DNA of 64,000 nt from Spirosoma lacussanchae (lineage in GTDB: Bacteria; Bacteroidota; Bacteroidia; Cytophagales; Spirosomataceae): the NCBI RefSeq assembly GCF_005870035.1, contig NZ_SWJG01000009.1:62001-126000 (forward strand), written 5' to 3'. Positions 1 to 64,000 of this stretch are shown here, in pieces. Under the pieces are notes generated by a model that was not told where the DNA came from, searched no databases, and saw only the letters and a list, made by a program, of their open reading frames with translations. Position numbers and translations under genes: made by a program. Each line of letters begins with the position of its first letter. Position 1 is the first letter of the stretch.

Positions 1-28
1 AAATAATGGTTCGGCACCAGCCGGCAAT

Positions 29-59
29 CCAGTGATTTACACGAGAATCTAATCACTGG
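29..59. promoter_or_regulatory. Inverted repeat just upstream of the first gene
   Basis: A perfect 9-bp inverted repeat, CCAGTGATT at 29-37 and AATCACTGG at 51-59, has a 13-nt loop and ends 6 nt before the ATG at 66. It could be the terminator of a gene left of the window, an operator, or a leader hairpin. There is no T-run after it on the plus strand. The role is inferred. Confidence 0.35.
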
Positions 60-65
60 TGCGCT

Positions 66-785
66 ATGAACTATTTACTCCTGGCCCTCTGTCTGGGCTC
101 ATTTATACGCTGTCCGGCTCAGCTGGTGCCATCCCGGCAGGCATACGAAACGAAGTGGGCAAAACCCGAAACCGGCGCTATGACCTGGTACGTGATCCGG
201 GATACGGCTGCCTTTGAACTGGGCAGCGTGACCAGCCAGGTCGTAGACAGTAAAGACCAACTGACCCTGATTACGACCGTAACCATGAAAGGGATGAAGG
301 GAACCTGGGTCGATTCGTCGATTTGTGCGAAAGCCACCCTGAAGCCGATCCGCCATGTCTCCTACAACGCACAGCGGGATATGGTACTTGACTTTGATCG
401 GGTCGTAACTGGATTTTATACCGATAAGCGGCTGGGGAAAACTACGCGCATCAGTGATACGACCCGAGCGGCCTATTTTGACAGCAATATCTACCCGCTT
501 CTGATTCGCTGGTTGCCGCTGAAAGAAGGGTTTACCCAGAAACTGGCTATTTACGATTACAACCCCTCCGCCAAAACAGGCGTCATCACGGCGTCGGTAA
601 ACGAAGTAAGCAGCAGTACCTATACGAGCCGGAAAGTTGGTACGAGGGCGGTCTGGGTGGTAGACGTCACTGACGAGATCAGCAACGGTAAATCCCGGTA
701 TTTCATCGATAAGGCCGACCGCAAACTTTGGAAACAGACCATAGAGGCCGGAGGGCGTTCTATGATGATGGTCGCCGTTGAGTAA
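66..785 (+). CDS. Secreted protein of unknown function (DUF3108-like look)
   Basis: A 239-aa protein with a short N-terminal signal peptide (hydrophobic residues 3-15, followed by CPAQ). The rest alternates beta-strand-like segments with conserved-looking blocks such as DTTRAAYFDS and the C-terminal YFIDKADRKLWKQ. The overall pattern resembles periplasmic beta-rich proteins of the DUF3108 kind found in Bacteroidota, but I cannot assign it firmly. It sits 100 bp before another secreted protein on the same strand. No catalytic motif is evident. The ATG at 66 is the only start that keeps the signal peptide. Confidence 0.75.
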   Translation: MNYLLLALCLGSFIRCPAQLVPSRQAYETKWAKPETGAMTWYVIRDTAAFELGSVTSQVVDSKDQLTLITTVTMKGMKGTWVDSSICAKATLKPIRHVSYNAQRDMVLDFDRVVTGFYTDKRLGKTTRISDTTRAAYFDSNIYPLLIRWLPLKEGFTQKLAIYDYNPSAKTGVITASVNEVSSSTYTSRKVGTRAVWVVDVTDEISNGKSRYFIDKADRKLWKQTIEAGGRSMMMVAVE

Positions 786-888
786 AGTCAGTACGCGTTA
801 GCGTGTAACGGTCGTCGGCAGGGTAACGTCGTGGGGCGACCGAAACAAAAATCGCTGCTGCGAGTAGTGTAGAATCGATGGACTAAAC

Positions 889-1395
889 ATGGGCGTTATG
901 ACGGTTCGATGGCTGGTTGTTTATCTGGTTTGTTTGGTCGTACCCGCTGCCGGAGCGCATAGCTACCGGGTGCTGGCCGATGGCTGGCGGTACGAAAAAA
1001 CGCCCGGTCCGACGGGGAGTTCGGTCTATAAAGCGACCCTGACGTCGAACAACACAGTGCAGTTTGGCTATCCGTATACAGGCGGCTCGGCCGTTACGCT
1101 GACCATCCGGCAAACGAATGGCAACACCTACGCCTATCTGGAAGCGGCCAACGGAACCTTTACCCGGAGTTATCAGAACGGGAGCGCCCGTATTCAGTTC
1201 GATGGCAAACCACCCGTTGCCTATGCGCTTTCGGCGGCTGCTAACGGACGGGCCAATATCGTTTTCTTCGATGCCGGGGAGAAGCTGATTGCCCAGCTGA
1301 AACGGACCCGTTCAATGGTGGTGCGGCTGCAGTTTGCGGGGCAACCCGTGCGGGAGGTTCGATTCGTACCGGCCGGCTTCCGGTGGAATTCATAA
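889..1395 (+). CDS. Small secreted protein of unknown function
   Basis: A 168-aa protein with a clear Sec signal peptide: hydrophobic residues about 6-22, with the likely cut after PAAGA. The mature part is rich in Gly, Thr and Asn and looks all-beta (for example NTVQFGYPYTGG). I do not recognise a family. An alternative start is the in-frame ATG at 898, which gives a more conventional short n-region. The gene follows another secreted protein and ends about 100 bp from the convergent ferritin gene. Confidence 0.65.
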   Translation: MGVMTVRWLVVYLVCLVVPAAGAHSYRVLADGWRYEKTPGPTGSSVYKATLTSNNTVQFGYPYTGGSAVTLTIRQTNGNTYAYLEAANGTFTRSYQNGSARIQFDGKPPVAYALSAAANGRANIVFFDAGEKLIAQLKRTRSMVVRLQFAGQPVREVRFVPAGFRWNS

Positions 1396-1433
1396 CACAG
1401 GTCGGTACAGGTGGCAGGCCCCTGAACGCATCA

Positions 1434-1464
1434 TCCCCGCACCAGTCATAGACCGATGCGGGGA
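1434..1464. terminator. Hairpin between convergent genes
   Basis: An 8-bp inverted repeat (TCCCCGCA at 1434-1441 and TGCGGGGA at 1457-1464, 15-nt loop) lies between the stop of the secreted protein (1395) and the stop of ferritin (1501). It is GC-rich but lacks a T-run on either side, so it may be a weak shared terminator or a transcript-end stabiliser. Confidence 0.4.
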
Positions 1465-1500
1465 CGCTGTGGTTGTGTTGTATGACCAGGCTGGCTGACC

Positions 1501-2037
1501 CTATTCGTCTTCGAACGGATTTTCGTCGTAGGTGACGCTGGCCAGTTTCTTGTCGAGGTAATAGACCTGGTCGGCCGGGATCTGATCGATCAGCTCCAGG
1601 CACCGCCGGGCAATGTATTCTTCTTCGACCTGCTCTTTTACGTACCATTTCATCAACTCCTCGGTGGCGTAATCGCCTTCGCGCCGGCAGACGCCGATAA
1701 TCCGGTTGATGGAGTCGGTTACGGCAATCTCCTGATCGAGGGCCGACTCGAAAACCGACCGAAGCGTATCAAATTCCTGACCTACCGGCGGCACATCGGG
1801 GGAGTAGGCCGTGGCACCCTGATCGCACAGGTAATGGAACAGTTTCATGGCGTGTTTGCGCTCTTCTTCCGACTGTTTGTAGAAGAATCCGGCGCTATGA
1901 TCGTATCCGTTCCGGTCACACCAGCCAGCCATGGCCAGGTATTTGGAAGACGACACCATTTCCATCTTTATCTGCTGATTCAAAACCAGTTCAACGGGTT
2001 CCTTAATCAACGTGCGGAGCCTATCCAGATCTTTCAT
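1501..2037 (-). CDS. ftnA: Ferritin (non-haem, FtnA type)
   Basis: A 178-aa four-helix-bundle ferritin that oxidises Fe(II) and stores the iron as a mineral core in the cytoplasm. The ferroxidase-centre pattern is visible: an N-terminal Glu in the NQQIKMEMVSS helix, EEERKHAMK for the E-x-x-H metal pair, and a later EEEYIARR helix. The acidic tail NPFEDE is slightly longer than in E. coli FtnA. It starts at ATG 2037. No haem-binding methionine motif of bacterioferritin is obvious, which favours ferritin over Bfr. Its neighbour upstream on the same strand is a small conserved protein with its own promoter. Confidence 0.92.
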   Translation of the reverse strand: MKDLDRLRTLIKEPVELVLNQQIKMEMVSSSKYLAMAGWCDRNGYDHSAGFFYKQSEEERKHAMKLFHYLCDQGATAYSPDVPPVGQEFDTLRSVFESALDQEIAVTDSINRIIGVCRREGDYATEELMKWYVKEQVEEEYIARRCLELIDQIPADQVYYLDKKLASVTYDENPFEDE

Positions 2038-2132
2038 TGGGCGTACGTTTGGTGAGACTTTGGTTAACTTACCTGACTGTAAAAATTGCTGAGGCTGTAA
2101 AGTACTTAATTAACGAATCCTCCGCAAAAAAG

Positions 2133-2498
2133 TTAGCCGAGTGTAGAGAGGGTAGCACAGCCGCACTCGCGCAGCATGCTGTTGAGTTCCAGCATCAGGC
2201 TGGCGCCGTTGAGCAGCTCGCGCAGGTGAATCACTTCGCAGAGCGTCAGTACGTAACAACGCTCCGAACGCGGAATGGTCAGGATTTCTACGTCGTCGGC
2301 GGTGTCGGTGCTCAGGGCCATCTGGTGCACGTTGACCGTACTGACCATCCGCCGAAACTGCGCAAAGTCACGCGCCGACAGCGGTGTGGTGGAGCCCCAG
2401 AAGGATAAAATCAGGCGGTTGGTCCGGTCACATTGATAGACGACGCCTTTGTCGGTGCTGAATACTTCCTGATACGAGACGGGTACGTTACTTTCCAT
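2133..2498 (-). CDS. Small conserved Bacteroidota protein (possibly DUF6686)
   Basis: A 121-aa cytoplasmic-looking protein without signal peptide or membrane segment. Features include a cysteine in VVYQCDRTNRLILSF, a leucine-rich C-terminal helix (EVIHLRELLNGASLMLELN) and a terminal CGC. The layout resembles short Bacteroidota proteins annotated DUF6686, a tentative match made by eye. An in-frame TTG at 2519 would extend it, but that codon overlaps the minus-7 element at 2517-2524, so the ATG at 2498 is the sensible start with a leader of roughly a dozen nucleotides. It lies 95 bp upstream of ferritin. Any functional link to iron is speculation. Confidence 0.7.
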   Translation of the reverse strand: MESNVPVSYQEVFSTDKGVVYQCDRTNRLILSFWGSTTPLSARDFAQFRRMVSTVNVHQMALSTDTADDVEILTIPRSERCYVLTLCEVIHLRELLNGASLMLELNSMLRECGCATLSTLG

Positions 2499-2516
2499 GA
2501 CTGTACATTGCTGAGA

Positions 2517-2547
2517 CAAAGATACAGTATGGTCTTATTTGTAGCAA
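2517..2547 (-). promoter_or_regulatory. Bacteroidota-type promoter (TTG-N20-TATCTTTG)
   Basis: Read on the minus strand, TATCTTTG (2524-2517) matches the primary sigma factor minus-7 consensus TAnnTTTG exactly. TTG (2547-2545) lies 20 bp upstream in the minus-33 position. Transcription should start around 2510 and serve the gene starting at 2498. This is one of the cleanest promoters in the window. Confidence 0.75.
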
Positions 2548-2585
2548 GTCTAAATAAATTACCAGAGATTCGGTCTGACTCATTA

Positions 2586-3752
2586 CTACCGGGGGCGGTT
2601 CTGGGCCAGCACCGGGGTCGATGCGGTTGCTGATTTTTTCAGCACATACTGAGCCAGTACGGGAAAATGATCGGAGAACGACACGCCCGACAGGGTCTGA
2701 CAGGTTTTGATATGCCAGTCGTAGCTGACAAACTGCTGATCGATCCGGGCGAAATACGGATGCCGGTTCAGGGTGAAACCCAGCCCCTGGCCGGCTTCTT
2801 CGAACGCATTCCGGAAGTTCTGGCTTAGCTTGCCGTACGAGTAGCCGATGGGAATTTCGTTGAAGTCGCCACAGATAATGACCGGATAGCGGCTCCCCGC
2901 CACGTACGACTCTACTTCCTTGAGCTGCTCGTTACGGTTCTCAAACCCTTCTTTCAGTCGACGGAAGGTGTCGAGGACTTCGAACGAAAACTTGCCCAGC
3001 TGTCCTGCTTTCAGCGCGGTAACGGCCTGGCTGGTCCGTACGCCCATCGACCACAGATGCACATTCACGACCCGGATGGTATCTGTCCCGTAGGCAATGT
3101 CGGCACACAGGAACCCGTTGATATCGGGCCCCTGCTGGCGGCTCCAGATCCGGCCGTACTCGTTAACGATCGGGAATTTGGAAAACAGGGCCAGCCCCAC
3201 TTCGCGGTCATTGTCGAAACAGTTCAGTTTCTGAATCGTGGCCGTGTACTGGCGTTCGATGTGCGCGTTGGGCGAATATTCCTGAAAGCAGGCAATATCG
3301 GCGGTGAGTTTGGCCGCGTCGAAGCCGCCCTGCGCACCTGTCGGGAAGGTTTCGCTGTTGAAACTCAGTACGCTGAGGGTAGGGGCCTGGCTGATGTCCA
3401 GATCGCCCCCGCGAATGCCAACCATTCGCTTCACGACCAGAAATGAAAAAACGACCCAGATTAGTCCGGCCGTTGCAACCATCTGCTGCCGTTTATAAAG
3501 CAGGTAGATACTGGCCACCAGGCCGCAAAGGATGGCCAGAGGCAGGCTCATCATAATAAACCCCGTCAGCCAGTGATCCATGACCGGATAAAAGCTGAAC
3601 GCCATAGTCAAAAATAAATAGCTGAGGGCGGCATAGGCTACCGGAAACTGGCGGTACCGGCGGTAAAGAAACCGGGCAGCATCAGCAAGCGGTTCGGCAA
3701 GGGTGTGTAAAACAGGAGATAGGTGAGCGATCCATTTTCGTAACGTTGACAT
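2586..3752 (-). CDS. Membrane-anchored endonuclease/exonuclease/phosphatase family protein
   Basis: A 388-aa protein with three hydrophobic segments in the first 110 residues (about 36-55, 62-85, 92-108), followed by an EEP (DNase I/exonuclease III-like) domain on the other side of the inner membrane. Hallmarks are ACFQEYS (catalytic Glu), VNVHLWS, CGDFNEIP (Asp/Asn) and SDHFPV (Asp-His). Family members cleave phosphodiester bonds in nucleic acids, lipids or inositol phosphates, and the substrate cannot be read from sequence. It starts at ATG 3752, 50 bp downstream of the coiled-coil protein gene on the same strand, so co-transcription is plausible. Confidence 0.88.
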   Translation of the reverse strand: MSTLRKWIAHLSPVLHTLAEPLADAARFLYRRYRQFPVAYAALSYLFLTMAFSFYPVMDHWLTGFIMMSLPLAILCGLVASIYLLYKRQQMVATAGLIWVVFSFLVVKRMVGIRGGDLDISQAPTLSVLSFNSETFPTGAQGGFDAAKLTADIACFQEYSPNAHIERQYTATIQKLNCFDNDREVGLALFSKFPIVNEYGRIWSRQQGPDINGFLCADIAYGTDTIRVVNVHLWSMGVRTSQAVTALKAGQLGKFSFEVLDTFRRLKEGFENRNEQLKEVESYVAGSRYPVIICGDFNEIPIGYSYGKLSQNFRNAFEEAGQGLGFTLNRHPYFARIDQQFVSYDWHIKTCQTLSGVSFSDHFPVLAQYVLKKSATASTPVLAQNRPR

Positions 3753-3802
3753 AGTGTGTGGCTGGTCTGGTGGATAATTGCCGCTGGACTGATCCGGCGG
3801 AC

Positions 3803-4753
3803 TTACCTGACTTCGAACCGGCTGTCGCCGATCCGGAAGCCTTCTGCGTATAACTCAACCGTATAGGTGCCTGGTTTGTAGGGATTGTCCCGCCGAAACA
3901 GCATAGCCACCCGCTGGTCGTTGTTTTCGTACGATACCGTCTGGCGCATGCTGTACCCAATCTCGCGCCCGTCGGTAAAGAGGATGCCTCCGATGCCGCT
4001 TTCGCTAATTACGGCGCCGTTGGCATCCAGAATCCGTAAATAAATGTCCTTGTTGTTCTGCACCGCCAGCGGGTTGGTCGGCAGGATAAAGGCTACCTTG
4101 AGCCGGTCGATGCGCGAGGCCCGGTAGGGACTATCCCGGCGTTCGCGGCCGTTGGAAGCCACCGCCGATACGTCAATATTGACCGCTTTCAGGGCCGACG
4201 CCAGGGTGACCTTGTCTTTCAGGTCGGCATTCTGTAGCGAGTAATCGACTACGGCCCGGGCCAGTACCTCCTTGTCGTGTTTCAGCCCCTGGTTTTCGAC
4301 CAGAATGCTTTCTTTCTCCTGCTCCAGCGACAAGGCTCGTTCGGCCAATGACCCGTTTTCGGCCCGCAGCTTCCGCAGGGTCAGCTCGTTTTGCGCCAGG
4401 AAGTTCTGGTAATCTCTGATTTTCAGGGTGTACTGCTGGCTGGAAAAGCTCAGGTCAGATTTCAGGCGTTTCTTGTCGGTCTCGAGCTGCCGTTTGATCC
4501 GTTCGAGTTCGGCAACGCTGCCACCCAACTGCCGGACTTCGGTAATTTTAGCGTCGAGTACGCCCGAAATCGAATCCAGCTTGGTCTGCGTGGCAGCAAA
4601 CTGCTCTACTTTCAGGGTCAGCAGTTTCTGTACTTCCAGGGTTTCGTTGCGCGACCCGATGAACAGGTAGGCCATCAGCGCCAGCACCCCGACCAGGGCG
4701 CCGATGGTCATGGTCTGTATACCCTGTTTGTCTGTTGTTGCCTGCACCTCCAT
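3803..4753 (-). CDS. Membrane-anchored coiled-coil protein of unknown function
   Basis: A 316-aa protein: a short cytoplasmic N-terminus, one transmembrane helix (about residues 16-33), a long heptad-rich coiled coil (about 40-180, with many Leu/Glu/Lys/Gln), and a C-terminal beta-domain (RLKVAFILPTNPLAVQNNKD to the end) that looks like a ligand or partner-binding sandwich. No enzyme motif is visible. The ATG at 4753 is preferred: the upstream in-frame TTG at 4786 lies inside a minus-7-like element. Four TTAAG boxes precede its promoter and the RR/HK pair lies immediately upstream on the same strand, so it is the best candidate target of that two-component system. Confidence 0.8.
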   Translation of the reverse strand: MEVQATTDKQGIQTMTIGALVGVLALMAYLFIGSRNETLEVQKLLTLKVEQFAATQTKLDSISGVLDAKITEVRQLGGSVAELERIKRQLETDKKRLKSDLSFSSQQYTLKIRDYQNFLAQNELTLRKLRAENGSLAERALSLEQEKESILVENQGLKHDKEVLARAVVDYSLQNADLKDKVTLASALKAVNIDVSAVASNGRERRDSPYRASRIDRLKVAFILPTNPLAVQNNKDIYLRILDANGAVISESGIGGILFTDGREIGYSMRQTVSYENNDQRVAMLFRRDNPYKPGTYTVELYAEGFRIGDSRFEVR

Positions 4754-4778
4754 ATCGTTGTTGTTCACGGTTCGGCTA

Positions 4779-4786
4779 CAAAGCAA
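4779..4786 (-). promoter_or_regulatory. Minus-7-like element (TTGCTTTG) of the coiled-coil protein gene
   Basis: On the minus strand 4786-4779 reads TTGCTTTG, one mismatch from TAnnTTTG, ending 25 nt before the ATG at 4753. The TTAAG boxes end about 10 bp upstream of it, the position expected for an activator touching RNA polymerase. Confidence 0.45.
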
Positions 4787-4796
4787 CGGCGACCAA

Positions 4797-4834
4797 CTTA
4801 AGCACGACTTAAGCTCACCTTAAATTTACCTTAA
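4797..4834 (-). promoter_or_regulatory. Four TTAAG direct repeats at exact 11-bp period (likely response-regulator site)
   Basis: On the minus strand, TTAAG occurs four times with exactly 6 nt between copies (CTTAA on the plus strand at 4797, 4808, 4819 and 4830). Tandem direct repeats spaced 11 bp apart, about one helical turn, are the known geometry of DNA bound by OmpR/PhoB-family response regulators. An OmpR-type regulator is encoded at 6213-6890. The first box overlaps the stop codon of the histidine kinase gene, and the array faces the gene at 3803-4753. Confidence 0.7.
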
Positions 4835-6213
4835 AATGCCGCCAGGCTGGGCAGAGTCAGGGTAAAGGTGGTCCCCTGGGGTGTCGACTGTACCGCTATG
4901 TCGCCCCGGTGGAGCTGGGTTACCTGCGCCACAACGGCCAGCCCGACACCATGCCCTTTGCTCGACTGTGCGGTTGCATTCCCCCGAAAAAAGGGCTGAA
5001 AAATATACGGCAGGTCGGCGGGTGGGATTGGTATGCCTTCGTTGAAAACCGACAGGACGATGGTTCCGCGCCGGGTTTTGAAATCGACGGCGGCCGTTCG
5101 GCTGGGCGAAAATTTGCAGGCGTTCTCGATAAGGTTCATCAGCAGCACTTTCAGGGCCGCCCGGTTTCCCTGGGTAATCAGGTCGTCTTCTTCGTCGGGG
5201 AAATCGGTAAACGTAAGTTGAATGGTGTAGTCATCGTGCCAGGCCTGGAGCTGCTTTTTGGTTTCCCAGAGCAGTTCATCCATCCGTACCGGCTCAAACG
5301 GCATGGTTTCGGCCTGCAGCGACGTGTTGGCCAGCTCCAGCAGGGTATTGGTCAGCTGGCTCAGCGCGCGGGTATCTTCCTGCAGCGAGCGCAGCGTCTG
5401 TTCATAAGCTTCGGGATTGCGTTTCTGGATGAGCGCCACGTCGATCTGCGAATTGATCTTGGTCAGCGGGTTTTTCAGCTCGTGCGATACGTTGGCAATA
5501 AACATTTTCTGCGTATGCAGGGCCTGCTCGATGCGGTCGAGGAGCTGGTTGAAGGTGGTGACGAGTACCCCGATTTCGTCGGAGCGGTTGGGGTGCTCGA
5601 CGCGCCGGGTTACGTTGGCCGGAAAAATGGTGTTGACCTGCTGAACAATACTCGACATCGGGGCCAGCGCCCGGTCGGCGAACAGCCAGCCCGATATACC
5701 CAGCAGCAGAATAGCCGCCAGCATCATAATGATCAGGATCTTCTGCAGGTCGTTGAGCGCGTCCTGCCCGGTCTGGTCGACCCCGCTCACGATGACCCAG
5801 TTGGTGCTTTTGCCGGAGGTCAGATGGATAGCGACTACCTGGTATTCGTTTTTGCGCAGATACAGCGTCTGAGCGGTCGAGTCGAGCTGCGCCACAAACT
5901 GCTGGTGGAACTGGACGTTGGCCGGATTGGTAGAAAACAGGATCTCTTTGGTCTGGTCGTTGTAGACCGAAATGTTTTCGTTGAGCAGGGGTTCCTTGTC
6001 GGCCGCGTCGATGAGCCGCAGCACGGTGCTGTCGGTCTGCTGCAAATCGAACAGCAGGGTGGTGGTCGTGATGGCGCGGTCCTGCAGTCGCTTGTAAAAC
6101 CGTTTTTCGAGATAGAGCTTGCTGAATAAGTAAACGCCGAGCGAGAACAGGAGCAAAATGCCTGTCACCAGAAAAACGAACTGGTAGGTGAGCCGGGTAC
6201 GGATATTGATCAT
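4831..6213 (-). CDS. Sensor histidine kinase with HAMP domain
   Basis: A 460-aa inner-membrane sensor. It has TM1 at about 10-32, a periplasmic sensor loop of roughly 120 residues, TM2 at about 158-178, a HAMP linker, a HisKA domain with NVSHELKNPL (phospho-accepting His), and a HATPase_c domain with the N-box NLIENACKFS and the glycine box GHGVGLAV. The usual DxGxGI box reads FNEGIPI, so the Asp is replaced by Asn. The architecture matches CusS-like kinases, but the signal is unknown. The start is ATG 6213 (TGATG overlap with the regulator's stop) or GTG 6216. It is translationally coupled to the response regulator. Confidence 0.93.
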   Translation of the reverse strand: MINIRTRLTYQFVFLVTGILLLFSLGVYLFSKLYLEKRFYKRLQDRAITTTTLLFDLQQTDSTVLRLIDAADKEPLLNENISVYNDQTKEILFSTNPANVQFHQQFVAQLDSTAQTLYLRKNEYQVVAIHLTSGKSTNWVIVSGVDQTGQDALNDLQKILIIMMLAAILLLGISGWLFADRALAPMSSIVQQVNTIFPANVTRRVEHPNRSDEIGVLVTTFNQLLDRIEQALHTQKMFIANVSHELKNPLTKINSQIDVALIQKRNPEAYEQTLRSLQEDTRALSQLTNTLLELANTSLQAETMPFEPVRMDELLWETKKQLQAWHDDYTIQLTFTDFPDEEDDLITQGNRAALKVLLMNLIENACKFSPSRTAAVDFKTRRGTIVLSVFNEGIPIPPADLPYIFQPFFRGNATAQSSKGHGVGLAVVAQVTQLHRGDIAVQSTPQGTTFTLTLPSLAAF

Positions 6214-6890
6214 CACACTAACTTTAGGACATACCCCATCCCAATTTGCGTATGGAGTAACTTAGGCTCAAAGTCCCGGTCAATTTTCTTCCGCAGGAAG
6301 TTGATATATACTTCAATGATGTTGGTGCCGGTATCGAAGGTCAGGTCCCAGAGTTTTTCGGCGAGTTCTACCTTGGAGATGACCCGCCCCTGATGGCGCA
6401 GGAAGTACTCGAGCAGCTGAAATTCCTTGGCCGTCAGCGTAATTTCGGTGCCCGCCCGAACCACTGTTTTTGTGTCCGGATTCAGCTCCAGATCGGCAAT
6501 GCGGAGCAGGTTCGTGCTGGGTGTCAGGCTGTGGGATCGGCGGGTCAGGGCCCTGACCCGGGCCATTAGCTCCCGAAACTCGAAAGGTTTGATCAGGTAG
6601 TCGTCCGCACCGGCGTCGAGGCCCACGATCTTGTCGTCGGTGGTGCCGAGGGCGGTGAGCATCAGAACAGGCGTCTGTACGCCGGCCTGCCGGAGTTTGC
6701 GACACAGGTCGAGTCCGTTCATGCCCGGTAAGATAATGTCGGAGATAATCAGCGCATACGGCTCCCGGCTGGCCAGCTGAAAGCCCATCGTGCCGTCGTA
6801 GGCTATGTCGACATCCCACTGGTGCTCTTCCAGTCCCTGTTTAATGCTCTGCACGGTTTTGACCTCATCTTCGATCAACAGGATTCTCAT
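6213..6890 (-). CDS. OmpR/PhoB-family response regulator
   Basis: A 225-aa two-domain regulator. The receiver domain (about 1-118) has the acidic pocket EDE at 7-9, the phospho-acceptor Asp in ISDIILPGMNG, and the Lys in LIKPFEF. A winged-helix Trans_reg_C domain (about 128-222) contains ELNPDTKTVVRAG, LTAKEFQLLEYF and INFLRKKID. It overlaps the kinase gene at its 3-prime end. The most likely target visible here is the 11-bp-period TTAAG array at 4797-4834. Such pairs commonly answer metal or envelope stress, but the inducer is not deducible. Confidence 0.93.
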   Translation of the reverse strand: MRILLIEDEVKTVQSIKQGLEEHQWDVDIAYDGTMGFQLASREPYALIISDIILPGMNGLDLCRKLRQAGVQTPVLMLTALGTTDDKIVGLDAGADDYLIKPFEFRELMARVRALTRRSHSLTPSTNLLRIADLELNPDTKTVVRAGTEITLTAKEFQLLEYFLRHQGRVISKVELAEKLWDLTFDTGTNIIEVYINFLRKKIDRDFEPKLLHTQIGMGYVLKLV

Positions 6891-7207
6891 GATACCTTAT
6901 TCATTCATTTGACTATACAGAGTTAACGTACCAGATGAACCGTTTCTACGCGCAACTGGTTTGCGCTGGCCTGATCTGTCCGGTTCCGGGTTCGGCTTCG
7001 TGGGGCAGGTAACGGCCAGAAATCAGCCACTTCCCTGCTATGATCGACCCGGTCGATTACCGGCCGTTTCGTACAAAGGTTAGTATTTTATCGGTCCATC
7101 GCATTAACGCCCATCTGGTAAACTAGCCGGGAGCCAACCGGTAGCTGGTTCTTCATGGCTTAATCATTCCGTAACAGTACAGTAAAACTGGCTTGATATT
7201 GCGGGTC
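6891..7207. other. Intergenic region between divergent genes, little visible
   Basis: This divergent spacer lies between the response regulator (minus) and the ECF sigma gene (plus). Apart from the minus-7 element for the sigma gene at its right edge I see no convincing motif, ORF or hairpin. No TTAAG array like that at 4797-4834 occurs here, so autoregulation of the RR operon by that motif is not supported. Confidence 0.5.
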
Positions 7208-7215
7208 TACCTTTG
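7208..7215 (+). promoter_or_regulatory. Minus-7 element TACCTTTG of the ECF sigma gene
   Basis: TACCTTTG matches TAnnTTTG exactly. A start of transcription near 7220 would fall upstream of the ATG codons at 7227 and 7239, leaving the leader very short and arguing against the TTG at 7224. No well-placed TTG minus-33 element is evident. Confidence 0.5.
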
Positions 7216-7238
7216 CGGCCGAATTGATGCCGCGCGTT

Positions 7239-7829
7239 ATGAAACCTTCAGCCTTACCGGAAGACTATGACCTCATCGTTGCGATTCAGGCGGGTGATGC
7301 CGCTGCGTTTCAGACGCTGTATCGCAAGTACTGGCGCCCTCTGTTCAACGTCAGCTACCAGGCCACCCGCCATACCGACGATGCCAAGGATCTGGTTCAG
7401 GAGCTGTTTGCCGATATCTGGCAAAACCGGGCGGCTGTGAAGCCCGACACGTTTTCTGCCGCTTACCTCTACGCTACCCTTCGCCACAAGCTGCTCGACC
7501 GCATTCGTAAACAGGCGGTACGCCAGCAGTACGTATCACGCATTGCGGCTACCACCACCGATCACGACAATTCGACCGAAGCGGCACTCCAGTCGGATGC
7601 TTTCCTGGAGCATCTGCAACGCGAACTAGTCAAGCTGCCGGAACGATGCCGGTTAATTTTTCAACTCAGCCGGTTTGACGATCTTTCTGTCGATGAGATT
7701 GCCGGACAGCTCCGGTTGTCGCCCCAAACGGTTAAGAACCAGCTCACGAAGGCGCTGTTCCGGCTCCGAACCAGCCTGCATGAATACGCGACCTGGGCCG
7801 GGGTTCTGGTGATGGGGTATTGGTGGTGA
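7239..7829 (+). CDS. ECF-type RNA polymerase sigma factor (FecI-like)
   Basis: A 196-aa sigma-70 family member with region 2 (LYRKYWRPLFNVSYQ through DLVQELFADIWQ) and region 4 (LPERCRLIFQLSRFDDLS through SPQTVKNQLTKALFRLR), and no region 1 or 3. It is followed by FecR, an STN-domain SusC and a SusD-like gene, the standard trans-envelope signalling order: ligand at the outer-membrane porin releases the sigma factor via FecR. The start at 7239 (MKPSALPEDYD) is chosen because of the promoter. ATG 7227 is possible. Confidence 0.92.
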   Translation: MKPSALPEDYDLIVAIQAGDAAAFQTLYRKYWRPLFNVSYQATRHTDDAKDLVQELFADIWQNRAAVKPDTFSAAYLYATLRHKLLDRIRKQAVRQQYVSRIAATTTDHDNSTEAALQSDAFLEHLQRELVKLPERCRLIFQLSRFDDLSVDEIAGQLRLSPQTVKNQLTKALFRLRTSLHEYATWAGVLVMGYWW

Positions 7830-8014
7830 ATCTTTTCCTGATTGTCTTTCAGACTTAAATTCAGTTGATCAGGGGCTATCATAGGCCGTAAACTGATAAC
7901 TCAATCAACATGCCGCGCCCCTGGGCTTTATGGGTGTCGGTCGGCGGTGGCTGGCAACATACCACCCATCCAGGGTTTTGCGTCCGTGTAAGCAGCGTCC
8001 CACAACCATTTCCC

Positions 8015-8125
8015 CCATCGTCCCGTAGGGACGCAACAGCGCAGCGTCGGTAGCCAGGGTTGGTAGGTGAGAATTTATTTTCCATCGTCCCGTAGGGACG
8101 CAACAGCGCAGCGTCGGTAGCCAGG
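8015..8125. repeat. Two copies of a 44-bp REP-like intergenic repeat
   Basis: Copies at 8015-8058 and 8082-8125 look identical over 44 bp and are separated by 23 bp. Each contains the perfect hairpin CGTCCC-GTA-GGGACG (8019-8033 and 8086-8100) followed by ACGC...GCGT. The similarity continues imperfectly after each copy (ttggtag). This is the look of a dispersed palindromic intergenic element, not of a gene. Confidence 0.7.
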
Positions 8126-8336
8126 CGTTGGTAGAATATGTCAACAACAAACGCGTCGACAACAAACGGCCCCCTGGCATCGGGTTCGGGGTGATCGGCG
8201 TCCCGACGATACGCATCGGCTGGGTCTCTCGATTGCGCAGACCTCCAGCTGACGACCCCCGTCAAAAAAAACTAAAAAATTTTGCTGATCCGATAGTACC
8301 AAACTCCGGCTTATACGAATACCTGTTAACAAGCAT

Positions 8337-8351
8337 CGATACGACGTATCG
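8337..8351. promoter_or_regulatory. Perfect palindrome CGATACG-A-CGTATCG before fecR
   Basis: Seven-bp arms around one central A end 10 nt before the ATG at 8362. It could be a DNA operator for a dimeric protein or an mRNA hairpin touching the start region. No direct evidence distinguishes these. Confidence 0.4.
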
Positions 8352-8361
8352 TACCAGGCTG

Positions 8362-9426
8362 ATGAATCAGGAAGAACGGGAACGGCACATTCGGGATTAC
8401 CTCGACGGGAAAATTACCCCGCAGGGGAAAGCGCTCTTCGACGAGTGGACCGACCGACTGGCGCAGGATACGCGGTTTATCGACTCGCTCAGCCCCGCCC
8501 AGGCCAGCCGCTTCGAAGACGATATGTGGGAGGCCGTGCGGCAGCAGGCTGGCCTGCCCGATAACCCCGTAGACCCGGCTCTACCGACTACGCCGTTCCG
8601 GTCGGTTTTCACGAACCCGGAGCAACCCAGCTCCAACCGGTTCACGGCCGCACTACGCTACGGACTGGCCGCATCGGTAGCCCTGCTGCTGCTGGCTGGG
8701 TATCTCGTATGGCTCGGAAAACCGGCCGGTAATCCGCTGGCCAGCGCATCTTCATCGGCGCCCGTGACCTACCGGGAGGTGGTAGCACCTACCGGGCAGC
8801 GACTATCGGTAACGCTGCCCGACGGCTCAAAAATTTACCTGAACGCCGAAAGCAAACTACAGTACCCGGAGACGCTGACGGGACCAACGCGACAGGTCTT
8901 TCTGGAAGGCGAAGGCTTTTTTGAGATAGCCCACAACCCCGCACAACCTTTCGTCGTGGCCACCCCCCGGCTGACCACTACCGTAAAAGGAACCACCTTT
9001 AACGTAAATGCCTATGCCGATGAATCGGTGGCCGAAGTGACGGTGCTGACGGGAAAAGTAGAAGTCAGCACGACCGGACGTCGGCAGGCACCACGGCTGC
9101 TGATACCCGGTCAGCGCGTCACGTACCGGCCCGACCGGGAAACACTTACGCAGACAACGCTGGCTGATCCGCAGCTGGCTACAGCCTGGCGCACCGGCAC
9201 GTTGGTATTCCGGCGCACACCGATGGCCGATATTGTTCGACAACTCAGCCGACAGTACGGGGTTCGGGTTCGGCTGGCCACGCCCGCGCTGGCGACCTGT
9301 ACCGTAGTGGGTACGTTTAACCGGGCCAGCCTCGATGATGTACTTGCCGTCTTGTGTGGCTCCATTGGGGCCACCTATCAAAATCAGGGAAAGGAGGTGA
9401 TTATAGAGGGCAATGGCTGCCCGTAG
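8362..9426 (+). CDS. FecR-type anti-sigma factor with DUF4974 domain
   Basis: A 354-aa single-pass inner-membrane protein. The cytoplasmic N-terminal region starts MNQEERERHIRDYLDG, the TM helix is YGLAASVALLLLAGYLVWL, the FecR domain includes GQRLSVTLPDGSKIYLNAESK and VKGTTFNVNAY, and the C-terminal DUF4974 domain includes RRTPMADIVRQLSRQYGV. The family holds an ECF sigma factor until the STN domain of the outer-membrane porin signals. An ORF extends upstream to 8128, but that part is repeat-derived, so ATG 8362 is chosen. It sits between sigma and SusC genes. Confidence 0.92.
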   Translation: MNQEERERHIRDYLDGKITPQGKALFDEWTDRLAQDTRFIDSLSPAQASRFEDDMWEAVRQQAGLPDNPVDPALPTTPFRSVFTNPEQPSSNRFTAALRYGLAASVALLLLAGYLVWLGKPAGNPLASASSSAPVTYREVVAPTGQRLSVTLPDGSKIYLNAESKLQYPETLTGPTRQVFLEGEGFFEIAHNPAQPFVVATPRLTTTVKGTTFNVNAYADESVAEVTVLTGKVEVSTTGRRQAPRLLIPGQRVTYRPDRETLTQTTLADPQLATAWRTGTLVFRRTPMADIVRQLSRQYGVRVRLATPALATCTVVGTFNRASLDDVLAVLCGSIGATYQNQGKEVIIEGNGCP

Positions 9427-9584
9427 CGCGGCCGGTTTCCCTCACAAAAAGGGCCAGATGTGTTCGCACCACACCTGACCCCCGCGAAAACAATCTTCCT
9501 GGCTGTTGACTCTCCCGCCAGGGGAGAGCCGGGTGTCGCACAGTGCCCGAAAGACTATTTTCTCAACTTAACTCGTACAAACCT

Positions 9585-12500
9585 ATGCAAAAATTCCTAC
9601 GCTGCTGTTCGCACCGGCAAAACGTATGGCGTTGCTTTTCGCTTCCTTTGCTTTGTCTGCTAACGGTTTCGCTGGCTCAGGCCAGTCTCACCTTCGGGCA
9701 GGAACTACTTCAGAGCCGGGTTTCCCTATCGGTTCGTAACGCTGCGCTCGGGTCGGTGCTGACGCAGCTCGAAAGCCAGTCCAATCTGAAATTTGTGTAT
9801 GCCGGTAACCTGATCGGCGACCAAGACCGGGTCAGCGTGTCGGTACAGAACCAGCCGCTGAGCCAGGTGCTCGACCAGCTGCTGAAACCCCGGCAACTTC
9901 AGTACACGCTCGCTAAAAACAACCAGGTCATCATCCGGCGCGGCACGGCGCAACCCCAGGCTACCGTAACCGGCCAGGTCACCGACGCCCAAACCGGCGA
10001 AGGCCTGCCGGGGGTTAACGTACTGCTTCGGGGAGCGGCCAGCCGCGGTACTACCACCGATGTGAACGGGCGTTATTCACTCAGCGTGCCGGATGGGACC
10101 GCCGAGCTGACGTTTTCGTTTGTCGGTTACCTGCCGCAGACCGTAACGATTGGCAGTCGTTCAGTGGTGAACATTCGCCTGGCCGTCGATGCGCGAAATC
10201 TGAACGAAGTGGTTGTGACGGCGCTGGGTATCAAACGCGAAGAAAAAGCGCTGGGCTACTCGACCCAGAAGCTCGACGGCTCGGCCGTAACCGATGCGCC
10301 CGCCAACAGTGTCGTCAACGCCCTGTCGGGGAAGGTGGCGGGGCTGAACCTGACCAAAACCGACGGACCCATGGGCAGCAGCCGCGTCACCCTGCGTGGC
10401 GAAAGCATCCTGGATCTGAACTCGCCCGGTGCGCTGATCGTGGTCGATGGCGAGCCGATCAATACGGGCTTCCAGGGCGTGGGCCATGGCGCTTACCTGG
10501 GTGGCGATTCGCCGGTCGACTTCGGGAGCGCCCTGACCGATATTGACCCGAACAACATCGAATCCATCAACGTGCTGAAAGGGCCGGCGGCTTCGGCGCT
10601 CTACGGCTCGCGGGCGGGTAACGGCGCCATCATTATTACCACCAAAAGCGGCAACCGGGATCAGAAAGGCATCGGGGTTACGCTGAACAGCTACATCAGC
10701 ATCGACGACATCAACCGCTGGCCCGACTACCAGTACGAATACGGACAGGGCACCGCTGGTCAGAATTACTATTCGTACGGCACCACCGCCGACGGTCCCG
10801 GCACCCAAAGTACCAGCTCGGCCTGGGGCCCCCGCTTCGACGGGCAGTCATTCTACCAGTACAACTCGCCCCGCGACGCCAGCGGGAATTTTACCGCCCG
10901 CACGCCCTGGGTCCCTTACGAAAACAACCGCCGGGACTTTTTCCGCAAGGGCGTGACGCTGTCTAATAACGTCTCGATCAGCAACAACGGCGAAAAAGGC
11001 ACCACGCGGCTCAGTATCTCGCACCTCAAAAACGACTGGATTCTGCCCAATACCGGCTACCAGCGGATCAATATTGGGTTCTCCAACCAGACGCAGGTCT
11101 CGCGGAAACTGTCGGTCAACGCCAAGATCAACTATTACAACAAGTTCAGCGATAATCTGCCCACGACCGGCTACAACAACCAGTCGATCATGTACTTCCT
11201 GGCGTTCCAGAACCCGAACATTAACCTGGACTGGTACAAGCCGTACTGGCTGCCCGGCCGCGAAGGTGTAGAGCAGAATCACCCGTTTAGTTCGCTGATC
11301 GACAATCCGTACCTGATTTCGTACGAGATGCTCAACAAGTCGAACCGGCACAATATCACGGGCAATGTATCGGCTACCTACAACATCGTCAGGAACCTGG
11401 ATCTGACGCTGCATGGCGGCCTGGACGCGGGCTACGAATTCCGGTCGCAGCAGCGGCCCAAAAACACCCAGAAGTTTCAGGAAGGCATGTACCGCCAGCA
11501 AAATGTCTTCAACGTGGAGACGAATACCGATTTCCTGCTGCGCTACAAACTGCAACCTACCGCCGACTTTCAGGTGACGGCCAACGCGGGCGGCAACATC
11601 CTGATTCAGTCGCAGAAGTTTACCAACCAGCTGGCCGACCGGCTCGTTATTCCGGGCGTGTACAACCTGGCTAACAGCGAACAACTGCCGCTGACCCGTA
11701 GCGACCAGGCCGAGAAGCGCATCAACAGCCTGTATGGATTCGTGAATCTGGCCTACAAGAACCTGGCGTTCCTCGACATCACGGGCCGTAACGACTGGAG
11801 CAGTACCCTGCCCCAACAGAACAACTCGTTCTTTTATCCATCGGCTACGCTGAGCCTGATTGCGTCAGACATGGTAACGATGCCCGCCTGGATTAGCTAC
11901 GCCAAGTTCAGGGGCGCCGTTGCCAGTGTAGGGTATGACGCCCGACTGGGTACCTATAACCTGGAGAAAGTGTACGAGCCAGGCGTATTTCCGGGTGAGC
12001 TGGAGAACCCCAACATCATTGCCAACCCCAACCTGCGCCCCCAGCGCAACAACTCGGTAGAGGTCGGAACTGAATGGCGCCTGCTGAAAAACCGGCTCTC
12101 GTTCGATCTGACCCTGTATCGGCAACTCACGGTCGACCAGATTCTGTACGCGCCGGTCGAGTACGCGTCGGGCTACAACTCGTCGCTGATCAACATGGGT
12201 AAGGTGGTCAACAAGGGTGTGGAGCTGACTCTGACGGGTAGCCCCCTCAAAAGTCCGCGTGGCCTGACCTGGGACATTACGCTGAACTGGGCCATGAACC
12301 GCAACCGGGTGCAGGAATTGAACAACGGCACGGGCAGCGTTGTGCTGGCGCGCTACGTCGGCAGCCGCGTAACGGTAGAAGCCCGTGAAGGACAGCCCCT
12401 TGGCGAAATCTACGGGCTGGGCTTCCGGCGCGCGCCGGATGGGCAGATCGTACACGACAGAAACGGCTACCCGCTGCTGACCGAGCAGTTCATCAATATG

Positions 12501-13049
12501 GGCAATGCAACGCCGAAGTGGCGGGGTGGGCTGGCCAATAATTTCCGGTACCGGGGCTGGAGCCTGTCGGTGCTGATCGACCGGCAGCAGGGCGGTAAGG
12601 TCTACTCGCTGACCAACTCGGTGCTGGGCGAGCAGGGTAAAATCAAGGCCACGCTGCCGGGGCGGTACGACGGCATCATCGGGCAGGGTGTAACCCAGGC
12701 CAGCGACGGTTCCTACGTGCCCAATACGACCAAAGCGACCAACATCGTAACCTATTACAGTAAGATCTACGGGCGCGACAACGTGGAGGCCAATGTCTTC
12801 GATGCCACCTTTACCAAACTGCGGGAGGTTCGGCTGGCCTATGCGTTTCCGGCCAAGCTGCTCGGCAAGTCATTCCTGCGGGGCGCCAGCATCGGCGTGT
12901 ACGGGCGTGATCTGTTTAACTGGACGGCCTTCCCGGCTTTCGACCCCGAAACATCGACCCTCGACAACTCGACTATTACGCCGGGCCTCGAAATCGCCCA
13001 GTTTCCGTCGACCCGTACCATGGGCGCTAACCTGACTATTTCATTCTGA
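9585..13049 (+). CDS. SusC/RagA family TonB-linked outer-membrane protein with STN domain
   Basis: A 1154-aa TonB-dependent transporter. It has a signal peptide (LPLLCLLTVSLAQA), an STN/secretin-N signalling domain (about 42-115, from SRVSLSVRNAALGSVLTQLE), a carboxypeptidase-regulatory-like domain (ATVTGQVTDAQTGEGLPGVN), a plug with the SusC signature LNEVVVTALGIKREEKALGY, and a 22-strand barrel ending in an aromatic residue (TISF). The STN domain is what couples transport to the adjacent FecI/FecR pair. ATG 9585 is preferred over the upstream GTG at 9543 because it gives a normal signal peptide. Substrate unknown. The next genes encode its SusD partner and a phosphoesterase. Confidence 0.95.
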   Translation: MQKFLRCCSHRQNVWRCFSLPLLCLLTVSLAQASLTFGQELLQSRVSLSVRNAALGSVLTQLESQSNLKFVYAGNLIGDQDRVSVSVQNQPLSQVLDQLLKPRQLQYTLAKNNQVIIRRGTAQPQATVTGQVTDAQTGEGLPGVNVLLRGAASRGTTTDVNGRYSLSVPDGTAELTFSFVGYLPQTVTIGSRSVVNIRLAVDARNLNEVVVTALGIKREEKALGYSTQKLDGSAVTDAPANSVVNALSGKVAGLNLTKTDGPMGSSRVTLRGESILDLNSPGALIVVDGEPINTGFQGVGHGAYLGGDSPVDFGSALTDIDPNNIESINVLKGPAASALYGSRAGNGAIIITTKSGNRDQKGIGVTLNSYISIDDINRWPDYQYEYGQGTAGQNYYSYGTTADGPGTQSTSSAWGPRFDGQSFYQYNSPRDASGNFTARTPWVPYENNRRDFFRKGVTLSNNVSISNNGEKGTTRLSISHLKNDWILPNTGYQRINIGFSNQTQVSRKLSVNAKINYYNKFSDNLPTTGYNNQSIMYFLAFQNPNINLDWYKPYWLPGREGVEQNHPFSSLIDNPYLISYEMLNKSNRHNITGNVSATYNIVRNLDLTLHGGLDAGYEFRSQQRPKNTQKFQEGMYRQQNVFNVETNTDFLLRYKLQPTADFQVTANAGGNILIQSQKFTNQLADRLVIPGVYNLANSEQLPLTRSDQAEKRINSLYGFVNLAYKNLAFLDITGRNDWSSTLPQQNNSFFYPSATLSLIASDMVTMPAWISYAKFRGAVASVGYDARLGTYNLEKVYEPGVFPGELENPNIIANPNLRPQRNNSVEVGTEWRLLKNRLSFDLTLYRQLTVDQILYAPVEYASGYNSSLINMGKVVNKGVELTLTGSPLKSPRGLTWDITLNWAMNRNRVQELNNGTGSVVLARYVGSRVTVEAREGQPLGEIYGLGFRRAPDGQIVHDRNGYPLLTEQFINMGNATPKWRGGLANNFRYRGWSLSVLIDRQQGGKVYSLTNSVLGEQGKIKATLPGRYDGIIGQGVTQASDGSYVPNTTKATNIVTYYSKIYGRDNVEANVFDATFTKLREVRLAYAFPAKLLGKSFLRGASIGVYGRDLFNWTAFPAFDPETSTLDNSTITPGLEIAQFPSTRTMGANLTISF

Positions 13050-13075
13050 TCGATGGCTCCTGCCACACATTATTT

Positions 13076-14509
13076 ATGAATCTCATCACGCGAACAATAC
13101 TGGGCCTGGGGGTGCTGGCTACGGCTGGCTGTACCCGCCCTATGGAAGACCTGCTGCACGATCCGGAAGCCGTAACGACGGCTACCTCGGGTAGCTTTCT
13201 GAACACGGCCGTTCTCAGCGGGGTCAATATCGGACTGAGCCGCAGCCACCGGCTCAACAACGAGCTGATGCAGACAACGGTGTCGCTGACCGACGGGCAG
13301 TTTCACCGCTATGTGCTGATTCCGAGCGAGTCGGACTACCTCTGGAACAACTATTACCTGACGCTGACGAACGTACAGGATATGTACAACCGGGCCAGAG
13401 AAGCCAGCAACCGCAATCACATGGCCGCGGCCCTGACTCTGCGGGCCTGGCTCTATCAGAACCTGACCGATACCTACGGCGATATTCCCTACTCGCAGGC
13501 GCTCAAAGGGTATCCGGAGTATATCATATCCCCTAAGTTCGACACCCAGGAACAGATATACACCGATCTGGTAAGCCAGCTCGACTCGGCCAATGCGCTC
13601 TATGAGGTAACTAAAACGATGGCACCGGGTACTGATGTGTTATACGGAGCCGAACAGAGTGCAGCCGGGACCCTGAAATGGAAACGGTTCACCAACTCGT
13701 TGCGGCTGCGGTTGCTGATGCGGGGCGAAGCCAAATCGCCCGCGTTCCGGCAGCAAATACGGAACATGCTGGCCAACCCGGCGCAGTACCCGCTGATGAG
13801 CACCGTCGACGAAAGTGCAACGCTCAAATTTACCGGTACCAACCCGCTGCTGAATCCCTTCGCCGATGACCGCGACTACGACTTCAACGGGTCGAACGCC
13901 TACGCGGAGTTTTTTATCGGGCTGCTCAACAGCTGGCAGGACCCCCGTCTCGACGTCTGGGCTACCAAAGTAAGTGGCCGGTTTGTAGGCGTACCGAGCG
14001 GCTACTCACTGGGCGACGCGCCGAAAATAGCCGCTATCGCTTCGTCACGGATCAATAAAACGCTGAAGACGTCGCCCCTGCTGGGCACGATTATGCAGTA
14101 TGCCGAAACCGAGTTCCTGCTGGCCGAAGCTGCCCTCAAGGGGTATAGTGCCGACTCGCCCAAAGACCACTACGAGAAAGGTATTCGGGCATCGATGGGC
14201 TACTGGGGTGCCGTGATGCCCGCCAACTACCTGACCCGGCCGGGCGTAGCCTATACCGGCTCGCTCGAGCAGATCATGACCCAGAAGTACGTAAGCCTGT
14301 TTTTTACCGAGATGCAGCAGTGGGCCGAGTACCGGCGAACCGGGTTTCCGGTATTGCCAAAAGGACCAGGGGTTGAAAACAACGGGCAGATGCCCGCCCG
14401 GCTGGCGTATCCGCTGTCGGTACAGTCGCTAAACCGCGCCAATTACGACGAAGCAGCCGCCCGGATCGGTGGCGACAATATCAACGCAAAGGTCTGGTGG
14501 GCCAGATAA
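13076..14509 (+). CDS. SusD-like (SusD/RagB) outer-membrane nutrient-binding lipoprotein
   Basis: A 477-aa lipoprotein with lipobox LATAGC. It belongs to the SusD-like_2 type: NLTDTYGDIPYSQALKG, the WKRFTNSLRLRLLMRGE block, and the late VSLFFTEMQQWAEYRRTG segment. It forms the lid over the SusC barrel and captures substrate at the cell surface. It begins 26 bp after SusC and ends 8 bp before the phosphoesterase start, so the three form one transcript. Confidence 0.92.
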   Translation: MNLITRTILGLGVLATAGCTRPMEDLLHDPEAVTTATSGSFLNTAVLSGVNIGLSRSHRLNNELMQTTVSLTDGQFHRYVLIPSESDYLWNNYYLTLTNVQDMYNRAREASNRNHMAAALTLRAWLYQNLTDTYGDIPYSQALKGYPEYIISPKFDTQEQIYTDLVSQLDSANALYEVTKTMAPGTDVLYGAEQSAAGTLKWKRFTNSLRLRLLMRGEAKSPAFRQQIRNMLANPAQYPLMSTVDESATLKFTGTNPLLNPFADDRDYDFNGSNAYAEFFIGLLNSWQDPRLDVWATKVSGRFVGVPSGYSLGDAPKIAAIASSRINKTLKTSPLLGTIMQYAETEFLLAEAALKGYSADSPKDHYEKGIRASMGYWGAVMPANYLTRPGVAYTGSLEQIMTQKYVSLFFTEMQQWAEYRRTGFPVLPKGPGVENNGQMPARLAYPLSVQSLNRANYDEAAARIGGDNINAKVWWAR

Positions 14510-14517
14510 TACAATCC

Positions 14518-15999
14518 ATGATAAACCGACGACATTTTCTGCGGCAGTTTGGCTGGTCGGGCGCGGCCCTGACTACCGCACCGGCTGCCCTCGCCAATCC
14601 AGATTTGACCACCGATGCTGCGGGTACCAGCCTGAGCGGGCGCGTAACCGCCAGCGGAAATGGCATTGCCGGGGTGGCCGTCACCGATGGGTATACCGTT
14701 ACCACGACCGACTCGGCGGGTCGGTATACGCTGGCTGCCGACAAAGGGGCTGAATTTGTGTACATTAGTCTGCCGCCGGGCTATGCCTTTCCGAATGAAC
14801 GCGGCCTGGCCCGGTTCTTTCATCCCATTAGGGGGGCTGGCACGCAGACGGCTGACTTCCAGCTGGAGCGGCTGACTACCGACGATCGGAAACATAACTT
14901 CATTGTCTGGGCCGACCCGCAGATTATCTCCAAAAAGGACGCTGAACAGCTACGGACCTTATCGGCACCCGACACGCGGGATCTGGTTGCCTCGTATCCG
15001 CGGGGTACCCTGTTTCATGGGATTGGCTGTGGCGACCTGGTCTGGGATCACTTCGAGCTGTACGACGATTACAAAGCCGCCATAGCAACCACCGGCGTTC
15101 CGTTTTTCAACGTAATCGGCAACCACGACCTGGACCTCGACGCCCGCACCGACGATTATTCGGCAAAGACCTTCAAGCAACAGTTCGGGCCGACCTATTA
15201 TTCGTTCAACCGCGGCCAGATTCATTACGTGGTGCTTGACGACGTGTTTTTCATCGGTACCGCCAAGAAATACATCGGCTACCTGACCGAAACGCAGCTG
15301 CACTGGCTGGAACAGGATCTGAAGCTGGTCAGGCCCGGTTCAACGGTGGTGGTTAGCCTGCATATTCCTACCCAGACCGGCCACAAACGGCGCGAACAGC
15401 TGAAAGACGATGAACTGGGCGGTACCGTTTCCAACCGCAAACAGCTGTACGAACTGCTTAAACCATTCCGGACGCATATCATGTCGGGCCATACGCACGT
15501 CAATGAGAAATGGGAAAAGGGTAGCGTGATGGAGCACGTGCATGGCACGGTATGTGGCGCGTGGTGGTCGGGCCCGATCTGCAGCGATGGCACCCCCAAC
15601 GGCTATGGCGTCTACGAGGTAGACGGTAACGAGATTCGCTGGTATTACAAAAGTACCGGCCAGCCGCGTCAGCACCAGCTGCGCATTTACCCCAAAGGAC
15701 GGCTGAAAGAAACCCCGGCCCTGGTTGCGGCCAATGTCTGGAACTGGGACCCCGCCTGGAAAGTTGAATGGCTGGAAGATGGCGTACTGAAGGGAAATAT
15801 GCAGCCGCAAACAACCTTTGATCCCTGGGCGGTTGACCTGTATGCCGGTCCTGATTTGCCGAAGAAACACAAGTTCGTAGACCCTTCCAGAACGGATCAT
15901 CTGTTCGTGGCGGAGCCATCGGCCAGTGCCCGACAGATTACCGTTCGGGCAACGGATCGCTTCGGAACGGTATATACCGAAACCCTGTCGATGGTCTAA
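14518..15999 (+). CDS. Tat-exported calcineurin-like phosphoesterase (MetallophosN-Metallophos-MetallophosC)
   Basis: A 493-aa enzyme. The N-terminus NRRHFLRQF followed by a hydrophobic stretch is a twin-arginine signal. A beta-sandwich of the MetallophosN kind follows (LSGRVTASGNGIAG...DSAGRYTL), then the metal-dependent core: WADPQI, GCGDLVWDH, GNHDLD and GHTHVNE carry the Asp/His/Asn ligands for two metals. A C-terminal domain ends the protein. Members hydrolyse phosphomono- or diesters. Being the last gene of the SusC/D operon, it likely processes the imported or captured ligand in the periplasm. ATG 14518 is chosen to give the Tat signal at the very N-terminus. A tatA gene is at 56241. 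Confidence 0.9.
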   Translation: MINRRHFLRQFGWSGAALTTAPAALANPDLTTDAAGTSLSGRVTASGNGIAGVAVTDGYTVTTTDSAGRYTLAADKGAEFVYISLPPGYAFPNERGLARFFHPIRGAGTQTADFQLERLTTDDRKHNFIVWADPQIISKKDAEQLRTLSAPDTRDLVASYPRGTLFHGIGCGDLVWDHFELYDDYKAAIATTGVPFFNVIGNHDLDLDARTDDYSAKTFKQQFGPTYYSFNRGQIHYVVLDDVFFIGTAKKYIGYLTETQLHWLEQDLKLVRPGSTVVVSLHIPTQTGHKRREQLKDDELGGTVSNRKQLYELLKPFRTHIMSGHTHVNEKWEKGSVMEHVHGTVCGAWWSGPICSDGTPNGYGVYEVDGNEIRWYYKSTGQPRQHQLRIYPKGRLKETPALVAANVWNWDPAWKVEWLEDGVLKGNMQPQTTFDPWAVDLYAGPDLPKKHKFVDPSRTDHLFVAEPSASARQITVRATDRFGTVYTETLSMV

Positions 16000-16016
16000 G
16001 GAAACCGAAGAGCAAC

Positions 16017-16071
16017 AAAGGCGTATGGTTTTGCCGGGTCGGGTCGATCTGACAGAGCCATACGCTTTTTT
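16017..16071 (+). terminator. Rho-independent terminator of the SusC/D-phosphoesterase operon
   Basis: GCGTATGG (16021-16028) pairs with CCATACGC (16058-16065) and is followed by T6, with A residues before the left arm. It sits just after the phosphoesterase stop at 15999. Confidence 0.8.
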
Positions 16072-16354
16072 GGTGGGGGCCGGTGCCGAACTGAGCCACA
16101 GAGGCTGATCATTACGCTCATTTATACGGGTGCGCAACCGCGTAATCAGGTCCGGCGGGTGACTTTTGTCACGGAACAGAAACCTTTAACCTGTTATGTT
16201 TGCTGCAGACCGTTGCCTAATCGGGCGGCTGATCCACACCAGAATTTCGGTTTCTGAATCGGGAACCGGGCTAACTATATCGTGACCTGGCGGGTTATTT
16301 TATGAGCCGGGCAGTCAGACTGTGGCTACAGGCCCGCTTAACTCTGTCATTTGT
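16072..16354. other. Intergenic region with a possible minus-7 element
   Basis: No ORF of note. TATGTTTG at 16195-16202 matches TAnnTTTG on the plus strand and could drive the DUF983 gene with a leader of about 145 nt. A small palindrome GTGAC-tttt-GTCAC lies at 16159-16172, upstream of it. Nothing else is evident. Confidence 0.4.
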
Positions 16355-16756
16355 ATGGTCAAAGGCACCAAACTCTATAGCATCTTATTCAACAAATGTC
16401 CGCGTTGTCAGCAGGGCGATTTCTTCGTAACGAAGAGCGCCTTCAACATCCGGCATTTCGACAAGATGCACACCAGCTGCCCCGTATGCGGGCAGAATTA
16501 TACGCCCGAACCGGGATTTTATACCGGCTCGATGTACGTCAGCTACGCCTTTTACGTAGCGACTATCGTCAGCGCGTTTGTTTTGTTCGTGGCCATTCTG
16601 GGGTTCGATGAGATCGGCCTGCTGATCGGTCTGATTCCGGCGCTGATTATACTGACCCCGCTGTTTTTCCGGCTGGCCCGGCGCGTCTGGATCAATATGT
16701 TTGTACCGTACGACCCGACAGCTGCTGGCCATCCTCATTCGGTGAGCGGCCGGTAA
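16355..16756 (+). CDS. DUF983 family membrane protein
   Basis: A 133-aa protein with an N-terminal zinc-ribbon-like CPRCQ...CPVCG pair, the family hallmark PEPGFYTGSMYVSYA, and two transmembrane helices (about 63-83 and 86-108). DUF983 proteins are widespread, inner-membrane located and of unknown function. The GTG at 16322 would add 11 unlikely residues, so ATG 16355 (MVKGTKLYSILFNKCP) is used. It is monocistronic, convergent with ybbR. Confidence 0.88.
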   Translation: MVKGTKLYSILFNKCPRCQQGDFFVTKSAFNIRHFDKMHTSCPVCGQNYTPEPGFYTGSMYVSYAFYVATIVSAFVLFVAILGFDEIGLLIGLIPALIILTPLFFRLARRVWINMFVPYDPTAAGHPHSVSGR

Positions 16757-16784
16757 GTCGGACTCCGCTGCGTACGGCCTGTGG

Positions 16785-17480
16785 TTAGGGTTTCGCGGGT
16801 GAGAGCAGTTCACCAACTTCAAAACTGACCGTTACCCGATCGGCGCTGATATGCAGCAGTGGGTGACGGAACGGATTCAACGGCAGCTCTTCGTCGTAAT
16901 TGTCCATAATACGCTTACGGGGAATTCGCACCAGAACCGTATCGGGCAGTCCCCGAACCAGCTGGGCTGGTCCTTCCACCTGAAGGGTGCGCGGGGTCAG
17001 GTTAATCACACTCGACACCATGTAGCGGGGCGCCAGATTGATGTGCAGGCTGTCGGCAACCAGCTGAACGGTTTTGGTGAGCCGCTTGTCGAAGTGCATA
17101 TCGAGCGTATCGGCCACGACATAGTTGACCCGCAGTTTTTTTACCTGCTCGGCCAGCGCAGCCGCCAGCGACGAGGTGTTGATAATGGAAGCCTGGAGCG
17201 GGTTGGCGACTACGTAATCGACCGGATCAACCCGAAACGGCAGCCACGAGTGGCGCAGCAGGCCCCAGCCGTCGCTCGATACGTTTACCATGACCGTACG
17301 CGGCAGGGGGGAGGTAGGCACGTACAGCGAATCGTTGTAGACAAAATGGATGGGGTACTCAACATTGAGCGTATAGCCCGGTTTGTTGAGGGCGTTCAGC
17401 AGCCAGAATACAGCCGCTACGCCCAGACATAGCACGACTTTGGCCAGTTGAACCGAACGTTTTCTTCGAGTAGAATTCAC
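16785..17480 (-). CDS. YbbR-like domain protein
   Basis: A 231-aa protein with a single N-terminal TM anchor (about residues 9-27, VVLCLGVAAVFWLLNAL) and periplasmic YbbR-type beta repeats (for example LEVEGPAQLV-like RTLQVEGPAQLVRGLPDT and the VSFEVGE end). In Firmicutes such proteins regulate the c-di-AMP cyclase. In Bacteroidota the role is unclear, but the gene habitually sits beside yajC. No ATG is available near the TM segment, so GTG 17480 (VNSTRRKRS) is the likely start, after the hairpin at 17506-17562. Confidence 0.8.
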   Translation of the reverse strand: MNSTRRKRSVQLAKVVLCLGVAAVFWLLNALNKPGYTLNVEYPIHFVYNDSLYVPTSPLPRTVMVNVSSDGWGLLRHSWLPFRVDPVDYVVANPLQASIINTSSLAAALAEQVKKLRVNYVVADTLDMHFDKRLTKTVQLVADSLHINLAPRYMVSSVINLTPRTLQVEGPAQLVRGLPDTVLVRIPRKRIMDNYDEELPLNPFRHPLLHISADRVTVSFEVGELLSPAKP

Positions 17481-17505
17481 AGGATAAAGAGAGGATACGT
17501 GAACG

Positions 17506-17562
17506 GCAGAAACGCCCACAGGAGCCGTCTGCAGCGATCGGCCTGCCTGTGGGCGTTTCTGC
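17506..17562 (-). terminator. 17-bp perfect hairpin between yajC and ybbR
   Basis: Arms at 17506-17522 and 17546-17562 are perfectly complementary over 17 bp with a 23-nt loop. The right arm abuts the yajC stop codon (17563). No T-run follows in the transcription direction, so it may be a partial terminator, a processing site or a 3-prime-end stabiliser inside an operon, not a full stop. Confidence 0.6.
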
Positions 17563-17880
17563 TTACTGTTTTTCGTCGGCGGGTTTGGCGCTGGCCTCGC
17601 GTGAGATCGAACTCTTCTCGAAGGTCATCTTAACACCCCGGTCTACTTCAAGCGTAACCGTTGTGCCCTCTACTGATGCAATGCGGCCGTGGAGCCCGCC
17701 AATGGTGACGACGTTGTCGCCCTTTTTGAGGTTGTCGACAAAGTTTTTCTGGTCTTTCTGCTTCTTCTGCTGCGGACGGATCATGAAGAAATAGAAGACA
17801 ACAATGATGCCTCCCCACAGCAGTACATTCGCAATCATAGATGAGTTACCGGAGGGGATTTGTAAAAGAACAGCGTACAT
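17563..17880 (-). CDS. yajC: Preprotein translocase subunit YajC
   Basis: A 105-aa single-pass membrane protein with the family pattern VFYFFMIRPQQKKQKD just after the TM helix, then NLKKGDNVVTIGGLHGRI and VDRGVKMTFEKSSIS. YajC associates with SecDF in the Sec export machinery. It starts at ATG 17880. Gene order nusB, ytxH, DUF1573, yajC, ybbR is typical of this phylum and suggests co-transcription. Confidence 0.95.
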   Translation of the reverse strand: MYAVLLQIPSGNSSMIANVLLWGGIIVVFYFFMIRPQQKKQKDQKNFVDNLKKGDNVVTIGGLHGRIASVEGTTVTLEVDRGVKMTFEKSSISREASAKPADEKQ

Positions 17881-17929
17881 AGGTAGGTAGATTAGTTAAC
17901 AGGGAGCGGGTGCGTACCCGAGGTATAGG

Positions 17930-18379
17930 TTAGGAGCGCGTTGAGTCCGGCCGGGGGCTGACCATAGCCTTGAACTGCAGATCGGTCATGGCCGGATCGG
18001 TATTGGCAAATACGGTAATGGTTTTGTTCTGCTGGCCCATTTTGCCGCGGCTGTTGAAGCGCACTTTAATGGACGACTTGGCGCCGGGGGCAACCGGTTC
18101 GCGGGGCCACTCGGGGGTCGTACAGCCGCAGGAGGCCGTAATATTGTTGATAATCAGTGGAAATTCACCCGTGTTGGTAAAGGCGAAATCATGCTCAACG
18201 GTATCGCCTTCGGTTAGCTGGCCGAAGTCATAAATGCCGTTTTCGGCAAAGGTGATCTTCGGCATTTTGGCCGATGCGGTGGCCTGTGCCGTTTGGCCCT
18301 GCTGCCGGTTATCGCAGCTGAACTGGCTACAGCCCAGGCCGGCAATAGCCATAACAAAAAGCCAGTTTCTGAGGAGCAT
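17930..18379 (-). CDS. DUF1573 domain protein, probable lipoprotein
   Basis: A 149-aa protein with a hydrophobic signal ending in AGLGC, compatible with a lipobox. The DUF1573 Ig-like (ASH-type) domain covers most of the rest: DFGQLTEGDTVEHDFAFTNTG, ASCGCTTPEWPREPVAPG, and VRFNSRGKMGQQNKTITV. Function is unknown and location is the periplasm. A hairpin precedes its start by about 16 nt. It lies 50 bp upstream of yajC. Confidence 0.88.
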   Translation of the reverse strand: MLLRNWLFVMAIAGLGCSQFSCDNRQQGQTAQATASAKMPKITFAENGIYDFGQLTEGDTVEHDFAFTNTGEFPLIINNITASCGCTTPEWPREPVAPGAKSSIKVRFNSRGKMGQQNKTITVFANTDPAMTDLQFKAMVSPRPDSTRS

Positions 18380-18394
18380 GGGAAGCGTGTTCTC

Positions 18395-18455
18395 GTTTTC
18401 GGCTTTCGGGCGGGCAGCGTAGTATGAACAGGTCGCTAACCCGAAAGCCGAAAAC
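18395..18455 (-). terminator. 16-bp perfect hairpin between ytxH and the DUF1573 gene
   Basis: Arms 18395-18410 and 18440-18455 are perfectly complementary over 16 bp around a 29-nt loop. It lies 12 bp after the ytxH stop and 16 bp before the next start. There is no T-run downstream. It is the same style of junction hairpin as at 17506-17562. Confidence 0.6.
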
Positions 18456-18467
18456 TGGGTTGGTTGA

Positions 18468-18770
18468 TTAGGCGTTTTGTTGTTTGATCTGGGCCATCAG
18501 ACGATCAACGTCTTCCAGTAGCCGTTCGGCTTTTTCGCGGGCATCGTTAACGACCCGCTGTCCTTCGTTTTTAGACAGGTTTTCGGGCAAGTCGGCTGAT
18601 TCCATCAAGTCGTTCAGCAACTGCTCAATCTGCTCCCGGTATTTCGACAGCCGGAATGACAGCTTGTCGCGGGTGATTTTTCCCTCCTCCGGGGCGTACA
18701 ATAAGCCAATAATGGCACCGGAAATCATACCGGTCAGCAGAAATGTCAAATCGCGGCTTATGCGGCTCAT
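18468..18770 (-). CDS. YtxH-like small membrane protein
   Basis: A 100-aa protein matching the YtxH pattern: one glycine-rich membrane segment (FLLTGMISGAIIGLLYAPEEG) and then a charged, coiled-coil-prone tail. The ATG at 18770 follows an A-rich stretch and gives the usual family N-terminus (MSRISRDL). ATG 18824 would add 18 residues and cannot be excluded. It lies downstream of nusB in the same cluster. General stress proteins share this architecture, but its job is unknown. Confidence 0.78.
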   Translation of the reverse strand: MSRISRDLTFLLTGMISGAIIGLLYAPEEGKITRDKLSFRLSKYREQIEQLLNDLMESADLPENLSKNEGQRVVNDAREKAERLLEDVDRLMAQIKQQNA

Positions 18771-18880
18771 TTTTCTAAAAGGTTTCGGTGTTCCGTCTTC
18801 GGTATGCTGTTGCTTCAGCTCCATTTGGTTGGCCAGTAGCAAACCAAACACCGAAGTCGGAAAACGCAGTAACGATACGC

Positions 18881-20050
18881 TTATTTGTTATCCAGCAAGC
18901 CCCGTCCGCTCTTGCGAAGGCGACCCGACGCTTGTAGTTTTTCAGACAGGTTATCCAGAATTCCGTTGACAAACTTACCGCTTTTGGGCGTACTATAGGC
19001 CTTGGCCAGTTCGATATATTCGTTAATGGTAACTTTGACCGGGATGTTGGGAAAACTCAGTAGCTCACACACAGCGAGTTTCAGAATGATCCGATCCAGC
19101 AGGGCTACCCGCTCCACGTCCCAGTTCTGAAGCTGTTCGGCCAGGAGCTGTTCGTAGTCGGCGTCGTTTTGCAGCGATTGCTCGAACAGCGTGTTCAGAA
19201 ACCGCTCGTCTTCGTCCCAGTCGTCGGTGAGGGGTTCGAGTTGCAGACCCGTAGGGCTCTGCGCCGACTTAAGGGTCCGGATGGCCAGCCCCCGCACTAC
19301 CTCGCTGTTTTCGGTCCAGCTCAGGTCAATCTCGGCCAGGTGGTCGCGGATGGTTTCGTGCTTGAAAATCAGCGAACGCAGGACATACTGGGCCAGCGCC
19401 TGGTCTTCTTCAGTCGTGTGGGTACGCTGGGCGCAGTAGGCCCGGTAGGTGTCGTCAGTTTTCAACGCTTCCCGCAGTGCCTTACGAACAAAGCCCGGGT
19501 CTTCGGTCCACGATACCCCGTGCCGAATAGCTTCATTCTGCAACGGCTGATGGCTGGCCAGCGCCTGAATAACGGTATTATCGTTGAGGGTCGACTCGAA
19601 CGGGAAGGGGGCTTCGTCTACATCGCGATACTGGCGTTCGCTATCGATGCGGGCCGCGTGAGCCAGTTCGACCAGCAGCAGCAGCACCCGCAGGTAGTCG
19701 TCGTAGATACCGTTCACCTGCTTGATCATCATCTGCGCCAGGTGCTGCCGGTCTTTCTTGGTCCGAATCCGGTAAAAGACCAGCCCATCGTTGGCGGCTT
19801 TGATCACCTTGGTCGGCGCATCGTCGTCCTGAGCGGGCTGATCGGTTTTGATGGCTTCCTCGAACAGCAGGCCGGCCAGTTTCCGGTACCCTTCGAGCTG
19901 CCGCTTGTTTTGCGGCTCCATCGAGTTCAGGTCGGGCTGAAACAAGTCGTCGATACCGTCGAGAGCCAATTGCTGGTTTGAAGATTCAGCCTGCCGAAGC
20001 GCGTAGAGCGCCTGCATGACCTTGATTCGGAGTAATCGCCTATTCAACAT
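18881..20050 (-). CDS. nusB: Transcription antitermination factor NusB, extended form
   Basis: A 389-aa protein, much longer than the roughly 140-aa E. coli NusB. The N-terminal helix MLNRRLLRIKVMQALYALR and the C-terminal signature INEYIELAKAYSTPKSGKF are NusB hallmarks, with an internal stretch of more than 200 residues between them. NusB binds boxA RNA with S10 in rRNA antitermination. Long NusB proteins occur in Bacteroidota. The start at ATG 20050 fits the promoter at 20103. It heads the minus-strand cluster down to ybbR. Confidence 0.9.
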   Translation of the reverse strand: MLNRRLLRIKVMQALYALRQAESSNQQLALDGIDDLFQPDLNSMEPQNKRQLEGYRKLAGLLFEEAIKTDQPAQDDDAPTKVIKAANDGLVFYRIRTKKDRQHLAQMMIKQVNGIYDDYLRVLLLLVELAHAARIDSERQYRDVDEAPFPFESTLNDNTVIQALASHQPLQNEAIRHGVSWTEDPGFVRKALREALKTDDTYRAYCAQRTHTTEEDQALAQYVLRSLIFKHETIRDHLAEIDLSWTENSEVVRGLAIRTLKSAQSPTGLQLEPLTDDWDEDERFLNTLFEQSLQNDADYEQLLAEQLQNWDVERVALLDRIILKLAVCELLSFPNIPVKVTINEYIELAKAYSTPKSGKFVNGILDNLSEKLQASGRLRKSGRGLLDNK

Positions 20051-20102
20051 CCGCCTTACACTAGTTATTCTACCGATAAAAAAAGAACTGTCGTATGAAT
20101 TG

Positions 20103-20134
20103 CAAAAATACGGCCTATTCCGTAGTTTTCCCAA
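20103..20134 (-). promoter_or_regulatory. Promoter of the nusB cluster (TTG-N21-TATTTTTG)
   Basis: On the minus strand TATTTTTG (20110-20103) matches TAnnTTTG, with TTG at 20134-20132, 21 bp upstream. The predicted start is near 20097, giving a leader of about 45 nt to ATG 20050. Confidence 0.72.
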
Positions 20135-20174
20135 TCACTGCCGTTCTATGAACTAACCTATCCCTTCCTTCCTC

Positions 20175-20849
20175 ATGTTCCTGTTTACCCGACGAGCCCG
20201 CGGTTTGCGAACCGTTGCTGCGCTGTGTTGCCTGGTTGCCGTAAGCGCCTGCCAGACAACGTCCCCCGCTTATTTTCAATCCCAGTCCAACTCCGTCAGC
20301 CGGCTGGCTGCTCCAGAACTTCCGGCGGCTCTGACCGATTCACTGCCCGAGGCCATCCCTTCCGACGCCCTGACTTTGCCCGATGATAAACCGGCGGTTG
20401 GGCTGGCAACAACTTCAGCGACCACGGGAGCTTCTGATAAACGACCCGTCCGGCATCTCAACCCCGAAGGTCGCTCCCGGCGACAGATTCGGCGCCTGAT
20501 CGATCTGATGCCGATGGCGCACGTGCCGGTGCATACCGAACAGATCGACCGCCATAGCCCGGTCCGGAAAACCCACCCGATGGGACTGGCGGCCCTGGGG
20601 CTGGCCGTATTATCCTACGGCTCGCTGCTGGTGGGCGGCAGCACGCTGCTCTGGGTCCTGAGTCTGGTATTCCCGCTGGCGGCCGTGCTGATGGGTGTCG
20701 CCAGTCTGACGGCTATTCACCGCAACCGGGATCGGTATCGGGGTAAAGGCTGGGCCATGGCGGCCATCGTTGTCGGCACCGGGGCCATAGGCCTGGCCCT
20801 GGTTGCGGTAGCGGCCCTGTCGGTATCCCGGGTGGTGTGGGAGAAATAG
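20175..20849 (+). CDS. Lipoprotein with C-terminal DUF4190-like membrane domain
   Basis: A 224-aa protein. The signal peptide ends in the lipobox VSAC, a Ser/Pro/Ala-rich linker of about 100 residues follows, and two strongly hydrophobic helices near the C-terminus (about 137-175 and 194-217) flank a short RNRDRYRGKGWA loop as in DUF4190-type proteins. Function is unknown. It is divergent from nusB and followed after 54 bp by the ABC exporter gene on the same strand. Confidence 0.75.
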   Translation: MFLFTRRARGLRTVAALCCLVAVSACQTTSPAYFQSQSNSVSRLAAPELPAALTDSLPEAIPSDALTLPDDKPAVGLATTSATTGASDKRPVRHLNPEGRSRRQIRRLIDLMPMAHVPVHTEQIDRHSPVRKTHPMGLAALGLAVLSYGSLLVGGSTLLWVLSLVFPLAAVLMGVASLTAIHRNRDRYRGKGWAMAAIVVGTGAIGLALVAVAALSVSRVVWEK

Positions 20850-20903
20850 TGCAACCTTTTGACCTACCCTGTCGTTAGCCCATAAACGCAGTTTGGCTGT
20901 CTT

Positions 20904-22685
20904 GTGAAAGCACTTTCCTATCTCAATAAATACCTCCTCAAGTATAAGTGGTACCTGATTCTGGGGGGCGTATTTACCATCATTTCCAACCTGTTTGGCA
21001 TTTTTCCGGCGCAGCTGGTGCGGTATGCGCTCGACCTCGTTCGCGAAACGCTCGACATCTATTACCTATACGACCAGTCGCCGTTACAGGCTTCGCTCTA
21101 CGACGTCTTCGCGTTCAGCCTGCTGCTGTTTGCGGGGGGAACGCTGGTGCTGGCGCTGCTGAAGGGCTTTTTCCTGTTTCTGGTCCGGCAAACGCTGATC
21201 GTCATGTCGCGCCATGTGGAGTATGACCTCAAAAATGAAATTTACGATCACTACCAGACCCTGCCACTGAGTTTCTACCGCCAGCACAACACCGGCGATC
21301 TGATGGCCCGTATTTCGGAAGATGTCAGCAAGGTCAGAATGTACGTCGGGCCCAGTATCATGTACGGTCTCAACCTGATCGTGCTGTTCATTCTGGTCAT
21401 CACCTACATGGTCAGCATCAACGCCCGCCTGTCGCTGTACGTGCTGCTGCCGCTTCCCATACTGTCGGTAGCCATCTATCTGGTCAACAACATCATTATT
21501 CGTCGTTCGGAGGAGATTCAGCGGTCACTCTCGCGGCTGTCGACCTACGTGCAGGAAGCTTTTTCGGGCATACGGGTACTGAAGGCGTTTGTGCAGGAGC
21601 AGAACTCAGCCGCCAAATTTGAGCTGGAGAGCGACGAGTACCGGCAAAAATCGCTCAGCCTAACGCGGGTCGACTCGCTGTTTTTTCCCATTGTGGCCAT
21701 TCTGGTGGGGCTGAGTAATATTCTGGTCGTTTACGTCGGTGGGCAGGAGATTCTGGCGGGTCGGCTGACGCCCGGCAACATCACCGAATTTATCCTGTAC
21801 GTGAACATGCTGACCTGGCCCGTCATGGCGCTCGGCTGGACAACGAGCCAGACCCAGCGGGCCGCAGCCTCGCAGGAGCGGATCAACGAGTTTCTGCGCA
21901 TCAAAACCGACATCGTTTCGCAGAAGGATGTGAAGCGCGAGATCGCGGGCGACATCGAGTTCAAAAACGTTCGGTTCGTGTACCCCGATTCAGGCATCGT
22001 AGCCATCAAAAACTTCTCGATGCGCGTACGGGCGGGCGAAACCGTCGCGATCCTGGGCACAACCGGCTCAGGCAAAACGACACTAGCCAACCTGCTGACG
22101 CGGATGTACGACGTCTCGTCGGGCGAGATCCGGATCGATGGGCTGCCGCTGAAAGACTATAACCTGACCAGCGTTCGGGAGCAGATGGGCTACGTACCGC
22201 AGGATGTGTTCCTTTTCTCCGATACCATCAGCGACAACGTACGGTTCGGCAAACCCAACCTGCCCCAGGAACGGGTCGAGCAGGCCATTCGCGATGCCGA
22301 TCTGTATCAGAACGTAATCGAGTTTCCGGAGCAGTTCGACACCCGCGTGGGCGAGCGGGGCGTTACCCTCTCGGGCGGTCAGAAACAGCGGCTGAGCATT
22401 GCCCGCGCCATTGCCCGCGATCCTAAAATCCTGATTCTGGACGACTGTCTGTCGGCGGTCGATACCAACACCGAAAATATCATTCTCAACAACCTCCGGC
22501 GCATCATGGCCGACCGGACTTCGGTGGTTATTTCGCACCGCGTCTCATCGGCCAAACTCGCCGACTACATCGTCATGCTCGATGATGGCGAGATCGTTGA
22601 AGAAGGCACCCATACCGAGCTGATCAGCCGCAACGGCGCCTACCGCGAACTCTACGAAAAGCAGCTGCAGACCGAGGAGGTGTAA
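20904..22685 (+). CDS. ABC exporter, fused permease and ATPase (MsbA-like)
   Basis: A 593-aa half transporter: a six-TM ABC_membrane domain (about 15-310) and a nucleotide-binding domain (about 345-590). Walker A is GTTGSGKTT, the signature is LSGGQKQRLSIARA, Walker B is ILILDDCLSAVD with Asp in the catalytic-base position (D-D in place of the usual D-E), and the H-loop is ISHRV. The dimer exports lipids or drugs across the inner membrane; the substrate is not deducible. It uses a GTG start at 20904. The Asp-for-Glu change after Walker B could slow ATP turnover and deserves note. Confidence 0.92.
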   Translation: MKALSYLNKYLLKYKWYLILGGVFTIISNLFGIFPAQLVRYALDLVRETLDIYYLYDQSPLQASLYDVFAFSLLLFAGGTLVLALLKGFFLFLVRQTLIVMSRHVEYDLKNEIYDHYQTLPLSFYRQHNTGDLMARISEDVSKVRMYVGPSIMYGLNLIVLFILVITYMVSINARLSLYVLLPLPILSVAIYLVNNIIIRRSEEIQRSLSRLSTYVQEAFSGIRVLKAFVQEQNSAAKFELESDEYRQKSLSLTRVDSLFFPIVAILVGLSNILVVYVGGQEILAGRLTPGNITEFILYVNMLTWPVMALGWTTSQTQRAAASQERINEFLRIKTDIVSQKDVKREIAGDIEFKNVRFVYPDSGIVAIKNFSMRVRAGETVAILGTTGSGKTTLANLLTRMYDVSSGEIRIDGLPLKDYNLTSVREQMGYVPQDVFLFSDTISDNVRFGKPNLPQERVEQAIRDADLYQNVIEFPEQFDTRVGERGVTLSGGQKQRLSIARAIARDPKILILDDCLSAVDTNTENIILNNLRRIMADRTSVVISHRVSSAKLADYIVMLDDGEIVEEGTHTELISRNGAYRELYEKQLQTEEV

Positions 22686-22803
22686 GTGATTTACGAATTA
22701 TGATGTACGGCAGGGCGGAGGTATTTCGGTATCTTCGTCTTTCTTGTTCATAAAGTATTCGGTTTCGGTACCGACAGCAGTAGAGTACAAACAGGCTAAA
22801 GCA

Positions 22804-24054
22804 ATGGCTACAGAAAATCCCCGCGTCTGGTTTAAAAGCATCTCGCTCGAAAACGTCCGTTCGTTCGGTGCGAAGCAGACCATTTACTTTACCAGCGATG
22901 GCACTAAGGACGGTGAGCTGGCCCAGTGGAACGTGATCCTGGGTGATAACGGAACGGGAAAGACAACGGTGCTGAAGGGTTTGTGCCTAGATGAAAAAGG
23001 TGTTACGGTAAGCCCACACTGGTTTATGCGTGAACATAAGGATGCTAAAGTTGGAATCGGTAGATCAGACGGTACAAATGTGTATGAATATCGATTTAAG
23101 CTACATATAAATGTACACAGGGATGGACTCTACACTACAGTCGAAGACACCCATCCTATCATAGAGAAGGGGGGGGATTCTCACCAAAAGCCATATGTTT
23201 TTGCGTATGGAGCGGCTAGGCGTATAGGTATAACAGGAATAACTGAAGAGCAGGCAGGCACAACCAAAAGTCTTTTTGATGAAAATGCGACCTTGGTTAA
23301 TGCTGAAGAGCTTTTGATAATTGCCGATTATTCAGATTTGAAAAATGAATCGATAGGAAACAATAAATATGGATTGGTTTCCAGCATTATAAAACGTTTG
23401 TTGGGCCAGGAAATAGCAGGTATTACTATCGTGCCTAACGCGCTTAACAGGTTTGGTCCACCCAAAGTGTATTTTCAAACGCACTACGGTAAGGTGCTTC
23501 TTCACGAACTGAGCCTCGGATACAAAACGCTTATTGCCTGGATGGTCGACTTTGCCAAAGGCCTGCTTGACCGATACCCCGATAGCCCCGACCCGCTGGC
23601 TGAACCGGCCGTTTGCCTGGTCGACGAAATCGACCTGCACCTACACCCGAAATTTCAGCGGAGCATTATAAAATTCCTGACCGAGACATTCCCAAACACC
23701 CAGTTTATCGTAACGGCGCACAGCCCGCTGGTTGTGCAGTCGGCTCAAAACGCCAACATTGTTCTGCTGAAGCGCGAAGGAGATGAAACGCACGTGGCGC
23801 AGGGCATCGACGTACATAGCTGGCGGATCGATCAGATTCTAAGCAGCGATCTGTTTGGCGAAATCAGTTCGCGACCGCCCGCCACTGAAGAGCGTATGCA
23901 GCGTAGACGAGCTTTACTGTTGCAGGATGAGCGCACCGAACAGGAAAATCAAGAACTGGCCCGGCTGGAGGAGGAACTCGGTACACTGACAGCAGCGGAG
24001 TCTCAGGAAGCGCTTAAAGCCCTTGAATTGATTAGCAAATCGTTGACCCATTGA
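22804..24054 (+). CDS. ptuA: Septu system ATPase PtuA
   Basis: A 416-aa SMC/ABC-like AAA ATPase: Walker A GDNGTGKT at 47-54, signature-like LSLGYKTL at 236-243, Walker B CLVDEIDLHLHP with Asp274-Glu275, and H-loop TAHSP at 304-308. Followed after 7 bp by an HNH nuclease of the PtuB type, this is the two-gene Septu antiphage system, in which PtuA assembles with PtuB and licenses nucleic-acid cleavage during infection. ATG 22804 is chosen; an upstream TTG is implausible. The centre of the gene (about 22990-23460) is AT-rich and codon-unusual compared with both ends. A run of eight G lies at 23169-23176. Confidence 0.85.
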   Translation: MATENPRVWFKSISLENVRSFGAKQTIYFTSDGTKDGELAQWNVILGDNGTGKTTVLKGLCLDEKGVTVSPHWFMREHKDAKVGIGRSDGTNVYEYRFKLHINVHRDGLYTTVEDTHPIIEKGGDSHQKPYVFAYGAARRIGITGITEEQAGTTKSLFDENATLVNAEELLIIADYSDLKNESIGNNKYGLVSSIIKRLLGQEIAGITIVPNALNRFGPPKVYFQTHYGKVLLHELSLGYKTLIAWMVDFAKGLLDRYPDSPDPLAEPAVCLVDEIDLHLHPKFQRSIIKFLTETFPNTQFIVTAHSPLVVQSAQNANIVLLKREGDETHVAQGIDVHSWRIDQILSSDLFGEISSRPPATEERMQRRRALLLQDERTEQENQELARLEEELGTLTAAESQEALKALELISKSLTH

Positions 24055-24061
24055 GTCGCCT

Positions 24062-24802
24062 GTGATCAAGCTTGACAAATCTACCGCACAGACACCGGCG
24101 ATCTTGGCAGAAAATGGACGAGGAGAAAAGGCAACCAGACAGCTGGAAGTTGATTTTAACGAGGGTAAAACCAACTTCGTTTTTCAAAAATCTATTTACG
24201 GGCATGTTTCGGTAAAGACAACACTGAAGCAATTGCAACACAGCAAATGCTGTTTCTGCGAAACCCACATTAGTCATGTGTTGCACGGCGATGTAGAGCA
24301 TTTCAGACCCAAGGCCGGTTATCAGATTGATGAGCATCAGCCGCTGCAGAAGCCAGGTTACTACTGGCTGGCTTATGACTTTGCCAATCTGTTTTTTTGC
24401 TGTCAGATCTGTAATCAGGTGTATAAAAAGAACTATTTCCCACTGGCTGACGAAAGCAGACGTGCCGGCTCACATCGAGATGATTACAGGGAAGAAGATA
24501 GCCTGATTCTGCATCCGGCTCTTGATAATATTGACGACCATCTGATTTTTGAAGCTGAAATCATTAAGCCTAAAAATGGCTCACGCCAAGGCGCCGAAAC
24601 AATCAAGCGTACCGGACTCAACCGCGAACTTTTACTCAAGGAGCGGCTCGAGCATTTGAAGAAATTACGTCTGCTTGAAAAAGCCATAACACGTCAGGGT
24701 GGCGAACTGGCCGACGAGATTCGACAGGCGTTTAAAGAATGGGGGAAGCCCCACAGCCTGTTTTCGGCCATGGTCCGCGCTAACTTCCCGGACCTGATCT
24801 GA
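24062..24802 (+). CDS. ptuB: Septu system HNH endonuclease PtuB
   Basis: A 246-aa HNH nuclease of the TIGR02646/PtuB type. Signature blocks are CCFCE at 63-67, GDVEHFRPK at 76-84 (catalytic His80), YYWLAYDFANLFFCCQICN at 100-118 and KKNYFPL at 122-128; the cysteines form the structural zinc site. It starts with GTG at 24062, 7 bp after the ptuA stop, implying translation coupled to ptuA. No retron reverse transcriptase lies nearby, so this is the stand-alone form, not the retron-linked one. Flanking genes are ordinary host genes. Confidence 0.87.
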   Translation: MIKLDKSTAQTPAILAENGRGEKATRQLEVDFNEGKTNFVFQKSIYGHVSVKTTLKQLQHSKCCFCETHISHVLHGDVEHFRPKAGYQIDEHQPLQKPGYYWLAYDFANLFFCCQICNQVYKKNYFPLADESRRAGSHRDDYREEDSLILHPALDNIDDHLIFEAEIIKPKNGSRQGAETIKRTGLNRELLLKERLEHLKKLRLLEKAITRQGGELADEIRQAFKEWGKPHSLFSAMVRANFPDLI

Positions 24803-24835
24803 AACAAAACGCCCCCGGTTTCAGATTCTGACAGT

Positions 24836-25924
24836 ATGCCGAATCAACTACGACTGGAATTATTTACACCCGTTCATGACGACCGCCCCGTGTTCGTATC
24901 GGGCTCGTTTAACGACTGGAACCCCGCCGATGAGGCCTTCCGGATGCAGCCCGACGGCGACGGGCAATATACCTTCACCTTCCCGGCCGATATATCGTTG
25001 CCCGAAACGGTCGACTATAAATACACCAAAGGCGGCTGGGATCATGTCGAACTGAGTTCGGCGGGAGAGGGCGTACCGAACCGAACCACGGGCTCGCAGC
25101 CCCATGCCGAGCCCGACATCGTGCCCCACTGGCGGTGGTTTGGGCAGGCGTTCAACCCCGAATTTCTGCCAAAACAGGTCGGCGAGGATTTTCACCTGCC
25201 CCAGCTCGACACCAACCGCCGGGTAATGGTGCTGCTGCCGCATGATTACGAAAATCATCCGGACAAGCGCTATCCGGTGCTGTACATGAACGACGGCCAG
25301 AACCTACTGGGCGAGGGCGTCGGCTACGGCAGCTGGCGCGTGGAAGAAAAACTGGCGATGCTGGCCAGCCGACGGCGCCACGACCTGATCATCGTTACCA
25401 TCGATCATGGCGAAGAGCAGCGCCTGCAGGAATATACCGTTGAGAAAACCCGCATGGCCGGTCGGGCGCGCGGACGCGACTATCTTAAATTCATTCGCAA
25501 TACGCTCAAACCCACTGTCGACGCTAAGCTGCGTACCTTACCCGATGCCGAACACACCGGTATCGGCGGTAGCTCGCTGGGGGGGCTAATCAGCGTGTAT
25601 GCGGGGCTGATGCACCCCGATGTGTTTGGGCGACTGATGGTTTTCTCGCCCTCGCTCTGGATTTCGCCTAAAATCTACTTCGATGCCATTCGGTTCAAGG
25701 CGCCCGTGCCGATGCGGGTGTTTGTGTACGGGGGTGCGGCCGAATCGAAGTACATGGTGCCCAATCTCGAACGGTTTAAAGAGTCGCTCGTGAAGCAGCA
25801 ATATGGCGGCAATCCCATCGATATGTATTTGTCTATCTACCCCGACGGCACCCACGAAGAAATTCACTGGAGTCGTGAGTTTCCGCGGGCTGTTGAGTGG
25901 TTATTTTACGGAGAACACCCATGA
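24836..25924 (+). CDS. Esterase with N-terminal CBM48-like domain
   Basis: A 362-aa cytoplasmic protein. The first 85 residues form an early-set/CBM48-like beta domain (FVSGSFNDWNPADEAF...DYKYTKGGW), followed by an esterase D/Fes-type alpha/beta hydrolase: YPVLYMNDGQNLL, nucleophile elbow GGSSLGG, and a late HEEIHWSREFP with the catalytic His region. Similar enzymes cleave siderophore or sugar esters. It overlaps the next gene by 4 bp (ATGA), so the two are translated together. The substrate is unknown. Confidence 0.85.
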   Translation: MPNQLRLELFTPVHDDRPVFVSGSFNDWNPADEAFRMQPDGDGQYTFTFPADISLPETVDYKYTKGGWDHVELSSAGEGVPNRTTGSQPHAEPDIVPHWRWFGQAFNPEFLPKQVGEDFHLPQLDTNRRVMVLLPHDYENHPDKRYPVLYMNDGQNLLGEGVGYGSWRVEEKLAMLASRRRHDLIIVTIDHGEEQRLQEYTVEKTRMAGRARGRDYLKFIRNTLKPTVDAKLRTLPDAEHTGIGGSSLGGLISVYAGLMHPDVFGRLMVFSPSLWISPKIYFDAIRFKAPVPMRVFVYGGAAESKYMVPNLERFKESLVKQQYGGNPIDMYLSIYPDGTHEEIHWSREFPRAVEWLFYGEHP

Positions 25925-27393
25925 TTATTACCTACACAACCCAGGCGCCCACCACTGGCGACCGTATCATTCCCCTTGTACAAACCGAGTCGCTGGCCGA
26001 TCGGCTGGCGCCACTGGCCGATGAACTGGCTGTTCCTGTCGATGTGCTGCCGCGTGATTTTAAGGCCGACGCCCGCGAGGTTATGTCGCTCTACGGTTCC
26101 GGCGGTACCAAAACTTACCTGCTCGGACTGGGCAAAAAACCGCAGGCTATGGACTGGCTGCGGGCCTTTCGCAAACTTATCTTCGATCAGAAAGCCAGAC
26201 TAGCTGAGCAGGTGTGGGTAGACCTGACCGATGCCGACGGAGCCACCGTAGAAGCGGTTGTTCTGGGTATACGCGGGGGCACCTACGACCTGCGGCTGTT
26301 TCAGACCGACAAGCCCGAACCGCCCGCGTTCCTGACCGATGCCGGCCGGCTGACGCTGGTGGTGTCTGCCGACCAGGAAGAAGCCGTACAGACATCTCTG
26401 AACCGGGCCGAAGTCATCGCGCAGACGACCCGTCAGATGCTCGACCTGATGAACGCCCCCGCCAACCTGAAATCGCCCGAACGGCTGAGCGACTGGGCTG
26501 TGGCGTCGGGTCGGGAACATGGCTACGCGGTAACGGTGCTGAACCGGGCCGAACTCGAACGTCAGGGGCTGAACGCGTTGCTCAGCGTGGCGCAGGGCAG
26601 TGACGTGCCGCCCGTGCTGATCGTGGCCGAATACAAACCCGAAGGCATAGACAAAGCGCCGACGGTCGGGCTGGTCGGCAAGGGCGTTACCTTCGATACG
26701 GGGGGCGTTTCGATCAAGGATTCGGCCAACATGCACCTGATGAAGAGCGATATGGGTGGAGCAGCCGCCGTGCTGGGAACGGTAGAAGTAGCCGCCAGAC
26801 TCAGGCTTCCCGTTCACCTGATCGGTATTGTACCCGCTACCGAAAACTCCACCGATGGGCGCTCGACCAAACCGGGGGATGTCATTACGGCCTACAACGG
26901 AAAAACCATCGAGGTGATCGACACCGATGCCGAAGGGCGGGTAATTCTGGCCGACGGGCTGGGCTATATGCTGCGCCACTACCAGCCCGATGTGCTGATC
27001 GACCTGGCTACGCTGACCGGCAGTGTGATCGGTACGCTGGGTTACCACGCGGCCGGTCTGTTTTCGAACAACGACGACCTGGCCAGCCAGCTTACCGCAT
27101 CGGCCGACCGCACCGGCGAGCGGCTCTGGCGCCTGCCCATCTGGGACCTGTACAAAGACGACATCCGATCAGACGTGGCCGATGTGAAAAATTTTCACGG
27201 CAAACCCATCAACGGGGCCATTGCAGCCGCTAAATTCCTGGAGGTGTTTATCGAAGGGCACCCGGCCTGGGCGCACCTGGATATTGCCGGTATGGCCTTT
27301 GCCGATACCGAATTTGGCTCGCAGAAAAACGCAACGGGTTATGGGATTCGGCTGCTAATTGATTACTTGCGTACAATACCGGCCAACGGCTGA
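25921..27393 (+). CDS. M17 leucyl aminopeptidase family protein
   Basis: A 490-aa metallopeptidase. The catalytic domain shows GKGVTFDTGGVSIK, SDMGGAAAV and DTDAEGRVILADGL, carrying the two-metal ligands and the bicarbonate-site Arg typical of PepA. It releases N-terminal residues from peptides in the cytosol as a hexamer. ATG 25921 overlaps the esterase stop. It is followed after 50 bp by an ATP-grasp gene, a combination that hints at a small-peptide metabolic operon. Confidence 0.92.
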   Translation: MIITYTTQAPTTGDRIIPLVQTESLADRLAPLADELAVPVDVLPRDFKADAREVMSLYGSGGTKTYLLGLGKKPQAMDWLRAFRKLIFDQKARLAEQVWVDLTDADGATVEAVVLGIRGGTYDLRLFQTDKPEPPAFLTDAGRLTLVVSADQEEAVQTSLNRAEVIAQTTRQMLDLMNAPANLKSPERLSDWAVASGREHGYAVTVLNRAELERQGLNALLSVAQGSDVPPVLIVAEYKPEGIDKAPTVGLVGKGVTFDTGGVSIKDSANMHLMKSDMGGAAAVLGTVEVAARLRLPVHLIGIVPATENSTDGRSTKPGDVITAYNGKTIEVIDTDAEGRVILADGLGYMLRHYQPDVLIDLATLTGSVIGTLGYHAAGLFSNNDDLASQLTASADRTGERLWRLPIWDLYKDDIRSDVADVKNFHGKPINGAIAAAKFLEVFIEGHPAWAHLDIAGMAFADTEFGSQKNATGYGIRLLIDYLRTIPANG

Positions 27394-27443
27394 GCTGGCC
27401 GGAACCGCTCTCAACCTGCTTAGACCTTTAAATCAACGACGCC

Positions 27444-28655
27444 ATGAGTCAGCTATCGTTTCTTTGCATTGCTACGTACTTCAAAGGACAGGAGTTTATG
27501 CGGGCCTGCAAGGAGCTGGGCAATACCGTTTATCTGCTCACCGACCAGAAACTTGAACACGATGCCTGGCCCCGTGAGGCCATCGACGAGTTCTTTTTTC
27601 TGCCCTCACCAAGTAACGCTACGGCCGATCTGGACAATATGCTGATGGGGCTGGCCCATACGATGCGGTCGCGCCGGATCGACCGGGTCGTAGCACTGGA
27701 CGATTTCGACGTCGAGAAAGCCGCGCTCATCCGGGAAACGTTTCGGATCGACGGGATGGGGCAGACAACGGCGCGCTACTTCCGCGATAAGCTGGCCATG
27801 CGGATGCGGGCGCAGGCGGCTGGTATCCGGGTGCCAGCCTTCAGTGCGATCTTTCATGATGAAACCGTTACGCAGTTTCTGCAAACGACCGAAGGCCCCT
27901 GGCTCATCAAGCCGCGCGCCGAAGCCTCGACCACCGGAATCCGGAAAGTGCACTCGCTGGACGAAGCCTGGCAGGTGATTCATACGCTGGGCAACAACCG
28001 GCACAACTACCTGATCGAGCAGTTCAGACCGGGCCGGGTATACCACGTCGATTCGCTGTCGGTAGAAGGGCGGGCCATGTTTAGCCGCGCCAGCCAGTAC
28101 CTGGCTACGCCGATGGAGGTAGCGCACGGGGGCGGGGTATTTCGCACCATGACCCTGCCCAACGAGGCACCCGACACCCAGGCCCTGTACGACATTAATA
28201 ATTTGGTGCTGGAAGCCTTCGGCATGCGCTACAGCGCGTCGCATTCGGAGTACATCCGGGGCGACCACGACGGCGAATTGTATTTTCTGGAAACGGCCAG
28301 CCGGGTAGGGGGCGCGCACATTGCCGAAATGGTAGAAGCGGCTTCGGGCGTGAACCTCTGGCGCGAGTGGGCCAAACTCGAAACGGCCATGGCTCGCCAC
28401 GAGCATTATGTGCCGCCTGTCGATGAGCCCCGCCATGCGGGTCTGATCGTGTCGCTGGCCCGGCAGCAGTGGCCTGACCTGTCGGTTTTTGCCGATGAGG
28501 AAGTCTGGTGGCGCATCAACAAGGAATACCATGTCGGGCTCATTGTCCGTACCGAAGACCGATCGCGGATTCAGACCCTGCTCGATGAGTACATGCACCG
28601 TATTTACGCCGACTACCATGCATCGGCCCCGGTGCCCGATAAGCCAACGAGCTAG
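27444..28655 (+). CDS. ATP-grasp domain carboxylate ligase-like protein
   Basis: A 403-aa protein with an N-terminal Rossmann-like pre-ATP domain (about 1-105), a central ATP-grasp fold (GPWLIKPRAEASTTGIRKV for the Lys and glycine-rich loop, YLIEQF hinge) and the metal-binding LYFLETASRVGGAHIAE block. ATP-grasp enzymes activate a carboxylate as acyl phosphate and join it to an amine or thiol. The partner is unknown. It lies downstream of the esterase and aminopeptidase on the same strand. Confidence 0.85.
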   Translation: MSQLSFLCIATYFKGQEFMRACKELGNTVYLLTDQKLEHDAWPREAIDEFFFLPSPSNATADLDNMLMGLAHTMRSRRIDRVVALDDFDVEKAALIRETFRIDGMGQTTARYFRDKLAMRMRAQAAGIRVPAFSAIFHDETVTQFLQTTEGPWLIKPRAEASTTGIRKVHSLDEAWQVIHTLGNNRHNYLIEQFRPGRVYHVDSLSVEGRAMFSRASQYLATPMEVAHGGGVFRTMTLPNEAPDTQALYDINNLVLEAFGMRYSASHSEYIRGDHDGELYFLETASRVGGAHIAEMVEAASGVNLWREWAKLETAMARHEHYVPPVDEPRHAGLIVSLARQQWPDLSVFADEEVWWRINKEYHVGLIVRTEDRSRIQTLLDEYMHRIYADYHASAPVPDKPTS

Positions 28656-28667
28656 CTAAAGCAGCTG

Positions 28668-29060
28668 TCAGGCTGCTGGCTCGATCAGATCCCAGAGATT
28701 CCCGTACAGGTCCTCAAAAACGGCGACCGTGCCGTAGGGCATGGTGTCGGGCTGGCGAACAAACCTGACGCCCCGGGCCGTCATGGCATGGTAGTCGCGC
28801 CAGAAATCATCGGTATGCAGAAACAGGAAAACCCGGCCGCCGGTCTGGTTGCCGACGCGGCTCAGCTGCTCGTCGTTATCGGCTTTGGCCAGCAGCAGGG
28901 CACAGGAGCCATGGCCGGGCGGAGCCACCCGTACCCAGCGTTTGGTTTCGCTCAGGGGCGTATCTTCCAGTAAGACAAAGCTTAATTTTTCGGTATAAAA
29001 CCGGATGGCGTCGTCGTAATCGGCAACCACGAGCGCCATATGGACAAGACGTTGATTCAT
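28668..29060 (-). CDS. VOC (glyoxalase/bleomycin resistance) family protein
   Basis: A 130-aa single-domain VOC protein: MNQRLVHMALVVADYDDAIRFYTEKLSF at the N-terminus and VAVFEDLYGNLWDLIEP at the C-terminus. The fold supports metal-dependent isomerases, dioxygenases and drug-binding proteins. The closing Glu (LIEP) and N-terminal His (VHMAL) are the usual metal ligands. It is convergent with the ATP-grasp gene (13-bp gap), where a short AGCAGC/GCTGCT hairpin lies at 28660-28677. Confidence 0.88.
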   Translation of the reverse strand: MNQRLVHMALVVADYDDAIRFYTEKLSFVLLEDTPLSETKRWVRVAPPGHGSCALLLAKADNDEQLSRVGNQTGGRVFLFLHTDDFWRDYHAMTARGVRFVRQPDTMPYGTVAVFEDLYGNLWDLIEPAA

Positions 29061-29115
29061 ACAGTTGTTTATCAGAGCGCCAGCAAGGGATTGGTGCGCT
29101 GACTAGTTGACTTCG

Positions 29116-30474
29116 TTAGTCAGCTTTTTCGATCAGCCCCGTCATCATTTCTTTAAAGTAGTCGCCGTTATACGGGCCAAACCAGTTCATGTCGCGGGTT
29201 TCGTAGGTCGTTCGGTTGTAATACCGGTCGGGTGTGACGTAGCCGATGTAGCCGCCGTTGAAGCTGGTAACGAGCAGGTTGAGGCCCTTCTGACTGGCCA
29301 CGGGTTGTAGTTCTGCGGCCAGTTCGCCCGAGAAATCGCAGGGGGTGCTGACGAGTACGGTTTGTCCGATGCGCAGCGCTTTCAGGTCGGATGGGTAGTC
29401 GCCGTAGAGGGCGTAGAAGAGCCACGGCCGCACGCGCCAGTTGCCGATGATGCGGGGGTGGGGTTCGCGCAAACCGAGTGGGAGCGTCAGCAGCGCCAGC
29501 GTCGAGTCAGAGCGGGACTGGATGGCAGAAACGGTACGCTCGATGCGCAGCGCCAGATCGCCGGCATAATTACGAATCTCCTGAAAATCGGTGGTGCCGC
29601 GTGCCTGCGGACCGGTGCTGCCGACCGGCCCGGCCAGGAACAGGGCAAACGTGGCTGCCTTCTTCTCCAGCCGGTCGACCAGCGAGCCCGGATAGTCGCG
29701 GCTGAGGTAATCGCCATTGTCGCCGTTGAAGAGGGTCGCGTGGCCCGCAAAGGAACACAGCAGGGCCGAGGTGCCGTCGGCTTTTTGCAGCTTCAGCAGT
29801 CGGATGGCCCCATCGAGCGGACCCGTTGGCCCCGAGAAACCGATGCGGTTGTAGATATGGTCGGTAGCGTCGGTCTGGCCGTAGCCGATCTGTACGGGCG
29901 CCAGACTGGCCTGCGCCTGTCGAATGGCGGTAAGAACACCGTCGGTGATTCGGCTGACCAGCTGTTCGTCATACCCCCCGGCAATCAACTGACCGACCAG
30001 TCCCGGCGCCCAGCCGCCCACGCTGTTGTGGGAGTGTATAGCCCCTGTATAGATATTTTCCCAGCGTAGCCCGACCTCGGGTAAGCGTTTTTTGAGCTGC
30101 TCCACTACCGTAGGGGGCGTAATGAGCAGATCCAGCGCTACAACGGCCACGCGCGTGCTGCCGTTATCGAGAACGATGGCGCGGGCGTAAATCGAGTCGC
30201 TCACCACCCGCCAGTGACGGCCGCGCCGTTCGCCGTAGCCGCCGGTGGGGGTAGTATAGGGTGGGGTAATGTTGGCTTTGGCCCAGCCCGCCCGGATCGC
30301 GGCCTTCGCCGGGGCGGGTGCAGGGAGCTGAGCCAGCCGCTGCCGGGTCTGCGTATAGTAGGGCATCTGCCGGTAAGGCGTATCATCGACCGGAACCAGG
30401 CCAATGGCCAGTATAAACACCACGAGCAGAACCAGACCCAGAATGATTCGCAGAATAATACGCACAACCCGCAT
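29116..30474 (-). CDS. Neutral/alkaline ceramidase family protein
   Basis: A 452-aa protein with one N-terminal membrane anchor (IILRIILGLVLLVVFILAIGLV) and the neutral ceramidase N-terminal domain: AGWAKANITPPYTTPTGGYG at the domain start, GAIHSHNSVGGW for zinc-binding histidines, and FAGHATLF. It is shorter than two-domain neutral ceramidases. Family members hydrolyse the amide bond of ceramide. Bacteroidota make sphingolipids, so a self-lipid role is possible, but carbohydrate or other amides cannot be excluded. ATG 30474 gives a sensible anchor. A terminator-like hairpin lies 64 bp upstream on the same strand. Confidence 0.85.
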   Translation of the reverse strand: MRVVRIILRIILGLVLLVVFILAIGLVPVDDTPYRQMPYYTQTRQRLAQLPAPAPAKAAIRAGWAKANITPPYTTPTGGYGERRGRHWRVVSDSIYARAIVLDNGSTRVAVVALDLLITPPTVVEQLKKRLPEVGLRWENIYTGAIHSHNSVGGWAPGLVGQLIAGGYDEQLVSRITDGVLTAIRQAQASLAPVQIGYGQTDATDHIYNRIGFSGPTGPLDGAIRLLKLQKADGTSALLCSFAGHATLFNGDNGDYLSRDYPGSLVDRLEKKAATFALFLAGPVGSTGPQARGTTDFQEIRNYAGDLALRIERTVSAIQSRSDSTLALLTLPLGLREPHPRIIGNWRVRPWLFYALYGDYPSDLKALRIGQTVLVSTPCDFSGELAAELQPVASQKGLNLLVTSFNGGYIGYVTPDRYYNRTTYETRDMNWFGPYNGDYFKEMMTGLIEKAD

Positions 30475-30537
30475 AGAAGCCTTCAAATAATGAAACCGGG
30501 ACGCAAGCAACAAAAAAACTGCCGAACCCGAAAACAT

Positions 30538-30622
30538 AAAAAAGGCACCAGGGATACCCCGATGCCTTTCAATACGCTGCCGGTTACCCGGCTCCTCAAA
30601 CTAACTTCCCTATTACGTTAGT
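30538..30622 (-). ncRNA. Candidate structured leader or small RNA ending in a terminator
   Basis: Three successive hairpins read on the minus strand: 30622-30600 (ACTAAC/GTTAGT), 30592-30579 (GCCGG/CCGGC) and 30569-30541 (AAAGGCA/TGCCTTT with an inner GGG/CCC), the last running into T6. No protein gene lies upstream on that strand for the terminator to serve. It could be an independent small RNA or a regulated 5-prime leader of the ceramidase gene. I do not recognise a known riboswitch class and see no strong promoter. Confidence 0.4.
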
Positions 30623-30955
30623 CTCATCTACCGAAAACGGGTCTGGCTACGGCCAAAAACCAGCTTTCGGTTATTACCAGGGCGTGTGTAACTACACCTG
30701 AATTTGCTGGATGAAGATCAGCCAGCTTATGACTGCATCTGTACATACGCCTGGGTTTGTACTTCGGATTTTCTAGGGGGGAAAAAATTTAAAAAATATA
30801 CACCGGCGGGTAAGTAGCAAGTCTGGTATTATCTGAATGACTTATGTAATTTTTAGATAAATATGGGGGAATACAGCTAGGTTTCAAATCAATTATCCTA
30901 CTCAATTAGTAGTGTATGGCGTTGGCTGTTTTTACCGGTAGTCGACTGCCTGATT
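30623..30955. other. AT-rich intergenic region before the MFS gene
   Basis: This stretch is visibly AT-rich around 30780-30900 with A/T runs and no plausible ORF. A one-mismatch minus-7 element (TAGGTTTC, 30878-30885) could serve the MFS gene. Nothing else is supported. Confidence 0.4.
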
Positions 30956-32257
30956 ATGCTGAAAAACCGTCGACTCCTGCTCATTTTTGCGATCGTTTTT
31001 GTTGATGTCGTTGCCGCCAACGGTCTGGGTGCGCTGGTTACCAAATACGTAGTGGCCCTGCCCCTGAAGCCCATGATGCTGACGGGCGGAACCGCGCTAA
31101 TGCTGGGTATTCAGCTGGCGCTGTCGCCGGCTATTGGTCACTGGTCCGATAAGGCCGGTCGGCGGCCGGTGGCGATTGCGGTTACGATCACGTCGCTGAT
31201 TTCGACCCTGTTTCTGTGGCCCCTGAAATCCTGGGGGTATATCGTAAACCGATCCATGAAAGGCGGTACGAACGGTTTGTACGCCGTCATGCGGTCGGCG
31301 GTGGCCGATATTGCACCGAAAGAGAAACTGCTGAACTGGTCGGGGGTACTGAGTTTCATGGTTGGGGCCGGCTCGGCCGTAGGCGGCATGGTAACGGCTA
31401 TTTTGCTGTATCTGTCGCCCGAGGCCCGCATCGATGCCATGCCAACCGTTATCGTACTGACTGCGCTGGGGGTACTGAATATTGGGCTGGTCCTCTGTTT
31501 CAAAGAAACCAACGACGAGGCTGGACAGGAGAAGCCTGATTACAAAGCCATTGTTGCCAAAGCGCTCAATGCGCTGAAAGTCATCACGCTCTGGCGTCAG
31601 CTCGACGAGTCGGAGAAACAGGTGCCGGGTATCAAGCCGCTCTTCATCCTGAACATGCTGGCTACCCTCGGCTTCGGCTATTACGCGTTCTTTCTGGCTT
31701 TTCTGACCCAGAGTGATCTAAACATGGGGCCGCTCGACACGGCCTATTTCTTTACGTATTTTGGTCTGTTGGCGTTTATCTCCAACTACATTTTCTTCGA
31801 ATACATCGTCCACCGCATCAATAAGCGCAAAGCCATTTTTTTCATCGTAGGCACCAGCATTCTGCTACAGATTGGTTACATGTTCTCCGAGTCGTCGGTA
31901 ACGTTGCTGTACATCATTGCCGGTATCGATGCCGTAGTAGTATCGCTCATTGGCGGTCTGATCGGGGCCATGCTCTCGGTAGTAACCAAAGAAGGGGGCG
32001 GACAGGGCGAGGTGTTTGGTAATATTCAGGCCCTGGGCGGAGTGGCCAGTTTCGTGACGGCGCTGGTCAATAGCCTGTTGTCGGGCGTAAGTATGATCGC
32101 TCCGTTCATCTTTTGCGCGCTGAGTTCGCTGGTCGTGCTCTGGTGGACGATGCGCCTGCCCGACGATGCCCGAAAATACACCGACCGGATCGAAGCCGAC
32201 CAGCCCACCGACGAAGCCGACGAGCAGCCCCAGGCCATGCAGTCCGCCCGCGCCTGA
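30956..32257 (+). CDS. MFS transporter (TetA-like drug or solute efflux)
   Basis: A 433-aa polytopic protein with about 12 predicted TM helices and motif A as GHWSDKAGRRPVA between TM2 and TM3, the mark of proton-coupled DHA1-type transporters such as TetA. A central cytoplasmic loop (about 185-215) splits the two halves, and the C-terminus is acidic and Gln-rich. The substrate is unknown. It ends in the terminator at 32271-32305. Confidence 0.88.
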   Translation: MLKNRRLLLIFAIVFVDVVAANGLGALVTKYVVALPLKPMMLTGGTALMLGIQLALSPAIGHWSDKAGRRPVAIAVTITSLISTLFLWPLKSWGYIVNRSMKGGTNGLYAVMRSAVADIAPKEKLLNWSGVLSFMVGAGSAVGGMVTAILLYLSPEARIDAMPTVIVLTALGVLNIGLVLCFKETNDEAGQEKPDYKAIVAKALNALKVITLWRQLDESEKQVPGIKPLFILNMLATLGFGYYAFFLAFLTQSDLNMGPLDTAYFFTYFGLLAFISNYIFFEYIVHRINKRKAIFFIVGTSILLQIGYMFSESSVTLLYIIAGIDAVVVSLIGGLIGAMLSVVTKEGGGQGEVFGNIQALGGVASFVTALVNSLLSGVSMIAPFIFCALSSLVVLWWTMRLPDDARKYTDRIEADQPTDEADEQPQAMQSARA

Positions 32258-32270
32258 CCCGACGAGCAAC

Positions 32271-32305
32271 AAGCCCGGTCTGTTTTCGTAATAGGCCGGG
32301 TTTTT
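32271..32305 (+). terminator. Terminator after the MFS gene
   Basis: CCCGG (32274-32278) pairs with CCGGG (32296-32300) and is extended by A-T pairs, then T5. It directly follows the MFS stop. Confidence 0.65.
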
Positions 32306-32347
32306 GCATGTACACGGCTGGGCAACCCGCCCACCCGGAGTTTTGCT

Positions 32348-32355
32348 TATATTTG
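32348..32355 (+). promoter_or_regulatory. Minus-7 element TATATTTG of thrA
   Basis: TATATTTG is a perfect TAnnTTTG. The predicted leader of about 90 nt includes a 6-bp hairpin (AGCGAT at 32400-32405 with ATCGCT at 32413-32418) and the 8-bp tandem repeats that follow. No clear TTG is found at minus 33. Confidence 0.55.
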
Positions 32356-32413
32356 CTCCCCCAATTACCCTCATCAACGGCTTCCAGAAATTAGTGAGCA
32401 GCGATACCCAGAA

Positions 32414-32445
32414 TCGCTCAGTCGCTCAATCACTTAATCGCTCAT
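32414..32445 (+). repeat. Four 8-bp tandem units in the thrA leader
   Basis: Units TCGCTCAG, TCGCTCAA, TCACTTAA and TCGCTCAT run head to tail and end 8 nt before the thrA ATG. They could vary in copy number by slippage and thereby shift the leader length. Confidence 0.6.
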
Positions 32446-32453
32446 TGTAAAAA

Positions 32454-34910
32454 ATGCAGGTTCTCAAGTTCGGCGGTACGTCGGTTGGCTCGGTCGAGAG
32501 CATCAAACAGGTTCTTCAGATTATCGAACAGCATCGCCAGCAGGGCAATTCGATTGCGGTTGTCTTCTCGGCTATGGGGGGGGTTACCAACCAGCTTATT
32601 GAGATTGGCCGGATGGCTACCACCGGCAATACGGATTACATGGAGCTGGTTCGGCGCATCGAAGACCGGCATTTCAATGTAGTGAAAGCGCTGATTCCGG
32701 TTAAGGAACAGGGAAAGGTATTTGCGCATGTGCGTGGCATCATCAATGAGCTGGAAGACCTGTTGCGGGGTGTTTCGCTGATTCGGGAGCTGACCCTCCG
32801 GACGCACGACCTGATCACGAGTTTTGGCGAGCGCCTGTCGACCACCGTCATTGCCGAAGCACTAAAAAGTCGCGGGGTACCGGCTCAGTTTCTGGACGCC
32901 CGTACCATCATCAAAACCGACGCGCAGTTTGGCCAGGCCGAAGTAAACTACACGCTGACCAACCAGCTTATTCAGGATCACTTCGCCAAAACCACCGATA
33001 TTCAGCTGGTTACCGGCTTTATCGGGTCGACGGAGAAAAACGAAACCACCACGCTGGGCCGGGGTGGGTCTGACTATACGGCCAGCATTATCGGAGCCGC
33101 GCTGAACGCCACCCTCATCGACATCTGGACCGACGTTGATGGTATGATGACCGCCGACCCGCGCAAGGTGCCAAACGCGTTCAACATACCCACCATCACC
33201 TACGCCGAGGCCATGGAGCTGAGCCATTTCGGAGCCAAGGTGATTTATCCGCCCAGCCTGCAGCCGGCCTTTGCACGCAATATCCCGATTCGGGTGCTCA
33301 ACACCTTCAATCCGGCGCACGAAGGCACGGTGGTTAGTCGCACGGCCGAACGGCGTCAGTACACCATCACGGGTATTTCGAGCATCGATGACATTGCGCT
33401 GGTGAATGTACAGGGCTCGGGCATGATTGGGGTGGCGGGTGTATCGGCTAAGCTGTTCGGTATTCTGGCCACCCACAAGATCAGTGTCATTCTGATTTCG
33501 CAGGCCTCGTCGGAACACTCGATCTGCTTCGCCATCGACCCGCGCGGAGCCGAGCAGGTGAAACAGATTCTGGACACTGAATTTGCTACTGAAATTGCGC
33601 ACGGGCATATCGACAGCATTGCTATCGAGCGCGACCTGTCGGTCATTGCCACGGTGGGCGAAGGGATGCGGAAGTCGTCGGGTATTGCGGGCAAGCTTTT
33701 TTCGGTGCTGGGTAAAAACGGGGTCAACATTGTGGCCGTAGCGCAGGGGTCGTCGGAGATCAATATCTCGGTCGTGATCAACAGGAACAACCTGTCCAAA
33801 GCCCTCAACGCCCTGCATAACATCTTCTTCCAGTCCGAAGCCCGCATGTTGAACCTGTTCATGGTCGGTACGGGCCTGATCGGGAAAGCGCTGCTGAACC
33901 AGATTCACGCGCAGACCGATTACCTACGGCAGGAAAAGCTGCTCAAAATCTGCGTCGTTGGCGTGGCCAATACCAAAAAGATGCTGCTCGATGCCAAAGG
34001 ACTCGAGCTCGACGAGTGGCATGAACGGCAGCTTACCAACGGCGTGACGACTTCGCTGCCCGCCTTCATTGAAAAGATAAAAGATTACAACCTGCCCAAC
34101 TCAGTCTTCATCGACTGCACCTCAGACAAAGACATTGTTCAGCACTACGAATCGCTGCTCGATGCCAACATATCGGTCGTAACGCCCAACAAGGTAGCCA
34201 ACTCGGGGCCGTATAGCGAATACCGACGGCTCCAGCGCACTGCCCTGAACCGGGGCGTAAAATTCCTCTACGAAACCAATGTTGGCGCCGGCCTGCCCAT
34301 CATCAATACCGTTCAGGGGCTGATGACGGCCGGTGACCGGTTTCTGAAAATCGAAGCCATTCTGTCGGGGACGCTGTCGTTCATTTTCAACACCTTCCGG
34401 CCCGGGTTGTCGTTTGCCGATGTGGTGCGCGAAGCCAAAGAGAAAGGCTATACCGAACCCGATCCCCGCGACGATCTGAGTGGGCAGGACGTAGCCCGGA
34501 AGATCCTGATTCTGGCTCGGGAGGCTGGTTTCCCGCTGGAGCCCGACGACGTTACCGTCAACAACCTGCTGCCGAAAGCCTGTCTGGATGCGCCTACCAT
34601 TCCGGCCTTCTTCGAGGAGCTGGAGCGCAACAACGACTATTTCGAAAACCTGCTGACCCAGGCCGAAGCGCGGGGTGAGAAACTGCGGTTCGTGGCGGCT
34701 TTCGAGAATAACAAAGCAGTTATCGAACTGCGGTCGGTTGGCCCCGAACATCCGTTCTATCAGCTGACCGGTGCCGACAATATCGTGTCGTTCACGACCG
34801 AGCGCTACAAAGAGCGGCCGCTGGTCGTAAAAGGCCCCGGTGCCGGAGCCGAAGTAACCGCTGCGGGCGTCTTCGCCGACGTGGTCAGTATCGGGAGTTA
34901 TTTGGCCTGA
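32454..34910 (+). CDS. thrA: Bifunctional aspartokinase / homoserine dehydrogenase
   Basis: An 818-aa fused enzyme catalysing steps one and three of threonine/methionine synthesis from aspartate. Its N-terminal kinase carries KFGGTSVGS and GRGGSDYTAS. ACT regulatory domains lie about residues 315-460 (for example VNVQGSGMIGVAGVS and NGVNIVAVAQGSSEINISVV), which in relatives bind threonine. The C-terminal dehydrogenase shows GTGLIGKALL, VTPNKVANSG, the active-site NVGAGLPII and LSGTLSFIFN. Length matches E. coli ThrA. No thrB/thrC follows, so the pathway genes are dispersed. Confidence 0.96.
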   Translation: MQVLKFGGTSVGSVESIKQVLQIIEQHRQQGNSIAVVFSAMGGVTNQLIEIGRMATTGNTDYMELVRRIEDRHFNVVKALIPVKEQGKVFAHVRGIINELEDLLRGVSLIRELTLRTHDLITSFGERLSTTVIAEALKSRGVPAQFLDARTIIKTDAQFGQAEVNYTLTNQLIQDHFAKTTDIQLVTGFIGSTEKNETTTLGRGGSDYTASIIGAALNATLIDIWTDVDGMMTADPRKVPNAFNIPTITYAEAMELSHFGAKVIYPPSLQPAFARNIPIRVLNTFNPAHEGTVVSRTAERRQYTITGISSIDDIALVNVQGSGMIGVAGVSAKLFGILATHKISVILISQASSEHSICFAIDPRGAEQVKQILDTEFATEIAHGHIDSIAIERDLSVIATVGEGMRKSSGIAGKLFSVLGKNGVNIVAVAQGSSEINISVVINRNNLSKALNALHNIFFQSEARMLNLFMVGTGLIGKALLNQIHAQTDYLRQEKLLKICVVGVANTKKMLLDAKGLELDEWHERQLTNGVTTSLPAFIEKIKDYNLPNSVFIDCTSDKDIVQHYESLLDANISVVTPNKVANSGPYSEYRRLQRTALNRGVKFLYETNVGAGLPIINTVQGLMTAGDRFLKIEAILSGTLSFIFNTFRPGLSFADVVREAKEKGYTEPDPRDDLSGQDVARKILILAREAGFPLEPDDVTVNNLLPKACLDAPTIPAFFEELERNNDYFENLLTQAEARGEKLRFVAAFENNKAVIELRSVGPEHPFYQLTGADNIVSFTTERYKERPLVVKGPGAGAEVTAAGVFADVVSIGSYLA

Positions 34911-34916
34911 AACTGT

Positions 34917-35786
34917 TCACTCGCAGACGTAGGTGTAGGCCTGTCGGTTTTTTCGGGTGATCGGGTTCGGGTTACTGGCCTGGTACAGCAGTGACGTTTG
35001 TTCCTGCGACAGGAGCTTGCCCGCGCTATCGTAGGTGGGTGAGCTGGTAGCCGATTCGCGCAGGCTACCCCGAACCCCGTTGGTCAGGCCATATAGCTTG
35101 TACCCAGCCGGTGTCTTTATATGCCAGAACCGACCCGGTGCCGATTCGGCCCCCAGGGTCATGGCGATGAGCGTCAGAACCGCCCGTTCGGGGAGGTGAT
35201 TGTAAGGCGACGCATTCGGGCCGGTCGTATACTCTGTTTCCTGCTCGGGCGTGGCCCCGCCAACTAGTGTAGAGCGGTTGCGTTCCGTAATCAGGTTGCC
35301 GGTCTGGTCGTAGGTGAAGGTGTAACTTCGTTCGAGGGTGAGTGAGCTATTGGGCAACACCTGCCGACGCTCGGTAATACTCGCCATCATACCTGCTCCC
35401 GTATACGTCATCTCGAAGGTTGAATAGGACACCCCATTGCGGCTGAACGTAGCGCTGAGTGGTTGCGTGGCCGTTGCTGCATAAGTCAGCGCCAGTACGT
35501 CGTTGGTACCCCGGCTGATGCGTTCAATCCGGCTGTTGACCCGTTCCAGCAGAAAACGGCCCTGTACGGTGGTCGACTGTTCGGTTAGTTCGGTCAGCGT
35601 GCCGTTGGTATAGGCAAACGTGCGCGACACCAGGTCGGTCAGGGTGCCGTTGCTTTCCATGAGCTGGTCGAGGGTGCTGGTCAGGCGGCAGGTTTCGGGC
35701 TGGGGAGAAGGGTCTTTTTTACAGGCCGAAAGCCCGATGAGTAAACCGAGCAGGCAAACCAGGGTTTGTATAGATGTAAGGGTCAT
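34917..35786 (-). CDS. Lipoprotein of unknown function
   Basis: A 289-aa lipoprotein (lipobox GLSAC, followed by KKD). The mature part is composed of repeated short beta-hairpin units of the YxYdxxGnl style (for example YTFTYDQTGNLITERN, YDSAGKLLSQEQ), resembling YD/RHS-like or DUF4595-type outer-membrane lipoproteins. No enzymatic motif. It is convergent with thrA with only a 6-bp gap. A TTG-N20-TACTTTTA promoter-like sequence lies upstream around 35808-35838 on the minus strand. Confidence 0.78.
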   Translation of the reverse strand: MTLTSIQTLVCLLGLLIGLSACKKDPSPQPETCRLTSTLDQLMESNGTLTDLVSRTFAYTNGTLTELTEQSTTVQGRFLLERVNSRIERISRGTNDVLALTYAATATQPLSATFSRNGVSYSTFEMTYTGAGMMASITERRQVLPNSSLTLERSYTFTYDQTGNLITERNRSTLVGGATPEQETEYTTGPNASPYNHLPERAVLTLIAMTLGAESAPGRFWHIKTPAGYKLYGLTNGVRGSLRESATSSPTYDSAGKLLSQEQTSLLYQASNPNPITRKNRQAYTYVCE

Positions 35787-35882
35787 TTTTCGTTGGAATA
35801 GCGTAGGTAAAAGTACATTGAACGCATAGGTTAATCAATATTGACACGTTGAAAAGTCGTAGTTTCGCAATTCTGACTACAT

Positions 35883-37469
35883 ATGATCGCCGAAACCCAA
35901 CAGCAAGCCCTTATTGACCGTATCCGCGACATCGGGCATCCCGAAGCCGTTCGTCGGTTCTTTGGCTTGCTGAAGGACCTGATCGATATTGTCAACCTGC
36001 CCAATGGCGATGCGCGACTGGCTTTTTCGGTTCGGCGCGAGAAGGCGGCTATCTCGGCCGACGTTAACTTTTTTCAGGCACTGCGTATCCAGAAACCCCG
36101 TCGGGGCGAAGTAGAATACCACCTGACCGTTAAAAAGTCGTGTCGCGACCGGCTCAAGCGCATCGAAGAGCTGGTATTTGAGCCGCTGACCGAGAAGTCG
36201 GACTACCTGGCCGTAATTATCGGACAGGCCAACGTACACCTGATTACTAACCCGACGCTGCGGACCTGCTGGGAAGACTGCCTGCTCGAACTGGTAGAAA
36301 CCAGCAAACGAGGGCCGCACGCCGTTCGGCACAATCCCGACATCTACATCGCGGCCGAAGACGAAGCCCAGCTCAGCGACCTGCTCCGACTGGCCGACGA
36401 CCCGACCCTGGGCGAACGGATACTGAATGGACAGACGGTCGAAGAGCCGGAACCGGTCTATGAACCAGACGATCAGCGCAGCCGCCAACCCCATAACCTG
36501 ATTCTGTTCGGTCCGCCCGGCACCGGCAAAACGTTTGCCCTGCAACCGTATCTGGAGCGGGGGGCGTCGAGCCTGATCACCTTTCATCCATCGTACAGCT
36601 ACGAAGAGTTCATCGAAGGCATCCGGCCCGAAATTGTTGGCTCCCAGATCAGCTACCGGATTCGAAAAGGTATTTTTTACAAAGCCTGTCTGTCGGCTAT
36701 TCAGCAGGCAGGCTACGCTACGCTAGCCGATTGCCTGAACGATACGCCCGACAGCCGCCGGCAGCGCCTGCAACGGGCACCGGCCCATTATCTGCTCATC
36801 GACGAGGTGAACCGGGCTAACGTAGCCAGCGTATTCGGGGATCTGATCACGCTGCTCGAGACCGACAAGCGACTCGGCGCGGAGCAGGAACTGTGGCTTA
36901 CGCTGCCCTATTCGCAGGAGCGGTTTGGCGTACCGCTCAATCTGTACATCATTGGCACCATGAACACCACCGACCGGTCCATTGCGCTGCTCGACATAGC
37001 GCTGCGCCGTCGGTTTGCTTTCCGGGAGATGCTGCCCGATCCGGCCGTACTGTCGGTCGTGGATGGGGTTGATCTGGCGCAGCTGCTGCGCCAGATCAAC
37101 GAACGAATCGAATACCTGCTCGATCGTGACCACCAGATCGGACACGCCTATCTGACCGGTGTTGACACGCTGGCTGGCTTATGTAGTGCGTTCCGCGACC
37201 GGATCATACCGCTGTTGCAGGAATACTTTTTCAGCGACTGGGCTAAAATCCAGCTCGTTCTGGGCGACAATGCGGCCTGGGGTAAAGAGCCTGAACACCG
37301 GTTGGTCTGGGTCAGGAAAAAATATACCAATGCCAGCGCCGGTAAACTGTTCGGCGAAACCCCCGATACGATGGACGATGTTATCACTTACGAAATCAAC
37401 CCGAATCTGGCCAGCGGTTCGTTTGATCAGATACCGGCTGAGGCCTTCGTGAAGATTTATCAGAAATAA
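35883..37469 (+). CDS. McrB-like AAA+ ATPase without a McrC partner
   Basis: A 528-aa protein. Residues 1-195 form an unrecognised N-terminal region, probably the specificity domain. The AAA+ motor follows with Walker A GPPGTGKT at 210-217, Walker B LLIDE at 304-308, the McrB signature MNTTDRS at 360-366 and the DIALRRRF finger at 371-378. McrB enzymes power cleavage of modified DNA by the McrC nuclease. Here the next gene is an alcohol dehydrogenase 138 bp away and upstream is a lipoprotein, so no McrC is adjacent. Base composition is host-like. It may be an orphan of a restriction system or have a different partner. Confidence 0.85.
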
Positions 37470-37607
37470 AGCAGCGGCTGTACGGTTCGGGAAAACAATA
37501 CCTGCGGATTCCAAAACCGTCGTCGGCAGGTTGCTACAAAAACATCCAGATGGGGAGACGTAAGGGCCGGTCTGCCTGCGGTTGCGTCTCGGTAAACAAA
37601 GACAACT

Positions 37608-38639
37608 ATGCGCGCGCTCGTTCTCACAGAATACAATCAGTTTGAGCTACAGGATGTAGCTAAACCAACACCCGGTGCCAACGAAGTACTTGTTCGGGTA
37701 CAGGCCGTCGGTATCTGCGGGTCTGATGTACACGGTATGGATGGCAGCAGCGGCCGCCGGATTCCGCCCATTGTGATGGGCCACGAAGCCAGCGGCATCA
37801 TTGCCGACGTGGGCGCCGATGTACGCGGCTGGGCCACCGGCGACCGCGTTACCTTCGACTCGACCGTATATGCCCTCGACGACTGGTACAGCCGACGTGG
37901 CATGTATAACCTCAGCGATGGCCGCGAAGTGGTAGGCGTGTCGACGCCCGAGTTTAAGCGACAGGGTGCCTTTGCGGAATACGTGACGGTACCGCAGCAT
38001 ATTCTGTACGCCATTCCTGAAAACGTTACCTTCACCCAGGCCGCGCTGGTTGAGCCGGTAGCCGTCGCGCTCCATGCGCTGAGCCTGACACCCGTTCAGG
38101 TGAACGACTCGGCGGTGGTGGTGGGCGCTGGCATGATCGGGCTGTTCGTCATTCAGGCGCTCCGGCTGGCGGGCTGTGGGGCCATCATAGCCATCGATCT
38201 GGACGACGACCGGCTGGCGCTGGCCAGGTCACTCGGGGCTACGCATACCATAAACGCCAGATCGGCCGATGTACCCCAGCAGGTACAGGCGCTGACGAAC
38301 GGGCGCGGGGCCGATGTGTCGTTTGAAGTGGTCGGGGCGGGCCCAACCGTAAAAACGGCGATCGACTGCGTTCGCAAAGGCGCTACGGTTACGCTTGTCG
38401 GTAACCTGGCTCCCACGGTCGAGATTCCTCTGCAGGCCGTTGTGACGCGCCAGCTGCGGCTTCAGGGTTCCTGCGCCATCAATGGCGAGTACGAAGCCTC
38501 ACTTTCGCTGATTTCGTCGGGGCGTATCAACGTCGACGCTATCCTGAGCGCCGAAGTACCGCTCGAGGAAGGAGCCGACTGGTTCCGGCGACTATATGCC
38601 AAGGAGAAAGGACTGATCAAGGTCGTACTAAAGCCCTAG
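37608..38639 (+). CDS. Zinc-type medium-chain alcohol dehydrogenase lacking the structural zinc site
   Basis: A 343-aa MDR-family NAD(P)-dependent dehydrogenase related to sorbitol/galactitol-phosphate enzymes. Catalytic zinc ligands are intact: Cys37 in GICGSD, His59-Glu60 in GHEAS and Glu149. The Rossmann domain has VVVGAGMIGLFV. The lobe that normally carries four cysteines reads YALDDWYSRRGMYNLSD at 88-104: each Cys position is replaced (Ala89, Asp92, Ser95, Ser103), while the surrounding family sequence is kept. The fold presumably lost its structural zinc. The substrate is a polyol or sugar alcohol by inference only. Confidence 0.9.
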   Translation: MRALVLTEYNQFELQDVAKPTPGANEVLVRVQAVGICGSDVHGMDGSSGRRIPPIVMGHEASGIIADVGADVRGWATGDRVTFDSTVYALDDWYSRRGMYNLSDGREVVGVSTPEFKRQGAFAEYVTVPQHILYAIPENVTFTQAALVEPVAVALHALSLTPVQVNDSAVVVGAGMIGLFVIQALRLAGCGAIIAIDLDDDRLALARSLGATHTINARSADVPQQVQALTNGRGADVSFEVVGAGPTVKTAIDCVRKGATVTLVGNLAPTVEIPLQAVVTRQLRLQGSCAINGEYEASLSLISSGRINVDAILSAEVPLEEGADWFRRLYAKEKGLIKVVLKP

Positions 38640-38684
38640 TTGCCGGGAGCCGATGAGGTAGTGCCGATCGGATCGTTTCGTCCG

Positions 38685-39152
38685 TCATTGAGCCCGAAAG
38701 GTAACCGGGAGTACGTATACACTGGACACCGCTATTCCTGATCGGTGGGCCGGATACCAGCGGGGCATCTGCGCTACGGCTTTAAGAGCGGCACTGTCCA
38801 GCAGGGAGCCGCGCGATTTCACGACCTTGAGGTCAGTCAGATGGCCCATGGAGGTTACCCGAAACCGGACATGGACCGTTCCTTCGATACCCGCCTGCTG
38901 GGCCTGGTGCGGATAAAACGCCGGATTCTGGAAGTAGGCTTCCAGGGCCTGATGCCCGCCCGGAAAAAACGGTTCGTTGGTTACAGGCACGAACTCGTCG
39001 GTCGATTGTGTATACGTTACAGACTCTGGCGCAGGAGCAATGACGCCTGTTACGTTGTCGGCAGCAGCCGATAGCACCGGATCAGGCAGCTGGGCGGTAG
39101 CTACTGAGGTGAAGAGGCTTAGGCAGCCAGCGAGCAAAGAGATGGTTTTCAT
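38685..39152 (-). CDS. Periplasmic TonB C-terminal domain protein
   Basis: A 155-aa protein: a Sec signal peptide (MKTISLLAGCLSLFTSVATAQ) and, at about 75-155, a TonB C-terminal domain (EGTVHVRFRVTSMGHLTDLKVVKSRG, LDSAALKAVAQMPRWYPA). It has no N-terminal membrane anchor or Pro-rich spacer, so it cannot be a canonical energy transducer; free-standing TonB_C proteins are common in Bacteroidota and unexplained. ATG 39152 is chosen because it starts the signal peptide; the upstream extension is unlikely. Confidence 0.82.
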   Translation of the reverse strand: MKTISLLAGCLSLFTSVATAQLPDPVLSAAADNVTGVIAPAPESVTYTQSTDEFVPVTNEPFFPGGHQALEAYFQNPAFYPHQAQQAGIEGTVHVRFRVTSMGHLTDLKVVKSRGSLLDSAALKAVAQMPRWYPAHRSGIAVSSVYVLPVTFRAQ

Positions 39153-39530
39153 GGCGAAGTAGTGGTTAAGAGGAAAAACACGAAAGATGCTGTTCATTTA
39201 ACCCGTAAACGGGCTGAGCGTAAGGCGAAACAACGAACGGATGCGAGGAGCGTTAGCCGGGTTGAACCAGATTTGGCTTCCCATTCTGCGTGGATCAAAG
39301 GTCGCCTGAATCCGTTCGTGAACCTGTCGCACATGAGTCAATCACTATTACTTTTGGGAATCTTCCTGGTGCTTTCACCACCATCAGTGTAAGGGGGCGG
39401 GTTTCTTTGTGCGGCAACAGATTGCTGCCGTCAGGTGATTGCCTTTACTTTGACCTGAAACACCGCCCGCAGGCCAGTCAGTCAGATGGCGGCCCGGTAG
39501 GTGCCTGTAATGTCGAGTTACTGACAGCCT
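39153..39530. other. Intergenic region with no supported feature
   Basis: Between the divergent TonB_C and PagL-like genes I see short open frames without coding character and no clear TAnnTTTG element or hairpin. Promoters for both genes must lie here but cannot be pinpointed. Confidence 0.45.
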
Positions 39531-40604
39531 ATGAACGCTCTGCTGTTACTAAGCCACCTCCTGGTTAGCTCACCCGCCGATTCGGTGCAGAAACAGATCG
39601 GCATTCAGTTGCATACCGGATTTATTATTCCCCATGCGCCTGATCTGCGGCCTATCGCTCAAACGCGACCAGTCGGGGTTGAGATAACCTACAGCCGAAC
39701 GGCCCTGCAACGAGCGGCCTTTGAGCGCTGTAATTGTTTTGCCCGGGTGGGAGCCTATGTCAACTACGTTACGTTCAGCAATCCGGCCGAGCTGGGGCGA
39801 ACCTACGGCGCCGGTGCTTTTTTCGAGCCGTTGATCCGGTACGGGAAGCCGCTTTCTTTTTCCGTACGGGCTACGGCAGGCCTGGCCTGGTTAACGCGCT
39901 ACTACGACGCCGACCGCAATCCCCGCAACACGTTCTTCGGTGCCCCGCTCAATGGCCTGCTGGCTCTGTCGGCCAGTGCGTACAGACGGCTGGGGCCGCA
40001 GGTAGCGTTGTCCGTAACAGCTGGCTATAACCATATATCCAACGGCGGAACCCGGCAACCCAACCGGGGAATGAATTTCCCTACGCTGGCCATTGGGATG
40101 CTATATACCCCGCAGCCGCTCCCGTACCCCGACGTGCGCCAGTGGAGTCGGCCGATACTGACCAGCCGGTTTGCCGGGCGGCTAACCCCCTTTGCCTCGG
40201 TCCGCACGCTGCCGCAAACCACCCGTTTTCCGGAACAGGCTACCTGGCTCTGGGGGCTGACCAGTACGGCTGGCTACCGGCTCAGCCGCTTCAACGCGCT
40301 GTCGGGTGGGGTAGAAGTGGTTCACGACGGGTACGTGCGTCAGCAGGCCCGCCGGGCGGGTGATCGACCGGAGGGCTGGCAGCTGGCCGTGCTGGGCGGG
40401 TACGAACTCTGGCTGGGGCAGTATACATTCGCTACCCATCTCGGCTGGAACCTGGTACAACCCACTACTATACCCGACGGGCGGGTGTTTCAGCGGTATC
40501 AGCTGCTTTATACCCTGCAAAATCGGTATCTGCTGGGGGTTGGCCTCAAGGCGAAACTGAACGTGGCCGAGGGCTTCGACATCCGACTCGGGCTTCGCTT
40601 CTGA
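39531..40604 (+). CDS. PagL-like acyloxyacyl hydrolase / lipid A 3-O-deacylase
   Basis: A 357-aa outer-membrane beta-barrel protein with a short signal peptide. The PagL catalytic motif is visible as YNHISNGG with His168 and Ser170, and the C-terminus ends on Phe, as barrel proteins do. It is longer than PagL (about 150 aa), with a C-terminal half that also looks barrel-like. Family members remove an acyl chain from lipid A at the 3-position, softening the outer surface. The Glu of the triad cannot be placed with certainty. Confidence 0.75.
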   Translation: MNALLLLSHLLVSSPADSVQKQIGIQLHTGFIIPHAPDLRPIAQTRPVGVEITYSRTALQRAAFERCNCFARVGAYVNYVTFSNPAELGRTYGAGAFFEPLIRYGKPLSFSVRATAGLAWLTRYYDADRNPRNTFFGAPLNGLLALSASAYRRLGPQVALSVTAGYNHISNGGTRQPNRGMNFPTLAIGMLYTPQPLPYPDVRQWSRPILTSRFAGRLTPFASVRTLPQTTRFPEQATWLWGLTSTAGYRLSRFNALSGGVEVVHDGYVRQQARRAGDRPEGWQLAVLGGYELWLGQYTFATHLGWNLVQPTTIPDGRVFQRYQLLYTLQNRYLLGVGLKAKLNVAEGFDIRLGLRF

Positions 40605-40741
40605 CCCGGTTTTGGCCGGAGCGAGCGGTTGGTACGACCGTGTTTAGCCTGAAAAACGGGGCTGGTGGGTCGTTTGTTGCCTGGTTTTGAGTAGATGACC
40701 CGATACCGTCTCGTTTCATGGTCATACGTATTCATAAGTCT

Positions 40742-41821
40742 ATGCCCAATCCGCTTCGCATTGCCATTATTGGCCCGGGTAAAGTTGCCCATCTGCACGC
40801 TAAAGCTGTGTTGCAAACGCCCGATACGACATTATGCGCCATCTACGGCCGCACCCCTGCCAAAACCCGTGCCTTCGCCGACCACTACGGCATACCGGGC
40901 TATTCGGATATCTATGACATGGTCGACCGAGAAAATATCGATCTCTGTCTGGTCTGTACGCCCCACCCGGCCCACCGCGACCCTACCGTAGCTGCGCTCG
41001 ATGCGGGGGCGCATGTACTGGTTGAGAAACCCCTGGCTTCGTCGCTGGCCGATAGTGATGCCATGCTCGAAGCCGCCCGGCGCAACGGGAAGCAGTTGGG
41101 TGTAATCAGCCAGCGTCGGTTCTACGCGCCCTGCCAGCGGATTCGGCAGGCGATTGACGCCGGCCAGATTGGCACCCCCGCCCTGGGGGTAGTGCAGATG
41201 TACGGCTGGCGCGATGAGGCCTATTACCGCAGCGACCCCTGGCGCGGCACCTGGGCCGGAGAGGGCGGGGGCGTGCTGGTCAACCAGGCTCCGCACCAGC
41301 TCGATCTGCTCTTGTGGTACATGGGCGAGGTAGAATCGGTTTACGGGGTCTGGCGTAACATCAACCACCCGTATATCGAAGTCGACGATACGGCGCTGGC
41401 TATTGTACAGTTCAAAAATGGCGGGCTGGGCAACATCGTGGTCAGCAATAGCCAGCAGCCGGGTCTGTACGGCAAAGTCCATATTCACGGCCAGAATGGC
41501 GCGTCGGTAGGGGTGCAGACTGATGGTGGGGCCATGTTCATTGCCGGTCGGTCGAGTATTGCCGAACCACCCGTCAATGATACCTGGACCATTCCGGGGC
41601 AGGAAACGCAGCTGGCGCAGTTCGTAACCGACGACACCGCTTTTTTTAATCAGGTCGATGCCACGTCATACTACTTCGGGCTACAAATCGCCGACTTCCG
41701 CGACGCGATCAATGAAAACAGGGCACCCCTGGTGACGGGCGAAGACGGCCGTAAGGTGGTCGCGCTTTTCCAGGCTATCTACGAATCGACCCGAACCGGG
41801 CAGGTTGTAAAAATGGGGTAA
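40742..41821 (+). CDS. Gfo/Idh/MocA family oxidoreductase
   Basis: A 359-aa NAD(P)-dependent dehydrogenase. The N-terminal Rossmann motif is IAIIGPGKVAHLHAK, the family EKP motif appears as VLVEKPLASS, and the C-terminal alpha/beta domain contains GGGVLVNQAPHQLDLLLWYMG with the catalytic His. Such enzymes act on sugars, inositols or biliverdin-like substrates. ATG 40742 (MPNPLRIAIIG) is preferred to ATG 40718. It ends at a strong hairpin. Confidence 0.9.
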   Translation: MPNPLRIAIIGPGKVAHLHAKAVLQTPDTTLCAIYGRTPAKTRAFADHYGIPGYSDIYDMVDRENIDLCLVCTPHPAHRDPTVAALDAGAHVLVEKPLASSLADSDAMLEAARRNGKQLGVISQRRFYAPCQRIRQAIDAGQIGTPALGVVQMYGWRDEAYYRSDPWRGTWAGEGGGVLVNQAPHQLDLLLWYMGEVESVYGVWRNINHPYIEVDDTALAIVQFKNGGLGNIVVSNSQQPGLYGKVHIHGQNGASVGVQTDGGAMFIAGRSSIAEPPVNDTWTIPGQETQLAQFVTDDTAFFNQVDATSYYFGLQIADFRDAINENRAPLVTGEDGRKVVALFQAIYESTRTGQVVKMG

Positions 41822-41834
41822 TAACGGTAATATA

Positions 41835-41880
41835 GAACGAAGCCGACTAGCCCATGAATAGGAGCTGGTCGGCTTCGTTC
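41835..41880 (+). terminator. 13-bp hairpin after the oxidoreductase
   Basis: GAACGAAGCCGAC (41835-41847) pairs perfectly with 41868-41880 around a 20-nt loop, 13 bp after the stop at 41821. No T-run follows, like several other gene-end hairpins here. Confidence 0.6.
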
Positions 41881-41888
41881 GTTGGATA

Positions 41889-42098
41889 CTGCCCATACAA
41901 TACCAGCCCTTCGACTCGCCCAGCTTGGGCAAGTACGAAATTCGCTATCTGACCGAAGACCCGACGGCAATGTTCGGGGAAACAATGGCCAGAATAGGCT
42001 CTTCAATATCCCCTCCCCCCAATACTCTCAAGACGGGTTTGTCGACCTGGCCTGCGCTTACTTCAAGTCCATTTCAATCGCTTGCCACTGCCCGCTAG
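41889..42098 (+). pseudogene. Decayed coding remnant, possibly a RES-domain gene
   Basis: Frame 41889-42098 stays open without a plausible start and its first half reads like protein (PFDSPSLGKYEIRYLTEDP, then TAMFGETMARIG), resembling the YlxxdpxTAxxE block of RES-domain toxins. After about 30 residues the similarity dissolves. A second coding-like stretch in another frame follows up to about 42290. Probably the relic of a degraded gene. Assignment to RES is tentative. Confidence 0.35.
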
Positions 42099-42427
42099 GA
42101 AAGCCAACGGCAGTACCCATTCCCTTCGTTTAGCGTAGACTTACGCCTTGTACAAAACGATCTCCATCTGTCGGGGCGAAGTTTCGCCGAGTTCAGCGTC
42201 TTGTTGACCGATGATTTGTTCATGCCACCAGCGACGGGCATAGCACCGCTCGGGAAAGTTACCCGGTTGACGATGCCCGGCGAAAGATGACGGGCCAGGC
42301 TTTTTCTGGTCTACACAACAAGCGGATTATTAGTCTAGAAGGCCTGTTTGGTATTCTGACCTGTATCCTTGACACATCCAATAAATCGTTCGTCCGTCCT
42401 CTAACCAAAACTCAAAACGTCAGGTTT
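42099..42427. other. Intergenic remainder before the T9SS protein
   Basis: No intact gene. Stop codons break all frames, though 42160-42290 has coding-like bias that may belong to the same decayed gene as 41889-42098. TATCCTTG at 42364-42371 is a one-mismatch minus-7 element for the next gene. Confidence 0.35.
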
Positions 42428-45067
42428 ATGAACATTTTCTTTACCCGTTCTGGCAGATACCGTTTTTGCCTTGGCACCCTGTGTTGGCTAGTGAGCCACA
42501 TTAACGTGTTTAGCTTATCCCTAACGACGAGTTACAACAGGATCAGCGAGACCGCAAAAAGTAGTAAGCGCGATGAACCCGCGCGGGTTTCGACTAATCC
42601 GCCCGTTGCCAGCCTGTCCGGAACCAGCTCTGTTTCGGCCATCGATCCTGCCAAGTGCTACCGGCTGGTCTCGCGGCTCAGCGGCAAGGTCATCGGCATC
42701 GATGCCAACGGCCAGGCCGATGGCACCCCCCTGCGTCAGCGCACCGATGCCAATCTGCTGGCCCAGGGCTGGCGCTTCACCCCCGAGGGTAACTACTACA
42801 ACATCTCGGTGCTGCACACCCAGAAAGGGCTGCAGGTAGCCAACGCATCGGTGGCCGATGATGCGTTGGTGGAGCAGTGGACGTACTGGGGCGGGTACCA
42901 TCAGCAGTGGCTGGTAGAGCGCAACGGGGAGGGTTTTTACAGCATCCGCAACCGCAACTCGACCAAGGCCCTGACGGTGCGGGATGCGAGTGTGGCCGAG
43001 GGGGCGCTGATCAGCCAGCAGCCGCTGGGCCCGGGGCAGCATCAGCAGTGGCGCGTCGAGGAGAGAAGCTGCACCACCACCCCCCTGCCTACCACCAATC
43101 GGGCACCCATAGCCGTGGCCACCGCGACTTCGCTAACGGGTACGTCGCCCCTGAGTGTGACGTTTACCGGTAGTGCCTCCGCCGACCCCGATGGTGACCC
43201 CATTACCTATGAGTGGGACTTTGGCGATGGCAGCTCCTTTTCTGCCGAGGCTAATCCGGTGAAGGTATTTACGGCTAAACCCGGAAGACAAGGGGTTGGG
43301 CTGATTCTCAACTATACCGTTCGGCTTACCGTCATCGACAATAAGGGGCTGCGCAGCGCGGTTCAGACCCTGTATGTGTCCCTCGCCAACAATGCCCCAA
43401 CGGTGCGCATCACCAACCCCGTCAATGGAACCAGCTACGCCCTCGACAACGTCACCAGTTACTCGTTGGCGGCTACGGTTACCGGAAACAGCCTGAAGTC
43501 CCAGATCTGGGAGGTGAAGCTGCGAAAAAATAACCGCGAGCAGCTGGTAACAATCGCGTCCGGTGCCAATCCGGTTATCAACATCTCGCCGGTGGGCTGC
43601 GAAGGGGAGGATGCCTACTACCTGATAACGGTGAAAGTGACCGACTTTAACGGGCTTTCGGGTCAGGATTCTGTCAGGATCAATCCCGATTGTAATTCGC
43701 CCAGGCTGTCGGTAACCAACCTGACGGCCACTCCCTTTACAAACGTCAGCACGATCCGGCTCAACTGGACCAACCCAGCCATATCCTTCGACGATGTGCT
43801 GGTGGTTGGTAAAGCCGGGTCGGGTATCGGCGAGATTCCCCTCGAACCGACCTATACGGCTAACGCCAGCTTTACGGGCAATGGCTCCGATTTTTACGGC
43901 GGCAAAGTGCTCTATCAGGGGACTGGCACGTCGGTAACGGTAACTGATCTGGCGGTAGGACAAACGTATTACTTCCGGGTATACACGCGCAAAGGCAGGG
44001 GCTGGACGGGTGGCGTAGCCGTCAGCGCGACCCCAGCATCGGGCAACCGACCTCCCGTGGCTGTAGCTACCGCGACCTCGCTAACAGGCACCTCACCTCT
44101 GAGCGTGACGTTTACCGGTAGTGCCTCCGCCGACCCCGACGGTGACCCCATTACCTACGAGTGGGACTTTGGTGATGGCAGCCCTTTTTCTACCGAGGCC
44201 AATCCGGTCAAAACATTTACCATTCGACCGGGGGCGCAGGGGGTACCCCAACTTAGCTACAGCGTTAGGCTGGTGGTAAGGGATAATCGAGGAGGTGTAG
44301 CTACCAGTCAGCTGTTGCTGGTTTCACTGCGCAATTCTGTTTCGGCTATCGATCCTGCCAAATGCTACCGGCTGGTCTCGCGGCTGAGTGGCAAGGTCAT
44401 CGGCATCGATGCTAACGGCCAGGCCGATGGCACCCCCCTGCGCCAGCGCACCGATGCCAACCTGCTGGCCCAGGGCTGGCGCTTCACCCCCGAGGGCAAC
44501 TACTACAACATCTCGGTGCTGCACACTCAGAAAGGGCTGCAGGTGGCCAACTCGTCGGTGGCCGATGATGCGCTGGTGGAGCAGTGGACGTACTGGGGCG
44601 GCTACCATCAGCAGTGGCTGGTGGAGCGCAACGGGGAGGGTTTTTACAGCATCCGCAACCGCAACTCGACCAAGGCTCTGACGGTGCGGGATGCGAGTGT
44701 GGCCGAGGGGGCGCTGATCAGCCAGCAGCCGCTGGGCCCGGGCCAGCATCAGCAGTGGCGCATCGAAGAGAGAGCCTGCCCGGCTGCGGGCAGAGTCGGT
44801 GCTGAAAAAACGGACATGGTGTTCAGCCTGTGGCCTAACCCCGCCCGTGATCACGTGCTTATTAACCTCTCGGCCGCTGGTGGCCAGTCTGTAAACATGC
44901 AACTGACTGATCTGCTCGGTCGCTCACTACAGCAGCAGCAGCTGGAGGTCGTTCCAGCAGAGCCGTACCGGGTCGATACAAGCCACCTGCCCGACGGTCT
45001 GTACCTGATCAGGCTTACGCCGGTTGGGCAACTGCCCGCTACGTTGCGGCTGCTGATTCAGCGGTAA
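42428..45067 (+). CDS. T9SS-exported protein with paired ricin-type and PKD domains
   Basis: An 879-aa secreted protein: signal peptide (about 1-35), ricin-type beta-trefoil copy A (68-215, with repeated QQW motifs), PKD copy A (from about 232: ADPDGDPITYEWDFGDG), an Ig-like region (about 325-420), an FN3-like module (about 435-535, ending GQTYYFRVYTRKGRGWTG), PKD copy B (from about 548), ricin copy B (637-784) and a type IX secretion C-terminal domain (FSLWPNPARDHVLINL to the end). The order is mirror-symmetric. It probably binds surface glycans; no catalytic domain is seen. ATG 42428 is chosen over 42287 to start at the signal peptide. Confidence 0.88.
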   Translation: MNIFFTRSGRYRFCLGTLCWLVSHINVFSLSLTTSYNRISETAKSSKRDEPARVSTNPPVASLSGTSSVSAIDPAKCYRLVSRLSGKVIGIDANGQADGTPLRQRTDANLLAQGWRFTPEGNYYNISVLHTQKGLQVANASVADDALVEQWTYWGGYHQQWLVERNGEGFYSIRNRNSTKALTVRDASVAEGALISQQPLGPGQHQQWRVEERSCTTTPLPTTNRAPIAVATATSLTGTSPLSVTFTGSASADPDGDPITYEWDFGDGSSFSAEANPVKVFTAKPGRQGVGLILNYTVRLTVIDNKGLRSAVQTLYVSLANNAPTVRITNPVNGTSYALDNVTSYSLAATVTGNSLKSQIWEVKLRKNNREQLVTIASGANPVINISPVGCEGEDAYYLITVKVTDFNGLSGQDSVRINPDCNSPRLSVTNLTATPFTNVSTIRLNWTNPAISFDDVLVVGKAGSGIGEIPLEPTYTANASFTGNGSDFYGGKVLYQGTGTSVTVTDLAVGQTYYFRVYTRKGRGWTGGVAVSATPASGNRPPVAVATATSLTGTSPLSVTFTGSASADPDGDPITYEWDFGDGSPFSTEANPVKTFTIRPGAQGVPQLSYSVRLVVRDNRGGVATSQLLLVSLRNSVSAIDPAKCYRLVSRLSGKVIGIDANGQADGTPLRQRTDANLLAQGWRFTPEGNYYNISVLHTQKGLQVANSSVADDALVEQWTYWGGYHQQWLVERNGEGFYSIRNRNSTKALTVRDASVAEGALISQQPLGPGQHQQWRIEERACPAAGRVGAEKTDMVFSLWPNPARDHVLINLSAAGGQSVNMQLTDLLGRSLQQQQLEVVPAEPYRVDTSHLPDGLYLIRLTPVGQLPATLRLLIQR
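42629..43072 (+). repeat. Ricin-domain DNA repeat, copy A
   Basis: A 444-bp segment nearly identical, without indels, to 44336-44779 (constant offset 1707). It encodes the first beta-trefoil domain. The matching nucleotide sequence, including third codon positions, indicates recent duplication or ongoing gene conversion. Confidence 0.85.
44069..44220 (+). repeat. PKD-domain DNA repeat, copy B (copy A at 43121-43272)
   Basis: About 150 bp closely matches 43121-43272 at offset 948, with more substitutions than the ricin copies. It encodes the second PKD domain. Confidence 0.75.
44336..44779 (+). repeat. Ricin-domain DNA repeat, copy B
   Basis: Partner of 42629-43072. Differences are scattered single substitutions, most at third positions, and the reading frame is kept. 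Confidence 0.85.
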
Positions 45068-45163
45068 CCATCGCCCGGGCCTGGCGTCGTCTGCTGATGC
45101 ACTATAATGCTAATTAACTAAGCCATGATCGCTGAAAAGCAGTGATACATCACCAACCGACAT

Positions 45164-45197
45164 AAAAAAACCGACGCATCCGTGCGTCGGTTTTTTT
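45164..45197. terminator. Bidirectional terminator
   Basis: A7, then CCGACGCA (45171-45178), tetraloop TCCG, TGCGTCGG (45183-45190), then T7. It serves both the T9SS protein gene and the convergent SusD gene. Confidence 0.92.
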
Positions 45198-45222
45198 GTT
45201 TACCGCGTGGAGCGTGCCCGGC

Positions 45223-46536
45223 TTAGTTGGTCGGGTCGGCCGGGGTAGCGCTGTTGTTATCGCGCTCCGTAAACGGATAGGGCAGGAAATTGCGTGTCCG
45301 TTCGGCGCTGGCCTGCGGGGTTGTTTCGGGGCCGGGGCGGCTGAACCGGCGGCTATCTTCGAGCCGGAAGCCCTGAAAAGCCAGTTCGATCTGCCGGTTC
45401 CGGTAGATTTCGGTCAGTACGGCGGGGGCTGTCTGTGCACCACTGTAGGCTGGTAAACCTGCTCCAACACCCCAGGCGTCCTGAGCGGCCGTTTTGGTCA
45501 GTACCTTGTTCAATTCAGTTACGGCGTTGGCTACGTCGTTCTTACGCGCATAGGCCTCGGCCCGGATCAGCAGCATTTCGCCCGGCAGGTAAACGGGCAC
45601 CGGCGCCGAATTGGCCGTATAAAAGCCGGTACCGAGGTTCTGCGTAGCGGTAGCGCCCGAGCGGGTGTAGAAAGCTATGCGCCGGTCGGCAGCATCGGGA
45701 GCCAGCGTTGCCGGCAGACCGAAGTTGGTATTGGTGGGCGCAAACACGTTAACGTTACTGAACGCCGTTTCGAACACCGGGTTGCGGGAGTTATCGTCGA
45801 AGGAAAACGAAGAGCGCGTAGCCAGGTTGACCCGACCCGCTGCCGCAATGGCCTTATCGTAATCACCCACAAACAGGGCATACCGGGCAATCAGGGCCTG
45901 GATCGTGTTGGTAATATCGATACCGGTTGGTACGCGACTCAGGAAAGCGGTCGAGGGGGGCGTGGTACCGATTTGCGTAGCGGCCGACTCCAGCGTGGAA
46001 ATTGCATCGCGGAGCAGCTGCTCGCGGCTGACAAAGGCCGCGTTGGTACCCGTGGCCACCGGCGCCTGCTGGAAGAACTGAGCCATCGTACCGAGCGAAA
46101 GCGCCTTGAAGATCGACGCATACGCTACGACGCCCGACCGCAGACCGGCATCGGTAATAACCCGGTTGGCATTGGAAAGAACGATATCCGCAGTAGAGCG
46201 GGTCAGCTGCGCGCTGGTCCAGAGGTTCCGGACCACGGCGTTCGACCCCTGAACGCTGGCGAAGCCCTGCTCCAGAAACAACTCGTCGGTATTACCGGCG
46301 TTCAGCACCCGTAGCTCACGGGTGGCCAGGCCACTGGCGGCCACCGCGTTGTAGATAACGCCCGTTCGGCCGAAGGTGTACCGGTACTGGAGGCCGTTGA
46401 CCAGCGTGACCAGCCCGTCGGGCGAGTTGACGACCTGCTGTTCGCTGGCTGCACTGGGGTTCAGATACTCCTGGTTGCAGGCGTTCTGGGTCAGCAGCAA
46501 TGCCAGCAGGGAGATAAATAGACTATATTTTTTCAT
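45223..46536 (-). CDS. RagB/SusD family nutrient-binding lipoprotein
   Basis: A 437-aa lipoprotein (lipobox TQNAC). Typical SusD features are the N-terminal EYLNPSAASEQ, TPR-like helices, LIRAEAYARKNDVANAVTELNKV and the late TEIYRNRQIELAFQGFRLEDSRRF block. It pairs with the SusC protein encoded 66 bp upstream. No glycoside hydrolase or regulator is adjacent, so the substrate is unknown. Confidence 0.93.
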   Translation of the reverse strand: MKKYSLFISLLALLLTQNACNQEYLNPSAASEQQVVNSPDGLVTLVNGLQYRYTFGRTGVIYNAVAASGLATRELRVLNAGNTDELFLEQGFASVQGSNAVVRNLWTSAQLTRSTADIVLSNANRVITDAGLRSGVVAYASIFKALSLGTMAQFFQQAPVATGTNAAFVSREQLLRDAISTLESAATQIGTTPPSTAFLSRVPTGIDITNTIQALIARYALFVGDYDKAIAAAGRVNLATRSSFSFDDNSRNPVFETAFSNVNVFAPTNTNFGLPATLAPDAADRRIAFYTRSGATATQNLGTGFYTANSAPVPVYLPGEMLLIRAEAYARKNDVANAVTELNKVLTKTAAQDAWGVGAGLPAYSGAQTAPAVLTEIYRNRQIELAFQGFRLEDSRRFSRPGPETTPQASAERTRNFLPYPFTERDNNSATPADPTN

Positions 46537-46602
46537 TGGTCGATGTCTTGTTTGGGTTCACCGTGCTCGGGTTAGCCGCAGCAGAACACGGGAAACGGGT
46601 TC

Positions 46603-49600
46603 CTAGAATGTGGCCGAGAGTTGAAGCTGATACGTACGCGGGATCGGGACGTTGCCGAAGTCGACACCCCGTACCAGGTCCGAGTTACCACCCGAGTTGG
46701 TTTCGGGATCGAAGCCGTTGTAGTTATCCCACGAGATCAGGTTGCGGCCAATCAGGGCAATATTGAAGTTGCTCATGCCCTTCACGAAGTTGGGCAGCCG
46801 GTAGTTCAGCGCCACCTCGCGCAGTTTCACGAACGACCCGTCATCGACCCGGAACTCACCAATTGGCCCGATGGCGAAGATATAACCGCGTTGCAGCGTA
46901 CCGTTCATTTCCTGTTCGGCCAGTGTGCCGATACCTACGTTCTCGCGGGTCCGCTTGTCGGCGTTGAACACCTGGTTGCCCTGTACGGCATCGAGCAGGA
47001 AGCGGAACGACAGGTTCTTGTAGGTCAGGTTCGACGCAAACGAGCCCGTCCATTTTGGGTTGGGGTCGCCGATGATTGTCCGGACAAAAGTCCCGGCAGG
47101 CTGACCATTGACCCGGTTTTCGGGCCGGATTTCGTAGGAGTTGCCTACCTGGGTGCCGCGCTCCCGCTGCGGGAATCCCTGCGACGTCAGCAGCAGCGAC
47201 CCGTCGGGGTTGCGGGCGTAGGGGAATTCATAGAAAACACTGGCGGCTTCGCCTTCGAGCAGGAAGACCGGCGCGCCCGATACCGTGGCAATCTCAATAC
47301 GCGGGCTGCCCAGGCTCAGGATCTTGTTGCGGTTGCGGTTGAAGATGAACGTAGCTTCCCACGAGAGGTTTTTGGTTTTTACCGGCGTTACGTCGAGCAT
47401 CAGTTCGATACCCCGGTTTTCCATCGTTCCTACGTTGTTGACAATGCCCGTACCACCCGTCGACGGCGCCAGCGTTCGGTTTACCACCAGGTCTTTGATC
47501 TGCTGGTTATAGCCCGTAGCGCTCAGGTTGATGCGATTGTTCAGGAACGACAGGTCGGCACCAAACTCAAGTTCGGCCATCCGCTCTGGACGTACGGCAG
47601 GGTTGGCCAGCGTAGACGATGGAATAATGGTGTTGCGACCCAGAAACGGAATCGGCTGGAACTGCCAGAAGCGGCTGTACGATCCGATGCCCGAGAGGTT
47701 ACCCGACTCGCCGTAACTGGCCCGCAGCTTCAGGTCGTTCCAGACAGTATTCAGACCCGACTCTTTCCAGAAATCCAGATCCGATAGCACCAGCGAGCCG
47801 CTCAGCTTGGGATAAAGCTGGTTGGTCTCGGAGGGCGAAAACTTGGACGAGGCATCGCGCCGGATCGCTGCCGTCAGGAAGGCGAGGTTGCGATAGGCGA
47901 AGGTAGCTTGCCCAAAATAGCCGCTCAGGTTGAAGCGATCGAGGCCGTAGCCCAGCTGAAAGGTAGTGCTGGAGGCCCCGCTTACCGTTTCGATAAATGG
48001 CGCCAGATTCTGCCCTTCGTTCCGGCTGAAATCGGCCTGGCTAAACTGATAGTTGTAGCCGGCAATGAGGTTCATTTTCAGGTCGTTGGTCAGGTTGCGC
48101 TCGTAACCTACCGTAACGTCGGAGTTGAGGAGCAGGGCCTGGTTGACGGCCGTGGCGGCAAATCCGTTCGGATAGCGTTCCAGGGGTAGACCCGCTACGG
48201 ACTGATAGGGGTAAGGCCGGATGTAGTTCTTGCCAAACTGGCCGTAGGTGTCTACGCCCAGCACCCAGTCAACGCTGAGCCCCTTCAGCGGGGTCAGGTT
48301 CAGTTGCAGGTCGCTGATGGTACGGTTGACCGATTGGGTAAAGCGCATGTCTTCGATCGTCGACAGGGGGTTCACCCGGGTTGGCTCTACGGCCTGAAGG
48401 TTGCCCGCTGCGTCGCGTTGGGTAATGTCCCAGATGTTGTTTGTGATATTGACCGAGTTGATGGGGCTGTAGAATACGTTGCCGTTGGCCTTTTCGTTCG
48501 AGAAGCTGTTGGAGTAGCTCAGGCCAGCCGACAGCTTGGCCCAGCTGGCCAGGCGCTGATCGAGCCGGGCGCGGAAGTTGTACCGGGTGAAGTCGGTTCC
48601 TTTGATGATCCCTTCGTTCTTCAGGTAACCGAACGAAACGAAATAGTTCGTATTGTCGGTGCCACCCGAAACCGACAGTGAGTTGTCGGTGCCGTAGCCC
48701 GTCCGGAAAATCTGATCGAAATAATTGTAGCGGGTCACATCGACGAGGTTGGTAGCCAGTGCCGTGGTGGCGCCGTCGCGGACTACGTTGATGGTCGTAA
48801 CGCCGGGGTTGGCCGCAATCTGAGCCGCCGAGATACCGCCAATGGGGTGGAGCCGCAGTCCCGCAAAGCCAAACTGTTTGTTCAGCGTGCCGAGCGGAAC
48901 GCTCTTGCGCAACTCGTTCACGTTGAAGCTGGTTGTGAAGGAGACGCGGGGCGCGCCCGTCTGGCCGCGTTTGGTCGTGATGAGTACCACGCCGTTGGCG
49001 GCCCGTGAACCGTACTGGGCAGCCGCAGCCGCGCCGTTGACTACGTTGATGGTGGCAATGTCGTTGGGGTTGAGGTCGGCCAGGCGGTTCTGAGCCGCGT
49101 TGGCGTTGCCGATCTGGCTGCCCGTTGCCAGCTGCGATACGTTGTCGCTGGCGTTGCTGACAATAACCCCGTCAATGACGTAGAGCGGGTCCGACGAGCC
49201 CGACAGCGACTTGACTCCCCGCAGGCGAATGCTGATCCCCCCCGCCGGATCGCCGGAGTTCTGGGTAATCTGAGCCCCCGGTACTTTACCCTGGAGCGCA
49301 TTGATGAAGCCACCCGTACCGGCCTGGGTCAGTTCCTGGCCTTTCAGGGTGGTGATGGCATTACCAAACTGGCGCCGGGGACCCGACAGCGTAGCGGCTG
49401 CTACCACCACTTCGTCCAGGGTTTGGTTTTCTTCGGCCAGGGTGACGTCGGTTGTAACGGTCTCCTGGTTTCCGAGCGTAACGGGCCGGTCGGCCGCACT
49501 GTAGCCGATGGACGAGAATGTCAGGGAATACGAGCCGGGGGCCATGGTGATGCCCAGCGTGTAGGTGCCGTCGGCTACGGAGGTTGTGCCGAACGAGGTA

Positions 49601-49773
49601 CCCCGAACCAGTACCGTTACGCCGGGAATGCCCGAACCCGCAGCGTCCGTTACGCGGCCTCTGAGTGTATATCGGTTGCCCTGGGCCATAACAGTACCGC
49701 AGAGCAAAAGGGTGAAGCCAACCAGCCACAACAGGCAGATGGGTCGGCCACCAGGTAAGTACCTATTCATCAT
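46603..49773 (-). CDS. SusC/RagA family TonB-linked outer-membrane protein
   Basis: A 1056-aa TonB-dependent transporter with signal peptide (ICLLWLVGFTLLLCGTVMAQ), a carboxypeptidase-regulatory-like domain (YTLRGRVTDAAGSGIPGVTV), a plug with the SusC signature QTLDEVVVAAATL in variant form, and a barrel ending in SATF. Unlike the first SusC it lacks an STN domain, consistent with no neighbouring sigma/anti-sigma pair. It starts at ATG 49773 (or 49770) behind a TAATTTTG promoter element and is co-transcribed with SusD. Confidence 0.95.
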   Translation of the reverse strand: MMNRYLPGGRPICLLWLVGFTLLLCGTVMAQGNRYTLRGRVTDAAGSGIPGVTVLVRGTSFGTTSVADGTYTLGITMAPGSYSLTFSSIGYSAADRPVTLGNQETVTTDVTLAEENQTLDEVVVAAATLSGPRRQFGNAITTLKGQELTQAGTGGFINALQGKVPGAQITQNSGDPAGGISIRLRGVKSLSGSSDPLYVIDGVIVSNASDNVSQLATGSQIGNANAAQNRLADLNPNDIATINVVNGAAAAAQYGSRAANGVVLITTKRGQTGAPRVSFTTSFNVNELRKSVPLGTLNKQFGFAGLRLHPIGGISAAQIAANPGVTTINVVRDGATTALATNLVDVTRYNYFDQIFRTGYGTDNSLSVSGGTDNTNYFVSFGYLKNEGIIKGTDFTRYNFRARLDQRLASWAKLSAGLSYSNSFSNEKANGNVFYSPINSVNITNNIWDITQRDAAGNLQAVEPTRVNPLSTIEDMRFTQSVNRTISDLQLNLTPLKGLSVDWVLGVDTYGQFGKNYIRPYPYQSVAGLPLERYPNGFAATAVNQALLLNSDVTVGYERNLTNDLKMNLIAGYNYQFSQADFSRNEGQNLAPFIETVSGASSTTFQLGYGLDRFNLSGYFGQATFAYRNLAFLTAAIRRDASSKFSPSETNQLYPKLSGSLVLSDLDFWKESGLNTVWNDLKLRASYGESGNLSGIGSYSRFWQFQPIPFLGRNTIIPSSTLANPAVRPERMAELEFGADLSFLNNRINLSATGYNQQIKDLVVNRTLAPSTGGTGIVNNVGTMENRGIELMLDVTPVKTKNLSWEATFIFNRNRNKILSLGSPRIEIATVSGAPVFLLEGEAASVFYEFPYARNPDGSLLLTSQGFPQRERGTQVGNSYEIRPENRVNGQPAGTFVRTIIGDPNPKWTGSFASNLTYKNLSFRFLLDAVQGNQVFNADKRTRENVGIGTLAEQEMNGTLQRGYIFAIGPIGEFRVDDGSFVKLREVALNYRLPNFVKGMSNFNIALIGRNLISWDNYNGFDPETNSGGNSDLVRGVDFGNVPIPRTYQLQLSATF

Positions 49774-49835
49774 AAATGATAACTATTGGTAGGTGAAGTA
49801 AAGAAATCCAGTTTTTGGAAGCGGAAATATACGTA

Positions 49836-49843
49836 CAAAATTA
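49836..49843 (-). promoter_or_regulatory. Minus-7 element TAATTTTG of the second SusC gene
   Basis: On the minus strand 49843-49836 reads TAATTTTG, an exact TAnnTTTG match, giving a leader of about 60 nt before ATG 49773. No TTG at minus 33 is clear. Confidence 0.6.
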
Positions 49844-50004
49844 CCACGTACTAATACTTAATTGCGCTATTATGATGGTTGCACACGTATAAGTAAGAGT
49901 GACTGTATAGCAGTATGACTGGTTAGCCCAGTAGACGTATCTGTGAAGTAGTGCAGCCTTATTGGCACCAGTACGAAGGCTGTGTACGACACTTCATTTT
50001 TTGG

Positions 50005-50012
50005 TAGCTTTG
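50005..50012 (+). promoter_or_regulatory. Minus-7 element TAGCTTTG of the DPP-IV-like gene
   Basis: Exact TAnnTTTG match ending 23 nt before ATG 50036, implying a leader of under 20 nt. It also argues against an upstream start. Confidence 0.6.
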
Positions 50013-50035
50013 TTACTCTCTAAGCATGCTTCTTT

Positions 50036-52270
50036 ATGACAAACAGCCGTTTCTTTATCGGCCTTTTGAGCGTTTGCCTGTTTACCCAGCAGACCAACGC
50101 GCAATCTTCTGCGGGTTCTCCGGCCAAACAGACGTATCCGGCGCTTCAGCAGGCTTTATACTCGGGTGGTCAGCTCAGCGGCTCGTCGGGGCCGCGGTCG
50201 GTGAACTGGATAGAAGGGGGCAGTCGATTTTCGTACACCAGTGGTGCCAGTACGATCAAGGTCGTTTCGCCCAAAGACCAGACCGAAACGGTCGTCTTCG
50301 ATGCTGGCCAGCTGAAATTTCCCGGCACCGACAAACCGTTTGCTTACGGGTCGTTTCAATGGTCGAAAGATGCCAGAAATATTTTGTTTCAGACCAATTT
50401 CCGACCCGTATACCGGCGTTCGGGCATCTCCGACTACTACGTGTATTCGCTGACCGACAAGAGCCTGAAACTGGTGGCCAAAGATGCTCAAACTGCTGAA
50501 CTGGCTCCGGACGGCAGCCGGATCGGGTACGAGCGCGGGGGTAACCTGTTCGTATTTGATTTTGCCACCCAGCAGGAAACCCAGCTGACCAGCGATGCCA
50601 AACCCGCTTTCTACAATGGCCGCTTCGGCTGGGCTTACGAAGAAGAATTTGGCCTGGCTCAGGCCTGGGAATGGTCGCCCGATAGCAAGATGATCGCGTT
50701 CTGGCAGTCGGACGAACGGCAGGTCCCGATCTACAAAATGACCGATTACAAGGGTTTCGACGAAACCTACGACTCGCTGCCCTACCCGCGCGCTGGCGAC
50801 AAGAACCCCACGGTCCGGATCGGTACCGTCGATGTGGTCTCCAAAGCCAAAGCCTGGATGAATGTGGCCCTGGGCGATGGGTACATTCCGCGGATCTACT
50901 GGACGTCGCAGCCCGGCCAGCTGGCCCTGATGCACCTGAACCGGAAGCAGAACCACATGCGCCTGTTCATGGCCAACGCCCGTACCGGCGACGCGCGCCA
51001 GATTATGGAAGAAACGTCTACAACCTGGGTCGACATCTTCGACTTCTTTGCGGGTATCAATCATTTGCTTTACTTCCCGGCCGGGGCGAAGGAGTTTTAC
51101 TGGGTATCGGATCGGGGCGGGTTTGCGCACCTGTACCGCTACGACTACACGGGCAAGCTGCTGAACCAGGTCACGAAAGGGCCGTGGGAGGTCACCTACG
51201 TGCACCACATCGACCCCAAAACCCGCAAGGTCTTTTATACCGCCACCGAAGCCGCTCCCACTGAACGACAGCTGTACGCGATCGATATTGACGGGAAAAA
51301 CAAGCAGCGGCTGACAACGGTAGCGGGCCGGCATACGGTTAACTTCTCACCCAACGGGCAGTACTTCATCGATCGCTACTCCAACGTGCAGACACCCACC
51401 CAGGTCGAACTGCGCGACGTGAACGGCAAACTGATTAAAGCGCTGGAGACCAATGCGAAAGTGACGGAGTACGTAGCCTCGCACGTCTACGCGCCTAAAG
51501 AGCTGGCCAGTTTCACCACCTCAGACGGGCAGCGGCTGGATATCTCGATCATCAAACCGATCAACTTCAACCCGAATCAGAAATACCCGCTGGTGCTCGA
51601 TATTTACGGCGGACCGGGTGCTCAGTCGGTCTACAACGAATGGTCAAATACAGGCTGGCACCAGTGGCTGGCCCAGACGGGCTATGTCGTGGTAAGCGTC
51701 AACAATCGGGGGAGCGGTGGCTACGGGCGTGATTTTGAGAAAATCGTTTACGAGAAGCTGGGCAAATACGAGAGCCAGGATTTTGTTGAAACGGCCCGTT
51801 ACATGGCCACGCTGCCTTACGTAGATGGCACCCGACTGGCGATCCGGGGCCACAGCTACGGCGGGTTCATGAGCAGCTACACCATGCTGACGCACCCCGG
51901 GGTGTTCAAAGTGGCGCTGGTCGGGGCGCCTGTAACAGACTGGCGGCTCTACGACAGCATTTACACCGAGCGGTATATGGGGCTGCTGCCGGAGAACGAA
52001 GAGAAATATAAAGTCAGTGCCGTAACGACTTATGCCAAAAATCTGGCTGGTAAGATGTTCATTGCGCACTCGACTATGGATGAGAACGTACATGTTCGTA
52101 ACACCTTCCAGCTGATGAACGCCCTCGAGGATGCCGGTAAAGATGCCGATCTTCGTATCTACCCGCCGGGCGCGCATGGCGTGTCATACAACTCGGCCAG
52201 CTACCTGTTGCTGTACCAGCAGTATACAAGCTATCTGGAGGCTAATCTGCGGGGCGGAGCGGTGAATTAA
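50036..52270 (+). CDS. Dipeptidyl peptidase IV-like S9 family serine peptidase
   Basis: A 744-aa secreted peptidase: signal peptide (FFIGLLSVCLFTQQTNAQ), an eight-bladed DPPIV_N beta-propeller (about 50-500, containing the EE-motif WAYEEEFGLAQAWEWS that anchors the substrate amino terminus), and a C-terminal alpha/beta hydrolase with GHSYGGF (nucleophile Ser), STMDENVH (Asp) and GAHGVS (His). It removes N-terminal X-Pro dipeptides in the periplasm. It ends at the 25-bp inverted repeat shared with ruvA. Confidence 0.94.
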   Translation: MTNSRFFIGLLSVCLFTQQTNAQSSAGSPAKQTYPALQQALYSGGQLSGSSGPRSVNWIEGGSRFSYTSGASTIKVVSPKDQTETVVFDAGQLKFPGTDKPFAYGSFQWSKDARNILFQTNFRPVYRRSGISDYYVYSLTDKSLKLVAKDAQTAELAPDGSRIGYERGGNLFVFDFATQQETQLTSDAKPAFYNGRFGWAYEEEFGLAQAWEWSPDSKMIAFWQSDERQVPIYKMTDYKGFDETYDSLPYPRAGDKNPTVRIGTVDVVSKAKAWMNVALGDGYIPRIYWTSQPGQLALMHLNRKQNHMRLFMANARTGDARQIMEETSTTWVDIFDFFAGINHLLYFPAGAKEFYWVSDRGGFAHLYRYDYTGKLLNQVTKGPWEVTYVHHIDPKTRKVFYTATEAAPTERQLYAIDIDGKNKQRLTTVAGRHTVNFSPNGQYFIDRYSNVQTPTQVELRDVNGKLIKALETNAKVTEYVASHVYAPKELASFTTSDGQRLDISIIKPINFNPNQKYPLVLDIYGGPGAQSVYNEWSNTGWHQWLAQTGYVVVSVNNRGSGGYGRDFEKIVYEKLGKYESQDFVETARYMATLPYVDGTRLAIRGHSYGGFMSSYTMLTHPGVFKVALVGAPVTDWRLYDSIYTERYMGLLPENEEKYKVSAVTTYAKNLAGKMFIAHSTMDENVHVRNTFQLMNALEDAGKDADLRIYPPGAHGVSYNSASYLLLYQQYTSYLEANLRGGAVN

Positions 52271-52277
52271 CTAAACA

Positions 52278-52334
52278 GGTAACAGACATAAAAAAAGGAT
52301 CGCTATCAACGATCCTTTTTTTATGTCTGTTACC
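52278..52334. terminator. Perfect 25-bp inverted repeat, bidirectional terminator
   Basis: Arms 52278-52302 and 52310-52334 are perfectly complementary with a 7-nt loop. The inner part is GGATCG/CGATCC flanked by A7/T7, so it terminates both ways. The right arm includes the stop codon of ruvA. Confidence 0.93.
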
Positions 52335-52920
52335 GCAACGCGCGCCGGATCACTTCTTCGACGGTCAGGTCAGGATCGGCCTTGAGCGCATCGTCCACAC
52401 TCTTCTCGGCCGTAGGCTTGGGAAAACCCAAAGCTACCAGGGCGGCCAGCGACTCTTCCCGAACCGGATTGGCGGCTGGCTGTTGCCGGTATGAAGGACC
52501 ATCGGGAACAACGCCCGCCCGTTTCATCTTGTCGCGCAGCTCCAGAATAATGCGCTGCGCGGTTTTGGCGCCGATTCCTTTGATGGCCTGGACGGCCCGA
52601 ACGTTTTCGCCCAGAATGGCTAGCCGAAGATCGGATGGCTGCATGGCCGAGAGCATCCCCAGCGCCGTATTAGGCCCAACCCCCGATACCGCAATCAGGT
52701 CGAGAAACAGCGACTTCTCGTCGGCCGAGGCAAACCCATACAAGGCCTGCAGGTCTTCGCGGAAGAGGTGGTGAATGAACAGTTTGACCCGATCACCCCC
52801 GCCCGGCAGCGTAGCGTAGGTTTGCAGTGAGATATGTACGGCATAGCCAACACCGTGTACATCGATAATGGCGCTGGTTGGTTCTTTATAGGAGAGCAGC
52901 CCGTCTAGATAAGCAATCAT
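52330..52920 (-). CDS. ruvA: Holliday junction branch migration subunit RuvA
   Basis: A 196-aa protein of standard length. The N-terminal OB domain begins MIAYLDGLLSYKEPTSAIIDVHGVGY, two helix-hairpin-helix motifs follow (VSGVGPNTALGML and IKGIGAKTAQRIILEL), and domain III (ESLAALVALGF...DLTVEEVIRRALR) contacts RuvB. RuvA tetramers hold the four-way junction. ruvB is not in the window. The TAA stop lies in the terminator stem. Confidence 0.97.
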   Translation of the reverse strand: MIAYLDGLLSYKEPTSAIIDVHGVGYAVHISLQTYATLPGGGDRVKLFIHHLFREDLQALYGFASADEKSLFLDLIAVSGVGPNTALGMLSAMQPSDLRLAILGENVRAVQAIKGIGAKTAQRIILELRDKMKRAGVVPDGPSYRQQPAANPVREESLAALVALGFPKPTAEKSVDDALKADPDLTVEEVIRRALR

Positions 52921-52973
52921 TCCGGTTGAAATAGCTTGTTTTTGAGGTATTTGTAACTAGTAAAGATACGAAA

Positions 52974-53006
52974 AACCCGCGGCTTTTACCAGGTAAGCCG
53001 CGGGTT
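52974..53006 (-). terminator. Terminator of the transglycosylase gene
   Basis: AACCCGCGGCTT (52974-52985) pairs with 52995-53006 around a 9-nt loop. On the minus strand it runs into T5. It follows the stop at 53027. Confidence 0.88.
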
Positions 53007-53026
53007 AGATTCGGTATGGAGAGGGC

Positions 53027-54607
53027 TTAGCCAACGATCAGTTTCTGGCCGGGCCGCAGCGCATTGCTCCGCATGTTGTTCATCTTCTTAAGCCGGTCGA
53101 TGGTTAGCCCATCGTATCGCTGAACGATATTCCAGAGGGTGTCGCCATTCTGAACGCGGTGGTAGCGAGGCTTGTAGTGTTTGGTTTTGGCGGTGGCTTC
53201 GGCTTTCCGGCGGGCCTTTTCGGTACCCTGGTCGGCCAGGCGTTCGGCGCGGGTTTCGGCCACTTCTTTCAGGATGACCAGCCGCTGACCCCGCTGCAGC
53301 GTTGATGAACGCAGGTGGTTCCAGCGTTTGAGGTCATATACCTCCACATGGTGCCGATTGGCGATACTGATGAGGTTGTCACCCCGCTGTACGGTATAGG
53401 TCTGTTTCTTGGGTTTGCGCAGAACGACCGTTTCCAGATCTTCGTCCGACTCATTGACGGGCTCGGCATCGGTCAGCTGGGCGGCTACTTTAGCTACTTT
53501 GGCCTCGTCCAGCTCATCGCCCAACCGCATGCCGGCCAGGGGATTACCTCCCAGGCTGGCCCAGTTCGTCATGGAGTCGGTACCGTACTGAATCGCTTCA
53601 GCATGCGCCAGCAGCACGTGCGGCATGGCTACCGGGAGCCGGCTGGCCGAATCCATGATAGCCCGGCGACGGCTCGAAAAATAGGCGAATTGCTCGCGAG
53701 GCACCCGTAGCGGATACCGTTGGGTGTACTCGGGCAGCATGGTTGTCGTAACCGCCGGATTCAGCTTCTGGAGATTAGCCAGTGGGATGTTGCTGTGTTT
53801 GGCGAAGCTCTCGAGGTTGAAATAACCCGAAATCTGGATGGTGTCGTTCGGAATAGGGTATTCGAAATTCTCGCCGAAGATGCCGTGATCATTGGCGTAA
53901 TGCATCAGGTACGTGATGGCGATAAACTGCGGTACGTAGGCGCGGGTCTCTTTGGGCAGGTGGTTGTAGATGGTCCAGAACGAATCGCCCCCCGACCGGC
54001 GCATAGCCCGTTTTACCGTACCGGGGCCGCTGTTGTAGGCTGCCAGGGCCATATGCCAGTCACCAAAGATGTTATACAGATCGCGGAGGTACTTACAGGC
54101 GGCTTCGGTGGCTTTGACGGGGTCCATCCGCTCGTCTATGTAATCGTCCTGATACAGGCGCATGTCGCGGCCGGTGCCGGGCATGAACTGCCAGAGGCCA
54201 CCGGCACCCGCATGAGAAACAGCCCGGGGGTTCAGAGCCGACTCGACGATCGACAGAAATTTGAGTTCATCGGGCAGGTCATACTGCGCCAGCATTTTTT
54301 CGTAAAGCGGAAAGAAGAGGGGCATCCGTTCGAGCATGGTACGGGTGTAGCTCGGTTTGCGGAATACGAAATAGTCGACGTAGCTCTGTACGACCGAATG
54401 GTAGGGTAGCGGAATCGTTTTCTGTAACTGCGCCAGCCGTTGCATCAGCAAACTGTCGCGTACGGTTGGCACTACCGCAATAGTGTCTTTTTTGGGACTC
54501 AGTGAGTCAGCCTGAAACGTAGTGGTAGCCTGGGCCGATAAACTTGTCAATCCCAGCGCCACACTCAGTACTCCCACCATCAACAAGCTACGGTTCAATA
54601 GCGTCAT
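53027..54607 (-). CDS. Membrane-bound lytic murein transglycosylase D-like protein with two LysM domains
   Basis: A 526-aa protein with a signal peptide, then an SLT lysozyme-like domain (about 105-240: FLSIVESALNPRAVSHAGAGGLWQFMPGTG with the catalytic Glu, and ALAAYNSGPGTV), a middle region, and two LysM peptidoglycan-binding modules (TYTVQRGDNLISIANRHHVEV and RVQNGDTLWNIVQRYDG). It cleaves glycan strands to 1,6-anhydro products in the periplasm. The architecture matches MltD. Confidence 0.94.
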   Translation of the reverse strand: MTLLNRSLLMVGVLSVALGLTSLSAQATTTFQADSLSPKKDTIAVVPTVRDSLLMQRLAQLQKTIPLPYHSVVQSYVDYFVFRKPSYTRTMLERMPLFFPLYEKMLAQYDLPDELKFLSIVESALNPRAVSHAGAGGLWQFMPGTGRDMRLYQDDYIDERMDPVKATEAACKYLRDLYNIFGDWHMALAAYNSGPGTVKRAMRRSGGDSFWTIYNHLPKETRAYVPQFIAITYLMHYANDHGIFGENFEYPIPNDTIQISGYFNLESFAKHSNIPLANLQKLNPAVTTTMLPEYTQRYPLRVPREQFAYFSSRRRAIMDSASRLPVAMPHVLLAHAEAIQYGTDSMTNWASLGGNPLAGMRLGDELDEAKVAKVAAQLTDAEPVNESDEDLETVVLRKPKKQTYTVQRGDNLISIANRHHVEVYDLKRWNHLRSSTLQRGQRLVILKEVAETRAERLADQGTEKARRKAEATAKTKHYKPRYHRVQNGDTLWNIVQRYDGLTIDRLKKMNNMRSNALRPGQKLIVG

Positions 54608-54696
54608 GCGTTAATCAGGTTAGGTTAATTCATATTTACCAGCGCGGGCCTGTCGGCACCGCCTACCAAAAAAATAGCTACAAAAATGATGCAGTA

Positions 54697-56121
54697 CTAA
54701 ACTCCGCTATACAAACGTCTTGCCAGGGCTACCAGCGCTCCTTCCTGAAAGGGGGGAGCCATCAGTTGCAGACCGATCGGTAAACCCGCCGGGTCGGTTC
54801 CATTCGGGATCGAGAGGGCCGGATACCCTACCACATTGGCCTGAACTGTAAAGATATCAGCCAGATACATCTGCAGCGAGTCTTCCGTCTTTTCTCCCAG
54901 CTTAAAGGCTGTTGTGGGTGTGGTGGGCGACAGCAGGAAATCATACTCAGCAAACACGCGCTCGGTCTCTTCGCGGATCAGGCGTCGTACCTGCTGGGCT
55001 TTGGTATAATAGGCGTCGTAATAACTGGCGCTCAGGGCAAACGTGCCGAGCAGAATTCGCCGGCGTACTTCGGCACCGAAGCCCGCCGTTCGACTTTTTT
55101 TGTACAACGACAAAAGGTCCGTTACTGATGTATCGCGGAATCCATATCGTACGCCGTCGAAGCGGGACAGGTTCGACGATGCTTCGGCGGTGGTCAGGAT
55201 ATAATAGGTAGGCAGGAGCGAGTTGAGCAGCGAAAGCTCGACCGGCTCGACCGTGTGGCCCGCCCCGCGCAGCGCATCGATCGTTTGCCGGGTCGCTTCC
55301 CGGATGCTGGCATCAACGCCAGTGCTCTCAATTCCGTCGCGAAGATAGGCAATCCGGAGGGGGCGCTCCGGGAGCTGCGCGCTGGCATAGGCCGATACGG
55401 GCTGGCTCGATACGGTACTATCAAATTCATCGGCGCCGGCCATCACCTCCAGCAGCAGCGCAGCATCGTCGGGGTTGTTGGCTATGGGGCCAATACAATC
55501 GAACGAAGACGCATAGGCAATCAGGCCCCAGCGGCTGACACGACCGTATGTTGGCTTAAGACCGACTACCCCGCAGAACGCAGCGGGCTGGCGTACCGAA
55601 CCGCCGGTGTCGGAGCCAATGCTGGCCAGGCATAAACCGGCCTGTACGGCTACCGCTGACCCGCCACTACTCCCGCCCGGCACCCGCTCGGGATCGGCGG
55701 CATTGCGTACCGGACCGAAGGCGGAGTTCTCGTTAGAAGACCCCATGGCAAACTCGTCGCAGTTCTGCCGACCGATAATAATGGCATCTTCGCGGAGGAG
55801 CCGCTCTACGGCGGTGGCGGTGAACTGGGCCGTAAACCCATCCAGAATCCGGCTGCCAGCCCGAACGCCGTGGCCGGCATAGCAGAGAACATCTTTGAGG
55901 CCAATGACCATACCGGCCAGTCGACCGGCGGTGCCGCTGGCTAGTTTCTGATCAACGGCATCGGCTTGCTGACGGGCTTCGTCGGCGTATACGTCGGTAA
56001 ATACGTTAAGGTGCTGATGGCTGGCAATGCGGGTAAGATAGTGCTCAACCAGTTGGCGGCAGGTGACGGCCCCGGTTTTAAGATCAGCCTGAACGGAGGT
56101 AAAGCTACGGTATACGGTCAC
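54697..56121 (-). CDS. gatA: Asp-tRNA(Asn)/Glu-tRNA(Gln) amidotransferase subunit A
   Basis: A 474-aa amidase-signature enzyme that releases ammonia from glutamine for GatB. The Ser-cisSer-Lys triad is visible: Lys in IGLKDVLC, the first Ser in PGGSSGGSA and the nucleophile in GSDTGGSVRQPA. The GatA-specific segment AFGPVRNAADPERVPGG precedes the triad. It uses GTG at 56121, with no nearby ATG. Length is normal. gatB and gatC are not adjacent. Confidence 0.95.
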   Translation of the reverse strand: MTVYRSFTSVQADLKTGAVTCRQLVEHYLTRIASHQHLNVFTDVYADEARQQADAVDQKLASGTAGRLAGMVIGLKDVLCYAGHGVRAGSRILDGFTAQFTATAVERLLREDAIIIGRQNCDEFAMGSSNENSAFGPVRNAADPERVPGGSSGGSAVAVQAGLCLASIGSDTGGSVRQPAAFCGVVGLKPTYGRVSRWGLIAYASSFDCIGPIANNPDDAALLLEVMAGADEFDSTVSSQPVSAYASAQLPERPLRIAYLRDGIESTGVDASIREATRQTIDALRGAGHTVEPVELSLLNSLLPTYYILTTAEASSNLSRFDGVRYGFRDTSVTDLLSLYKKSRTAGFGAEVRRRILLGTFALSASYYDAYYTKAQQVRRLIREETERVFAEYDFLLSPTTPTTAFKLGEKTEDSLQMYLADIFTVQANVVGYPALSIPNGTDPAGLPIGLQLMAPPFQEGALVALARRLYSGV

Positions 56122-56176
56122 AGGAAGGCACGTTTGTCAGTCTGGAGCGCAGGCGGGCTCCGGGCTGATAAATTAA

Positions 56177-56226
56177 AAGCAGACAACTGAGCGGCTCCGG
56201 CAGTGGGGCGGCTCAGTTGTCTGCTT
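56177..56226 (-). terminator. 16-bp hairpin after tatA
   Basis: Arms 56177-56192 and 56211-56226 pair perfectly over 16 bp around an 18-nt loop; on the minus strand it leads into an AT-rich TTAATTTA stretch. It follows the tatA stop at 56241. Confidence 0.78.
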
Positions 56227-56240
56227 CTGAACGGAAAACT

Positions 56241-56450
56241 TTATTTCGTTGGATCTGATTCTTTCAGACCGTCTTCGATATTCTCACGGACGTCTTTGGT
56301 AGCGTCCTTGAACTCGCGAATGCCTTTGCCAAGACCCCGTGCCAGTTCGGGAATTTTTTTCGCGCCGAACAACAGGAGCAACGCCAGGAAAATGAAGACC
56401 ATCTCCTGACCGCCCAAACCCATAAATGCCAATACGTTTGCGGAAATCAT
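56241..56450 (-). CDS. tatA: Sec-independent translocase subunit TatA/E
   Basis: A 69-aa protein with the TatA layout: one N-terminal TM helix (EMVFIFLALLLLFGAKK), the hinge FGAKKIPELARGLGKG, then an amphipathic helix (IREFKDATKDV) and a charged tail. It forms the channel component for folded Tat substrates, such as the phosphoesterase at 14518. The upstream in-frame extension to 56579 crosses the promoter and is not used. ATG 56450 fits the TATTTTTG element. Confidence 0.94.
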   Translation of the reverse strand: MISANVLAFMGLGGQEMVFIFLALLLLFGAKKIPELARGLGKGIREFKDATKDVRENIEDGLKESDPTK

Positions 56451-56473
56451 GATTACTGGGATTTGAATGTATG

Positions 56474-56481
56474 CAAAAATA
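56474..56481 (-). promoter_or_regulatory. Minus-7 element TATTTTTG of tatA
   Basis: On the minus strand 56481-56474 reads TATTTTTG, an exact match to TAnnTTTG, 23 nt before ATG 56450. It decides the short start of tatA. Confidence 0.65.
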
Positions 56482-56629
56482 GAAAACTCTAGTGGACTAT
56501 CGATTAAAACCTGGTGAAACTTACGCAGAAACAGAGCGATTAGTTTGTTTCCCGGTTCGTAATTGGGGGCAGAAGCCACCGCCGAAACCAGGTCGGACCG
56601 GCTGACTTCTGCCTGACTAAACGCCGTAA

Positions 56630-57091
56630 TTACCCAATTCTAATCGTTTCGGGCCGACGAGGGGCCTCGTCCTGCGGAGTATTGGCCGTCATTTCCCACT
56701 GCCTGAACTTGTCAATATCGTCTTTCATACCGCTGAACAGCCAGAGCATTAACGCAATATCATCGGTCAGTCCCACAATCGGCAGAAAGTCGGGCAGGAT
56801 ATCGATCGGCGATACGAAATAGATCAGCACCGCAATCACCCGGATCAGCGTTTTCCAGGGCAGTTGCCGGTATTCGCCCGACGCATAGGCTTTGAGCAGG
56901 CGGGTAACAATACCCAGCTGTTCGCGAAAAGTCGCGATATTTTTGCCCGACAGACCGCCACTTTTGTTCAGGGCGTCGCGGATCAGCTGGTACAGACTGC
57001 GGGTATTGCGGGCGTAGCGGACCGCACCGAGGTTCGCCCGCTTGAAAAAGATAGAACTTAGGATTCGGGTTATGAGACTTTTGTTTGCCAT
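56630..57091 (-). CDS. YkvA-like DUF1232 protein
   Basis: A 153-aa protein with the DUF1232 core VLIYFVSPIDILPDFLPIVGLTDDIALM, a membrane-associated hairpin with a conserved SPIDxIPD motif. The N-terminal half is basic and helical. Function is unknown. ATG 57091 (MANKSLITRIL) is preferred to the upstream extension. It is divergent from mdh. A weak 8-bp hairpin (56568-56575/56606-56613) follows the stop. Confidence 0.85.
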   Translation of the reverse strand: MANKSLITRILSSIFFKRANLGAVRYARNTRSLYQLIRDALNKSGGLSGKNIATFREQLGIVTRLLKAYASGEYRQLPWKTLIRVIAVLIYFVSPIDILPDFLPIVGLTDDIALMLWLFSGMKDDIDKFRQWEMTANTPQDEAPRRPETIRIG

Positions 57092-57340
57092 TGGTAAATA
57101 GTTGTCAAAAGATCGACTGAACGCTAACGACGCCATTCAGTCTGAGCGTATAACAATATTTTTACCAGAATTGTCCATAATTCGACTGAAAGGCCGCGGC
57201 TGTGGACGATAGACCGGATGAACGGTGCTGATCATACGAGAGTGGGTGCGGGAAAAATGATCACCCATCACGCCGTCCGTCACCGCAGGCGATTCCCAGC
57301 CCGTTCCCTGGTCCCCAGCCTAAACTTGTGGGTTATTTTG
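57092..57340. other. Spacer between divergent DUF1232 and mdh genes
   Basis: No ORF or convincing repeat. The mdh promoter occupies the right end. A promoter for the minus-strand gene must lie here, but no exact TAnnTTTG was found. Confidence 0.45.
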
Positions 57341-57372
57341 TTGGTTTGTGCGGGGCCGCAACTGTACTTTTG
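57341..57372 (+). promoter_or_regulatory. Promoter of mdh (TTG-N21-TACTTTTG)
   Basis: TACTTTTG at 57365-57372 matches TAnnTTTG and TTG sits at 57341-57343, 21 bp upstream. Transcription should start near 57378, about 30 nt before ATG 57408. Confidence 0.78.
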
Positions 57373-57407
57373 CGCCCTGTTGTTAACCCTTTAATTCCGA
57401 ATACGCT

Positions 57408-58343
57408 ATGAAAGTGACCGTAGTAGGAGCAGGAGCCGTTGGGGCTACCTGTGCCGACAACATTGCCCGCCGGGAACTCGCGCAGGAAGTGGTGCTCCTG
57501 GATATCAAAGAAGGCATCAGCGAAGGTAAATCGCTCGATATGCTTCAGGCATCGACCTTGCTCGACTGCGACGTAAAAATCACCGGATCGACCAATGATT
57601 ACGCCAAAACGGCAGGTTCAGATGTGGTCGTTATTACCTCGGGCTTACCCCGCAAGCCGGGTATGACCCGCGAAGACCTGATTGGCATCAACGCTGGCAT
57701 TGTCAAAGGGGTTACCGAGAATATTCTGAAGCACTCGCCCGATGCGATCTTCATCATCATATCAAATCCGATGGATACGATGACGTATCTGGCGCTGAAA
57801 TCGTCGGGACTGCCCAAGAACCGGGTCATCGGCCTGGGCGGAGCACTGGACTCGGCTCGTTTTAAAACCTACCTGTCGCTGGCGCTCAACTGCTCGCCCA
57901 ACGACCTGCAGGCTAGCGTAATTGGTGGTCACGGCGACACGACCATGATCCCGCTGACCCGCCTGGCTACCAAAGCAGGAGTGCCGGTCAGTCAGTTCCT
58001 GGACGATGAGACACTGAAGAAAGTAGCCGCCGATACCATGGTAGGGGGCGCTACCCTGACCGGTCTGATTGGTACCTCGGCCTGGTACGCACCGGGTGCG
58101 GCCGGCGCCTATATGGTCGAAGCCATCGTACGCGACCAGAAGCGCGTAATTCCATCCTGCGTGTTGCTGGAAGGTGAATACGGCCAGTCGGATATCTGCC
58201 TGGGTGTACCGGTAGTGCTGGGCCGCAATGGCTGGGAAGAGATTATCGATTACAAACTGAACGACGACGAGCAGGCGGCTTTCAACAAATCGGCCGATGC
58301 CGTTCGGAGCATGAACAACGTGCTGAGCACACTGGAAATCTAA
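57408..58343 (+). CDS. mdh: Malate dehydrogenase
   Basis: A 311-aa LDH-like malate dehydrogenase of the TCA cycle. The NAD motif GAGAVGATCADNIA, the Asp at the end of beta-2 (LLDIKEG, NAD-specific), the substrate arginines in LPRKPGMTREDL, ISNPMDTMTYLA, and the catalytic His in GGHGDTTMIPL are all present. The arginines (Arg-Arg in the loop) favour malate over lactate. It is monocistronic and highly expressed by its strong promoter. Confidence 0.97.
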   Translation: MKVTVVGAGAVGATCADNIARRELAQEVVLLDIKEGISEGKSLDMLQASTLLDCDVKITGSTNDYAKTAGSDVVVITSGLPRKPGMTREDLIGINAGIVKGVTENILKHSPDAIFIIISNPMDTMTYLALKSSGLPKNRVIGLGGALDSARFKTYLSLALNCSPNDLQASVIGGHGDTTMIPLTRLATKAGVPVSQFLDDETLKKVAADTMVGGATLTGLIGTSAWYAPGAAGAYMVEAIVRDQKRVIPSCVLLEGEYGQSDICLGVPVVLGRNGWEEIIDYKLNDDEQAAFNKSADAVRSMNNVLSTLEI

Positions 58344-58366
58344 CCGATTGATAGCTGGATTTCGCC

Positions 58367-58402
58367 AAAAAAGCCGCCTGGTAGCTACCAGGCGGCTTTT
58401 TT
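58367..58402. terminator. Bidirectional terminator (perfect 24-nt palindrome)
   Basis: A6, the palindrome at 58373-58396 (GCCGCCTGGTAG and its complement, no loop bases unpaired in DNA), then T6. It serves mdh and the convergent gene at 58417. Confidence 0.93.
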
Positions 58403-58416
58403 GACGAAAGAACTTT

Positions 58417-59076
58417 CTAGTCGCGATAGTCTTTGTCGTAGGGTAGCTGGCGCGAGGCTTTCCGCATAATCGTGGTGATGATCGAATTAGTATCGCTTCC
58501 TAGTCCGCGCGACAATGTTTTGTCATATTTCCAGAGTAATTCCCCGGTTTTGCCATCGTTGATGCTGATGGTCGTTTTGCCCGTATTCGTAGCCCCGCCG
58601 AACCCGACGGTCAGTGCCAGCGCCACCGCAGCGCCGTTCGACATCGGCTGGTTGCTTTCAAACGTTCCTGAAATGATGCCGTCTACGTTTAGTATCTTGG
58701 CCAGTTCTTCGGGTGTGAAGCCGGCCATATTTTCGTACGTGATAGCGTTTCGTTCCAGCAGCGCGTTGGTCCGGGCGGGGTCCTGAACGTCAACTACCAG
58801 ATCCCGGCTTTCTTTGCGTTTAAGGAAGTAAGAATGAACGGCACTCTGCACGCCCAGCCCCTCGCGTTTTTCGAGAGCGGCTACCCCGGCGGGACCACCA
58901 TTTTTTTCTACCTCTTTCGGACGAAGGCTCAGTGTCGTTTTAAAGGGCAGTATGGCCAGTACTTTATGCTCTTTGGCCAGCGTCCTGAAATTGGCGTTCG
59001 TATAAATTTCGCGGGTTTGGGAATAGGCAAGGGAACCTGATAGCAGGCAAAGGACAAGTACGGATAATGACTTCAT
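58417..59076 (-). CDS. Secreted protein of unknown function
   Basis: A 219-aa protein with a Sec signal peptide (SVLVLCLLSGSLAYSQ). The mature part has an alternating alpha/beta pattern (VLAILPFKTTLSL, LVVDVQDPARTNALLERN, LNVDGIISGTFESNQ, GKTGELLWKYDK), which resembles the CsgG/LpoB-like fold of periplasmic proteins that start with a beta strand of the LPF kind. That likeness is by eye only. No enzyme motif. It is convergent with mdh. Confidence 0.75.
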   Translation of the reverse strand: MKSLSVLVLCLLSGSLAYSQTREIYTNANFRTLAKEHKVLAILPFKTTLSLRPKEVEKNGGPAGVAALEKREGLGVQSAVHSYFLKRKESRDLVVDVQDPARTNALLERNAITYENMAGFTPEELAKILNVDGIISGTFESNQPMSNGAAVALALTVGFGGATNTGKTTISINDGKTGELLWKYDKTLSRGLGSDTNSIITTIMRKASRQLPYDKDYRD

Positions 59077-59397
59077 AGAAACGAAACAGCTTTTAAGTTT
59101 AGGTTGCTAAACTGCATAAAAAGAGCATTTCTGCCCAAATCCGTTTCGTATACGGTAGTTTTATCATATAAATAGTTGATACATAGAATTCCGGGTCTGT
59201 ACACGAAAGCATCGGCGTAGGCGGGCTGATGGGCAATGGTCTTGCCAAGCAGCAGAGAGGTAACAGGTACAAACAAAACCGCACGGCTTGGTTACAAGCC
59301 GTGCGGTTAGCTGAATTTCGCTTCTGTTTCAGAAGCACCTGGCTATATCCTATTACTAATTAGCGGTGCACAGAGGCTTCCGTAAACGCCCGAACGG
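59077..59397. other. Intergenic region holding the metalloprotease terminator
   Basis: Apart from the hairpin at 59277-59308 no ORF, promoter or repeat could be supported. AT-rich patches near 59150-59180 may contain the promoter of the gene at 58417. Confidence 0.45.
59277..59308 (-). terminator. Terminator of the metalloprotease gene
   Basis: AACCGCACGGCTTG (59277-59290) pairs with 59295-59308 around a GTTA loop; on the minus strand it is followed by TTGTTTGT. It lies about 90 bp after the stop at 59398. Confidence 0.8.
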
Positions 59398-61884
59398 TCA
59401 GGGCTGCCAGTCGCAGTCGGGTAACCACTCCTGACCGGGGTCGATGGGGGCTCCGTCGGGTGGGGCCTGGGCCGCTACGCTGACCACCCGGTCGGGCGAG
59501 TTGCGATACTGCTCAATCAGCCAGCGGTGGTAGTCATACCGGTAGGGCGATGTAGCTTTACTACCCGCATACAGGGTGTTAAGCCGCATGAGGGCTTCAT
59601 GGACGGTGGCCCGTACACTGCCATCGGCTTCTTTGCTGGTGGCCAGCTTGATCAGCTGGTCCAGGTAAAGCCGCTCGGTCTGGCGGGCAATCTCGCCTTT
59701 GTACCCATCCTGATTAATGAACGGCGATTTGACGATGGCATCGCGGAGTTTGTCGAGAACATCGCTCAGGCCGGGTAGTGCCGGACTCAGGGCTTTCTGA
59801 CGAATCAGCCGGGCGCAGCGCTCGGGGTTGAGCAGCATCCGTAAGGTCATGCCAGCGGCCGTTTCGGGTGGGCTGAGGGCATCGAAGGCGAGTCCCGTAC
59901 GGCGTTTGAATACTTCCCGCATGTTGGGATCGTAGCGGAACGGGCGGGGCGGAATCATGGCCAGTATGGTCGACGGAACGGCCAGGGTAGCCGGGTCGAG
60001 GGTAGTGATGAGCGCGTTGAGGGCCCGGTTCTGCTCGGCGGCTGGCACTACAGACAACACCGCCTGGCCATCTCCCCGTAGGGCATTGGTATAGGTCTGC
60101 CCGCCGACGACCTTAGCCACCGATTCTACCTGATACCGATGGAAGAGGTACATCGGTACCAGCACCTCTTCGAGGGTGGCCATGGGCATACCCGCCGGAA
60201 TCTTCTTATCGGTAAAGTTACTGAGCGCAGCCTGGCGAACGCCCATGACCCGCTGGAGTTCATCGACCGCGTTGGTGCCGTTGTCCCACAGGTGCGTGGC
60301 GGGGTGTACCGACCCCTCGGGACGCGCATCCTGATCGGTCAGAAACGACAGGCCGGTTGCCTGCATATCCTGTACCAGTTTGTTCAGCGCCTGTTTTTCG
60401 CTGGTGCCGGCCGCAAACTGCTCATAGCCATAGCGGATGCTCCATTTGTCGTAACTGCCAATTCCTTTGGCATAGGCATCGGAGAGGTCAATTTTAGCGC
60501 CTTTCAGCTTCGCTACCATAGTGGGGTAGTCCATCACCGAGGCCCGGCCAAACTCGCCACCGCCCTGCGTACTGGCTATGTAGTTGTGGGGCAGGCCAAG
60601 CGTATGGCCCACTTCGTGGGCGGCCAGCTGCCGGAGCCTATCGAGCGACATCTGCATGAGTTCAGTCACGTGCGAGCTGTCGGTATCGAACTGACCAACC
60701 AGGCCTTGTGCAATGAGGTAATCCTGGCGTACGCGCAGCGAACCAAGGGTTACTTTACCTTTCAGAATCTCGCCGGTGCGGGGGTCGATGATGCTGGCGC
60801 CGTAGCTCCAGCCACGCGTAGAGCGGTGGACCCACTGGATGAGGTTATAGCGAATATCCATCGGGTCGGCATCGGGCGGCAACAGCTTAACCTGGAAGGC
60901 GTTGCGGAAACCGGCCGCTTCGAAGGCCTGATTCCACCAGGCCGTGCCTTCCATGAGGGCCGACCGGATGGGTTCCGGCGCACCGGGATCCATGTAATAC
61001 ACGATGGGTTTAACCGCTTCGCTGACCGCGGCCGATGGGTCTTTCTTGATCAGCCGGTGCCGCGAGATGTACCGCTTGGTAATGGGCTGGCTGACGGGCG
61101 TGGCGTAGTCGAAGAACTCGATGCCGCCGTAGCCGATGCGGGGATCGAACAAACGGGGTTGGTACGCATCCGGACCGCTCAGCGGGGGCAGCTCTACAAA
61201 CGAATGGTGCTGGTGCATGGTAACGGTCGAAGGGGTTGGCACCACCTCCCGCAGGTACTCGCCGGGCGAATCGCCGGTGAGGGTAATGATCGTTTCAAAT
61301 TCGGTATTCTGCGGGAAGGCTTTGCTGCGGGGCATGTACAAGGCACTGCGCGTGGCGTCGAGCCGGTAGGTGCCCTGCCGGGTGCGGGCAATGGCCTGAG
61401 CCGCTCCTACGGCATCCTGCATCAGAAACGGCGTCAGATCGACGAGGACTCTCCCGTTCTCTTCGGCCGTGATGTCGAAACCGGCGTGAACCGATTTGGC
61501 AAACGATTCTTCTACCGCCCGGCGTTCGAGGGGGTCGTTGCTGATGGCGCGGTAGGCATAGTTGGGTTCGATCATCAGGACCTTGTTGCCACTGCGCTGA
61601 AATTTGACCACGTGTTCCTGGCCAAGCCGCCCGCGGTCCAGGCCGATGTCGTTGGAACCGATGCCCTGAGCCAGGGTAGGGTAGTAAAGCAGTTCGGTAT
61701 CGAACTTGTCGATTTCGAGCCAGACCTTGCCTTTTTTGGCATCCCAGTAAAAGGTCAGGAAGCCGGGGTTGCGCTCCATACCGGCGGTAGCGGCCGCAAT
61801 GCTGTTGGGTGGGTTAGCGGGCTGCGCCCGTACTGAACAACCGGCCGTTGCCAGACCGATCAAAAGCAGTAGTTTGTTCTTCAT
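59398..61884 (-). CDS. Secreted zinc-dependent metalloprotease (DUF5117/DUF4953 type)
   Basis: An 828-aa protein with a signal peptide that may be a lipobox (LATAGC). It has the architecture of large Bacteroidota metzincin-like proteases: DUF5118/DUF5117 N-terminal regions (ATAGMERNPGFLTFYWD, then LVDLTPFL), then a zincin domain with HEVGHTLGLPHNY, the HExxHxxGxxH zinc motif, and a C-terminal DUF4953-like region. It degrades proteins outside the inner membrane; substrates are unknown. Confidence 0.9.
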   Translation of the reverse strand: MKNKLLLLIGLATAGCSVRAQPANPPNSIAAATAGMERNPGFLTFYWDAKKGKVWLEIDKFDTELLYYPTLAQGIGSNDIGLDRGRLGQEHVVKFQRSGNKVLMIEPNYAYRAISNDPLERRAVEESFAKSVHAGFDITAEENGRVLVDLTPFLMQDAVGAAQAIARTRQGTYRLDATRSALYMPRSKAFPQNTEFETIITLTGDSPGEYLREVVPTPSTVTMHQHHSFVELPPLSGPDAYQPRLFDPRIGYGGIEFFDYATPVSQPITKRYISRHRLIKKDPSAAVSEAVKPIVYYMDPGAPEPIRSALMEGTAWWNQAFEAAGFRNAFQVKLLPPDADPMDIRYNLIQWVHRSTRGWSYGASIIDPRTGEILKGKVTLGSLRVRQDYLIAQGLVGQFDTDSSHVTELMQMSLDRLRQLAAHEVGHTLGLPHNYIASTQGGGEFGRASVMDYPTMVAKLKGAKIDLSDAYAKGIGSYDKWSIRYGYEQFAAGTSEKQALNKLVQDMQATGLSFLTDQDARPEGSVHPATHLWDNGTNAVDELQRVMGVRQAALSNFTDKKIPAGMPMATLEEVLVPMYLFHRYQVESVAKVVGGQTYTNALRGDGQAVLSVVPAAEQNRALNALITTLDPATLAVPSTILAMIPPRPFRYDPNMREVFKRRTGLAFDALSPPETAAGMTLRMLLNPERCARLIRQKALSPALPGLSDVLDKLRDAIVKSPFINQDGYKGEIARQTERLYLDQLIKLATSKEADGSVRATVHEALMRLNTLYAGSKATSPYRYDYHRWLIEQYRNSPDRVVSVAAQAPPDGAPIDPGQEWLPDCDWQP

Positions 61885-62103
61885 GCGTCTGTAGATTGTA
61901 TTGCCCGCTCAAGATAAGCGATTTGCGACGGATTTCGCACGAAGCAGGCGCTGTTAACGCCCAATCCCATTACTGGTGCTCCGGTAGGTACTGATATGAG
62001 ATTACGGACTGATAGACACTAACTTTAATGCCCGATCAATCAATTTATGGCTCATCCGGGGGCTGTTCTGCGTAACTATCTGGTCAGCTAACCCGACTGC
62101 CCC

Positions 62104-63288
62104 ATGAACGAAGAACACATCATCCTCCGCGCTCCCTCCGTATCTACCCGCGACATTTTTTCGGGCCGCCCGAGCACCCGAACCCCGTTCGAAACCCTGG
62201 AATCAGCCGCTGCCGGACTCACCGTTGAGGTGCAGAACATCGACCGGCGCGACCTGGTCGACCTTACCCGCAGCCCTGACGTGGTAGCGGTAGCGGCCAA
62301 TATTCCCATGAAGCTGATCAAACCGTTCGAGGTACAGGAGGTGCTGCAGCCAACGGCCACGTCGGTCGCCTGGGGCGTACAGGCTGTAGGCGCTGACACG
62401 TCGCCATTTACGGGCAATGGCATCGTTGTGGCGGTGCTGGATACGGGTATCGATGCTACCCACCCGGCGTTTGCGGGCGTAACCCTGGTGCAACAGGACT
62501 TTACCGGTGAAGGCGACGGCGACCAGGACGGCCACGGCACCCACTGCGCCGGAACGATCTTTGGCCGGGCGGTAAATGGTACCCGTATCGGCGTGGCTCC
62601 GGGTGTGCAAAAGGCGCTCATTGGCAAAGTAATCGGCAACGAGGGCGGCAGCAGCGCGGGCATCATCAACGCCATGCAGTGGGCTCTTCAGAACGGCGCC
62701 AACGTGATGTCTATGTCGCTGGGGATCGACTTTCCCGGTTTGGTTGGTCAGCTCATCGATCAGGGTATGCCGGCCGAACTGGCTACCTCGCAGGCACTGG
62801 AAGGCTACCGGGCCAACGTACAGCTGTTCGAGAAAATGGCCCAGCTCGTTCGGGCTAGCAGCGGCTTTTTCCAGACGACCCTGCTGGTGGCAGCCGCCGG
62901 TAACGAAAGCCAGCGCCCCCGGTTCGAGATTGCCGTCAGCCCGCCTGCCGTATCGGATGGGTTTATCTCGGTGGCGGCTCTGGGGCAGAACGGATCGACG
63001 TTTTCGGTAGCGCCTTTCTCCAATACCGGAGCCATTGTGTCGGGGCCGGGCGTAGCTGTTACGTCGGCCAAAGCCGGGGGTGGACTCGTCAACATGAGCG
63101 GTACCAGCATGGCTACGCCACACGTAGCGGGGGTTGCGGCTCTGTGGGCTGAGCAGCTGAAAACCAATGGCATGTTAACCCCCAATTCGCTAACCGCGCG
63201 GCTGGTAGCGTCAGGTGTTACAACCAACCTGGCGGTCGGTTTCGATCCGTTCGATATTGGTACCGGTATGGTCCGCGCTCCGCAGTAA
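62104..63288 (+). CDS. Subtilisin-like S8 family peptidase without signal peptide
   Basis: A 394-aa serine protease with the intact triad: Asp in VAVLDTGIDATHP, His in DGHGTHCAGT and Ser in GTSMATPHVAG. The N-terminal 85 residues look like a small propeptide-like domain. No signal peptide or TM segment is visible from ATG 62104, so it should stay in the cytosol or be exported by a non-Sec path. Its neighbour is a secreted metalloprotease on the other strand. Confidence 0.9.
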   Translation: MNEEHIILRAPSVSTRDIFSGRPSTRTPFETLESAAAGLTVEVQNIDRRDLVDLTRSPDVVAVAANIPMKLIKPFEVQEVLQPTATSVAWGVQAVGADTSPFTGNGIVVAVLDTGIDATHPAFAGVTLVQQDFTGEGDGDQDGHGTHCAGTIFGRAVNGTRIGVAPGVQKALIGKVIGNEGGSSAGIINAMQWALQNGANVMSMSLGIDFPGLVGQLIDQGMPAELATSQALEGYRANVQLFEKMAQLVRASSGFFQTTLLVAAAGNESQRPRFEIAVSPPAVSDGFISVAALGQNGSTFSVAPFSNTGAIVSGPGVAVTSAKAGGGLVNMSGTSMATPHVAGVAALWAEQLKTNGMLTPNSLTARLVASGVTTNLAVGFDPFDIGTGMVRAPQ

Positions 63289-63368
63289 CCGGCCAGATAA
63301 ACTTTCGTTGTAAACCTCCGTTGTAAACGGTCTGCCCGCACCAGAATCAGGCAGATCGTTATTGAGGC

Positions 63369-63827
63369 TTAGTTGCCGACCCGTTTGTATTTTTCGATAA
63401 TGACGTGGTCAATGCCGAGCTTCTCAATTTTTTCTATTCCTTTCTGAATCAGCGTATCGCCAACGATGCGGACGGTGAATTTGAAGGCGTTATTTTCCCA
63501 CTTTTTATCCGAGAAATACGCCAGGTTTTCGGTGTAGGTGCTGTCGGTGAGGGTATACGTACCGCCACCGGCCGTAAAGGCGTGGGACGAATCGGCCGGG
63601 ACATTGACGGCATGATTCAGGAACGCAAAATGGGTTGCGTTGAGAATCTTGATCATTTTGTGGGTCGGATCGAAGGTAGAAAACGAGCTGTCTTTCTCGA
63701 TCGTGGTGGCCGAAACCAGCTCCCAGGTGCCTGCGAGGGGTATATCGGCTTGTTTTGTCTGACAGCTGTAGAGCGCCATACCGGTTAGTAGTGTCAGGGC
63801 AGCCCGGTCCATTCGGAAGTTCGGCAT
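63369..63827 (-). CDS. Lipoprotein with lipocalin-like domain
   Basis: A 152-aa lipoprotein (signal ending ALYSC). The mature domain opens with LAGTWELVSATTIEKDSS and contains FDPTHKMIKILNATHFAF and GGGTYTLTDSTYTENLAYF, resembling small lipocalin-like Bacteroidota lipoproteins. Function is unknown. ATG 63827 or the in-frame ATG at 63812 are both possible starts. It is convergent with the subtilase. Confidence 0.78.
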   Translation of the reverse strand: MPNFRMDRAALTLLTGMALYSCQTKQADIPLAGTWELVSATTIEKDSSFSTFDPTHKMIKILNATHFAFLNHAVNVPADSSHAFTAGGGTYTLTDSTYTENLAYFSDKKWENNAFKFTVRIVGDTLIQKGIEKIEKLGIDHVIIEKYKRVGN

Positions 63828-64000
63828 AGTGAATAGGTCCATTGTGTAGCGCCAACCGGCGCCTGGTAGTGACTGGCGGGCAAGTTAGACTAAACCGGCG
63901 TGCCAAGCTTCTTCATTTACCTGAATGATTGAGTTAAGCGGGTCGTACTGACTGATCAGCGGTCGTTTGGATCGACGGGCTGATTCATAGATTAAGTTTA

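Follow-up and report, generated by a model that had tools for sequence, protein, structure and literature searches.

A conserved four-box TTAAG array as the probable operator of a coiled-coil membrane protein gene in Spirosoma lacussanchae

Upstream of a gene for a coiled-coil membrane protein in Spirosoma lacussanchae, the minus strand carries four TTAAG boxes with a period of exactly 11 bp (positions 4797-4834 of the window, i.e. of the whole stretch of 64,000 nucleotides that was analysed). From comparison of sequences we consider it very probable that this array is an activator operator of the coiled-coil promoter, serving the adjacent OmpR/PhoB-family response regulator. The four boxes would be bound by this regulator, and their occupancy would activate the coiled-coil gene. 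The reading as an OmpR/PhoB-type operator had been proposed in an earlier note on this DNA, and the wider promoter grammar described below, TTAA-(N7-TTAA)3-N14/15-TTTG, is new. We infer binding by the regulator, its oligomeric state and activation, and likewise an envelope- or metal-type signal.

The array and the genes around it

The features of the locus are collected in Table 1. As the earlier note had described, the last of the four boxes with their 6-nt spacers ends about 10 bp before an element resembling the -7 element and 44 bp from ATG 4753. The positions bear this out, with exactly 10 nt from the last TTAAG to TTGCTTTG (4786-4779) and 43 nt between the G of that box and the A of the start codon. 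In the window, TTAAG-N6-TTAAG occurred four times, always at the array and once as its plus-strand reading; dinucleotide shuffles of the window contained 0.08 such pairs on average, and 0 of 100 reached four. Across the 6.33-Mb genome nine matches were detected, i.e. the four at the array and five isolated pairs, and the array was the sole site of the three-box pattern. By mononucleotide expectation, about 2e-6 occurrences of four boxes are due to chance in the whole genome, and none of 200,000 mononucleotide-shuffled versions of the local 80 bp contained even three.

Table 1 Features of the locus in the window
Feature	Position	Strand	Basis or remark
Operator array (probable), four boxes	4834-4830, 4823-4819, 4812-4808, 4801-4797	minus	6-nt spacers
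-7-like promoter element TTGCTTTG (compare TAnnTTTG)	4779..4786	minus	TTTG register, 61/62 loci
Coiled-coil protein, 316 aa, target gene (probable)	3803..4753	minus	orthologue searches; structure model
Endonuclease/exonuclease/phosphatase-family protein, 388 aa	2586..3752	minus	Pfam PF03372
Sensor histidine kinase (HAMP, HisKA, HATPase_c)	4831..6216	minus	domain models
OmpR/PhoB-family response regulator (Response_reg, Trans_reg_C)	6213..6890	minus	recognition helix IIEVYINFLRKKI

Since the first box shares bases with the stop codon of the kinase (TAA 4833-4831), the array might be viewed as a by-product, either of the C-terminal codons of the kinase, of an RNA structure or terminator, or of a chance low-complexity stretch. 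We regard this as extremely improbable. Chance is excluded by the shuffles. RNA structure was rejected as a cause of the array, since the fold z-score is only -0.81, and so was an Rfam family, none being matched at gathering scores. No terminator or sigma-70-type site was found at the array by a scan that does not cover Bacteroidota promoters. Finally, in G003, G008, G022 and G032 the end of the kinase match lies 177-339 bp from the coiled-coil gene, and the array is still present in the same register to TTTG. Its retention where the kinase ends far upstream argues against a constraint from the kinase reading frame, which was therefore rejected as well.

The coiled-coil protein belongs to no Pfam or NCBIfam family and has no useful sequence match in PDB. 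In a low-confidence structure model (pLDDT 67, pTM 0.36), a predicted N-terminal membrane helix is followed by long helices and a C-terminal beta-sandwich, whose weak matches to Ig-like domains were given no weight. The nearest named match is from S. sordidisoli (98%). A search of 118 genomes from the order gave three with a match to the protein at E <= 1e-70, all within the family, and one of these (G065, 41%) is paralogue-like. A phosphatase-family gene was detected within 1.5 kb downstream of the coiled-coil gene in 32 of 34 orthologous loci, and also in L041-L043; for this reason the two genes likely form a two-gene transcription unit. No phosphatase-family match was present within 1.5 kb downstream at L075 and L077 (G077 and G052, both of one genus). 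A ferritin-family gene lies downstream of the module on the same strand (1501-2037, minus). Divergently from the regulator gene, the region 7239-13049 (plus) encodes an ECF sigma factor, a FecR-like protein and a TonB-dependent receptor with an STN domain.

Conservation of the array and its register to the promoter

We looked for orthologues of the coiled-coil gene among 36 genomes of the genus and 200 of the family. All listed matches of the family search with E <= 2e-80 were taken (34 + 20 + 8, i.e. 62 loci), and weaker ones (2.4e-77 and up) were treated as paralogues and only sampled. The 62 loci come from 11 genera of the family, with protein identities as low as 44%, and four boxes with the 11-bp period were present in every one of them. 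The pattern used required TTAA in boxes 1-3 and TTAA or CTAA in box 4, with CTAA permitted also in box 1 for the last eight loci; it matched each of the first 54 loci (52 unique sequences), for which the mean information was 1.98 bits in the boxes, 1.02 in the spacers and 0.53 in the 12-nt 5' flank. In three loci the fourth box is CTAA instead of TTAA. Arrays of three or more boxes were absent from the last 600 bp examined in all 20 sampled loci of paralogous coiled-coil genes (36-44% identity).

The sequence TTTG follows the TTAA of the fourth box after 15 nt in 61 of 62 loci (53/54 in the first batches and 8/8 in the rest), the sole exception being L074 with TTTA. The distance from the array to ATG was 27-68 nt among the 34 loci counted, with 41-44 nt in 24 of those, and by eye it appeared to be well over 100 nt in some distant loci (for example L146). 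As the distances to ATG and to the kinase vary, it is the -7-like element to which the register of the array is fixed. The earlier note had named random placement or non-conservation as observations that would speak against its reading, and neither of them was seen.

Several individual loci should be mentioned here. The coiled-coil gene at G004:C1:3106223-3107169 and the kinase at G032:C1:2155234-2156602 each matched in two overlapping pieces, as if frame-shifted, and the array was kept in both cases. A record titled Flavobacterium sp. SUN052 (L043) contains the coiled-coil gene (67%) as well as the array; since this gene was otherwise seen here only in the family of the window, the name of the record may be wrong.

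In Flavobacterium psychrophilum, promoters carry TAnnTTTG at -12 to -5 (PMC9723704). If TTTG takes the same position here, transcription would start near 4774. With such a start, the array would span the region from about -60 to -23 and so overlie the site of the -33 element. This overlap with the core promoter would also be expected if the regulator were a repressor whose occupancy blocks the polymerase, an explanation which we consider unlikely. The TTTG register is fixed in 61 of the 62 loci, and TTGCTTTG is devoid of the consensus A; -7 elements without this base are common among activator-dependent promoters. Furthermore, CiaR, bound at similar spacing, acts as an activator (PMC3091779).

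The adjacent regulator and the wider promoter grammar

Within the genus, an orthologue of the coiled-coil gene (at least 54% identity) was present in 24 of 36 genomes. Orthologues of the regulator (79-100% identity) were found in the same 24 genomes and were adjacent in all of them, while the other 12 contained only regulator paralogues of at most 63% identity or, in one incomplete genome, no match. This co-occurrence (24/24 vs 0/12) corresponds to a Fisher p of 8e-10 with shared ancestry ignored, and it has to be kept in mind that clustered genes travel together whatever their regulation. Completeness is only 71-84% for three of the 12 genomes that lack the module; among the 32 genomes that are at least 90% complete, the split is 23 vs 9. 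Kinase orthologues followed the same 24/36 pattern (at least 54% vs at most 39% identity). At more distant loci, regulator and kinase both adjoin the coiled-coil gene in 19 of 20 cases (L074-L083 and L267-L274 are left out of the adjacency counts). The exception is G080, which retains the array and an adjacent kinase; its regulator (70%) is encoded elsewhere on that contig, at a distance of about 40 kb.

The recognition helix of the regulator (Table 1) was placed by comparison with CiaR. Wherever the 43 orthologues are aligned over it, the surrounding region, WD.TFDTGTN.IEVY.NFLRKK, does not vary. Even three boxes were absent from the 600 bp upstream of the regulator gene in all 43 orthologues, so that the absence of an array from this position, reported in the earlier note, is right for the window and extends to 43 of 43 orthologues. 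Autoregulation through an operator of this type was thus rejected, and, judged from these upstream regions, the regulator-kinase pair itself is not under a four-box operator.

Arrays of this type were not restricted to coiled-coil promoters. In the genus, TTAA-(N7-TTAA)3-N14/15-TTTG was matched 100 times, in 33 of the 36 genomes; the reversed pattern, used as a control, had 0 matches. Fifteen of the matches have 14 nt before TTTG, two arrays match on both strands, and 21 matches are coiled-coil promoters. Two four-box matches were found in the genome of the window, the same two being recovered by the three-box form with TTTG: the coiled-coil array, and G000:C20:181025-181080 (locus L184, near 11045). 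The latter lies upstream of outer-membrane efflux, membrane-fusion and RND genes; behind these, on the same strand, come a paralogue of the regulator (57%) and its kinase.

The remaining 79 matches were sampled through 40 hand-chosen regions of up to 15 kb, which contain 46 of them; genomes already sampled were left out. By tblastn, the gene immediately after the array encodes an RND protein in 15 of the 46, an efflux outer-membrane protein in 10 and a regulator in 8, which makes 33 altogether. Eight more precede genes of about 400 aa, the one tested being a CusB/HlyD-type membrane-fusion protein. The rest consists of two reverse readings of an RND array, two matches before unlabelled genes and one with no gene of at least 90 aa. 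RND genes, regulators and kinases of this type were present in 21, 22 and 20 of the 40 array regions, respectively; the corresponding counts for 20 control regions placed 500 kb away were 1, 3 and 4 (Fisher p 2e-4 for RND genes and 0.005 for regulators, many regions being orthologous and thus not independent). In 18 of the 40 array regions there was no regulator within the stretch fetched. The first ATG follows TTTG after about 26-43 nt in 30 of 45 sampled matches, and the conserved letters of the spacers are particular to each target family of the TTAA arrays.

Class-wide, the full grammar was detected in 20 of 396 genomes and the control in 2. Sixteen of those 20 genomes lie in other orders, and the full grammar was found in none of the 14 genomes of the order's other families within the same set. 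TTTG at 14-15 nt is missing from some four-box TTAA arrays of the genus, for example before a SulP-type transporter (L186; Pfam) and, by translation reading only, before TonB-receptor-like (L195) and prophage-like (L190) genes. At L185 (5072-5205), as well as at L217, L219, L227 and L237, a pair of four-box arrays separated by about 100 bp points towards divergently transcribed genes, one for an efflux outer-membrane protein and the other for a regulator of about 226 aa, which suggests autoregulation in a paralogous system. A different, AT-rich three-box TTAAG array recurs at L011, L028, L039, L014, L015, L023 and L037; at L028, L039, L014, L015 and L037 it is found near sigma-factor-like and FecR-like genes (translation reading only).

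The abundance of related arrays raises the question of which regulator uses the one in the window. The TTAA-type operator might be used mainly by a different, paralogous OmpR-family regulator, or several regulators might share the array. Such arrays (TTAA-N14/15-TTTG) reach up to 6 per genome in the genus, more than half of the sampled regions around other arrays (22/40) contain a regulator of the adjacent type, and the tested 57-58% paralogues, which are located near other TTAA arrays, have a nearly identical recognition region. Nevertheless, it is the close orthologues of the adjacent regulator that exactly track the coiled-coil gene and the array in the genus, and the spacer letters conserved within coiled-coil promoters are unlike those of RND-type arrays. 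We therefore find a paralogous user rather improbable and retain the adjacent regulator as the probable ligand of the array.

The idea of the earlier note that the TTAAG array provides a motif for a regulon search can be kept in part. In this genome, arrays of three or four full TTAAG boxes occur nowhere else, but the TTAA core is not private to the locus. Because the TTAA/TTTG grammar also precedes RND-efflux and paralogous regulator genes, a search with TTAA only would mix paralogous regulators. The TTAA word is probably common to a regulator subfamily, and the spacers perhaps give specificity. In our estimate the balance is even as to whether a Bacteroidota OmpR/PhoB subfamily reads a common grammar in which the array replaces the -33 element and the spacers separate parallel systems, namely the coiled-coil/phosphatase module, RND efflux operons and the regulators' own genes.

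Two-component operators of Bacteroidota seem to be little mapped, and no TTAA operator of this kind in the phylum was found in those parts of the open-access literature that were searched. The operator proposed here is defined almost to the base by conservation and is tied to a likely regulator and an uncharacterised membrane protein. The wider grammar that it points to is shared with RND-efflux genes and lends itself to searches in every genome of the group. If true, the shared grammar would allow the targets of many uncharacterised two-component systems to be read from sequence.

Comparison with known two-component operators

The best-scoring NCBIfam models of both regulator and kinase are those of the CopR/CusR/CzcR heavy-metal two-component systems (TIGR01387 and TIGR01386), and in the genus the same type of array precedes RND-efflux genes. 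On the other hand, the proteins of the window stay below the curated cut-offs (250.9 bits vs 279.2 and 186.6 vs 292.55), and the neighbours are the coiled-coil and phosphatase-family genes in place of an adjacent efflux or copper resistance operon, the neighbouring target being no efflux pump. The operators differ as well: those of AgrR, CopR and PcoR are inverted repeats, in the case of AgrR ATTACA in a 6-4-6 arrangement, supplemented at some operators by in-phase direct half-sites (PMC7380067). A metal signal is thus suggested by the genes that such arrays accompany, and we put it no more strongly, because the metal-family cut-offs are missed and the characterised metal regulators use inverted repeats.

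Direct-repeat operators of the OmpR/PhoB family consist of tandem repeats about one helical turn apart at a promoter, and direct repeats with an 11-bp period were found in all 62 loci. Their regulators combine a receiver with a winged-helix domain, as does the protein encoded by the adjacent regulator gene. In Acinetobacter, PmrA binds TTTAAGNNNNNTTTAAG (PMC10927774); the PmrA/BasR box of Salmonella is YTTAAK. As in the array, these are direct repeats of the OmpR/PhoB family, and in Acinetobacter the same word recurs at 11 bp (PMC10927774). They consist of two half-sites, and the regulator is distant (BasR chains at E of about 1e-31). The array of the window shares with operators of the CiaR/PmrA type a TTAAG every 11 bp, its family-wide core being TTAA with a variable fifth base, and differs from their two boxes per operator in having four in 62 of 62 loci.

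CiaR of streptococci requires TTTAAG-N5-TTTAAG, and in the search settings given for it the second repeat lies 10 nt from the -10 element (PMC3091779). Its operator has two boxes as opposed to four and is combined with a TATAAT promoter, not with one of the Bacteroidota -7 type; the phylum and the target are also different. Nonetheless, the word and the 11-bp period are the same, the CiaR recognition helix VVEVYVSKVRKKL resembles that of the adjacent regulator (IIEVYINFLRKKI), and the 10 nt between the second repeat and -10 (PMC3091779) are paralleled here by 10 nt between the last TTAAG and the -7 octamer.
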